Positions 1 through 44,108 of a stretch of DNA of 44,108 bases are shown here, piece by piece. Positions within the stretch are counted from its first letter, which is position 1; every line of letters begins with the position of its first letter. The position numbers were made by a program, and so were the translations under genes. The DNA lies in assembly GCF_001996165.1 (NCBI RefSeq), contig NZ_MUFP01000004.1, forward strand, positions 35,182-79,289, given 5' to 3'. Source of the DNA: Salinivibrio proteolyticus. Lineage in GTDB: Bacteria; Pseudomonadota; Gammaproteobacteria; Enterobacterales; Vibrionaceae. The notes beneath the pieces are model-generated. The model had not been told where the DNA came from and made no database searches. It saw nothing but the letters and a program-made list of their open reading frames with translations.

Positions 1-1172
1 CCATATTTTTGATACAAATACTGAATGACTTCTTCACGGCGCTGGTGCTCAAAGTCCACATCAATATCTGGTGGCTCGTCGCGCTCTTTACTAATAAAGC
101 GCTCAAACAGCACATCGACTTTGCACGGATCCACCGCGGTGATCCCTAAGCAATAACACACCACCGAGTTCGCCGCCGAGCCGCGCCCTTGGTATAAGAT
201 CCCACGTGACTGGGCAAAGCGCACCAGATCGTAAATGGTCAAAAAGTAATACGGATAATCCAGCGCCTCGATAAGCGCGAGCTCTTTTTCAATGATGGCT
301 CCCACGTCATTGGGCACCCCCTTGGGGAAACGCTGCTGTGCGCCTTGCTTGACCGCCTCACGCAGATAGGCCATCGCAGACTCGCCAGTCGGCACCACTT
401 CTTTGGGATAGCTGTATTTCAAGCTCGCCAGGGAAAACTGACACTGAGCGGCAATGTTGGCACTTGCCGCCAGCCACTCAGGGGGGAATAGAGAGCGTAG
501 TTTAGACAGCGGGCGTAAGGCGCGCTCTGCATTGGGTAATAACATCCTTCCCAATTCAGCGACAGGCTGGCGATGCCGAATCGCCGTTAAGGTATGATGT
601 AACGCCAGCCGCTCAGGGTGATGCATCAACACATCACCACACGCCGTGACACGAAGCTCATACTGGCTTGCCAGCATGCGACAGTGCGCCAGATACGGAT
701 GGTCGTTATCCGCTAGATCGCGCCGCACGGCCAGATACAAGCGCTCGGCATGATAACGCAGCAGCCACGTCGCCCAATGATGATCACTCTCCCCGCCACT
801 GGGTAGCCATAGCACCAAGCCATGACGCACCGACATCAGATCCCACTCGCTCAGCTGGTAGTCACCTTTGTGACTGCGTCGCCGCGCATTGGTGATAATC
901 CGACACAGCTCTTGGTAAGCCGCTTGGGTAGGACACAATAGAACAACATCTAACGCCTGCAGGCGAAAGCGACTGCCAATGATCAGCGAAAGCTGCGGAT
1001 AATCACGCTGGGCTTGATACGCACGCACCACCCCTGCGACCGAGCATTCATCGGTGATCGCAAGCGCTTGATAGCCCAATGCTGCCGCTTGCGCCACCAG
1101 CTCTTCCGGGTGTGAAGCGCCCTCAAGAAAGGTGAAATTGCTGCAACATACCAGCTCGGCATACGTACTCAT
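1..1172 (-). CDS. imuC: Error-prone DNA polymerase ImuC/DnaE2, N-terminal part (cut by window edge)
   Basis: This is the N-terminal 390 residues of a DnaE2-type C-family polymerase, the catalytic subunit of the ImuA-ImuB-ImuC translesion complex made in the SOS response. The protein opens MSTYAELVCCSNFTFLEGASHP, the typical start of the PHP domain, and reaches the polymerase active-site block PDIDVDFEH at residues 368-376, with acidic residues D369, D371 and D373 visible. The rest of the palm, fingers and OB domain lies outside the window. The ATG sits 11 bases after the imuB stop with only a weak ribosome binding site, so translation probably depends on the upstream genes. Family assignment as DnaE2 rather than DnaE1 rests on the N-terminal sequence and on the neighbours imuA and imuB. 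The visible part has no frameshift. Confidence 0.95.
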   Translation of the reverse strand, partial: MSTYAELVCCSNFTFLEGASHPEELVAQAAALGYQALAITDECSVAGVVRAYQAQRDYPQLSLIIGSRFRLQALDVVLLCPTQAAYQELCRIITNARRRSHKGDYQLSEWDLMSVRHGLVLWLPSGGESDHHWATWLLRYHAERLYLAVRRDLADNDHPYLAHCRMLASQYELRVTACGDVLMHHPERLALHHTLTAIRHRQPVAELGRMLLPNAERALRPLSKLRSLFPPEWLAASANIAAQCQFSLASLKYSYPKEVVPTGESAMAYLREAVKQGAQQRFPKGVPNDVGAIIEKELALIEALDYPYYFLTIYDLVRFAQSRGILYQGRGSAANSVVCYCLGITAVDPCKVDVLFERFISKERDEPPDIDVDFEHQRREEVIQYLYQKY

Positions 1173-1183
1173 CACTGCACCGT

Positions 1184-2587
1184 CTAACTAAACCAGCCGT
1201 GTAAAAACCAGGTTTGTTCTGGCGTGCGAAACACCCACAGCCATTGTTGCTGGGCGTTTTGGGCAATAAAGTAATCGCGCTGGATAGGCACGTCTTCCCA
1301 CCAGCCCGTGACAATCCGCTCCGGCCCTTCACGTAAGGTGACCTTACCCATCAGTGGCGTGGGTTGCGGCAACAATAAACTTGGACGTGGGCGCGTGGGT
1401 GCCGAGGCCGTCGGCGTGGCGCGGTGATGATGAGGGACATGTTGGTTGGCCGCCTCGGGACGGTGATGATCTACATACGCCAACCGCATGACCGCCTCCT
1501 CTCCTAGTCGGGCTGCCAGGGTCGCGACCAACTCATCACGGTTTTGCTCGCCTTGCTGCGCGCTAAAGAGATCGGTTTGTCCGGGCTGGTGGCAATCAAT
1601 TTGCGTGGCGCACACACTCACTGCCGTCACTGGCTGGCTCACTTGCCATGACGTCAGTCGTAAACGCACCAATGCCATCCAGCGCTCGACGTCTTTCTCG
1701 CCATGCGCGGCCATCACTGGCAGGGTTTCTTCACATCCATCACGCAAGCTAAAGCCCAACGTCAGCGCAGGCGTGCAGGCACTACGCTGCTCAAGAAAGC
1801 GGCACAGTGCCGAGACGAGATTCTCGATAATGGGCAATAAATGGGCTTGCTCACTGAGCTCAAACAATAAAACCCGTTGCTGAAAAAATTGCAGCGGTGG
1901 CTGAAAATAACGCAGCGGCGTCGGCTTATCGCCACTGACTTCAGCAAGATAATCCACCACAGAGCGCGGAAAACGTCGCGTCAGCGAAGCGGTGGGCAAG
2001 GCGATAAGCTCACCTAACTGAGAGAGGCCCAGACGCGTAAACTGGGTTTTCACCGTCTCCGGTAAGGGGGCTGCAGCCAACGGCAATTGCTGCAACGCTG
2101 CCTGCAAATGCTCGGGGTCGGTACTGACCTTGCCCGCGTGGCCATACGCCATAAGCTCGGCGGCTCGCGGCGTTTCGCCCACCCCGGCCTGATAACGAAT
2201 ACCACTTTCCACCAGCGTTTGAGTCACGGCCTGCCATAGCGGAGGAAATCCCTGATATAAGGCCAACATCGGTGACACGTGTAGCCATAAACCTTTAGGG
2301 GGATTGAGGCTGATTTCTGCGACCAGCGGATAAAGCTGTGTGGCGAGCTGCTCAAGCGCGGACTGCTCTTTCACGGCGCAATAAGGATAGACTGCGAGCT
2401 GATGACAAATAAGCGCCGCTGCCCCTAATCCCATACCGGTATTCAGACCGTGCGTGCTAGCCGCCACAGAGAGCTGCACTAAACGGCCTTCTTGCTCGCT
2501 AACCAGCCCCACCGCTTGCACCGATGACGGCGCATAAAGGCTATCTAACAGCAAGCTCGGGCAATGCAGATACAGCCACAATGACAT
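1184..2587 (-). CDS. imuB: ImuB, inactive Y-family polymerase-like adaptor
   Basis: This 467-aa protein is the DinB/UmuC-like accessory subunit of the SOS mutasome that bridges ImuC to the beta clamp. It has the Y-family layout, but the catalytic acidic residues are absent: the first motif reads LHCPSLLLDSL in place of a DxD-type motif, and the second reads SLNPPKGLWLHV in place of SxDE. This is expected for ImuB, which is a scaffold rather than an enzyme. A clamp-binding pentapeptide QTDLF lies at residues 337-341, followed by a variable His/Pro-rich linker and a conserved C-terminal tail (about 410-467) thought to bind ImuA/ImuC. The start codon overlaps the imuA stop by one base (TAATG), which indicates translational coupling. 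Confidence 0.95.
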   Translation of the reverse strand: MSLWLYLHCPSLLLDSLYAPSSVQAVGLVSEQEGRLVQLSVAASTHGLNTGMGLGAAALICHQLAVYPYCAVKEQSALEQLATQLYPLVAEISLNPPKGLWLHVSPMLALYQGFPPLWQAVTQTLVESGIRYQAGVGETPRAAELMAYGHAGKVSTDPEHLQAALQQLPLAAAPLPETVKTQFTRLGLSQLGELIALPTASLTRRFPRSVVDYLAEVSGDKPTPLRYFQPPLQFFQQRVLLFELSEQAHLLPIIENLVSALCRFLEQRSACTPALTLGFSLRDGCEETLPVMAAHGEKDVERWMALVRLRLTSWQVSQPVTAVSVCATQIDCHQPGQTDLFSAQQGEQNRDELVATLAARLGEEAVMRLAYVDHHRPEAANQHVPHHHRATPTASAPTRPRPSLLLPQPTPLMGKVTLREGPERIVTGWWEDVPIQRDYFIAQNAQQQWLWVFRTPEQTWFLHGWFS

Positions 2588-3279
2588 TACGCTTGCTCCC
2601 GCTGTTGTCGTAAGGGAAAGGCAAGCAAATTCTCAGCGTTGCTCGGCCAGGTCACCAACGCGGGCCATTGCGTGCGCCAATCAAGAGTAAACGGAGCCGG
2701 TGGCCATTGGCCGCGACAATAGCGCACCGTGACCGTTACGCCACATACGGAAGGGGCCAATGCCACGCTTAAATCGACCGGCAAGGTCAATGAGTACGTC
2801 TGCTGGCGGCGCAACAGTACCACCGCACATTGGCCATGTTCGGCCGCCAGTTTTAGGCGCTTCACTTGTCCAACCGTGAGCGAAGATGGCCATAACACTA
2901 CCGCCTGACACGCGCCACTGCGCGCCGCTTGCTCAGCGGCCCACAGCGCATCTTGATCGCTTTTGGGGGACACCAACAAGGTGTTGTCTGTGGAATAGCC
3001 TTGCTGATATAGCATCGCTGCGTTGAGTCCAACCGGTGGCCGGATCCACACCACCTGTTGGCCGCTCGCGTGATACAACGCGGGTAACACCAGCCGCAAC
3101 TCACCGACGCCATAGTCACTGATGATATCTGTCACACCTGGAGACGGGAGTCCACCAAGGCACTGATCAAAGGCGCTATAACCGGTCGCTTTTTTATCGG
3201 GTAATTCCGCCATTAACGGGCGCTGACTGGCGCGCCATAGGCCGTGTTGTTGGGCTAATTGGTCGAGTGTTTTCATCAT
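2587..3279 (-). CDS. imuA: ImuA, RecA/SulA-like SOS mutagenesis protein
   Basis: This 230-aa protein is the first gene of the imuA-imuB-imuC cassette. ImuA proteins are RecA-like and support ImuB/ImuC during damage-induced mutagenesis. The sequence has the family pattern GYSAFDQCLGGLPSPGVTDI near residues 33-52, equivalent to the RecA core entry, but the P-loop position reads SDYGVGELRL and lacks a canonical GKT/S, as in many SulA-related ImuA proteins. Two ATG codons (3279 and 3276) can start it; an AGGT about eight bases upstream of the first is the likely ribosome binding site and lies at the edge of the LexA box. It overlaps imuB by one base. Identification rests on the family pattern plus the operon context. 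Confidence 0.92.
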   Translation of the reverse strand: MMKTLDQLAQQHGLWRASQRPLMAELPDKKATGYSAFDQCLGGLPSPGVTDIISDYGVGELRLVLPALYHASGQQVVWIRPPVGLNAAMLYQQGYSTDNTLLVSPKSDQDALWAAEQAARSGACQAVVLWPSSLTVGQVKRLKLAAEHGQCAVVLLRRQQTYSLTLPVDLSVALAPSVCGVTVTVRYCRGQWPPAPFTLDWRTQWPALVTWPSNAENLLAFPLRQQREQA

Positions 3280-3322
3280 TAAAATACCTGTATATATGTA
3301 CAGTATATTTAATGATGAAAAC
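3269..3322. repeat. 54-bp imperfect palindrome enclosing the LexA box
   Basis: Perfect 12-bp inverted arms, GTTTTCATCATT at 3269-3280 and AATGATGAAAAC at 3311-3322, flank the LexA box symmetrically. Across the whole structure 22 of 27 position pairs match. The left arm is the imuA start region; the right arm repeats the same start-like ATGATGAAAAC in the opposite direction. Confidence 0.85.
3286..3305 (-). promoter_or_regulatory. LexA (SOS) box of the imuABC operon
   Basis: CTG-TATATATGTA-CAG at 3288-3303 matches the gammaproteobacterial LexA operator CTG-N10-CAG with the preferred alternating TA core and TA flank. It ends six bases before the imuA ATG, so bound LexA would block transcription and the translation start region. 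Confidence 0.93.
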
Positions 3323-3341
3323 GCTGCAAGAAAAGAAAACG

Positions 3342-3355
3342 AAAAGCGTGCTTTT
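3342..3355 (-). terminator. Possible terminator after the GGDEF gene
   Basis: Read on the minus strand, AAAAGC and GCTTTT form a short 6-bp stem followed by a T-rich stretch (CGTTTTCTTTTC). It lies about 20 bases past the stop codon of the diguanylate cyclase gene and before the imu promoter. The loop is only two bases, so the stem must open slightly; this is a weak candidate. Confidence 0.4.
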
Positions 3356-3373
3356 ACCTAACAGAAAACGGTA

Positions 3374-4837
3374 TCAGGCTTCTGCGATAGGTGTGGTCAC
3401 TGATTGAGAGGAGGCCAGCATCACTTGATTACGACCGCGGTCTTTCGCGCGATACATAAGAAGGTCAGCGGCATGGGTCAAGGTATCCAAATCCAGCGAA
3501 GCAATGTCGTCAGTAACATCACTGGATACAATTGCGCCAATGCTGACAGTGACACGAATCTCGGCGCCATCGAACTCAAACACACTGTCTGCCACATCGC
3601 AGCGGATATGGTTGGCTATGTCGATCATTTCATCTAATGACGTGGCCGGACACAGCACGCAGAATTCTTCGCCCCCTAAACGTGCTACGGCGCCATGCTT
3701 CACCAGTCGCTTTAAGTAACTGGCAAGGTGCACTAACACCTTATCACCCTGCATATGACCGTATTTGTCATTCACCTGTTTAAAGTGATCGAGGTCGATG
3801 AGGATCAGCCCCATTTCTTGCTGACGCTGAAGTTTGGGTTTAAGGCGAGAAAAATAGCCCTCTAGGCCACGTCGATTCAGCAATTGAGTCAGTGGGTCGG
3901 TATTGGCAAATTCACGCAAGCGGGCATTGGCTTGGCGCAAGGCAACGGTGCGCTTATACACCATGCGCTTGAGGAAAAAAATGTACGCGACGGCGCTCAA
4001 TGCCACCATGATCACTATGGTCGGGATTAACCAATCGGGATAAGCCTCAACCCGCTCGGTATTAATCCATTTTTGCTTAATCCGTAGTAGTTCCTCAGAC
4101 GGAATACGACTGATCCCAACACGTATTTCATCAAGCAATGCTTGGTTGCCTTTCGGCACTGCTGCATAAATTGGACGGGTATAAAGAACCTGCTCCGCGA
4201 CAAATGCTAGCGGTTTCCCTTGAGTCAAAAAGTAAAAGTTAGCGACCTGACTATCTGCCACAAGGGCTTGGATCTCACCCTCTAGCGCGGCCGCAAATAA
4301 ATCCTCGTTATTCAAAAAGCGACGTTGCTCCACTTGTGGATAGTGCTTGGCTAAGAACGAGGATTCATAGCTTTCTGCTACCACACCAACGACTTGATCT
4401 GCCGCTAAAGGCTTAATATCCGTGCTGCCCGGCTGGTTTTGCACATACAAAGAACCATTGATATTAAAAATTGGCGTCGCAAAATCTAAAAAGCGCTCTC
4501 GTTCAGGCGAACGTAATAAACCGGCATGCACACGGTTACCGCCTTCTCGCATGTAAGAAAGGGTTTCAGGCCAATCTAACAGAACAAACTGAATGGATTC
4601 ATGATTGTATTTGGCATAAGCCTGCCAGAAATCGATCAATAGCCCTTTGGGCTGACCTGAGTCGGATAAATAGCTATAAGGCTTCCACACAGAGGAATGG
4701 GTGGCGACTAAAATGTCTTTATTTTCTGACAGATAGGCGTCATCGGCCCACACCTGCGTACTCGCATACGTGCAGACTATAAGCAGCATCCCTGTCAAAA
4801 ACCGTAAAATACGCGCAAACATTGTTAGGCAGCCCAT
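3374..4837 (-). CDS. Periplasmic-sensor diguanylate cyclase (SBP_bac_3-TM-GGDEF)
   Basis: This 487-aa protein probably makes cyclic di-GMP in response to a ligand in the periplasm. Order: signal peptide (about 6-31), solute-binding-protein family 3 domain (about 40-260, with the typical KPYSYLSDSGQPKGLLIDF entry), one membrane helix at about 270-289, a short linker with a coiled-coil look, and a GGDEF domain with active-site GGEEF at 388-392. The RxxD inhibitory site that normally lies just before the active loop is not present (V and G at those positions), so product inhibition is not expected. Start is uncertain: ATG at 4837 or ATG at 4822, the latter giving a cleaner signal peptide (MFARILRFLTGMLL). 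It stands alone; the ligand cannot be told from sequence, though the fold favours amino acids or similar small polar solutes. Confidence 0.92.
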   Translation of the reverse strand: MGCLTMFARILRFLTGMLLIVCTYASTQVWADDAYLSENKDILVATHSSVWKPYSYLSDSGQPKGLLIDFWQAYAKYNHESIQFVLLDWPETLSYMREGGNRVHAGLLRSPERERFLDFATPIFNINGSLYVQNQPGSTDIKPLAADQVVGVVAESYESSFLAKHYPQVEQRRFLNNEDLFAAALEGEIQALVADSQVANFYFLTQGKPLAFVAEQVLYTRPIYAAVPKGNQALLDEIRVGISRIPSEELLRIKQKWINTERVEAYPDWLIPTIVIMVALSAVAYIFFLKRMVYKRTVALRQANARLREFANTDPLTQLLNRRGLEGYFSRLKPKLQRQQEMGLILIDLDHFKQVNDKYGHMQGDKVLVHLASYLKRLVKHGAVARLGGEEFCVLCPATSLDEMIDIANHIRCDVADSVFEFDGAEIRVTVSIGAIVSSDVTDDIASLDLDTLTHAADLLMYRAKDRGRNQVMLASSQSVTTPIAEA

Positions 4838-4850
4838 CGAAAGTGCTCTG

Positions 4851-4878
4851 ATAGTAGATAAATTCTAGGTGAACGCAA
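4851..4878 (-). promoter_or_regulatory. Candidate promoter of the GGDEF gene
   Basis: On the minus strand TTGCGT (4878-4873) and TACTAT (4856-4851) are separated by 16 bases. The -10 matches consensus in five of six positions. Transcription would start near 4844, which leaves almost no leader for the 4837 ATG and so slightly favours the 4822 start. Confidence 0.4.
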
Positions 4879-4932
4879 AAGACTTAATAAAAAAGCATGA
4901 TCCAGTTCAAATTGGAAGACAGATCACACTCA

Positions 4933-4954
4933 TTAATGACAAAAGAATCATTAA
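4933..4954. repeat. Operator-like inverted repeat
   Basis: TTAATGA and TCATTAA form perfect 7-bp arms separated by eight bases. The spacing and size suit binding of a dimeric regulator. It lies about 80 bases upstream of the -10 candidate of the GGDEF gene; the binding protein is unknown. Confidence 0.5.
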
Positions 4955-5027
4955 CAGCTCATAAAACAACCATCTTGTCGCATGGGGTGAGAATCAACAG
5001 AAAACGTAATCATCAAAATAAAAGCGT

Positions 5028-5041
5028 GCTGAAACCGATTA
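5028..5041 (+). promoter_or_regulatory. Candidate Cra (FruR) site upstream of pyk
   Basis: GCTGAAACCGATTA matches the E. coli Cra consensus RSTGAAWCSNTHHW at 13 of 14 positions. A second, weaker half-like site GGTGAATCGAT lies at 5114-5124. Cra represses pykF in E. coli, so the location makes sense, but function here is inferred. Confidence 0.45.
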
Positions 5042-5389
5042 CTGTCACCGGCTTGTAATGATCTGGACGGTGAGCTGTGGTAAATTTACGCGCCCAAAGG
5101 ATGGGAGGTGAATGGTGAATCGATGGCACTGGGTGAAATCGTGTTACACCAACAACGCCTTTATTGCCCGTGATCAACACAGATCAACGCAGACAATCTA
5201 TACTCACGATCGATAAAACAGTGACGTCACCTCAGCGTGAAGGCTGCGGTAACGTCATTGAGAAATGCGAGAATTTTGCTAACTGCACCGCGATAACGAC
5301 CTATTCATGTTGTTTAATTACATTTAAATCAGTCTTTTGCAGTTAGGCCCCAAGTTTATGTTTCAATTTTTGACCGGAGAAATGCGTCG

Positions 5390-6802
5390 ATGAAAAAGAC
5401 CAAAATCGTTTGTACGATTGGACCTAAAACTGAATCGGAAGAGATGCTGACTAAGCTTGTTGATGCAGGCATGAACGTGATGCGTCTTAACTTCTCACAC
5501 GGTGACTATGCCGAACACGGTGCGCGTATCACAAATTTGCGCAACGTCATGAAGACAACTGGTAAGCAAGTTGCGATTCTGCTCGATACCAAAGGCCCAG
5601 AGATCCGTACCATCAAACTCGAAGGTGGTAACGACGTCGCATTAGAAGCTGGTCAAACGTTCACTTTCACCACAGACACCTCTGTCGTGGGTAACAAAGA
5701 TCGCGTTGCCGTCACTTACGCCAGCCTACCTCGTGACCTAAAAGCAGGCAACACTGTACTCGTTGATGACGGTCTGCTTGAGATGGAAGTACTAGAAACG
5801 ACTGAAAAAGAAGTGGTTTGTAAAGTACTGAACAACGGTGAGTTGGGCGAAAACAAAGGCGTTAACCTGCCAGGTGTTTCGGTGAGCCTGCCTGCACTGG
5901 CTGAAAAAGATAAATCGGATCTGAAATTTGGTTGTGAGCAAGGCGTTGACTTTGTTGCGGCCTCATTTATTCGTAAGAAAGAAGACGTGGAAGAAATCCG
6001 CGAGCTGCTGGCTCAAAACGGCGGCAGCGACATCAAGATCATCTCTAAAATTGAAAACCAAGAAGGTGTCGACAATTTTGACGCTATCTTGGAAGCGTCT
6101 GACGGTATCATGGTTGCCCGTGGGGACTTGGGCGTAGAAATCCCAGTGGAAGAAGTGATCTTCGCGCAGAAGATGATGATCGAGAAGTGTAACCGTGCTC
6201 GCAAGATGGTTATCACCGCAACACAAATGCTGGACTCAATGATCAAAAACCCACGTCCAACCCGTGCTGAAGCCGGTGATGTGGCGAATGCGATCATGGA
6301 TGGTACCGATGCCGTCATGCTGTCTGGCGAGTCAGCGAAAGGTAAATACCCGGTTGAAGCGGTGAGCATCATGGCGCAAATCTGTGAGCGTACTGACCGT
6401 CAAATGTCACCTGCGCTGGGTTCTCGTCTCGATAGCGATCGCCTGCGTATCACCGAAGCGGTCTGTAAAGGCGCGGTTGATACCTCTCAGAAGTTGGGCG
6501 CACCTTTGATTGTTGTTGCCACAGAAGCGGGCAAATCAGCACGCTCAGTACGTAAGTACTTCCCAACGGCAAACATCATCGCGGTCACCACCAACCCGAA
6601 AACAGCCGCTCACCTGTGTCTAACCAAAGGTGTAACACCTGTGATGATCGAAAGCATCGACAGCACCGATGAGTTCTACCGTCGCGGTAAAACCATCGCG
6701 CTTGAGTCTGGTTTGGCGCATAAAGGCGACATCGTGGTCATGGTTTCAGGCGCGCTTGTGCCTTCTGGTACCACCAACACCGCCTCTGTGCACGTGCTGT
6801 AA
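5390..6802 (+). CDS. pykF: Pyruvate kinase I
   Basis: This 470-aa enzyme converts phosphoenolpyruvate and ADP to pyruvate and ATP, the last step of glycolysis. Length and sequence match the fructose-1,6-bisphosphate-activated type I enzyme. It begins [16 protein letters not shown], carries the substrate and metal loop [10 protein letters not shown] (about 66-75), the core motif [12 protein letters not shown] (about 239-250), the [10 protein letters not shown] segment and the nucleotide-proximal [18 protein letters not shown], and ends in the regulatory C domain. GGAGA at 5376-5380 precedes the ATG. Codon use is strongly biased (for example many GGT and CGT codons), as expected for a highly expressed gene. 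A strong terminator follows, so it is a single-gene transcript. Confidence 0.98.
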
Positions 6803-6825
6803 TTAAGCACCAATAGCAACGCCTA

Positions 6826-6853
6826 CGCCTCGACAATGTCGGGGCGTTTTTTT
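6826..6853 (+). terminator. Intrinsic terminator of pyk
   Basis: CGCCTCGAC and GTCGGGGCG form a nine-pair stem (one T-G pair) around a three-base loop, followed by seven T residues. It lies 23 bases past the pyk stop. Confidence 0.92.
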
Positions 6854-6931
6854 ATCCATGACACGGTGGCATGATAAAGAGGCTTGCATTTAGTCGCGAG
6901 CCAACCTCGTCGACCCAGCACAGGAAGTGTT

Positions 6932-7609
6932 ATGAAGTTCACCAAAGCCCAACACGCTATGGAGCAAATCTGGGCAGCCATATTAACCCGCCAGTTATCA
7001 CTCACAGCGCGCGCAGAGGGCGATTATCCACTCACTGTCTCCGCTTTGTGTGAGCAACTCAGCCTGTCGACGGCCACAGCACGCGATGGGTTACATTTAT
7101 TAGCGGTAGAAGGACGGGTCCTTTATCAGCCTCATCTTGGCTATCGGCTCACACCATTAAGCCAAGCAGACTGGCAGGCACTGATTCAAGCCCTAAAAGG
7201 TCTGTTTGGTGCGAGCATCGATAGCTTTCCCAGCAAACTTGATGAACAGACCGCATTACAGGTGTTGGGACTGATTCATTCTATTCAGCACTTACCCGCC
7301 AAAGATAGCGCCGCTATCACCACCATGGCCTATTGGCACCAAACCCTGCACACCCAGCTGCTTTGTGGTATCAATCCCTACTTGCAAAGGGCGTTGATGC
7401 CAGTCATGGCACAGCACCAGCGTTATCTCACCCATCCTGATGTGAAGATAGATTGGCTGACACAATGGCAACAGTTATTTCCGATTGTGCGCGGTTTGGT
7501 TTCGCCGCGCCCGCAAGCGTATACGCAACGCTATCAGCTGTACTGGCAATCACTAAACCAGTACATTGACCATCAGCTTATCGCGCTTACCAGTGGACAA
7601 TTTCTTTGA
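6932..7609 (+). CDS. GntR/FadR-type transcriptional regulator, target unknown
   Basis: This 225-aa protein has an N-terminal winged helix-turn-helix (about 5-60: LTVSALCEQLSLSTATARDGLHLLAVEGRVLYQPHLGYRL, a GntR-type recognition helix and wing) followed by an all-helical C-terminal domain of FCD type, with the WHQTLHTQLLCGINPYL stretch matching the FCD signature around its first histidine. The later histidines that complete the metal site in most FCD proteins are not evident, so the effector may be bound without metal, as in FadR itself. The ATG at 6932 is chosen because AGGAAG sits five bases upstream; an open frame continues 16 codons further. It lies alone between pyk and tre, so a sugar or organic acid target is possible but not shown. 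Confidence 0.8.
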   Translation: MKFTKAQHAMEQIWAAILTRQLSLTARAEGDYPLTVSALCEQLSLSTATARDGLHLLAVEGRVLYQPHLGYRLTPLSQADWQALIQALKGLFGASIDSFPSKLDEQTALQVLGLIHSIQHLPAKDSAAITTMAYWHQTLHTQLLCGINPYLQRALMPVMAQHQRYLTHPDVKIDWLTQWQQLFPIVRGLVSPRPQAYTQRYQLYWQSLNQYIDHQLIALTSGQFL

Positions 7610-7745
7610 AGTGCGTTTTGATCAATACCGCTAACGGCACTAAATAAATCGCGCTAAGCTTTAATGCCATTACCGCGAGCGTCAGTGTAGTCATGCGCAC
7701 TAGGCACTTGTTGATGGTTTGTACGACAGGGTGGCTCATCATCAT
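7587..7745 (-). CDS. Possible 52-aa single-pass membrane protein
   Basis: An open frame of 52 codons runs antisense to the last 23 bases of the GntR-type gene and fills most of the gap before treR. It starts with three consecutive ATG codons (7745, 7742, 7739) and encodes a short charged head, a hydrophobic helix (about residues 19-42, TTLTLAVMALKLSAIYLVPLAV) and a basic/aromatic tail IKTHFKEIVHW. The shape is that of known small inner-membrane proteins. No good ribosome binding site or promoter is seen, so it may be untranslated. I do not recognise a family. Confidence 0.35.
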   Translation of the reverse strand: MMMSHPVVQTINKCLVRMTTLTLAVMALKLSAIYLVPLAVLIKTHFKEIVHW

Positions 7746-7892
7746 TTCAGTCTAAAGTAGGATGGTTGTTCAAAAATCAGGCTGTAGTTTACAAATTAAT
7801 CAATAAATCGCAAGCGCCAATCACGCCTGTTATCATGGCGCGCGAAAAGGCTGAGTCTAAGCCGCTGATTTATCGCTACCACAGAGAAAAAA

Positions 7893-8849
7893 ATGACAAA
7901 ACCATTAACCATTTTGGATATTGCCCGCTTAGCCGGGGTGGGGAAATCGACCGTATCGCGTGTGCTAAACCATGACGCACGCGTTAAAGACAGTACCCGC
8001 GCTAAAGTACAAGCGGTGATCGACCAACATGGCTTTTTACCGTCGAAATCAGCGCGCGCGATGCGTGCGCAACGCAGTGGTGTTGTGGGCGTGATCGTGG
8101 CAAAGCTCAGTTCCAACTCAGAGAACACCGCACTGACGGGACTGCTCAATACCTTGTATGCCAAAGGCTATGACGCTGCCATTATGGAAAGCCAGTTCTC
8201 ACAACAAAAAGCACAAGCCCATCTCGATGTGCTAAAACGCCGTAATGTAGATGGGATTATCTTTTTTGGTTTTTCGGGCTGTGATCTCGAGGCGCTAGCG
8301 CCATTCGCTCCCAACTGTGTCGTGCTCGCCGTTGATAGTGAGCAATACGCCAGCGTCAGTTACGACAACCAAGGTGCTGTCACGCAAGTCATGGATCATT
8401 TTTATCATCAAGGATGCCGTCATATCGCCTTCTTGGGGATTGATGAGCGCGATGAAACCACAGGTCTCGCCCGCTCTGATGCCTATCAGCGTTTTTGCCA
8501 AACCCACCAGCTTTCACCACAACTCCATCGTTGTGAGATGAGCCTGCATGCCGCCTATGCCGCAACAGATTGCCTATTAACCCCGCAGACTGACGCCATT
8601 GTCTGCGCCTCCGACACTCTCGCCTTAGGGGTCGCAAAACGCCTACAAACCCTAAATCGTGAAGATATCGCCATTGGCGGCATTGGCAACCATGACATGC
8701 TACGCTTTATGTTCCCACGCGCAGTCAGTGTGGAACTGGGCTACCATCAAGCAGGGCAACATGCCGCTGAGTTACTGCTCAAGCAGTTGGATGATGAGGT
8801 GACCACTATCACACATTGGACGCAACCCTGTCATCTGGTGACTCCCTAG
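7893..8849 (+). CDS. treR: Trehalose operon repressor TreR (LacI family)
   Basis: This 318-aa LacI/GalR-family regulator has the helix-turn-helix at the extreme N terminus (LTILDIARLAGVGKSTVSRVLNHDARVKDSTRAKV, residues 5-39) with the hinge helix after it, then a periplasmic-binding-protein-like sensor domain. In E. coli TreR the inducer is trehalose-6-phosphate. Sequence and gene order, directly upstream of treB in the same direction, support TreR. Two inverted-repeat operators of the TreR type lie in the 144-base gap before treB. The ribosome binding site is a modest AGAG before the ATG. A separate promoter for treR must lie in 7610-7892, but no strong -35/-10 pair stands out. Confidence 0.95.
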   Translation: MTKPLTILDIARLAGVGKSTVSRVLNHDARVKDSTRAKVQAVIDQHGFLPSKSARAMRAQRSGVVGVIVAKLSSNSENTALTGLLNTLYAKGYDAAIMESQFSQQKAQAHLDVLKRRNVDGIIFFGFSGCDLEALAPFAPNCVVLAVDSEQYASVSYDNQGAVTQVMDHFYHQGCRHIAFLGIDERDETTGLARSDAYQRFCQTHQLSPQLHRCEMSLHAAYAATDCLLTPQTDAIVCASDTLALGVAKRLQTLNREDIAIGGIGNHDMLRFMFPRAVSVELGYHQAGQHAAELLLKQLDDEVTTITHWTQPCHLVTP

Positions 8850-8893
8850 CGAACACTAAAAATCAAGCAGTTACGAATTTCTGTGTGATGGTT

Positions 8894-8924
8894 TTCAAAA
8901 CATGGGAACGATTCCACTGATAAT
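8894..8924 (+). promoter_or_regulatory. Candidate treB promoter
   Basis: TTCAAA at 8894-8899 and TGATAA at 8918-8923 (or GATAAT one base later) are separated by 18-19 bases. The first TreR operator occupies the spacer, which would give direct repression. Confidence 0.5.
8903..8916. promoter_or_regulatory. TreR operator O1
   Basis: TGGGAACGATTCCA is a near-palindrome of the TreR type (GGGAACG core with CG centre). It lies inside the spacer of the putative treB promoter. Confidence 0.8.
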
Positions 8925-8948
8925 TGGCTTAGTACGATCAATAATCAG

Positions 8949-8962
8949 TGGGAACGTTACCA
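8949..8962. promoter_or_regulatory. TreR operator O2
   Basis: TGGGAACGTTACCA repeats the O1 motif 46 bases downstream, between the promoter and the treB start. The pair would allow cooperative binding or a transcription roadblock. Confidence 0.8.
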
Positions 8963-8993
8963 ATGAATACCCTACAGCAATACAGGATTGCTT

Positions 8994-10412
8994 ATGAGCC
9001 AGATAAATAAAAATGCCGTTGATCAATTGATCACTCATATAGGCGGCAAAGACAACATCGCCACCGTGAGCCACTGCCTCACCCGTTTACGCTTCGTACT
9101 AAATGATCCAGAAAAAGCGGACGTCGCCGCCATTGAAGCGATCCCCATGGTTAAAGGCTGCTTTACCAGCGCTGGCCAATTTCAAGTCGTGATCGGCACC
9201 AGCGTGGACCAAGCCTTTGTCCTGTTGCAACAGGCTACCGGCGTCGAAGGCCAATCAAAAGATGAGGCCAAGCAAGCCGCGCGTAAAAACATGAGCCTGC
9301 TAGAGCGTGCGATTTCACACCTCGCGGAAATTTTTGTTCCCCTTCTCCCCGCGATCATCACCGGTGGTCTGATCCTCGGCTTCCGTAACGTGATCGGTGA
9401 TATCCGCATGTTCGATGGCAAAACCTTAACAGAGATCAGCGAGTTTTGGGCGACCGCCCACGGCTTTTTATGGCTGCTTGGCGAAGCCATCTTCCACTTC
9501 CTGCCTGTCGGCGTGTGTTGGGCGACGGTCAGAAAAATGGGCGGCACGCCGATTTTGGGTATCGTACTAGGTATTACTCTGGTATCGCCGCAGTTGATGA
9601 ACGCTTACCTTATCGGTAAAGAAATGCCTGAAGTGTGGGACTTTGGCTGGTTCTCAATTGAAAAAGTCGGCTACCAAGCACAGGTGATCCCAGCCATGTT
9701 TGCGGGGATGGCGTTAGCGTTTATTGAAACCCAGTTAAAACGCATTATTCCGGATTATTTGTATTTGGTGGTGGTGCCGTTTGTCGCGCTACTCACTTCC
9801 GTTATCTTGGCGCACACCCTCATCGGTCCCTTTGGCCGCGAGATTGGTAATGGCGTCGCCTTCTTAGCCCGTTCGGCAATGACCGGCGATTACGCCTACA
9901 TAGGCGCGGCCCTGTTCGGCTTCCTGTATGCACCGTTGGTGATCACCGGTGTTCACCACACCACCAACGCGGTGGATTTGCAGCTGATGCAAGAGATGGG
10001 CGGCACACCCATTTGGCCACTGATTGCCCTGTCTAACATTGCACAAGCCTCGGCGGTAGTCGGGATCATTTGGATGAGCAAAAAAGAAAACGAACGTGAA
10101 ATCTCTGTACCCGCGGCGATTTCCGCCTATCTTGGCGTGACAGAGCCGGCTATGTACGGGATTAACCTACGTTACAAATTCCCAATGTTGTGCGCGATGG
10201 TTGGCTCGGCGCTGGCCGCCATTGTGTGTGGTCTTTCCGGTGTGATGGCCAACGGCATTGGTGTAGGTGGCTTGCCGGGTATTTTATCTATTCAGCCACA
10301 GTTCTGGGGTGTTTACGCGGTCGCGATGCTGATTGCCATTATCGTGCCGATTGCACTCACCGCCTTTATGTATCGCCGCCAAGCCAGCAAAGGCAAACTG
10401 GCGGTCGTCTAA
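8994..10412 (+). CDS. treB: PTS trehalose-specific enzyme IIBC
   Basis: This 472-aa membrane protein imports trehalose and phosphorylates it to trehalose-6-phosphate. The N-terminal EIIB domain carries the phosphorylated cysteine in SHCLTRLRF (C28); the EIIC domain (about 100-470) has some ten hydrophobic segments and the conserved GVHHTTNAVD region involved in sugar binding. No EIIA domain is fused, so EIIA-Glc (Crr) encoded elsewhere is the likely phosphate donor, as in E. coli. The ATG at 8994 is chosen because AGGA at 8983-8986 is well placed; an in-frame TTG lies two codons upstream. It is regulated by TreR through O1 and O2 and is co-directional with treC, 58 bases away. Confidence 0.96.
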   Translation: MSQINKNAVDQLITHIGGKDNIATVSHCLTRLRFVLNDPEKADVAAIEAIPMVKGCFTSAGQFQVVIGTSVDQAFVLLQQATGVEGQSKDEAKQAARKNMSLLERAISHLAEIFVPLLPAIITGGLILGFRNVIGDIRMFDGKTLTEISEFWATAHGFLWLLGEAIFHFLPVGVCWATVRKMGGTPILGIVLGITLVSPQLMNAYLIGKEMPEVWDFGWFSIEKVGYQAQVIPAMFAGMALAFIETQLKRIIPDYLYLVVVPFVALLTSVILAHTLIGPFGREIGNGVAFLARSAMTGDYAYIGAALFGFLYAPLVITGVHHTTNAVDLQLMQEMGGTPIWPLIALSNIAQASAVVGIIWMSKKENEREISVPAAISAYLGVTEPAMYGINLRYKFPMLCAMVGSALAAIVCGLSGVMANGIGVGGLPGILSIQPQFWGVYAVAMLIAIIVPIALTAFMYRRQASKGKLAVV

Positions 10413-10426
10413 CTCCCATTCAGTCT

Positions 10427-10446
10427 GCGGGGAGCATGCTCCCCGC
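10427..10446 (+). other. Perfect 20-bp palindrome between treB and treC
   Basis: GCGGGGAGCATGCTCCCCGC is its own reverse complement. In RNA it would form an extremely GC-rich stem just after the treB stop and 24 bases before the treC start. The following TTTATTA is a poor U-tract. It could be a partial terminator, a 3'-end stabiliser or an intercistronic processing site. Confidence 0.8.
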
Positions 10447-10470
10447 TTTATTAGCGTTAAGAGAGACATT

Positions 10471-12135
10471 ATGCACGCACATCCCTGGTGGAAAACGGCC
10501 ACCATTTATCAGATTTATCCCAAGAGCTTCCGTGATACCACACAAACAGGGACAGGTGATCTACCGGGCATTATCGAAAAGCTGGACTACTTTTCGGCCT
10601 TGGGCATCGATGCATTATGGCTAACCCCCATTTATGTATCACCACAAGTCGATAACGGCTACGACATTGCCGATTATTACGCCATTGATCCTAGCCTAGG
10701 CACCATGGACGACTTCGACACCCTGCTCGCCGAGGCGCACAAACGCGATATCCGTATCATCATGGATATTGTGATTAATCATACCTCAACCGAGCACCCT
10801 TGGTTTCAATCAGCGCTGGCCAGCAAAGACAGCCCCTATCGCGATTACTACATCTGGAAAGATCCGATTAACGGCGGTGCCCCAAACAACTGGCAATCAA
10901 AATTTGGCGGTAGCGCGTGGCAATGGCATGAACCGACCGGCCAGTATTACCTCCACTTATTTGCCACCGAACAAGCCGACCTTAACTGGGAAAACCCAGC
11001 GGTGCGTTCGGCAGTCAAAGACGTAATGGCTTTTTGGGCCGAAAAAGGCGTGGATGGTTTTCGCCTCGATGTGATCAATTTGATCTCCAAAGATCAATCG
11101 TTCCCCGATGATCACCAAGGCGATGGTCGCCGTTTTTATACCGATGGGCCACGCGTTCACGAATACTTGCAAGAGATCAGCCGCGACATTTTCCAGCGTT
11201 ACGGCAGCGTCACTGTGGGCGAGATGTCTTCGACCACCTTGGAACACTGCCAGCAGTATTCCGCGCCAGATGGCAAAGAGCTCTCCATGGTGTTTAACTT
11301 CCACCACTTAAAAATCGATTATCCGGGCGGCGAGAAGTGGCGACTGGCGCCGTTTGACTTCTTGGCCCTAAAACAACTTTTCCGTACTTGGCAGCACGGC
11401 CTACATAACCAAGGTTGGGGGGCACTATTTTGGTGTAACCACGACCAACCGCGTGTGGTCAGTCGCTTTGGTGATGATCGCCACCATCGCGTTGCCTCCG
11501 CCAAAATGCTCGCCACCGCGATTCATATGCAGCAAGGCACGCCTTACGTGTATCAAGGGGAAGAAATTGGCATGACCAACCCTGGCTATCAGCGTATTGA
11601 TGACTACCAAGACGTTGAGAGCCGCAACATGTATCGTCTGCTGTGCGAACAAGGCATGCCAGAAGGGGAAGTGCTGGCCATTCTGGCGGCACGCTCACGC
11701 GACAATTCGCGTACCCCCATGCAGTGGGACAGCTCAGCAAACGCTGGTTTTACCACAGGTACACCGTGGCTAAAGCCTGCGCCTAACTATGTTGACGTCA
11801 ATGTCGACACCGCACTGGCGGATAAAGACTCAGTGTTCTATCACTACAAGCAGCTGATTTCCCTGCGTAAAGCCTTACCCGTGATCCGTGAAGGCGATTA
11901 TCAGGACTTACTGCCTGACCACCCACAACTGCTCGCCTATCGTCGCGACAATAGCGACAGCCAACTGGTGGTAGTGTGTAATTTTTATGGCGAACCGGTC
12001 ACAGCAACCTTGCCTGTCGCCCCTGCCCCGAACGCAGACTTGGTGAGCCATAATTACCCAGAAGCCAAGCCCTTGATGCCAGAAATGCAATTGGCACCCT
12101 ATGAAGCCTTGGTGTACTTGATTAACCCCGACTAA
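10471..12135 (+). CDS. treC: Trehalose-6-phosphate hydrolase
   Basis: This 554-aa GH13 enzyme splits cytoplasmic trehalose-6-phosphate into glucose and glucose-6-phosphate. It starts MHAHPWWKTATIYQIYPKSF, the usual start of the family. Catalytic residues are visible: nucleophile D200 in GFRLDVINL, acid/base E251 in VTVGEMSS and stabilising D325 in NHDQPR. The (beta/alpha)8 barrel is followed by a C-terminal beta domain. The ATG at 10471 follows AGAGAG; an open frame continues upstream into treB but is not plausible. It completes the treB-treC unit and is followed by a shared bidirectional terminator. GH13 relatives such as oligo-1,6-glucosidase are similar, but the treB context settles the assignment. 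Confidence 0.97.
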   Translation: MHAHPWWKTATIYQIYPKSFRDTTQTGTGDLPGIIEKLDYFSALGIDALWLTPIYVSPQVDNGYDIADYYAIDPSLGTMDDFDTLLAEAHKRDIRIIMDIVINHTSTEHPWFQSALASKDSPYRDYYIWKDPINGGAPNNWQSKFGGSAWQWHEPTGQYYLHLFATEQADLNWENPAVRSAVKDVMAFWAEKGVDGFRLDVINLISKDQSFPDDHQGDGRRFYTDGPRVHEYLQEISRDIFQRYGSVTVGEMSSTTLEHCQQYSAPDGKELSMVFNFHHLKIDYPGGEKWRLAPFDFLALKQLFRTWQHGLHNQGWGALFWCNHDQPRVVSRFGDDRHHRVASAKMLATAIHMQQGTPYVYQGEEIGMTNPGYQRIDDYQDVESRNMYRLLCEQGMPEGEVLAILAARSRDNSRTPMQWDSSANAGFTTGTPWLKPAPNYVDVNVDTALADKDSVFYHYKQLISLRKALPVIREGDYQDLLPDHPQLLAYRRDNSDSQLVVVCNFYGEPVTATLPVAPAPNADLVSHNYPEAKPLMPEMQLAPYEALVYLINPD

Positions 12136-12143
12136 CACGCACA

Positions 12144-12171
12144 AAAATGGCACGCCTTGGCGTGCCATTTT
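12144..12171. terminator. Bidirectional terminator between treC and ilvH
   Basis: Perfect 13-bp arms AAAATGGCACGCC and GGCGTGCCATTTT around a TT loop. The A/T ends supply a U-tract in either direction, serving convergent treC and ilvH. Confidence 0.92.
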
Positions 12172-12195
12172 CCTTACCTCAACCAGCTGCTTTGG

Positions 12196-12693
12196 TTACT
12201 GGCGCAGCGCTCGCTCGCCGCGAGCAATGCCAACCACGCCACTGCGTGCTACTTCAATGATCTCGGTAATTTCACCGACCGCGCGAATAAAGGCATCCAA
12301 CTTGTCACTGTCACCCGTTAGCTGCACGGTATATTGTGAAGCTGTCACATCTACAATTTGCCCCCGGAAAATATCGGCGGTGCGTTTTACCTCCGCGCGG
12401 GCGTAGCCACTCGCTTTCACTTTCACCAACGCCAGTTCACGTTCAATGTGATCGCTTTCAGTCACATTGCTTACTTTCAGCACATCAATCAGCTTGTGCA
12501 AATGCTTTTCGATTTGCTCGCGGTCCGCGTCGCTCACCACTGAGGTGGTGATATTTAAGCGCGACAAGGTCGCATCATCGGTGGGTGACACCGTCAGTGA
12601 TTCAATGTTGTAGCCACGCTGAGAGAACAGACCCACCACGCGCGACAAGGCACCCGGCTCGTTTTCCATTAAAACCGATACAATACTGCGCAT
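12196..12693 (-). CDS. ilvH: Acetolactate synthase III small (regulatory) subunit
   Basis: This 165-aa subunit activates IlvI and gives valine feedback inhibition. It has the N-terminal ACT domain ([35 protein letters not shown]) and the conserved C-terminal half ending GVVGIARGERALR. Length agrees with the E. coli protein (163 aa). The start at 12693 is preceded by GGAGAG, and its A is the last base of the ilvI stop codon (TAATG), so the two subunits are translationally coupled for equal production. An in-frame upstream ATG at 12720 lies inside ilvI and is not preferred. Confidence 0.97.
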   Translation of the reverse strand: MRSIVSVLMENEPGALSRVVGLFSQRGYNIESLTVSPTDDATLSRLNITTSVVSDADREQIEKHLHKLIDVLKVSNVTESDHIERELALVKVKASGYARAEVKRTADIFRGQIVDVTASQYTVQLTGDSDKLDAFIRAVGEITEIIEVARSGVVGIARGERALRQ

Positions 12694-14411
12694 TAGGTTC
12701 TCTCCGTTTTGCTCAACCACATTTCATTCATCGCCCCACCGCGTACCTGCATCGGATACACGTGCTCAGTTTCATCGACATGGATATCGACAAACACCAA
12801 GCGATCTTTCATTGCCAGCGCCTTTTCTAGGCCGGCTTCTAACTCAGACGGATGGCTAATGCGCATCCCCACATGGCCATAGGCTTCAGCAATCGCGGCA
12901 AAATCCGGCACCGAGTCCATATAGGAGTGCGAATGGCGGCCTTGATAAATCATGTCCTGCCATTGTTTGACCATCCCGAGGAAACGGTTGTTGAGGTTAA
13001 CGATCACCACCGGGATATCATATTGCAGTGCGGTGGACAGCTCCTGAATGTTCATTTGAATACTGCCATCACCGGTAACACACACCACCTGCGCGTCCGG
13101 TAGCGCGAACTTCACCCCCATAGCGGCGGGTAGCCCAAAGCCCATGGTGCCCAAGCCGCCCGAGTTTATCCAACGACGTGGTTTATCAAACGGATAATAG
13201 AGTGCCGCAAACATTTGGTGCTGACCCACGTCGGAGCTTACATAGGCCTCGCCATCGGTAAGGCGATACAAGGTTTCAATCACTTGCTGCGGTTTGATGC
13301 GCTCCGGATCCACGTCATACTTCAAACACTGACGCTCGCGCCAAGTTTGAATATTGTGCCACCAAGTACTGATCGCATCACTGTCGTTACTGCCACCTTG
13401 CTCCACCAGCAATTTCAGCATGCTATTTAGTACCGCATCCGCCGAGCCGACGATAGGAATATCTGCCGCCACGGTTTTAGAAATGCTCGATGGGTCGACA
13501 TCAATGTGCATGATGGTGGCATCGGGACAGTATTTTTCTAAGTTGTTGGTGGTGCGATCGTCAAACCGGACACCAATACCAAAGATCAGATCGGCTTGGT
13601 GCATCGCCATGTTCGCTTCGTAGGTGCCATGCATGCCCAGCATACCCAGCGAGTGTTGATGGGTGCTGGGAAACGCGCCTAGCCCCATCAAGGTGCTGAC
13701 AACCGGTATGTTAAGGCTTTCTGATAGTTGGCGGATTTGTTGACCGCAATCGGCCATGATGGCCCCACCACCGACATACAGTACCGGCTTTTTCGCCGCC
13801 AGTAGTGCTTTTAAACCACGCTTTATCTGCCCTTTATGTCCCGAAGTAGTCGGATTATAGGAGCGCATGCGTACACTGTCTGGATACTGATAAGGATGCT
13901 TTTGTGCCGGATTTAGCATGTCTTTAGGAATATCCACTACCACAGGGCCGGGACGTCCCGTTGAGGCAAGATAAAAGGCTTTTTTAACAATGTTAGGAAT
14001 GTCTTCAGCGCGCTGGACTAAAAAGCTGTGTTTGACCACCGGGCGGGAGATCCCCACCATATCGCATTCTTGGAAGGCATCATTGCCAATCAGGCCGCTC
14101 ATGACTTGGCCAGAAAACACCACCATGGGGATCGAGTCCATATACGCGGTGGCAATGCCGGTAATTGCATTGGTTGCCCCTGGGCCTGACGTCACCAGCA
14201 CCACCCCTACTTCCCCCGTGGCACGCGCATAACCATCGGCCATGTGGACCGCGGCTTGTTCGTGGCGTACCAACACATGGTCGATATCACTCTTTTCGTG
14301 CAATGCGTCGTATATATCCAGTACTGATCCGCCTGGATAACCAAAAATATGTTTTACGCCTTGATCGATCATGGAACGCACGATCATCTCGGCACCGGAT
14401 AACATTTCCAC
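12693..14411 (-). CDS. ilvI: Acetolactate synthase III large (catalytic) subunit
   Basis: This 572-aa thiamine-diphosphate enzyme makes 2-acetolactate (valine, leucine) and 2-aceto-2-hydroxybutyrate (isoleucine). It shows the catalytic glutamate in the [15 protein letters not shown] motif (about residue 51), an FAD-binding middle domain and the ThDP/metal motif [29 protein letters not shown]. The GTG at 14411 is chosen: GGGAGG sits six bases upstream and the product begins MEMLSGAEM, as in E. coli IlvI. An ATG seven codons further upstream has no ribosome binding site. Expression is likely from a promoter near 14576-14605; in E. coli ilvIH is controlled by Lrp, which cannot be confirmed here. 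Confidence 0.97.
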
Positions 14412-14575
14412 TCTACGCCTCCCTGTTTGCATAGTTAGGACTTACTTTTAGCCTAATCTTGCCCCTTACACTTAGATGTACTGGTGATCACTCACCACGC
14501 GGACATCGAAACCAAATACTGGCGGTAAGGCGGCGTTAGATTGTCACTTGGCCTGCTTCGGATGAAGCTGCAATC

Positions 14576-14605
14576 AATGTAACGTTTTATTTGCAAAACT
14601 GTCTA
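14576..14605 (-). promoter_or_regulatory. Candidate ilvI promoter
   Basis: On the minus strand TAGACA (14605-14600, five of six to consensus) and TACATT (14581-14576) are spaced by 18 bases. It would give a leader of about 160 bases before the GTG start. Confidence 0.4.
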
Positions 14606-14768
14606 TTAGCTAACCAGTATTTACATTTTTAATCTAAATGTTGAGTGAATGTTGCTGGATAACACTGATTGGGAGGTCGAAAATCGGAAAGATCCACTAC
14701 AAGAAAACAGATTTACCAGATTTACTATACAAGCCGAGGAGAAAAAGGACGTGAAAATAGCCGTCAGA

Positions 14769-14800
14769 GGAGACATTTCTCATCGATGAGAAACGTCCCC
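14769..14800 (-). terminator. 32-bp inverted repeat after the acyl-CoA ligase gene
   Basis: Arms GGAGACATTTCTCATC and GATGAGAAACGTCCCC are inverted repeats with 14 of 16 Watson-Crick matches. There is no loop spacer and no clear T-run in the minus direction. It lies nine bases past the ligase stop and is most simply a transcript 3'-end structure. Confidence 0.5.
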
Positions 14801-14809
14801 CTTTACACA

Positions 14810-16600
14810 TCATTGACGCTGGTACATCGCCTCAATGTGATGTTGGTAACGTGAAAGGATCACTTTACGGCGCAGCTTCATAGTCGGCGTGAGCTCGCCA
14901 CTGTGCATGCAAAAGCCCTGAGGCAACAAAGTGAAGCGTTTGACTTGCTCAAACTTGGCCAACTCGTGTTGCAAGCTCTGCAAACGCTTTTCAAACAAGG
15001 CCACCACATCGGAGTGTTTCAGCAGCTCTTTGCGATTTTGATATTCGATATTGGCCGCCCGCGCCCACTCTTCCAAGGCATCAAAGCAAGGCACAATCAA
15101 GGCCGATACAAAGTGACGCGCCTCGGCCACCACCGCAATCTGATCAATAAAATGATCGCGCACCAAAGCGCCTTCTACCCGCTGTGGCGCGATGTATTTG
15201 CCACCAGAGGTTTTCATCAGCTCTTTGATTCGGTCGGTGATAAAGACGTTGCCCTTGGCATCGAGATACCCCGCATCGCCGGTTTTCAAAAAGCCATCCT
15301 CGGTAAAGGTGGCAGCGGTCGCATCGGGCTGATTAAAGTAACCTCGCATCACCATTGGCCCACGGACTTGAATTTCATCCTCCGCACCAATTCGCACCTC
15401 CGCCCCTGGCATCGGATAACCAATCGAGTGAGGGTCAAAGCGCGTATCGTCCCAACAAGAAACCGTGGCAGTGGTTTCGGTCATGCCATAACCGAGCTTG
15501 ACGTTAATGCCTATGGCATGGAAAAACGCGCCAATGTCAGGGTCAAGACGCGCTCCACCGCATGGCATCAAGCGCATCTTGCCACCCAATAGCGCACGCA
15601 GCTTACTCAGTACCAGCTTGTCGGCCAACGCTACTTGCCATTGCTGACGTCGCGACGGTGATTGACCTGCGCGTAACTGAGCAGCATGACGCTCGCCTTG
15701 GCGCAGCGCCCAACGGAATAAATGCGGTTTAACACCGGTGGCCCGACTGAGTTTGTCGTGAATAGCACCATGAATTTTTTCATAAAAACGCGGTACCGCA
15801 CACATCACCGTCGGTTTAATCTCCGCCAATGCATCACGTACCTGAAGCGGGTTTGAAAGATAACAGTTCACCGCCCCGCGGTGCAGGACGTAATAGCTCC
15901 ATGCACGCTCGAACACATGAGAAAGCGGCAAAAAGGCCAAAGACACATCATCGGGTCTTAATGCCAAGACTTGGTCATGTACCTCCAGCTGCGCCGCAAC
16001 ATTGGCATAATCCAGCATCACCCCTTTCGGATCGCCCGTGGTGCCGGAGGTATAAATCAAGGTGATCAAATCATCCATGCATCGCGCATCAATGCGCGCG
16101 TCTAATTCGGCTTGATAGCTGCGATCGTCTTGCAATAACCAACTGGCCCAGTCCCACACCTTGGGATGTGCAGGTACCTGTGCCTCTTGGTTGAGGGCGA
16201 TTACCCCTTTGACATTGGGGCAGTGTTCAAGGGCTGCAACCGCGCTCTCTAGTTGTTCGTCACCGGCGAAGATCCATTGCACGTCCGCATCATTGATAAT
16301 GTGTGCCGCTTGCTGATCAGTACTGGTTGCGTAAATCGGCACCGGCACGGCACGAATTTGCAACGCGGCATAGTCCAACATCGCCCATTTTTCACTGTTC
16401 GGCGCAAAGATAGCGACGGTTTGCTGAACCTGACAACCAGCTTTGAGTAAACAGCGTGATAGCTGATCAATGCGCTCGCCCAGTTGGCGCCAGCTGATAC
16501 TCGCCCACTGTGACTGTTGCTGAAAACGGATAGCTTCGCGTTCACCTTGGGCAGTAATTTGCTCGCGGATGCGCGTGACGATATGGTTTTGGGTGTTCAC
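14810..16600 (-). CDS. AMP-binding acyl-CoA synthetase (long-chain fatty acid-CoA ligase type)
   Basis: This 596-aa adenylate-forming enzyme activates a carboxylic acid with ATP and joins it to CoA. The P-loop-like signature LITLIYTSGTTGDPKGVMLDY, the GYGMTETTATVSCWDD motif and the C-terminal KTGDAGYLDAKGNVFITDRIKELMKTSGGKYIAP hinge and lysine region are all present. It resembles the FadD15-type long-chain group rather than E. coli FadD. The GTG at 16600 is preferred because AGAGAG lies six bases upstream and the product then aligns with the family (MNTQNHIVTRIREQI); an ATG 28 codons earlier has no such support. A homologue sits next to ilvIH in other vibrios, so the linkage is ancestral. The natural acyl substrate is not known. 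Confidence 0.9.
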   Translation of the reverse strand: MNTQNHIVTRIREQITAQGEREAIRFQQQSQWASISWRQLGERIDQLSRCLLKAGCQVQQTVAIFAPNSEKWAMLDYAALQIRAVPVPIYATSTDQQAAHIINDADVQWIFAGDEQLESAVAALEHCPNVKGVIALNQEAQVPAHPKVWDWASWLLQDDRSYQAELDARIDARCMDDLITLIYTSGTTGDPKGVMLDYANVAAQLEVHDQVLALRPDDVSLAFLPLSHVFERAWSYYVLHRGAVNCYLSNPLQVRDALAEIKPTVMCAVPRFYEKIHGAIHDKLSRATGVKPHLFRWALRQGERHAAQLRAGQSPSRRQQWQVALADKLVLSKLRALLGGKMRLMPCGGARLDPDIGAFFHAIGINVKLGYGMTETTATVSCWDDTRFDPHSIGYPMPGAEVRIGAEDEIQVRGPMVMRGYFNQPDATAATFTEDGFLKTGDAGYLDAKGNVFITDRIKELMKTSGGKYIAPQRVEGALVRDHFIDQIAVVAEARHFVSALIVPCFDALEEWARAANIEYQNRKELLKHSDVVALFEKRLQSLQHELAKFEQVKRFTLLPQGFCMHSGELTPTMKLRRKVILSRYQHHIEAMYQRQ

Positions 16601-16738
16601 TGTGTCTCTCTTGGATCGCCGTTTGGCGAACACATGTACGCTCAATAATGGCAGCGAGTTTACCGAGCGCACCACCAAACTCAAGAGAAATTGAGTGAAT
16701 GCTCTAGCGAAAATGTAAAAACGTGATTCAACAGACCA

Positions 16739-16759
16739 GACCGCCGTTATTGGGCGGTC
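16739..16759 (-). other. Stem-loop overlapping the glycosyltransferase stop codon
   Basis: GACCGCC and GGCGGTC pair around a seven-base loop. The stem includes part of the stop codon. No T-run follows, so it may be a weak or Rho-assisted terminator. Confidence 0.45.
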
Positions 16760-17885
16760 AGCGCATCAAGCGGTTTAACAGTAAGGGGTGCTGACGTCGA
16801 CGTGGAAGCGGGCGGCCAATATCCAGCAAACACTCTTCAACTGCTTCTGGAAAACGGACCTGTGACCAAAGCTGATGAAATAAACTTTGCGTTTGGTCGA
16901 GCTCACCTTTGACCAGCCACTCCGCTAACGCTCTTGCGACATCAGGGTAACGGATCTCGCCGCTGGCCGGGGCTTTCAACCAATCTCTCACCGCGCGAGC
17001 GTCTAAGTGTGTCATGGCGTGCGCCAACCCTAATTGTGCCAGCGTTGCAACATTACTCAGCTGCTCAAACTGTCCTGCCAAGGGTTTTAGCAACAACTTT
17101 TTCCCCATCGTTAATGCTTCAGAAGGCAGTTCAAAGCCACCATTCGCGATCACACCTTGGCAAGCCTTTAGCGCAGTATGAAAGCTGGCTTTCCCAAGTG
17201 GCATAAAGCGAATATTCTCTCGCCGATAGTCTTGCTTCACATCCGGATGAAAACAGATAAAACCTTGGTTAAAGCGCAGTAACAGCGCCGTCACAGCATC
17301 GAGTGACTCAAAGGGAAGATAGACCAAGACATCCTCTGATTGACTCGCCTTTAGTGAAAGGGTGTCATCTCTGCCGATATCAATGATGGGAGGCAAAATC
17401 GGCTGATTAAAGTGATACCAATGTAGCCCTATGGCATGATCCGTCGGCGCAAAATAACGCATAATCAGCCGGTTTATCAGTCCTTCTCCCTGTTTAGGGA
17501 CCGCATGGGCAAAGGCAGCTTGATGGCTAATCGCCACGGAGGGAACGCCTTGCTGGCGTGCCGCCCAAGCCGTGATAGGCTCAAAATCGGATACCACTTT
17601 GTCGTAGCCGGTAACATCAAGCGCGCGAATATCGCGATAAAGTTGCCGAACGTGATTCTTTTTCGCCGTCTCAAGCAGCGCAATTTTACCGTCACGACTG
17701 ATAAAACTCATGCCGGTAAACGTGCGATAGTCACCAAACGGCGCCATATCAAAATAGCGCTCTGCAGGTCGCCCAGAAAAGACAAAATCCACACTCACGT
17801 CATACGCTTTTAGGGCCCTTGCCATCGCCCTTGCTCGTGAAATATGACCGTTACCGGTTCCTTGCACACCGTATAAAAGCTTCAT
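16758..17885 (-). CDS. MJ1255/VC2487-family glycosyltransferase-like protein
   Basis: This 375-aa protein belongs to the MJ1255/VC2487 family, with a GT-B (MurG-like) fold. The N terminus MKLLYGVQGTGNGHISRARAMARAL is the hallmark glycine-rich loop and GH motif; the C-terminal half has the nucleotide-sugar-binding ANGGFELPSEALTMGKKLLLKPLAGQFEQLSN motif. Donor and acceptor are not established for the family. The start at 17885 is chosen because it overlaps the stop of the PAP2 gene by four bases (ATGA), so the two are translationally coupled; an ATG 19 codons upstream lies inside that gene. Coupling with a lipid phosphatase suggests a membrane lipid or polyprenyl-linked acceptor, which is inference. 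Confidence 0.88.
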   Translation of the reverse strand: MKLLYGVQGTGNGHISRARAMARALKAYDVSVDFVFSGRPAERYFDMAPFGDYRTFTGMSFISRDGKIALLETAKKNHVRQLYRDIRALDVTGYDKVVSDFEPITAWAARQQGVPSVAISHQAAFAHAVPKQGEGLINRLIMRYFAPTDHAIGLHWYHFNQPILPPIIDIGRDDTLSLKASQSEDVLVYLPFESLDAVTALLLRFNQGFICFHPDVKQDYRRENIRFMPLGKASFHTALKACQGVIANGGFELPSEALTMGKKLLLKPLAGQFEQLSNVATLAQLGLAHAMTHLDARAVRDWLKAPASGEIRYPDVARALAEWLVKGELDQTQSLFHQLWSQVRFPEAVEECLLDIGRPLPRRRQHPLLLNRLMR

Positions 17886-18424
17886 GTACTTGCCGCCATC
17901 CAGTAAAGATCGTCGGTGATGTTTTGTGCCAACGTAGTACATAGAAGTCCGAGCACCGCGCCGACCAGAATATCGCTAACAAAATGGACCCCCAGCAATA
18001 CGCGGGACAGCCCAATCAACCCCGCCCAAATAAAGGCCACTGTCGCCAAGGGGGGATAAAAGGTACTAATCAGCGAAGCCATTAAAAAAGCGGCCGCCGT
18101 GTGGCCAGAGGGCATGCTGTATAAATCTGAGGGCGTGATAAAAGCGGGCAGCTGTGAAGGCCGTGCGCGGCGGAAGCTCCGTTTAAGTACCCAATAGATG
18201 GGCAATTCAATCGCAAAGGCGACGATTCCAGTGCACAACAACCATAAGCCAAATGCACCATCGAGCCACCATGCGGCCAAGCCAATTCCTGCATATAACG
18301 GCCCATCACCAGAGTGTGATATCACCCGCGCTACTTTGGCTGTCGCTGCACTAAATCGATGAGAAAGGCACAGATACGACACCGTGTGGTCAAAACGTTG
18401 AATCGCTGTAAAGCTTCTCATCAT
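17882..18424 (-). CDS. PAP2-family membrane phosphatase
   Basis: This 180-aa protein has about five membrane helices and the three PAP2 signature motifs: KRSFRRARP (K-x6-RP), PSGHTAA and SRVLLGVHFVSD (SR-x5-H-x3-D), with catalytic histidines in the second and third. Members remove phosphate from phosphatidate, undecaprenyl pyrophosphate or similar lipids at the outer face of the inner membrane. A GCGGGGG stretch precedes two consecutive ATG codons (18424 and 18421). It is the first gene of a two-gene unit with the glycosyltransferase. The exact substrate cannot be read from the sequence. Confidence 0.92.
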   Translation of the reverse strand: MMRSFTAIQRFDHTVSYLCLSHRFSAATAKVARVISHSGDGPLYAGIGLAAWWLDGAFGLWLLCTGIVAFAIELPIYWVLKRSFRRARPSQLPAFITPSDLYSMPSGHTAAAFLMASLISTFYPPLATVAFIWAGLIGLSRVLLGVHFVSDILVGAVLGLLCTTLAQNITDDLYWMAAST

Positions 18425-18507
18425 GCCCCCGCTTTCGGTTAGCTGATGGTCAAACTCTAGACAGCGGGTATGACAACGGGGTGACGTTATGAGGTCATAT
18501 TGATGAA

Positions 18508-18533
18508 GATAACACTCCCTGCAGTTTGTTATC
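18508..18533. repeat. Operator-like inverted repeat upstream of leu
   Basis: GATAACA and TGTTATC form perfect 7-bp arms separated by 12 bases, in the shared upstream region of the PAP2 gene and leuL. The geometry suits a dimeric regulator; none can be named. Confidence 0.45.
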
Positions 18534-18676
18534 CTGACACAGCGAAAGTGCTATCTAACTGTATACCTTCCCCGCAACCAGCAGCCGTTTATTTCAAATT
18601 ATCCACTAAAAACCAGTGTAATAAACTAGTTTTGATCAGGTTAACTAAGCAGATCCATTTTTTTATTTTTTTGTGA

Positions 18677-18705
18677 TTGACGCTTTCCCCGCCGCTCTGT
18701 TATTT
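18677..18705 (+). promoter_or_regulatory. Candidate leu operon promoter
   Basis: TTGACG at 18677-18682 and TTATTT at 18700-18705 are spaced by 17 bases. Transcription would begin near 18712, about 27 bases before the leader peptide start. Confidence 0.6.
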
Positions 18706-18738
18706 CTGTAACCAGCAAACACATTGAATGGATAGTTC

Positions 18739-18798
18739 ATGACACTGATTACACTACGCCTCATCCTCCTCCTTATCGTGACTCGGTCGCGCGGGTAG
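18739..18798 (+). CDS. leuL: leu operon leader peptide
   Basis: A 19-codon frame, MTLITLRLILLLIVTRSRG, contains six leucine codons (CTG, CTA, CTC, CTC, CTC, CTT), including three in a row. It lies directly upstream of a terminator and leuA, as leu leader peptides do. A ribosome stalled on these codons when Leu-tRNA is scarce would permit readthrough. Too short for routine gene callers. Confidence 0.93.
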   Translation: MTLITLRLILLLIVTRSRG

Positions 18799-18860
18799 GT
18801 ATTGGGCAGCAATCAGTGAATGCCAAATGTCAAAAACCCGCGCCAGACGCGGGTTTTTTT
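18789..18860 (+). terminator. leu attenuator: antiterminator strand and intrinsic terminator
   Basis: The terminator is AAACCCGCG (18834-18842), a five-base loop and CGCGGGTTT (18848-18856), followed by further T residues to 18860. GCGCGGGT at 18789-18796, the last codons and first stop base of leuL, is an exact complement of ACCCGCGC at 18836-18843, the terminator 5' arm. A ribosome at the leuL stop would cover this strand and allow termination. Confidence 0.88.
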
Positions 18861-18942
18861 GTATCTAACGCCGTCAAAATAAAACACAGCGCCCATTAAG
18901 AGAGCCATGAAGGCGGCGAGCAAACACAACAGGGAGTCACCC

Positions 18943-21602
<2,660 letters not shown>

Positions 21603-21623
21603 TTACCCGTAAGGATACGAGCT

Positions 21624-23045
21624 ATGTCGAATGCAAACACCCAGCAAGGCGCTAAGACCTTGTATGAAAAAATCTATCAAGCCCATGTGATCACCGAGCA
21701 GCCTGGCGAAGCGCCGCTGCTGTATATCGACCGTCATTTAGTGCACGAAGTGACCTCACCACAAGCCTTTGATGGCCTGCGGGAAAAAGGGCGCCCAGTG
21801 CGCCAAGTGAGTAAAACCTTCGCCACCATGGATCACAATGTCTCCACCGAAACCAAAGACATTAACGCGTCAGGGGAAATGGCGCGTATCCAAATGGAAA
21901 CACTGGCCAAAAACTGTGAAGAGTTCGGAGTGACCCTGTACGACTTAAATCATCCTTACCAAGGCATTGTGCATGTGATGGGCCCCGAGCTTGGCATTAC
22001 CCTGCCCGGCACCACCATCGTCTGTGGTGATTCGCACACCGCAACTCACGGTGCCTTCGGTTCCCTTGCCTTTGGTATTGGCACCTCAGAAGTCGAACAC
22101 GTACTGGCCACCCAAACACTCAAGCAATCCCGCGCCCGCACGATGAAAATTGAAGTCACGGGCAAAACCGCCCCCGGGATCACCGCCAAAGATATTGTCC
22201 TTGCGATTATTGGTAAAGTTGGCCACGCAGGTGGCACTGGGCATGTGGTGGAGTTTTGTGGGGACGCCATCACTGCCTTGTCGATGGAAGGGCGAATGAC
22301 GGTCTGCAACATGGCCATCGAATTAGGCGCAAAAGCTGGCCTGATCGCGCCAGATGACACCACCTTTGCCTACCTAAAAGACAAAAAGTTTTCCCCTAAA
22401 GGCGAGCAATGGCAGCAAGCCGTTGCGTATTGGCAAACCTTGCACTCAGATGCCGATGCGCACTTTGATCGCGTGGTCACTCTCGATGGCAGTCAAATCC
22501 ATCATCAAGTCACATGGGGCACCAACCCCGGCCAAGTGGTCAGTGTGCATGATAGCGTGCCTGCTCCAGAGAGCATGACCGACCCGATAGAGCGCCACTC
22601 GGCTGAGCGAGCCTTAAAGTACATGGGACTGACGGCAGGCCAAGCCATTACAGATATCCACATCGATAAAGTCTTTATTGGCTCTTGCACCAACTCACGG
22701 ATTGAAGACATGCGCGCAGCCGCCGCGGTCGCCAAAGGACGACGCGTGGCAGAGGGTGTACATGCCATGGTGGTGCCGGGCTCCGAGCAGGTGCGCGCCC
22801 AAGCAGAGCAAGAAGGGCTGGATGTGATTTTCCGCGAAGCGGGCTTTGAGTGGCGCTTGCCCGGCTGCTCTATGTGTTTGGCGATGAATAATGATCGCTT
22901 AGGCCCCAAAGAGCGCTGTGCATCCACCAGCAACCGTAACTTTGAAGGCCGCCAAGGCCGTGAAGGCCGCACCCACTTGGTCAGCCCTGCGATGGCCGCC
23001 GCCGCTGCTATTGCCGGTCATTTTATTGACGTTAACCAATTATAA
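21624..23045 (+). CDS. leuC: 3-isopropylmalate dehydratase large subunit
   Basis: This 473-aa aconitase-family subunit, with LeuD, isomerises 2-isopropylmalate to 3-isopropylmalate. It carries the three [4Fe-4S] cysteines, in [15 protein letters not shown] and the [10 protein letters not shown] pair, plus the substrate-binding [30 protein letters not shown]. It is about seven residues longer at the N terminus than the E. coli protein (SNANTQQG before [12 protein letters not shown]), and the AAGGA before the first ATG supports the longer start. It forms part of leuABCD with leuD nine bases downstream. Confidence 0.97.
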
Positions 23046-23054
23046 GGAGGCCTC

Positions 23055-23657
23055 ATGTCAGGCATACACACTCATACCGGCATTGTTGCCCCATTGGATG
23101 CGGCGAACGTCGATACTGATGCGATCATCCCTAAACAGTTTTTGCAAAAAGTCACCCGTACTGGCTTTGGTCAGCATCTATTTCACGATTGGCGCTTTTT
23201 AGACGATGCGGGCAAGCAACCGAACCCCGAGTTTGTGCTCAATCAAGCGCGTTACCAAGGCGCAAGCGTCTTGCTCACCCGCGAAAACTTTGGCTGTGGC
23301 TCGTCACGCGAACATGCCCCTTGGGCGCTAGATGATTACGGCTTTAAAGTGATAATCGCCCCCAGTTTTGCCGATATTTTCTATGGCAACTGCATTAATA
23401 ACCAAATGGTGCCGGTGACCCTTGAAGAAGGCCAAATCGATGCTTTATTTACGTATGTGGCAGAAAATGAAGGCGCGACTGTAATGTTAGATTTGCCCGC
23501 CCAAACCATCCGTGCCGGTGAACACTGCTTTAGCTTCCAGATGGATGATTTTCGCCGTCATTGCTTGTTGGAGGGGTTAGATAGCATCGGCCTCACGCTG
23601 CAGCACGACGCTGAGATCTCACGCTTTGAGCAAAACATTCCCGCCTTTTTGGCATAA
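23055..23657 (+). CDS. leuD: 3-isopropylmalate dehydratase small subunit
   Basis: This 200-aa swivel-domain partner of LeuC completes the isomerase active site. Key segments are [19 protein letters not shown] and the [44 protein letters not shown] substrate region with the SREHAPWAL motif. TAAGGAGG precedes the ATG. It is the last gene of the operon and is followed by a strong terminator. Confidence 0.97.
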
Positions 23658-23675
23658 CACAACGCTTTAACCACT

Positions 23676-23702
23676 AAAACGCTGCTTGAGCAGCGTTTTT
23701 TT
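23676..23702 (+). terminator. Intrinsic terminator of the leu operon
   Basis: AAAACGCTGC and GCAGCGTTTT form ten pairs around a TTGA loop, followed by T residues. It lies 18 bases past the leuD stop. Confidence 0.92.
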
Positions 23703-23776
23703 ATGGCTATGAAAGCAAACATGGCTCAAGCTGGTCTAGGATATAAACAAGATACGCTCGCGATTGAGGAAGCGGT

Positions 23777-24568
23777 ATGCGAACACGGATCACGCTCATT
23801 TTTTGGTTACTCTTTGCTTTTCCAGCCTTGGCCGCCCCGAAAGCCGATTATTGGGCAATGTGGGATGCGCACAACCCCGCCAGCCAAGCCACGTTTACCC
23901 ATCACAGCTGGCAAGTGTTACTCGATAAATATTTACAGCCTCAAGGACAGCACACCTTATTTAACTACGCAGCCGTCACCGAGGCCGATAAAGCGACTCT
24001 CGATCATTACATTAGCATGCTCACCGCGCGCGACCCGCGCACCTTGACCAAAGACGAACAATACGCGTACTGGGTTAATCTCTACAATTCAGTCACCGTA
24101 AAGCTAGTTTTGGATGCGTATCCAGTCCGTTCGATCACCAAACTCGGTGGGCTGTTTAGCTTTGGACCTTGGGATGATGAGGTGGTCACGGTAGCAGGAG
24201 AGCCGCTTACCTTGAATGACATTGAGCACCGTATTCTACGTCCGCTCTGGCAAGATCCGCGTACCCATTATGCGGTCAACTGTGCCAGCCTTGGCTGTCC
24301 GAACCTACAGCCACAAGCCTTTCAAGCCGACACCTTAGAGGTACAATTAGAACAAGCCGCCTATACCTTTATTAACAGTGATAAAGGCGTGAGTCAGCAA
24401 GGCGGTCAGTGGCAGCTTTCTTCTATCTATGAGTGGTTTGAGGCCGATTTTGGCGGCAGTGAACAAGGAGTAATTACCCATATCAATCAATACCGCGATA
24501 TCAAACTTCCCGAGGATGCACGCTTAGACTATGACTACGACTGGGCGCTTAACCGAACCGCTGACTAA
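23777..24568 (+). CDS. DUF547-domain secreted protein
   Basis: This 263-aa protein has a signal peptide (MRTRITLIFWLLFAFPALAAP, cleavage about residue 20) and a DUF547 domain with its conserved patterns YWVNLYNSVTVKLVLDAYP, the DIEHRILRPLW helix and HYAVNCASLGCPNLQPQAF with two cysteines. The fold has been compared with papain-like/transglutaminase-like folds, but no activity is established and I assign none. GAGGAAG lies five bases before the ATG. It stands between the leu terminator and the TPP riboswitch, so it is probably transcribed alone. It has no link to thiamine transport that can be seen. Confidence 0.88.
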   Translation: MRTRITLIFWLLFAFPALAAPKADYWAMWDAHNPASQATFTHHSWQVLLDKYLQPQGQHTLFNYAAVTEADKATLDHYISMLTARDPRTLTKDEQYAYWVNLYNSVTVKLVLDAYPVRSITKLGGLFSFGPWDDEVVTVAGEPLTLNDIEHRILRPLWQDPRTHYAVNCASLGCPNLQPQAFQADTLEVQLEQAAYTFINSDKGVSQQGGQWQLSSIYEWFEADFGGSEQGVITHINQYRDIKLPEDARLDYDYDWALNRTAD

Positions 24569-24611
24569 AAGGCTTGGTTAACCCTAAGCCAATCAGTACA
24601 ATGGCTTCGTA

Positions 24612-24696
24612 CTCATTGGGGAGCCTCTTGGCTGAGATTGCGCACCGCGCTAAACCCATCGAACCTGATCCAGCTAACACTGGCGTAGGGATTGAG
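24612..24696 (+). ncRNA. TPP riboswitch (THI element)
   Basis: The conserved thi-box blocks are present in order: GGGGAGCC, GCTGAGA, ACCCATCGAACCTGATCCAG and the 3' block AACACTGGCGTAGGGA. P1 forms between CTCATT (24612-24617) and ATTGAG (24691-24696). It lies 55 bases upstream of thiB and should turn the transporter off when thiamine pyrophosphate is abundant. Confidence 0.97.
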
Positions 24697-24724
24697 ACTT
24701 GATGATGTCATCAACCAGCCTCAA
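24692..24724 (+). other. Expression-platform hairpin of the TPP riboswitch
   Basis: TTGATGA and TCATCAA (24699-24705, 24708-24714) form a perfect 7-bp stem. Outside it TTGAG (24692-24696), which is also the 3' strand of P1, can pair with CTCAA (24720-24724). P1 and the outer helix are therefore mutually exclusive. No T-run follows, so control is probably at translation initiation; the link to the AGGAG at 24741-24745 is not clear. Confidence 0.6.
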
Positions 24725-24751
24725 CACCCACGCCCAACTTAGGAGCGTGCT

Positions 24752-25747
24752 GTGAAAGTCATTACGTCTGTTTTAACCGTACTTTCTTTGTCTCTGTTAT
24801 CGCTTGGCGCCCGCGCCGCTGACCCGCTGACTATTTATACCTATGACTCATTTATCGCCGATTGGGGCGCAGGGCCAAAAATTAAAGCCGCCTTCGAGAA
24901 ACGCTGTAATTGTAAGGTCGAGTTTGTGTCCCTTGAAGACGGTGCAGCCTTGCTCAACCGCATGCGGATTGAAGGCAGTACCACCAGCGCCGATATCGTG
25001 CTGGGTATGGACACTAATTTAATGAAAGAAGCGGAGCGGAGCGGCATTGTCGCCGAGCACGCAGTGAATACGGAGCGCCTACAGGTACCCGGCGGTTGGG
25101 ATAATCCCTACTTTATTCCCTACGATTACGGCTACTTTGCCTTCGTGTACGACACCACGCGCCTGCTCGATCCGCCCAAGAGCTTGAAGGCCTTGATTGA
25201 AGATCGTGATGACATCAGTGTGATTTACCAAGATCCCCGTGTCTCCACCGTTGGCCAAGGCTTAATGCTGTGGATCCAGAAAGTATACGGCGATCAAAGC
25301 CAGCAAGCATGGCGTGATCTCGCGGATAACACCATTACCGTGACCAAAGGCTGGACCGAAGCGTACAACATGTTCCTGAACAAGGAAGCGGACATGGTGC
25401 TCTCTTACACCACATCACCGGCTTACCATTTGGTTGCCGATGATGATGACCGCTTTGCCGCCGCGACGTTTGAAGAGGGCCATTATATGCAGATTGAAGT
25501 GGCCGCGAAATCAGCGTACACCGACCAGCCAGAACTGGCCGATGCGTTTTTGCAGTTTATGATTAGCGATGAAGCGCAGTCGATCATTCCCCTTACGCAA
25601 TGGATGTATCCTGTTACTGATATCACTTTACCGGATGCCTTCTACACCTTGAGTAAGCCCGAAAAAAGCTTGATTTATCAACCCGATGAAGTGATGGGCA
25701 ACCGTCAACAATGGGTGCGTGACTGGCAAACGGCGTTGGTTGAATAA
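24752..25747 (+). CDS. thiB: Thiamine ABC transporter, periplasmic binding protein
   Basis: This 331-aa protein binds thiamine and its phosphates in the periplasm and delivers them to ThiPQ. It has a signal peptide (MKVITSVLTVLSLSLLSLGARA) followed by the mature start ADPLTIYTYDSFIADWGAGPKIKAAFEKRCNCKVEFV, typical for TbpA/ThiB, including the paired cysteines in RCNCKV. Translation starts at GTG with AGGAG six bases upstream. It is the first gene after the TPP riboswitch, and thiP follows after five bases. Confidence 0.97.
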   Translation: MKVITSVLTVLSLSLLSLGARAADPLTIYTYDSFIADWGAGPKIKAAFEKRCNCKVEFVSLEDGAALLNRMRIEGSTTSADIVLGMDTNLMKEAERSGIVAEHAVNTERLQVPGGWDNPYFIPYDYGYFAFVYDTTRLLDPPKSLKALIEDRDDISVIYQDPRVSTVGQGLMLWIQKVYGDQSQQAWRDLADNTITVTKGWTEAYNMFLNKEADMVLSYTTSPAYHLVADDDDRFAAATFEEGHYMQIEVAAKSAYTDQPELADAFLQFMISDEAQSIIPLTQWMYPVTDITLPDAFYTLSKPEKSLIYQPDEVMGNRQQWVRDWQTALVE

Positions 25748-25752
25748 TCATC

Positions 25753-27342
25753 ATGCTCAACCCTTCACGCACTTGGCCGGGCAGTCTCGCGGCCAGTCTA
25801 GTCGTGCTTTTAATTGGCAGCGCTCTATGGGCGCTGTTCTCTCACAGCCAAGATCTTAACCTTCAGGCACTATGGCAAGATGCCTACCTTCGTCACGTCA
25901 CCGTATTTAGCTTCAAGCAAGCCATTTTATCAGTGATCCTCAGTGTAGGACTGGCGATTCCTGTTGCCCACGCCCTGTCGCGTCGCGAGTTTGCGGGTAA
26001 GCGTTGGTTGTTGAAACTATTTGCCATGACCTTAGTGCTGCCTGTGCTGATTGGGGTATTTGGCTTGGTAGCCATTTTTGGTCGCAGCGGCTTGCTCGCC
26101 GACACCCTACAACACTTTAACCTCTCCCTGCCTTTTTCCATTTATGGATTAAGCGGCATTTTGCTGGCACACGTGTTTTTCAACTTACCATTTTCCGCCC
26201 AGATCATGGTGCAAACACTCGAGGGGATCCCCGCCGATCAACGCCGCTTAGCGACTCAATTGGGCTTAGGTGGCTGGCAGCGTTTTCGTCACCTTGAATG
26301 GCCTTATCTTCGCCAAAGTTTGCCCCATATCGTCGGGCTGGTGTTTATGCTCTGCTTTACCAGTTTTGCCACCGTCATGGCGCTTGGAGGCGGCCCCAAA
26401 GCCACCACCATAGAGTTGGCCATTTACCAAGCCATTCGCTTTGACTTTGATTTGCAAACCGGCGCGGCATTAGCGCTGTGGCAGATGATGCTGTGCGGCA
26501 CCATTGCGTTTGTAGTGCAAACATTCACACGCGCGGTGCCGAATACACCCAGTGAAGTATTACCATTGCCGCATGCCCTCGATAGCCGAGCGGCGAAATG
26601 CTGGGATCTGCTCTGGATAACCTTGGTCTTGCTTCTCGTATTGCCGCCACTGGGTGTAGTGCTGTATCGCGGGTTCAACCCGAGTGCGCTCACTGTCCTT
26701 GCCGATACAGCGTTATGGCAAGCCACCATGCACTCATTGTGGGTGGCCACCGGCGCGAGCGCCATTGCATTTGTGTTGGCAATTGCAGTGATCTTAGCCA
26801 GTCGTCACTGGCGATTTCATGGTCAAAAAAGACGAGCCGATGGTATTGAGACGCTGGGGGCCATGATTCTGGTGGTGCCCAGTATCGTATTAAGCACTGG
26901 GCTATTTTTGCTGTTTCGCCAATTTAGCGATGTCTTTAGCCTCGCCTTGTGGTTGGTGATGGGGGTCAATGCGCTGATGGCCTTACCGTATTTGATTAAG
27001 GTGCTCAGTGCCCCTGCCTATCAAGTGGCGCAATCTTATCATGCACTCTGTGCCACCCTAGGCGTGCGCGGGGTTACCCGCTTGCGCTTAATTGAATGGC
27101 AGTGCTTACGCCGCCCAATAGCACGTGGCCTCGCGGTCAGTTTTGTCCTCTCGATGGGCGATCTCAGCGCCATTTCTTTATTTGGCAGCCAACACTTTCA
27201 AACGCTGCCTTTGTATCTATTTCGTCTGATGGGCAGTTATCAAATGGATGCGGGCGCCGCGGCGGCCATGCTGTTATTAGCGACCAGTTTAGGCAGCTAC
27301 GCTCTGATCATCCGCCTCGTCCAATGGAGACACGCATGCTAA
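25753..27342 (+). CDS. thiP: Thiamine ABC transporter permease
   Basis: This 529-aa inner-membrane protein has about twelve hydrophobic segments arranged as two fused BPD_transp_1 halves. Each half shows a cytoplasmic EAA-like loop: EGIPADQRRLATQLGLGGWQRFRHLEWP in the first and AQSYHALCATLGVRGVTRLRLIEWQ in the second. Two such halves in one chain match E. coli ThiP (536 aa). It lies between thiB and thiQ and its last seven bases overlap thiQ. Confidence 0.96.
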   Translation: MLNPSRTWPGSLAASLVVLLIGSALWALFSHSQDLNLQALWQDAYLRHVTVFSFKQAILSVILSVGLAIPVAHALSRREFAGKRWLLKLFAMTLVLPVLIGVFGLVAIFGRSGLLADTLQHFNLSLPFSIYGLSGILLAHVFFNLPFSAQIMVQTLEGIPADQRRLATQLGLGGWQRFRHLEWPYLRQSLPHIVGLVFMLCFTSFATVMALGGGPKATTIELAIYQAIRFDFDLQTGAALALWQMMLCGTIAFVVQTFTRAVPNTPSEVLPLPHALDSRAAKCWDLLWITLVLLLVLPPLGVVLYRGFNPSALTVLADTALWQATMHSLWVATGASAIAFVLAIAVILASRHWRFHGQKRRADGIETLGAMILVVPSIVLSTGLFLLFRQFSDVFSLALWLVMGVNALMALPYLIKVLSAPAYQVAQSYHALCATLGVRGVTRLRLIEWQCLRRPIARGLAVSFVLSMGDLSAISLFGSQHFQTLPLYLFRLMGSYQMDAGAAAAMLLLATSLGSYALIIRLVQWRHAC

Positions 27343-28040
27343 CCCTTTCCAATATCACGTATCGCTACCAGCAAGCGTGGATGCACTTCGACGCCCACAT
27401 TGCGCCGGGGGAGATTGTTGCTGTACTCGGCCCAAGCGGCGCCGGGAAAAGTACCTTACTCTCTCTGATTGCAGGATTAATTGCTCCTGATAGTGGCGAG
27501 ATTTTGATTGCAGGTAAGCCAGTCACTACCGCGCCAGCTCACCAGCGCCCACTCTCCATCCTGTTTCAAGAGCATAATGTCTTCACCCACTTATCGGTGT
27601 TTGACAACATGGCGATTGGACTTTCGCCCTCACTCAAGCTCAGTCACGCACAAAAAGAGAGCGTGAGAAGCGCCGCGGACGCTGTGGGGCTGACACCTTA
27701 TTTAGATCGTTTACCCGGCGCATTGTCCGGCGGGCAGCGCCAGCGGATTGCACTTGGCCGAAGCATTGCGCGTCAACAGCCTCTGTTGTTACTTGATGAG
27801 CCTTTTTCAGCCCTTGATCCTGCGTTGAAAAAAGACATGTTAGCCTTAGTGAAACGGACCGCCCACGCGCAAGGTACAACCGTTTTAATGGTGACCCATC
27901 ACCCCGACGATGCGAAAGCCATTGCCTCACGTTTTCTTTACGTCGATGAGGGCCAGATTGCCTTGTCTCGCCCCGTCGCTGACCTGAATGCGCCCCCACC
28001 GGCGATGCATCGTTATATGGGCATGATGGAATCCCCCTAA
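27336..28040 (+). CDS. thiQ: Thiamine ABC transporter ATP-binding protein
   Basis: This 234-aa ATPase powers ThiP. Walker A GPSGAGKST lies at 32-40, the signature LSGGQRQR and Walker B LLLLDEP follow, with the Q-loop FQEHNVF and the switch histidine in VTHH. Length equals E. coli ThiQ (232 aa). The ATG at 27336 (MLTLSNITYRY) gives the family start and overlaps thiP by seven bases; an ATG four codons upstream (METRM) is an alternative, and a much longer open frame reading back into thiP is not credible. Confidence 0.96.
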   Translation: MLTLSNITYRYQQAWMHFDAHIAPGEIVAVLGPSGAGKSTLLSLIAGLIAPDSGEILIAGKPVTTAPAHQRPLSILFQEHNVFTHLSVFDNMAIGLSPSLKLSHAQKESVRSAADAVGLTPYLDRLPGALSGGQRQRIALGRSIARQQPLLLLDEPFSALDPALKKDMLALVKRTAHAQGTTVLMVTHHPDDAKAIASRFLYVDEGQIALSRPVADLNAPPPAMHRYMGMMESP

Positions 28041-28107
28041 TAGATGGCGCCGCCTCGTTTGGCTTCTATACTGACAACAGGAATAGACCCTTTTAAGGAG
28101 GCGCTTT

Positions 28108-29112
28108 GTGCCCGCCAGTAGCATTCAGATACTTGACTCCATCGTCGATTTCACGGCCAAAACTGAAGTTGATGCGATTACCAAGAGCCTACTGACGTCG
28201 ATCCTTGAGCTAACGCCTGTCAGTGAAGTGGTGTTACTTGATTACTGTTCTGGACTCAATCCCCCTTTCACAGTGCTGGGTACCAATGACAACAGTGCCT
28301 TTCAACAAGAAAATATCGAACAAGTGGATGCGCTGCTAGAAGACTGCCTCGAGAGCCAAGAGGTCACCGTGCATCAGGCGCACGATCATACCTTAGTTGC
28401 CGTCCCTATCTATTACGAAAAAGACGAAGACATTCGCGGTGTCTTATGTGGCCGCGCCGAGCAATTAAACGAGGAACAGCTTGCTCTGGTGTCTGGCCTC
28501 ACTCACATCTATGAGAACTATCAACAAATCATTATGGCCAGCGAGCGAGACAGCTTCACCGGTCTATTCAATCGTAAGGTGCTGACCAAAAAGTTGGACC
28601 TAATTAGTGATCGCTTAGCGCAAGCGCCCGCGGCGATGGACAGCGATTTGGATCAGGCAAGTTATCCTTGGATTTGTATTTTTGATGTCGACCATTTCAA
28701 GCAAATTAATGATAACTTTGGCCATGTATTTGGCGATGAAGTCATTTTGTTGCTCGCGTCTTTAATGCGACAAACCTTTTCTATCGAAGACACCCTGTTT
28801 CGCTACGGCGGGGACGAATTTGTGGTGTTACTTCACCCTTGCACACGCGCTATGGCTGAGCAAAAAGCCAATACCTTTATTGCCAATGTCAACGCACGCG
28901 ACTTTGGCGCAGCGGAAACCGTGACCATTTCCATGGGCGCAACGCGTATCGATAAAGCGCATCAGAGCACCAGTACCTTATTGGGCAATGCGGATCAGGC
29001 GCTTTATCACGCCAAGCAAAACGGTCGCAATCAAGTGGCTTTCTACGAAGGATTGCTGGAAAGCGGCATCATCAAAACCTTTGTTGCCGCCGACGATGTC
29101 GAGCTGTTTTAA
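28108..29112 (+). CDS. Diguanylate cyclase with an N-terminal GAF-like sensor domain
   Basis: This 334-aa soluble protein has an N-terminal domain of about 150 residues with a GAF-like pattern (EVVLLDYCSGLNPPFTVLG, then HTLVAVPIYYEKDEDIRGVLCG) and a C-terminal GGDEF domain starting at ERDSFTGLFNRKVL, with the active site GGDEF at 234-238. The RxxD inhibitory site is incomplete (SIED), so product inhibition is doubtful. No signal peptide or membrane helix is seen. Translation starts at GTG behind a strong AAGGAGG. A TATACT at 28067-28072 may be its own -10, but readthrough from thiQ, 67 bases upstream, is possible. The signal is unknown. Confidence 0.9.
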   Translation: MPASSIQILDSIVDFTAKTEVDAITKSLLTSILELTPVSEVVLLDYCSGLNPPFTVLGTNDNSAFQQENIEQVDALLEDCLESQEVTVHQAHDHTLVAVPIYYEKDEDIRGVLCGRAEQLNEEQLALVSGLTHIYENYQQIIMASERDSFTGLFNRKVLTKKLDLISDRLAQAPAAMDSDLDQASYPWICIFDVDHFKQINDNFGHVFGDEVILLLASLMRQTFSIEDTLFRYGGDEFVVLLHPCTRAMAEQKANTFIANVNARDFGAAETVTISMGATRIDKAHQSTSTLLGNADQALYHAKQNGRNQVAFYEGLLESGIIKTFVAADDVELF

Positions 29113-29125
29113 CGCAAGGAAAACA

Positions 29126-29142
29126 CGGCGGCTGAGCCGCCG
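29126..29142 (-). terminator. Hairpin terminator between the GGDEF gene and phoH-like gene
   Basis: CGGCGGC and GCCGCCG form seven GC pairs around a three-base loop. On the minus strand it is followed by TGTTTTCC, so it best serves the PhoH-like gene; for the plus-strand gene the U-tract is poor. Confidence 0.65.
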
Positions 29143-29148
29143 GTTCGG

Positions 29149-30522
29149 TTAAAGGTTTTCTTCGGCAAACTCGGCAAGACGGCTGCGTACTACCCCATTG
29201 AGGTATACGCACGCACTGCCCTCGAAATTTTTAAATCGCTCGACAATGTAAGTCAGCCCAGAGGTAACCGGTGTGAGGTAGGGGGAGTCGATTTGCGCTA
29301 AGTTGCCTGAGCAAACCAGTTTAGTCCCTTCACCACAGCGGGTGATAATGGTCTTCAGTTGCGAGGCAGTCAGGTTCTGGCACTCATCCAAGATCACAAA
29401 CGCGTTTTGAATCGAGCGACCACGCATAAAGTTAATCGACTTAAACTGTAAGTTAGCTTTCTCCATGATGTAGCGCATCGAGCCATCCGTGCATTCATCA
29501 TTCATGTGCAGCGCTTCTAACGTATCGGTCACCGCTCCCAGCCAAGGCAGCATTTTTTCCTCTTCCGTGCCCGGCAAATAACCGATCGATTCACCAATAT
29601 CTGGGGTGTTGCGGGTGACGATGATCTTGTCATACATTCCCTTTTCCACCACTTGCTCCAGCGCGGCGGCCATCGCCAGAATGGTTTTCCCGCACCCTGC
29701 CGGTCCGGTCAAAATGGTTAAATCAATGGTCGGGTCCAGTAACGCGTCCATCGCCATGCCTTGGTAGATATTTTTCGGCTTCACGTCCCAAGCCGTACGG
29801 TGCATGAGTCGCTCGCGACTAAGGTCTTTAATAATCGCTTTTTCACCATTGATAGCTTGAATGCGTGCCGCGAAATCATCGCTTTCATCCAACAGGTACT
29901 GGTTAACGAACGGTGTTTCCAGTAATTCAGACGGTAAAGTGTGGAGGGTATCTGAACCATACGCTTGGCTATCACATTCCCCGACTTTGTCCCAAAAACT
30001 GCCCTCAAAGGTATGAAATCCTTTGGTCAGCAATCGCACATCGTCAATCAATTGATCAGTGCGATAGTCTTCCACATACATCACTCCCGCGCCTTTAGCG
30101 CGCAGTCGCATATTAATATCTTTGGTCACCAATACGACTTTGCGCGGTGAGCGTTTGGTTTGTAGATGTAGCACCGCATTTAAGATTCGGTTATCGCCAG
30201 CCTTGTCAGCAAAGGCGTGTACCGTTTCTTTAATTTCAAAGTCGGCCAGTATCGATACAGTTCCCGTCGCATCGCCTTTGCCAACAGCAATGCCCTCGCC
30301 GATTTCATCGGGGGTGGCTTCTTTAAAGATATCTTCCAACGCTCGAATCGCGACACGCGCATCTCGTGAGACATCACGCTTGCTGTCTTTGATGCGGTCA
30401 AGCTCTTCGAGGACGGTCATGGGGATCACAACATCGTGTTCTTGGAAGGAGTAAATAGCGAAGGGTTCGTGGAGGAGAATATTGGTATCCAATACAAACA
30501 GCTTCCGGTCGGCGTCGCCCAT
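29149..30522 (-). CDS. PhoH-family ATPase with PIN domain (YlaK type)
   Basis: This 457-aa protein joins an N-terminal PIN nuclease-like domain (LFVLDTNILLHEPFAIYSF at the start, with acidic residues through ELDRIKDSKRD and DNRILNAVL) to a C-terminal PhoH ATPase domain. Walker A is GPAGCGKT at 273-280, and Walker B-like residues occur in NAFVILDECQNLTASQLKTIITRCG. PhoH2-type proteins act as RNA helicases/nucleases in some bacteria, but the role here is not known. The ATG at 30522 follows AGGAGG by six bases; an ATG 32 codons upstream is not supported. It is divergent from rapA. Confidence 0.93.
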   Translation of the reverse strand: MGDADRKLFVLDTNILLHEPFAIYSFQEHDVVIPMTVLEELDRIKDSKRDVSRDARVAIRALEDIFKEATPDEIGEGIAVGKGDATGTVSILADFEIKETVHAFADKAGDNRILNAVLHLQTKRSPRKVVLVTKDINMRLRAKGAGVMYVEDYRTDQLIDDVRLLTKGFHTFEGSFWDKVGECDSQAYGSDTLHTLPSELLETPFVNQYLLDESDDFAARIQAINGEKAIIKDLSRERLMHRTAWDVKPKNIYQGMAMDALLDPTIDLTILTGPAGCGKTILAMAAALEQVVEKGMYDKIIVTRNTPDIGESIGYLPGTEEEKMLPWLGAVTDTLEALHMNDECTDGSMRYIMEKANLQFKSINFMRGRSIQNAFVILDECQNLTASQLKTIITRCGEGTKLVCSGNLAQIDSPYLTPVTSGLTYIVERFKNFEGSACVYLNGVVRSRLAEFAEENL

Positions 30523-30833
30523 AGGCACCTCCTGTGTCGGCAGTTCACTGTCGGTGACAGCGCTTAAGTTAAGCGTAGACCTGGCATTGGGAATTCCCAA
30601 TCTATTTCGCTGCGCCACGTCACGCTTTTATCTTTGCCGCTCAATAATGACGTTTGTGTGTCAGCGTGACCTTTGCGGGGATTCGTTGAGTTTCATCGTG
30701 ACGCTCCTCACAAGTTCGAGTACTATTGGCGGCCAATTTTTTCAGTGCCACACTGAATAGCACAGTATTTAAACGGCGCCGCTGTCGCGGGGCTGCGTCT
30801 TCGACAATCGAGTTAATTCAGAGGTTTTCCCCT
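30523..30833. other. 311-bp divergent region between the PhoH-like gene and rapA
   Basis: No gene is seen. It holds a candidate rapA promoter (30698-30726) and must hold the PhoH-like promoter, for which no clear hexamer pair was found. The predicted rapA leader is about 100 bases and contains several GC-rich short repeats (GGCGCCGCTG, CGGGGCTGCG) without a defined structure. Confidence 0.55.
30698..30726 (+). promoter_or_regulatory. Candidate rapA promoter
   Basis: GTGACG at 30698-30703 and TACTAT at 30721-30726 are spaced by exactly 17 bases, with four and five matches to the sigma-70 hexamers. Confidence 0.5.
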
Positions 30834-33743
30834 ATGTCATTTGCGCTTGGACAACGTTGGATCAGTGATACGGAGCATGATCTAGGACTGGGCACCGTGG
30901 TGTCTGTTGACGGCCGTACCGTGACCCTAATGTTTCCTGCTAGTGATGAAACACGGCTGTATGCCAGCCACGATGCACCCGTCACCCGGGTGATGTTCAA
31001 CCCGGGCGATGAAGTTGAAAGCCATGATGGCTGGACCATGACAGTCTCGCGTGTTGAGGAAAACGACGGGGTATTAACCTATATCGGTACACGCAATGAT
31101 ACCGGCGAAGACGAGGTATCACTGCGCGAAATCTTGCTCAGTCACCAGATTCGTTTTAACAAACCGCAAGACAAGCTGTTTGCTGGCCAACTTGATCGCA
31201 TGGATCGCTTTGCCCTACGTTATCGCGCCCTGACCAATCAACACCAACAACTCCGTAGCCCGCTGCGGGGGTTAACCGGCATGCGTGCTGGTCTGATCCC
31301 TCATCAGCTTTACATTGCTCACGAAGTCGGTCGCCGTCATGCGCCACGCGTACTGCTTGCCGATGAAGTGGGCTTGGGTAAAACCATTGAAGCGGGCATG
31401 ATTATCCACCAGCAGGTGCTGGCAGGTCGCGCTGAGCGGGTCCTGATTGTGGTGCCCGAAACTTTACAGCATCAGTGGCTGGTCGAAATGATGCGCCGCT
31501 TTAATCTGCACTTCTCGATTTTTGACGAAGAGCGCTGTGTGGAGGCCCTAGCGGATGCCTACAACCCCTTTGATACCCAACAGTTGGTCCTGTGTTCGCT
31601 GGAGTTTTTGCGTAAAAATCGCCGTCGTGTCGAACAAGTCTGTGAGACCCACTGGGATCTGCTAGTGGTCGATGAGGCTCATCACCTCTCATGGGCACCA
31701 GAAGCCCCTAGCCGCGAATACCAAATCATTGAGAGCATCGCCGAGCATACACCGGGCGTGTTGCTACTTACCGCTACACCGGAGCAACTTGGCCAACAAA
31801 GCCACTTTGCCCGCTTGCGTCTGCTCGACCCAGATCGCTTCTACGATTACGACGCCTTTGTGGAAGAGGCAGCGCAATACGCGCCAGTGGCGGAAGCGGT
31901 TGAAGCTTTGCTTGCCGATGCGCCCCTGGGTGATGCGGCACAACATAGCATCCGCACCTTGCTCCAAAGCGACGATTTGGAGCAGCGCTTGGCCCTCATC
32001 CACAGTGATGATGAGTCGACTCAGCGCGACGCTCGCCAACAGTTAATTGACGATCTCATGGACCGCCACGGCACCGGCCGTGTCCTCTTCCGTAACACTC
32101 GTGCAGCGATCAGTGGCTTTCCAACCAGAAACCTGCACATGCATGCGCTTGCCTTGCCCAAACAGTATCAAACGGCCATGCGCGTTGCCGATATGATGGG
32201 CGGCCGTCTCGCGGGGGAGCAAAAGGCGGTACAAAACCTCTACCCTGAAGATATTTATCAACAGTTTGAAGGCGACAGTGCCAGCTGGTGGGGCTTTGAT
32301 CCACGCATCGATTGGTTGCTCGATTACCTGAAAACGCACCGTAATGACAAAGTCCTGATCATTTGTTCACGGGCACAAACCGCGTTGACCTTAGAGCAGG
32401 CGCTGCGTGAGCGCGAAGGGATCCGTGGCACTGTATTCCACGAAGGCATGTCGATTGTCGAGCGAGACAAAGCCGCGGCTTACTTTGCCCAAGAGGAAGG
32501 GGGCGCGCAGGTCTTGATCTGCTCGGAGATCGGCTCAGAAGGCCGGAACTTCCAGTTTGCCCACCAGTTGGTGATGTTCGACTTACCCATGAACCCAGAC
32601 CTTTTGGAGCAGCGTATCGGTCGTCTTGACCGTATCGGTCAGCAACAAGATATTGCCATTCATGTCCCCTATCTTGAAGGCACCGCGCAAACCATTTTGG
32701 CGCGCTGGTATCACGAAGGCCTCGACGCGTTTGAAGATACCTGCCCAACCGGCCGTGCGGTGTTCGAGCAATACGGCGAGACCTTACTGACCCTGTTGGC
32801 CGCAAACCAACAAGACGACGCCCTCAGTACGCTGATCGAAGACAGCGCTGCCATGAACCAGCGTCTCAAAGCAGAAATGGAGCAAGGTCGCGATAAACTG
32901 TTAGAAATGCATTCACATGGTGGGGACGCGGCGAAACAGTTAGCACAAACGATTGCCGACCAAGATGGCGATACTGGCTTGGTCACCTTTACCTTGGGGC
33001 TGTTTGATACCATCGGCGTCAACCAAGATGACAAAGGGGAAAATGCGCTGGTAGTCACGCCATCAGAACATATGATGGTTCCGAGTTATCCGGGCCTCCC
33101 CACCGATGGCTGCACCATCACCTTTGATCGCGATACCGCGCTCAGTCGCGAAGACGTCCAATTTGTCTCGTGGGAGCACCCTATCGTGCGCGGTGGTATC
33201 GACTTGCTGCTGAGCGAAAACATCGGCACCACCGCGGTCTCTTTACTCAAAAACAAAGCGCTGCCCGTGGGCACCTTGTTCCTCGAGCTTATCTATGTGG
33301 TGGATGCCCAAGCGCCGAAATCAAGCGGGATTCATCGCTTCTTACCGCAAACACCAGTACGTGTCTTGCTGGATGCGAATGGCAACGATTTATCCACCAA
33401 TGTCGAGTTTGAAGGTTTCCATCGCCAGTTAAGCCCCGTCAATCGCCATTTGGGCAGCAAAATGGTTAACTCGGTACAAAGCCAAGTTCACCGCTTGATT
33501 GAAAAAAGTGAGCCTTTAGCTGAAAAAGCACTGGGTGAGATTCAAACCCGTGCCCACCAAGAAATGGAAAGCGAGCTGACCCAAGCCTTGGCGCGTTTAG
33601 AGGCACTCAAAACCGTCAACCCCAATATCCGTGATGATGAGTTGGATGCTCTACGCGAGCAAATCAGCACCCTTTCACATCACATTCAACACGCGCAGAT
33701 TGAATTAGACGCCTTGCGTCTAATTGTGGTCAGTCATCAATAA
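30834..33743 (+). CDS. rapA: RNA polymerase-associated helicase-like protein RapA
   Basis: This 969-aa SWI2/SNF2-family ATPase binds RNA polymerase and promotes its recycling after transcription. It starts [23 protein letters not shown], the conserved N-terminal (Tudor-like) domain, and has Walker A DEVGLGKT (about 176-183), DEAH (about 280-283), the later helicase motifs [21 protein letters not shown] and [12 protein letters not shown], and the RapA-specific spacer and C-terminal domains. Length matches E. coli RapA (968 aa). The ATG at 30834 follows AGAGG; an open frame continues 36 codons upstream but is not conserved. It is single-copy and followed at 40 bases by rluA. Confidence 0.98.
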
Positions 33744-33755
33744 TTTAGCGTTAGG

Positions 33756-33773
33756 CGGGGCTAGCCGGCCCCG
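33756..33773 (+). other. GC-rich stem-loop at the rapA-rluA junction
   Basis: CGGGGC and GCCCCG pair around a six-base loop, ending just before the first in-frame ATG of rluA. There is no T-run. It may be a partial terminator or limit ribosome entry at rluA. Confidence 0.45.
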
Positions 33774-33782
33774 ATGTATCCT

Positions 33783-34502
33783 ATGGCAATGACAGAATAC
33801 CATCCTCCCACCGAGCCTTGGCTTGATATTCTTTATCAAGATGCGGATTTGGTGGTGATCAATAAACCCAGCGGATTGCTGGCCAATCCTGGCCGCGATC
33901 CGGCCCACTACGATAGTGCGTGGTCACGGGTGAAAGACGCCTTCCCCGAGGCAGAGCTGGTCCATCGCTTAGATATGTCTACGTCCGGAGTGATGGCCTT
34001 TGCCGCCCACAAAGAGGCTGAGCGAAACCTTAAGGCCCAGTTCCGAGATCGTATCCCGACCAAGCTTTACTACGCCGAAGTATGGGGGCATCCTGCTGAT
34101 CATGAAGGGCAGATTGATTTACCGCTGATTTGTGACTGGCCTAACCGCCCGCGCCAAAAGGTCTGCTTTGAGCATGGGAAACCATCGCAAACGCACTATC
34201 GCTGTTTACACACCTTCCCTAAGACCAGTTTGATGGCCTTGTACCCACTGACTGGACGCTCGCACCAGCTTCGTGTGCACATGCAATCGTTGGGACATAG
34301 CATCGTTGGCGATGAGTTTTATGCCTCTCCCGAGGCACTCGACTATGCCCCTCGCCTTCATTTGCATGCGGCCGAGCTGAGTTTATTACATCCAACTACC
34401 GGCGACGTCCTGCATTTTCACGCCCCCTGTGAGTTTTATACCACGATGCCCGCCAATCGCCTTGCCGATGAGTATCAGTTGGCCTCACCTAGCGCGACCT
34501 AG
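33783..34502 (+). CDS. rluA: Dual-specificity rRNA/tRNA pseudouridine synthase RluA
   Basis: This 239-aa enzyme makes pseudouridine at 23S rRNA position 746 and tRNA position 32 in E. coli. The catalytic aspartate is in HRLDMSTSG; from the ATG at 33783 it becomes D64, exactly as numbered in E. coli RluA, and MAMTEYHPPTEPW aligns with the E. coli start, which is why I choose this codon. ATGs at 33774 and 33789 are alternatives. Other conserved segments are VINKPSGLLANPG, KLYYAEVWG and PLTGRSHQLRVHMQSLGHSIVGDEFY. No clear ribosome binding site is present, and a GC-rich hairpin sits just upstream, so expression may depend on transcription or translation from rapA. Confidence 0.95.
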   Translation: MAMTEYHPPTEPWLDILYQDADLVVINKPSGLLANPGRDPAHYDSAWSRVKDAFPEAELVHRLDMSTSGVMAFAAHKEAERNLKAQFRDRIPTKLYYAEVWGHPADHEGQIDLPLICDWPNRPRQKVCFEHGKPSQTHYRCLHTFPKTSLMALYPLTGRSHQLRVHMQSLGHSIVGDEFYASPEALDYAPRLHLHAAELSLLHPTTGDVLHFHAPCEFYTTMPANRLADEYQLASPSAT

Positions 34503-34594
34503 CACACCGAATTGCCCTCGTGGTCGCTGAAACGATTGCACAATGTGACGATATTTCGCACCCTAGAGCCATGGATTGAGACACGGAGATCAAC

Positions 34595-35566
34595 ATGGCT
34601 CAGCGTACCCCCACCAATATCGTCTTTCTCGACCGTAACACCATTCCAGCCCATATTGTGCTGCCCACACCTCGCTCGCCCCATCACTGGCAAGCCTATG
34701 GTGAAACACAGCCTGATGAGGTCGTGGCACGTTTGCAAGAGGCCGAGGTCGCTATCACCAATAAAGTGGTCATCGATGAGGCGGTGCTCGCCTCCTGTCC
34801 TAATCTCAAACTGATTGCGGTCGCTGCGACTGGCGTCAACAATGTGGATTTAGCAGCATGCCGCGCGCGTGGTGTGCAAGTCTGTAACGTCCAAGGTTAT
34901 GCCTCTCAATCGGTACCTGAACACGTCATCGCACTGATCTTCGCACTTAAACGTCAATTACTCGGCTACCACCACGATGTTCAACACGGCGCATGGCAAC
35001 AGCATGGTCAGTTTTGCTTTTTTACTCACCCAATCGGCAGCGTTGCGGGCAGTAAATTGGGGATTATCGGTAAAGGGGTTTTAGGCGAGGCGGTTGCACG
35101 TTTAGCGCGCGCAGTCGGCATGACCGTCATGTTTGCGGAGCACCGCGGAGCCACCGATTGCCGGGAGGGTTATGTACCCTTTGATGAGGTGATCAGCCGT
35201 GCCGATATCCTCTCTTTGCACTGCCCGTTAAATCCGACCACAGAAGCCTTGATTAACCGTGATGTCCTCGCCCGCATGCCAAACCATGCCTTATTGATCA
35301 ATACAGGGCGTGGCGGATTAGTTGATGAAAGCGCGCTCCTCGACGCCCTCAAAACCGGTCAAATTGGTGGCGCCGGACTAGATGTGCTGAGTGAAGAGCC
35401 AGCCCCCAATGATCACCCACTTATCACCGCATCACTGCCGAATTTAATCGTCACCCCCCATATCGCATGGGGAGCGGATGAAGCAGTGAACCGGCTCACC
35501 CAGCAACTGATAGATAACATTGATGGCTATCTGCGAGGCACACCACAGCACACCTTGATTAATTAA
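34595..35566 (+). CDS. D-2-hydroxyacid dehydrogenase (glycerate/2-oxoacid reductase type)
   Basis: This 323-aa NAD(P)-dependent enzyme belongs to the D-isomer 2-hydroxyacid dehydrogenases. The Rossmann motif GKGVLG lies at 159-164 (consensus GxGxxG), and the catalytic triad is R239 (NTGRGGLVDE), E268 (LSEEP) and H289 (TPHIAWGA). The N-terminal substrate domain includes AVAATGVNNVD. Family resemblance is to HprA-like glycerate/hydroxypyruvate dehydrogenases, but related enzymes act on several 2-oxoacids, so the substrate is not fixed. The ATG follows ACGGAGA. It is 92 bases from rluA and ends in a terminator shared with djlA. Confidence 0.9.
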   Translation: MAQRTPTNIVFLDRNTIPAHIVLPTPRSPHHWQAYGETQPDEVVARLQEAEVAITNKVVIDEAVLASCPNLKLIAVAATGVNNVDLAACRARGVQVCNVQGYASQSVPEHVIALIFALKRQLLGYHHDVQHGAWQQHGQFCFFTHPIGSVAGSKLGIIGKGVLGEAVARLARAVGMTVMFAEHRGATDCREGYVPFDEVISRADILSLHCPLNPTTEALINRDVLARMPNHALLINTGRGGLVDESALLDALKTGQIGGAGLDVLSEEPAPNDHPLITASLPNLIVTPHIAWGADEAVNRLTQQLIDNIDGYLRGTPQHTLIN

Positions 35567-35573
35567 CACGGCC

Positions 35574-35599
35574 GCCCGCTAAAGATCGCGGGCTTTTTT
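35574..35599 (+). terminator. Terminator of the dehydrogenase gene, overlapping the djlA 3' end
   Basis: GCCCGC and GCGGGC pair around an eight-base loop, followed by six T residues. The stop codon of djlA (35579-35581) lies inside the structure. Confidence 0.85.
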
Positions 35600-36412
35600 A
35601 ATCACATCGTAAGCTTTTTGAATTTCTTGTGCTTTTTCTTTCGCCAATTCCATCATCTCAGGGGGTAACCCTTTGGCCATCAGCTTGTCAGGATGGTGTT
35701 CATTCATCAACTTGCGGTATGCCTTTTTCAATTCCTGAGCAGAAGCTGAGGAATCCACACCGAGAACCTCATAGGCATCATCCACTTCACGTTGACGCGG
35801 TGGTGCTCCCGCCCCACCCGCGTGCTGGTGCCAATCTCCTTGGTAGCCTTGGCTAAATCGAAACGCGGCTTCTTGCATACGCAGACGCTGCTCAAGTTGC
35901 TGCGCGGAAAAACCCAATCCCTCCGCAATGATATACAGTAACTCACGCTCTTTCGGATGCAGCTCTCCGTCCGCAAACGCCGCTTGTACCTGCACTTCAA
36001 GGAAAAAGCTAAGCAGATCGCGCCGCCCTTGGCTTAACGCCCGGATCCCATTCAAAGTCTCTTGGAGCGGGAAATCACCGCCTTTTCCTTCTCGAAAAGC
36101 GTCTTGCGCGGATTGCCTCGCCGCCCCATGCAACTGCATGCGATCCATAATTAAGCTGGCTAGACGAATCTCTTCCTGTGTGACTTGCCCCTTGGCCTTT
36201 GCCACATGTCCCATCACAGCAAAGGTGCCATGAAAAAAGACACGTTGCGCCTCGGCACCTTGAGCACCGAAACCTCCGCCAAAACCGCCCAGTGAAGCGC
36301 GTTGTTTGGCTTTATCAAACTGATGACCTAAGAACAGGCCAAGAAAAAAACCGAATGGGCCTCCCAGCAAAATGCCGAGAAAAGCGCCAATTACCTTGCC
36401 ATATAGTTGCAT
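35579..36412 (-). CDS. djlA: Membrane-anchored DnaJ-like co-chaperone DjlA
   Basis: This 277-aa protein stimulates DnaK from the inner membrane. The N terminus holds one glycine-rich membrane helix (about 7-31, GAFLGILLGGPFGFFLGLFLG), which mediates dimerisation in E. coli. A glycine-rich linker (GGFGGGFG) and a TerB-like helical domain (about 60-190) follow, then a C-terminal J domain (about 212-277) with HPD at 240-242. The position of the J domain at the C terminus is diagnostic. It is divergent from lptD, as in many vibrios, and its stop codon falls inside the terminator of the convergent dehydrogenase gene. Confidence 0.96.
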   Translation of the reverse strand: MQLYGKVIGAFLGILLGGPFGFFLGLFLGHQFDKAKQRASLGGFGGGFGAQGAEAQRVFFHGTFAVMGHVAKAKGQVTQEEIRLASLIMDRMQLHGAARQSAQDAFREGKGGDFPLQETLNGIRALSQGRRDLLSFFLEVQVQAAFADGELHPKERELLYIIAEGLGFSAQQLEQRLRMQEAAFRFSQGYQGDWHQHAGGAGAPPRQREVDDAYEVLGVDSSASAQELKKAYRKLMNEHHPDKLMAKGLPPEMMELAKEKAQEIQKAYDVIKKARDL

Positions 36413-36554
36413 GCCATGGTCTCATTGCTGGTTTCACACCCTGCACATTTACAGGTGATGCCGGGCGTAAATTGATTTATGATAATCGCATTTTGCAGCC
36501 AAAGCATACTGATGCGTTGCCTTCGTGTACACCACGCTATCAGATAAAACAGGA

Positions 36555-38891
36555 ATGTCTTCTTCAATGTCACCGACTGCACGCAGCTTTTTAGCCACCA
36601 TGATTAGCCTGGCGCTCTATGGCCCAGCGCTTGCTTTTGCCAATGCGGATTCCGCCGACAAACCTTGCCCGGACAGCGAGGCGCGGTGTATTCCTCCCAG
36701 TAAACAAACGCAAGATGTGAACAACGCCCCAATTCGCGTTGTGGCTGATCGCGCCGAAGCCCAATCCAACGAAAAAGCCATTTACAGCGGCAATGTTGAG
36801 GTTACCCAAGGGCATCGTAAAATGACCGCGGATACCGCGACGCTGCGCGACCCTGAGCGTATTGTCACCGCCCAAGGCGATGTGGTCTTCAATGATGGGC
36901 AAATGATGGTGACCTCAGATTACCTGCAGGCCAACCTTGACACGGAAGACACCACACTCAACAACGCACAGTACAAAATGCTGTGTACACCGGGGCGCGG
37001 TGAAGCCAAACGGGTATTTAAAAATGGTACTACCTTCTATGAAATGGAAGACGGTACCTTTACCACCTGTCCGGATGAAGATAAAAGCTGGCGCTTTTCG
37101 GCTTCTAAAATCGAAAAAGAAGAAGACAGCCTGTTCGCCGACTTGTATCACCCCAAATTTGAGGTGATGAATGTGCCCGTCTTTTACCTGCCTTATTTGC
37201 GTGTACCGGTCGAGGATGGGCGCTTAACGGGTTTCCTCTATCCATCGGTGTCGTGGAGTGATCGCGACGGGGTTGAGCTAGAAACCCCGTTTTATTGGAA
37301 TATTCACCCACAACTTGATGCCACCATTACGCCGAAATACATGTCGGAGCGTGGCGTTCAGCTTAACACCAATATTCGTTATTTAGCGCCATTCGGATAC
37401 GGCTCGTTATATTCCGAGTACCTTCCTGACGACCAACTCAATCCTGAACTGGATGAGCGTTGGGGCTTCAACTGGAAACACAGTGGCGTCCAAGGTCACT
37501 GGCGCTATGAGGCCGATTACAGCAAAGTCAGCGATATTGCTTACTTTCAGAATATCGACTCCGATGTGGGTAAACGGGAAGACAATACCTTGCTACAAAC
37601 CGGCGAAATCAGCTATCGCGGGTTAGATTGGAATAGCACGGTACGTGTCCGAGATTTCCAAGCACTGACTGAGAATACCAGTGTCTATCGCCTCATGCCG
37701 CAGGTGGATCTCAATTACTATGCGCCGCAAACCTTAGGCTGGGCGGATATTAGCTTACCCGCACAATTGAGCGTGTTTGCCAGTGATGACCCGAACAAAC
37801 CTGAAGCCACCCGGACCCATTTGGCGCCGACCTTAAGCATTCCCTTCACGCGTCCTTGGTTTAGCGCCACCGCCGAAGCCAGCATGCTCTACACTCACTA
37901 CGATCAGCGCTTTAATAACGCCTCACCCGATGCTGAGTCGACCGCCAAACTGAGTAAGTCGGTCGAGCGGAAAATCCCTACATTGCGGTTACACTCAGGG
38001 CTGGTGCTTGAGCGTAATTTCTGGGCGATGGGGAGCAACTTTAGCCAAACCCTTGAGCCACAAGTTCAGTACTTGTATATCAAGGATGTCAATCAAAGTG
38101 ATATCTACAACCCGGTGAACTACAACGGGGGCGGATACGATACCGCACGCTTGCAAACCGATTACTATGGCCTATTCCGCGGTAATCAGTTCAGTAGTAT
38201 CGACTTTATCAATCCCGCTAACCAGCTCACCTACGGGGCTACCACGCGCTTTTACGACAGCGGTTATAAAGAGCGCTTTAACCTGTCGTTTGGTCAAATT
38301 TATTATTTTGATCGCTCCTCGGATGACGATGTGGATGCGTTCGACTATTCCGCGTGGGCGCTCGAAGGGGAAGCTAATTTCAACGATAATTTCTTTGTTC
38401 GCGGCTCCATGCAGTACGACAGCAACTTGAGTGAGTTGCAATTCGGTAACGCGATTGCTGAATATCGACAAAGCGGCTTTTACGCGCAAACCAGCTATCG
38501 TTACGTGGCGCAGGACTACATAGTGTCGACCTTGCCAAACCGAGATATCAGCAAGCTAACTGACGATGGGTTGTCGCAAGCAGGGATCGTGACAGGCTTC
38601 CCACTTTGGAATGGGCTGAGCTTTAAAGGGCAATACTGGCGCGATCTTACCCAAGATGTCATGCTGGAAAACCAGTTTAGCCTGACTTATCGCTCCGACT
38701 GCTGGGTCATTGGACTGAGCTACAATGAGTACTTGCTCTCGCGCTCTAACATCAACAGCGATCCTGAATACGACAACAACGTCACCCTCTCGTTTAGTCT
38801 GCTGGGTCTCGGCGCACAAAGCGGTTTCAATTTCAGTACAGACTCAGGAAACGCCCTTGGCTACCGCGATCCTTTTGCGCTGAAGAACTAA
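36555..38891 (+). CDS. lptD: LPS assembly outer-membrane protein LptD
   Basis: This 778-aa beta-barrel protein, with LptE, inserts lipopolysaccharide into the outer membrane. It has a signal peptide (SPTARSFLATMISLALYGPALAFA), the periplasmic OstA/LptA-like domain (about 55-190, RVVADRAEAQSNEKAIYSGNVEVTQG) and a large C-terminal barrel. Cysteines are at 38, 45, 144, 172 and 716; the C-terminal pair seen in E. coli (C724/C725) is reduced to one, in SDCW. Start is uncertain: ATG at 36555, directly after AGGA, or ATG at 36567, which has better spacing (12 bases); a GTG at 36525 is less likely. It opens the operon lptD-surA-pdxA-rsmA-apaG-apaH. Confidence 0.96.
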   Translation: MSSSMSPTARSFLATMISLALYGPALAFANADSADKPCPDSEARCIPPSKQTQDVNNAPIRVVADRAEAQSNEKAIYSGNVEVTQGHRKMTADTATLRDPERIVTAQGDVVFNDGQMMVTSDYLQANLDTEDTTLNNAQYKMLCTPGRGEAKRVFKNGTTFYEMEDGTFTTCPDEDKSWRFSASKIEKEEDSLFADLYHPKFEVMNVPVFYLPYLRVPVEDGRLTGFLYPSVSWSDRDGVELETPFYWNIHPQLDATITPKYMSERGVQLNTNIRYLAPFGYGSLYSEYLPDDQLNPELDERWGFNWKHSGVQGHWRYEADYSKVSDIAYFQNIDSDVGKREDNTLLQTGEISYRGLDWNSTVRVRDFQALTENTSVYRLMPQVDLNYYAPQTLGWADISLPAQLSVFASDDPNKPEATRTHLAPTLSIPFTRPWFSATAEASMLYTHYDQRFNNASPDAESTAKLSKSVERKIPTLRLHSGLVLERNFWAMGSNFSQTLEPQVQYLYIKDVNQSDIYNPVNYNGGGYDTARLQTDYYGLFRGNQFSSIDFINPANQLTYGATTRFYDSGYKERFNLSFGQIYYFDRSSDDDVDAFDYSAWALEGEANFNDNFFVRGSMQYDSNLSELQFGNAIAEYRQSGFYAQTSYRYVAQDYIVSTLPNRDISKLTDDGLSQAGIVTGFPLWNGLSFKGQYWRDLTQDVMLENQFSLTYRSDCWVIGLSYNEYLLSRSNINSDPEYDNNVTLSFSLLGLGAQSGFNFSTDSGNALGYRDPFALKN

Positions 38892-38945
38892 CACGGCGCA
38901 CTGTGGTCTGGACAGTAGAACGATTTTTTTAGAAGTGGACAAAGC

Positions 38946-40241
38946 ATGAACAAATGGAGTCACGCCCTCATCACTGGCGTTTTAGTGTTGCTTACACCTT
39001 TTTCCCACGCAGCGCCCAAAGAGCTGGATAGCGTGGTCGCTGTAGTTAACGACGGGGTTGTGCTGAACAGTGATATGGAAGCCATGCGTCGCACCGTGAC
39101 CCTGAACGCACAACAAAATGAGCGTCAATTGCCGCCAGCTTCTGTGTTGGAAGAGCAAATGCGCGAACGCTTAATTGTTGAAGAGCTGCAATTACAAGAA
39201 GCGAAGCGTTTAGGCATTCAAATTGACGATAGCCAGCTACAGCAGGCAATTACTAATATCGCCAAAGAACAGTCGCTGAGCCTTGATGAGCTGCGCAAAC
39301 AAGTTAGCGCGCAAGGTACCTCTTGGGCGCAATACCGCGAACAAGTGCGCCGCGAGCTGACAATTTCAGAAGCACGCAATGCCCAAGTGCGTCGTCGGAT
39401 CAGTATTTTGCCGCAAGAAGTCGAATCCTTGGCTAAACAACTGAACGAACAGCAATTGCAAAAAGTGCGCTACAAGCTGTCTCACATCCAACTAAAGCTG
39501 GATGATGACGCGGATAAAGCCACGCGCGAAGCCGTGAAAAAGCAAGCATTTGAGCTTGTCGACAAACTACGCCACGGTGGAAAAGTTGCTGATTTGGCCA
39601 TGGCATACTCGAAAGGGCCGAAAGCGCTCGACGGGGGAGATTGGGGCTGGCTACGTTTAGAGGAAATGCCAACCATCTTTGCCGACCAGATCAGTAACCA
39701 AGGGAAAGATGCCATTATTGGCCCCTTCCGCAGTGGTGTGGGCTACCATATTCTTAAAATCACCGATGTAGAAGGACTCGAGACCGTCGCGGTGACAGAG
39801 GTAAAAGCGCGTCATATTTTGATTAAGCCATCGATTGTCCTTAGTGACAAAGGTGCGCAAAAAGAGCTGAATGACATCATCGCCCAGATCAAACGGGGTG
39901 ATCAGAGTTTTGCCGATTTGGCCAAACAGTACAGTGATGACCCAGGCTCGGCCGTCAATGGGGGTGACTTAGGCTGGTCAACCACAGATGTCTATGTCCC
40001 TGCCTTTAAAGCCAAAGTGGATGCCCTTCCACAAGGCCAGATCAGCGAGCCATTCAAAACGGTACATGGCTGGCATATTGTCGAAGTCACCGACCGTCGC
40101 GAAGTAGATAAAACCGATGCAGCGGTTAAAAACCGAGCCTATCGTATGCTGTTTAACCGCAAGTTTAACGAAGAAGCACAAGCATGGTTGCAAGAGTTAC
40201 GCGCCGGTGCGTACGTTGAGGTACTCGGCGATGACCGTTAA
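38946..40241 (+). CDS. surA: Periplasmic chaperone and peptidyl-prolyl isomerase SurA
   Basis: This 431-aa protein escorts outer-membrane proteins, including LptD, across the periplasm. It has a signal peptide ([24 protein letters not shown]), a SurA N-terminal chaperone domain ([22 protein letters not shown]), two parvulin domains (about 170-270 and 280-385; the second with the clear [13 protein letters not shown] and [23 protein letters not shown] motifs) and a C-terminal helix. Length matches E. coli SurA (428 aa). The ribosome binding site is weak. It overlaps pdxA by 11 bases. Confidence 0.97.
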
Positions 40242-41217
40242 GCGTATTGCCATCACCCCAGGAGAACCTGCGGGGATTGGCCCTGATTTAATTTTAGCGA
40301 TGGCACAGCATCCTTGGCCACACCAACTGGTGGTGGTGGCCAATCGAGACATGTTGGCAGCGCGCGCCAAAACACTTGGCCTATCAGTTACGCTTGAGCA
40401 CTACGACACCACGCAGCCAGCCACGCCACACCAAGCCGGTACGCTGATTGTCGAGGATATACCACTCGGCGCGCCTGTAGTGGCGGGCCGCTTAGATGAA
40501 GCCAATGGCCGCTACGTGCTTGAGACACTGACACGCGCCGCTGAAGGGAATCTCAACGGCGAATTTGCTGCCATTGTCACTGGCCCCGTTCATAAAGGCA
40601 TTATCAACCGTGCTGGCGTGTCATTTAGCGGTCATACTGAGTTTTTTGCTCAACACGCGAACGTCAATCAGGTCGTGATGATGCTGGCCACTGAAGGCTT
40701 GCGTGTCGCACTCGTGACTACCCATATCCCGCTCGCCTACGTCGCCAAAGCGATCACCCGAGAGCGCCTGCATGACGTGATTGCGATTTTGCATCAAGAC
40801 TTGCAAGAGAAATTCGCCATCAAGCAGCCGCGTATTTATATCTGTGGTCTCAACCCGCACGCTGGGGAAGACGGCTGTCTTGGTCGCGAAGAAATTGACA
40901 TCATTGAACCTGCGCTCGACGAGTTACGCGAGCAAGGGATCGACTTGGTCGGCCCGCTCCCTGCTGATACGCTTTTCCAAGAGAAATATCTGCAAGATGC
41001 CGATGCTGTACTGGCGATGTATCACGACCAAGGCTTACCTGTGTTAAAATTCAAAGGATTTGGGCGCTCAGTGAATATCACCTTGGGTCTCCCTTTCATC
41101 AGAACATCAGTAGATCATGGTACCGCACTGGATTTAGCAGGTACTGGTACGGCGGATACAGGAAGCCTGCGGACGGCCATCTCCCACGCCATTGAATTAG
41201 TAGATAGCAAAGCATGA
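40231..41217 (+). CDS. pdxA: 4-hydroxythreonine-4-phosphate dehydrogenase
   Basis: This 328-aa NAD-dependent enzyme acts in pyridoxal 5'-phosphate synthesis, oxidising 4-phosphohydroxy-L-threonine. It starts [23 protein letters not shown] and shows the metal-binding histidines in [10 protein letters not shown] and the [45 protein letters not shown] region. The ATG at 40231 follows GAGGT and lies within the last 11 bases of surA; the longer open frame upstream overlaps surA and is not credible. The stop overlaps the rsmA start (ATGA), giving a tightly coupled chain. Confidence 0.97.
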
Positions 41218-42020
41218 GCGATAAAGTCCACCAAGGCCACCGCGCCAGAAAACGTTTCGGACAAAACTTCCTAAACGACCCTTACATCATTGGCGGCATT
41301 GTTTCGGCCATCAATCCGCAATCCGGTGAAAATCTGGTTGAGATTGGTCCGGGACTGGGCGCGTTGACTGAGCCTGTCACCGAGCAAGTGGATCATTTAA
41401 ACGTGGTCGAGCTTGACCGCGATCTGGCCGCTCGCCTGCGTAGTCACCCATTTATGGCCAGCAAGTTAACCGTTCACGAAGCGGATGCGATGCAGTTTGA
41501 TTTTGCCGAGCTTGCCAAGCAAGGGCCTTTGCGAATTTTCGGTAATCTGCCTTACAACGTATCGACCCCTTTGATGTTCCATCTGTTTTCATTTGCAGGC
41601 CATGTGCAAGACATGCACTTCATGTTGCAAAAGGAAGTGGTAAACCGCTTGGCGGCGGGTCCAGGAACCAAAGCGTACGGTCGATTGACCGTTATGGCGC
41701 AATATTACTGTCAGGTCATTCCGGTACTAGAAGTACCACCCAGCGCGTTTAAACCTGCGCCTAAAGTGGACTCGGCTGTGGTGCGTCTGGTCCCACACAA
41801 AACGTTGCCGTACCCTGCAACGAGCATGCAATGGTTAGAGCGCGTTTGTCGTGAGGGCTTCAACCAACGCCGTAAAACCATACGTAACGGTTTCAAATCC
41901 CTGGTGAGTGTGGACACACTGACTGAGCTCGGTATTGACCCTAGTTTGCGACCGGAGCATTTGACGCTGGCGCAGTTTGTCAGCTTGGCAAACTGGCTGG
42001 ACGCCAACCATCAACAATAA
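41214..42020 (+). CDS. rsmA: 16S rRNA dimethyladenosine transferase RsmA (KsgA)
   Basis: This 268-aa S-adenosylmethionine-dependent enzyme dimethylates two adjacent adenines (1518 and 1519) near the 3' end of 16S rRNA during small-subunit assembly. Motif I is [14 protein letters not shown], the acidic [12 protein letters not shown] follows, and the catalytic NLPY is in [16 protein letters not shown]. The N-terminal [10 protein letters not shown] is typical. The start overlaps the pdxA stop by four bases. The downstream apaG begins 14 bases after its stop. Confidence 0.98.
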
Positions 42021-42034
42021 ACAGGAGCCTTGAC

Positions 42035-42418
42035 TTGCAAGCCACCGATAACCCGCAATTCGAGATTAATATCGCGACCCAATACGTCGAAGATCAATCC
42101 GAGCCGGACAACGAGCGCTTTGTGTTTTCTTACACCGTCACCATTAAAAACCAAGGTGATGCGCCCGCACAGTTGATGCGACGCAAGTGGTTAATCACAG
42201 ATGCCAACGGTAAAGAGCTCGAGATTGAGGGCGAAGGCGTGGTGGGAGAACAACCCAGTATTGCCGCGGGGGAAAAGTATACCTATACCAGTGGCACCAT
42301 CATTGAAACGCCTGTAGGCGTGATGCAGGGTTTCTACACCATGCAAGATCAAGCCGATAACCAGTTTAAAGTGGAAATTGAGCCGTTCCGCCTCGCGCTC
42401 CCTAACATTCTTCACTAA
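42035..42418 (+). CDS. apaG: ApaG protein (TTG start)
   Basis: This 127-aa single-domain beta-sandwich protein is almost co-linear with E. coli ApaG (125 aa): QYVEDQSEPDNERFVFSYTVTIKNQGDAPAQL, then ITDANGKELEIEGEGVVGEQP and YTSGTIIETPVGVMQGFYTM. Its biochemical role is not settled; it binds phosphate-rich ligands in some species. The start codon is TTG with AGGAG seven bases upstream; no ATG is present in frame near the start, so TTG is real rather than a guess. Rare initiation may lower its yield relative to its operon neighbours. Confidence 0.95.
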   Translation: MQATDNPQFEINIATQYVEDQSEPDNERFVFSYTVTIKNQGDAPAQLMRRKWLITDANGKELEIEGEGVVGEQPSIAAGEKYTYTSGTIIETPVGVMQGFYTMQDQADNQFKVEIEPFRLALPNILH

Positions 42419-42439
42419 CGTCCCTCAAGGAGGCCACAC

Positions 42440-43270
42440 ATGGCTACCTATCTTATCGGGGATATTCAAGGTTGTTACCAAGAACTGCGCGCGCTGTTGG
42501 CGCGCGTTGATTTCTCCCCCACTCACGATACCCTCTATGTCGCGGGTGATTTGGTCGCTCGCGGAGCGGATTCCTTATCCGTGTTGCGCTATCTTCATTC
42601 GCTCGGCGCGTCGGCCAAGATAGTCCTTGGCAACCACGATCTGCATCTATTAGCCGTTGCACACGGGATTAAACCGGCCAAGCCAAAAGACCGTACCCAG
42701 CCGATCCTCGACGCGCCAGACCGAGAAACATTGCTTCAATGGTTAGCGGCCCAGCCTCTGTTAATCGACGAATCAGAGCGAGACGACGGTGGCTTTTTGC
42801 TGACCCACGCGGGGATTAGCCCACAATGGGATAAAGCGACGGCTGTCGCCTGCGCGCGAGAAGTCGAAGCCATACTGCACAGCAATGAGCAAGCGTGGTT
42901 ATTACGACATATGTATGCGGATCAACCCGATCACTGGGAGGAAACGCTGGAAGGCCTGCCTCGCTACCGCTATATCATCAATAGTTTGACCCGGATGCGA
43001 TTTTGCTGGCCCGATGGTCGCCTCGATATGCAATGCAAGTTGCCTCCTGCGAAAGCGGCAGACACGGGTCTCATCCCTTGGTTTGAGGTGGCGCGCCAAC
43101 AACCACTGGGACACGCGATTGTGTTTGGCCATTGGGCGGCTTTAGGGGGAACCATCCAGCCCGGCTTATACGGACTGGATACCGGCTGTGTTTGGGGCGG
43201 TGAGTTAACCTTGCTGCGTTGGGAAGACAAGGTTTGCTTTACCCAGCCAGCGCTCAGTGACGGTGCTTAA
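42440..43270 (+). CDS. apaH: Bis(5'-nucleosyl)-tetraphosphatase, symmetrical
   Basis: This 276-aa metallophosphoesterase splits diadenosine tetraphosphate into two ADP and in E. coli also removes Np4 caps from RNA. It shows the metal motifs [21 protein letters not shown] and [10 protein letters not shown], and the later histidines in [11 protein letters not shown] and [17 protein letters not shown] lies before the ATG. It is the last gene of the lptD operon; its stop overlaps the stop of folA on the other strand by four bases. Confidence 0.97.
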
Positions 43271-43749
43271 CCACGCTCCCAAACCGTAAAAGTCAGTGGG
43301 TGGGCGTTTTTCTCGTCCGGTGCATGAGTTTCACTGGCCACTTGCGTCCACCCTTCACCCCAATCAGGGAAACGAGTATCGCCTTCAACATGGGTGTCGA
43401 TAAAGGTGAGATACAAGCGATCCGCGCGCGGTAAAAACGCGTCATAAATGGTCCCACCGCCAATCACCATCACCTCAGCCACATCACCCACCGCGGCCAG
43501 CGCCTGCTCAGGTGAAGCGACCACGGTCACGCCGTCTGGTTGATAGTCAGGATCGCGGCTGATCACAATATTGGTACGCTTTGGTAAAGGGCGGCCAATC
43601 GACTCAAAGGTTTTACGCCCCATCACCACAGGATGCCCTAGGGTGGTGCGCTTAAACCACGCTAAATCAGCCGGCAAATGCCAAGGCATCTGGTTATCTT
43701 TTCCAATTACTCGGTCTTTTGCCATTGCGGCAATTAAGCTGACTCGCAT
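43267..43749 (-). CDS. folA: Dihydrofolate reductase
   Basis: This 160-aa enzyme reduces dihydrofolate to tetrahydrofolate with NADPH, and is the trimethoprim target. It starts [56 protein letters not shown], with the catalytic acidic residue in DLAWFK (D28) and the NADPH-binding MGRKTFES and [12 protein letters not shown] motifs. Length equals the E. coli protein (159 aa). It converges on apaH with overlapping stop codons, so no terminator exists between them. Confidence 0.98.
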
Positions 43750-43767
43750 TACGCTGGCCTCATTGAA

Positions 43768-44108
43768 TTAAATCACTGGTCGGCGACGATAAAATAATAA
43801 CCCCGGCATCGCAAGACCAATGGCTAATGCGGCCAAGATAAACCCAGCGCTAATCAAATTCTCCATCAAGCTGGCCCACAAGGCCGGCGTGTATCCTTGG
43901 TTATTGATAGTCACCAAGGCGATCATCGCTTTAAACGCGTAAACGCCGGGGATCATGGGAATAATGGCGGCGACGGTAAATACCTTAGGATGGGCCAGAA
44001 AGCGCTGAGACCAATACACCCCTAAAAAACCGATGGTGGTTGCGCCCGCAAGCGTAGCCCATTCGATAGCCATGCCCGACTCCATCAACACAAACCTTAG
44101 CCCATGAC
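43768..44108 (-). CDS. yjjB: Threonine/serine exporter family protein YjjB, 5' end outside window
   Basis: The visible 113 residues match the C-terminal two-thirds of E. coli YjjB (157 aa), the small ThrE-type inner-membrane subunit that works with YjjP in succinate/organic-acid or amino-acid export. The reading frame stays open to the window edge, where residues HGLRFVLMESGMAIEW align with the E. coli HGSRMILMTSGLNIEW, so the true start lies beyond 44108; an internal TTG at 44091 is not the start. Three or four membrane segments are visible, with the conserved RFLAHPKVFTVAAIIPMIPGVYAFKAM. It ends 18 bases from the folA start. Confidence 0.92.
   Translation of the reverse strand, partial: HGLRFVLMESGMAIEWATLAGATTIGFLGVYWSQRFLAHPKVFTVAAIIPMIPGVYAFKAMIALVTINNQGYTPALWASLMENLISAGFILAALAIGLAMPGLLFYRRRPVI

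Follow-up and report, generated by a model that had tools for sequence, protein, structure and literature searches.

In enteric bacteria, the leu leader (Rfam RF00512; E. coli leuL) combines a run of Leu codons with an RNA strand inside leuL, a terminator and leuA downstream. The terms protector and preemptor, which we use for its RNA elements throughout, reportedly stem from the work of Calvo and colleagues. To judge by its title and by a paper that cites it, the study of Vitreschak et al. from 2004 is said to have predicted such attenuators in proteobacteria by comparative analysis, leuA included. A title of 2019 by Deng et al. reportedly concerns attenuation of ilvGMEDA transcription in Vibrio alginolyticus; it deals with the same bacterial family as ours and with a branched-chain operon, but with an operon other than leu. 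A leuA attenuator of Shewanella has been in print since 2009; the paper describes an anti-antiterminator that consists of part of the leader-peptide coding region and half of the antiterminator stem, reports compensatory changes, and builds on the structures of Vitreschak et al. 2004 (PMC2659441). Shewanella represents another family, with the same anti-antiterminator arrangement as the locus studied here. For the trp and his attenuators of E. coli, which follow the same logic with other amino acids and other leaders, the placement of the stop codon and ribosome release have been treated as setting basal read-through (PMC1183508). A survey counts 43 Leu leaders in 255 genomes, Vibrionales included (PMC3766115). 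Our literature search found no paper devoted to the leu leader of Vibrio; most subscription journals lay outside its coverage, so that this is no proof of absence.

The window that we analyzed is a stretch of 44,108 nucleotides from Salinivibrio proteolyticus (Vibrionaceae). We read the leader of its leuABCD operon, with a probability of roughly 0.87, as a ribosome-mediated transcription attenuator and a homologue of the enteric leu leader with its protector, preemptor and terminator. An ORF with clustered Leu codons, an intrinsic terminator in front of the operon, a preemptor, a protector, and homology to the enteric leader in sequence and structure were all found. As such, the attenuator is ordinary in kind: it is of the classical E. 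coli type, like the one of Shewanella.

The leu Leader of the Window

The following features were located in the window:
18739..18798, + strand: leuL leader peptide ORF of 19 codons, MTLITLRLILLLIVTRSRG, with 6 Leu (ORF and its translation)
18766..18774, + strand: control codons CTC CTC CTT (Leu 10-12), which are also part of the protector 5' strand
18768..18782, + strand: protector 5' strand, CCTCCT at 18768-18773 and CGTGAC at 18777-18782 (minimum free energy fold, pair counts)
18786..18799, + strand: protector 3' strand (GTCGCG, GGG, AGG), overlapping the end of leuL and its stop (fold, pair counts)
18789..18796, + strand: switch strand GCGCGGGT, the 5' strand of the preemptor (antiterminator) (sequence, fold)
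18743..18750, + strand: outer helix 5' strand CACTGATT, partner of 18811-18818 (fold)
18811..18818, + strand: outer helix 3' strand AATCAGTG (fold)
18798..18824, + strand: inner hairpin GGTATT / AATGCC, between the switch strand and the terminator and nested in the antiterminator (fold)
18836..18843, + strand: ACCCGCGC, which can pair with the switch strand; terminator 5' arm together with the first base of the loop
18832..18858, + strand: intrinsic terminator, 11-pair stem and 5-base loop CCAGA, followed by a T run
18943..20505, + strand: leuA, 2-isopropylmalate synthase, named by its relatives
20508..23657, + strand: presumably leuB (20508-21602), leuC (21624-23045) and leuD (23055-23657), names that we assigned by recognizing the sequences, without a search

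The window thus shows the order Leu-rich ORF, terminator and leuABCD genes. leuA likely starts with the ATG at 18943, which follows AGGGAG, while the ORF list has a start at 18907; the best named relative of its product is LeuA of S. costicola (96% identity). No sigma-70 promoter-like site passed our scan of the leader region. Two further elements of the window may be recorded here. A TPP riboswitch (Rfam RF00059, 76.3 bits) is present at 24607-24708 (+), just 5' of an ORF at 24752 which, by recognition only, we take to encode a thiamine-binding periplasmic protein. Another branched-chain gene lies near the leu operon, an ORF at 12693-14432 (-) that we presume, again from its appearance, to resemble the acetolactate synthase large subunit (ilvI-like).

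The switch strand spans the last base of TCG, the codons CGC and GGG, and the T of TAG. The preliminary description of this DNA had claimed an exact 8-base complementarity between the end of leuL and the 5' arm of the terminator, and GCGCGGGT is indeed the exact reverse complement of ACCCGCGC, save that C18843, the eighth base of the latter, opens the terminator loop and hence lies outside the stem arm. Among 5000 dinucleotide shuffles of the 90-nt stretch bounded by the leuL start and the arm, 11 contained this 8-mer. The same description had called the attenuator minimal and simpler than its enteric counterpart, a view that does not hold: the protector is kept, a hairpin is nested at 18798-18824, and E. 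coli K-12 has the same strand in leuL, where GCGCGG within the coding sequence faces CCGCGC in the terminator arm much as it does here. The two leaders differ in the position of the leuL stop, which coincides with the switch strand in the window and follows 8 further codons in E. coli, and in the clustered Leu codons, which are CTC/CTT in the former and CTA in the latter.

Leaders Collected and Homology to the Enteric leu Leader

LeuA was present in 325 of the 329 genomes of our family search, and leaders were taken for part of these; in a later set LeuA was present in 370 of 394 genomes, with leaders coming from a part selected among the matches listed. From 202 loci, 150 were counted as Vibrionaceae, 147 of which possess a leader ORF, and these yielded 125 distinct leaders; together with 111 others, the total is 236. 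The Vibrionaceae loci for which no leader was called are L198, L199 and L201. In L198, whose LeuA is 69% identical, our core motif gave no match and a terminator of this type was not visible. L199 and L201 belong to one genome (G100) with leuA in two pieces, and the leader ORF of L199 continues past the switch strand in a frame other than that of its relative L197; a sequencing error or decay is a possible source of this oddity. In the first set outside Vibrionaceae, L037, L066 and L068 had no terminator and L056 had no core motif, while L090-L098 are weak LeuA-like matches and not leuA. The 91 later loci, a set that contains E. coli K-12, gave 15 failures: our routine called no terminator in 13 and no leader in 2. 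Most of these failures fall in families f2, f10 and f13, where the leader may be absent or different. For an alignment of Vibrionaceae leaders 50 were picked and 48 aligned; the two excluded, L140 and L089, are both counted among the 125.

We assessed the relationship to the enteric leader in both directions. The Rfam model RF00512 (Leu_leader) matches the window with 36.5 bits (E 4.2e-6) over its complete length (model positions 1-148), a value below the gathering score of 50. Two of 20 other loci pass this score: E. coli K-12 with 145.8 and, as 1 of the 13 Vibrionaceae among the tested loci, L111 with 58.1; when E. coli is set aside, 11 of 19 loci reach E 0.01. A model built from the 48 Vibrionaceae leaders finds leuL of E. 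coli K-12 (43.1 bits, E 3.5e-7) and 54 of 55 non-Vibrionaceae leaders at E <=0.01 (55 of the 111 were tried; L248 was missed), and all 54 of these leader-strand matches coincide with our leader calls. The best antisense match had an E of 1.4e-5, and 37 of the 55 outside leaders, E. coli among them, score better; because antisense matches contain the terminator hairpin, only these 37 count as evidence of homology. A second genomic copy of the leader was considered and rejected: the next matches (E 6e-4 and 4e-3) were weaker than the antisense one, and no leader with an operon was recognized in the ORF lists there.

These data bear on the possibility that the hairpin merely terminates a small RNA or a transcript from upstream and that the operon is controlled elsewhere, as in control of the Lrp or LeuO type. 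The terminator stands alone and no promoter was scored, in keeping with such a reading, whereas the Leu-rich ORF, the switch strand and the terminator recur jointly upstream of leuA across Vibrionaceae, a leader ORF with a terminator is present in 76 of the 91 later loci, and the Vibrionaceae model matches leaders of other families, down to that of E. coli K-12. We therefore consider a mere terminator very improbable.

Conservation of the Switch Strand

Using a tolerant pattern, we found the switch strand in all 125 distinct Vibrionaceae leaders, with its CGGG core intact in 122. Across all 236 leaders, the best helix between a leader and its own terminator arm reached a mean score of 18.5, compared to 11.9 for shuffled leaders (highest of 20 shuffled means, 12.15). 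In a family which we take to be Shewanella, 12 leaders carry a terminator arm that reads AACCCCGCGC.

The reading context of the strand varies. In 106 of the 125 Vibrionaceae leaders it encodes Arg-Gly at the stop (mostly SRG), 6 leaders translate it in a different frame (RAGS, RAGC or RVGS), and in 13 it is untranslated, lying beyond an upstream stop. The frequency of SRG-like ends right at the stop would be expected if the stretch were kept for the leader peptide, for instance for an effect of the nascent chain, and if the complementarity were a by-product. Yet the same bases are retained in the 6 leaders with the other frame and in the 13 in which they are not translated, and codon choice is nearly fixed where they are: the Gly codon is GGG in 105 of 106 leaders, compared to 219 of the 2829 Gly codons that leuA has at these loci, and the Arg codon is CGC, likewise in 105 of 106 (742 of 1771 Arg codons in these leuA genes). 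A peptide motif is scarcely credible as the reason for this pattern, and the data indicate that the switch strand is an RNA element which overlaps the leader ORF. The sequence, its conservation, its pairing potential and the constraint at the level of RNA are in this respect direct observations.

Two groups of unusual leaders deserve mention. L140 possesses a diverged leader peptide end (ITLLVEG) and lacks a protector of the usual sequence; its switch strand, CTCGCGGG, and its terminator are retained. In the Salinivibrio relatives L002, L087 and L089 the leu terminators are short of one G or C in one arm, the 3' arm in L002 and L087 and the 5' arm in L089, a case of natural variation that weakens either the terminator or the preemptor's partner.

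Protector, Outer Helix, and Inner Hairpin

In the fold of the whole leader, GCGCGGGT is paired with CCTCCT (18768-18773) and CGTGAC (18777-18782), i.e., with the control codons for Leu and the Ile-Val codons that follow them. The core pairs of this protector form in 124, 125, 125, 125 and 118 of the 125 Vibrionaceae leaders. The third pair is U-G in 98 leaders, U-A in 22, C-G in 4 and A-U in 1, the lone A-U being that of L140, whose placement was chosen by best fit; the fourth is G-C in 123 and A-U in 2, a two-sided change found in L025 and L175. The outer pairs CCU:AGG are looser (79, 120 and 114 of 125), and the loop bases are variable. Where CCTCCT faces the switch strand, column conservation over the 125 leaders is 74-100%; this 5' strand is also under coding constraint. 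The loop measures 5 bases in 117 leaders, 4 in 7 and 6 in 1. All six leaders with a shifted frame have the 4-base loop, and the upstream stops lie within the loop, L140 excepted.

Terminator and protector, when scored together, gave a covariation of 0.146 compared to 0.086 for shuffled alignments, a value reached by none of 500 shuffles, and they also exceeded all 500 in the cells paired and in two-sided cells. Some shuffles scored as high in two other counts, those of pairs with two-sided changes (46 of 500) and of pair types (243 of 500). Most of the two-sided cells (40 of 43) belong to the terminator, which has two-sided changes in 3 of its 9 pairs. Versions of both helices that were slid along the alignment pair 28-54% of cells, in contrast to 91% for the helices in place. 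The case for the protector is thus one of conservation, one-sided changes and two compensated cases, with thin two-sided support.

In Salinivibrio, an outer helix (18743-18750/18811-18818) reads CACTGATT/AATCAGTG in the window and CACTGTTT/AAACAGTG in L002, L083 and L084, which constitutes a compensatory pair; in L089 some of its pairs are lost. The inner hairpin has equivalents of the form TGTGG/CCACA or GTGG/CCAC in 62 of the 125 leaders. As a finding that would speak against its proposal, the preliminary description had named an alternative antiterminator at 18799-18833, conserved in place of the strand at the leuL end. We rejected this candidate: the hairpin found there is nested inside the antiterminator, and the best local hairpin outscores the mean of its own shuffles in 114 of the 125 leaders, but the inner-hairpin pairs form in only 70% of cells of the 48-row alignment.

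Covariation of the Preemptor

The six core pairs of the preemptor are possible in 121-125 of the 125 Vibrionaceae leaders, whereas a pair is possible at the seventh base in 46 and at the eighth in 100. At the seventh place many leaders have A-U in the terminator while the leuL strand keeps its C. Covariation of the two 8-base strands across Vibrionaceae, which had been put forward as a check of the proposed antiterminator, was not found: in the 125 leaders none of the 6 core pairs shows two-sided changes, the core is near-invariant and the outer two bases are free. Similarly, preemptor and inner hairpin taken together gave a covariation of 0.091 compared to 0.084 for shuffled Vibrionaceae alignments (80 of 500 as high). 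Such invariance is expected of a strand with two partners, yet it is no positive evidence for the pairing.

Across the order, matched changes do occur: Zobellella and kin combine GCACGGGT with ACCCGTGC, for instance, and a further family has TACGGGT matched by ACCCGT. When terminator arms were swapped among 54 representatives, leaders scored 17.23 with their own arm compared to a mean of 15.84 after individual permutation (maximum of 2000, 16.73); when whole families were permuted, 197 of 2000 permutations reached the observed value, which is not significant. Within Vibrionaceae a foreign arm raised the score in 39% of trials and lowered it in 47%, and for family f17 its own arm was the poorer choice. 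If CGGG is the sole guide to placing the strand, a T in the arm faces A in 20 leaders and G in 23, and a C faces G in 132 of 135; this placement omits the 45 of 223 leaders with a usable arm that have no CGGG in the searched stretch, 13 of 236 leaders have no usable arm, and it is doubtful for some leaders (L275, L263). Judged from these sequences, covariation of the preemptor at the level of the order may exist, and the data are suggestive only.

Switching in Predicted Folds and a Proposed Mechanism

We folded the leaders in different states, mimicking a stalled ribosome by deleting the RNA as far as 13 bases from where the A-site codon begins; the footprint values used in the folds, and for the reach of the ribosome, are general knowledge. 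In transcripts that end before the 3' arm of the terminator and carry no ribosome, 104 of 125 leaders have a protector value above 0.5 (0.87 in the window) and 22 a preemptor value above it. Placing the ribosome on one of the last three Leu codons shifts this picture: the preemptor then passes 0.5 in 118 of 120 leaders for the third-last codon and in 123 of 125 for both the second-last and the last. Together with the pairing counts of the core, these folds uphold the earlier proposal that the end of leuL provides the antiterminator strand. With the ribosome at the stop, the preemptor forms in 0 of 125 leaders by construction, since the strand is masked in that fold. In the full transcript with the ribosome stalled on the same three Leu codons, the terminator is favored in 107 of 120, 116 of 125 and 115 of 125 leaders, and the preemptor wins in 11 of 120, 6 of 125 and 7 of 125. 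The window is among these few, with values of 0.77-0.98 in the stalled states. Since the terminator is favored in the full transcript despite the stall, the preemptor would have to be trapped kinetically in most leaders.

One might dispense with the protector altogether and let the outcome be set solely by stalling on the one hand and masking at the stop on the other. The position of the strand end relative to the stop in the 125 Vibrionaceae leaders (-4 to +14) fits masking, the protector stays below 0.5 without a ribosome in 21 of them, and its two-sided changes are few; set against this, the core pairs of the protector form in 118-125 of the 125 leaders while the loop bases vary, and the protector dominates 104 of the 125 folds, that of the window included. 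A two-state attenuator of this type appears unlikely to us, and we prefer the attenuator with protector, preemptor and terminator.

For this three-element attenuator we infer the response to leucine, the co-transcriptional timing and the ribosome footprints, and propose the following course of events. In the absence of a ribosome, 18786-18799 would pair with the Leu-Ile-Val codons to form the protector, and the terminator would form. If charged tRNA-Leu is scarce, a ribosome would stall on CTC CTC CTT and thereby cover the 5' strand of the protector; the freed switch strand could then capture the 5' arm of the terminator, forming the preemptor with the small hairpin as its cap, and the polymerase would read on. 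A ribosome that reaches the TAG would cover the switch strand, and the terminator would form again.

Position of the Stop Codon

In 235 leaders the spacing between the Leu-codon cluster, measured from its last codon, and the switch strand has quartiles of 14-19 nt (range 2-26; family medians 9-22). Relative to the first base of the stop codon, the end of the strand ranges over these leaders from 25 nt upstream to 14 nt downstream. The 125 Vibrionaceae leaders occupy the part of this range from -4 to +14, while in 28 leaders grouped as Enterobacteriaceae and kin the strand ends 19-25 nt ahead of the stop. Masking of the strand by a ribosome at the stop codon, as originally proposed for this locus, therefore agrees with the geometry in Vibrionaceae but is not a general feature. 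If the ribosome reaches as far as commonly assumed, the strand probably lies within the cover of the terminating ribosome in Vibrionaceae and out of its cover in Enterobacteriaceae and kin.

On a LeuA tree of 73 rows, built by a quick method and with 28 of its 70 inner branches open, the reading context of the strand needs at least 7 changes, at least 4 of which are forced by well-supported branches. The strand is retained in leaders that read it in the other frame or leave it untranslated, and we consider it rather likely that in Vibrionaceae it is kept purely as RNA while the leuL stop wanders around it by way of changes in the protector loop. In L204-L209 (family f25, with a Zobellella-like LeuA), the leuL stop, TAG or TAA, stands directly before the strand (cgcacgggg or cgcgcgggg), an upstream-stop arrangement shared with some Vibrionaceae.

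Our analysis indicates that the design of the enteric leu attenuator reaches through Vibrionaceae and into other families of the order. If the proposed wandering of the stop is true, one homologous family would comprise two designs for basal read-through, masking of the switch strand by the terminating ribosome in one and release to the protector in the other. The leaders with a moved stop form a natural relocation series that would allow a direct test of whether ribosome release sets basal expression, and this series, together with the contrast in stop position, is the single point here that a specialist might use.
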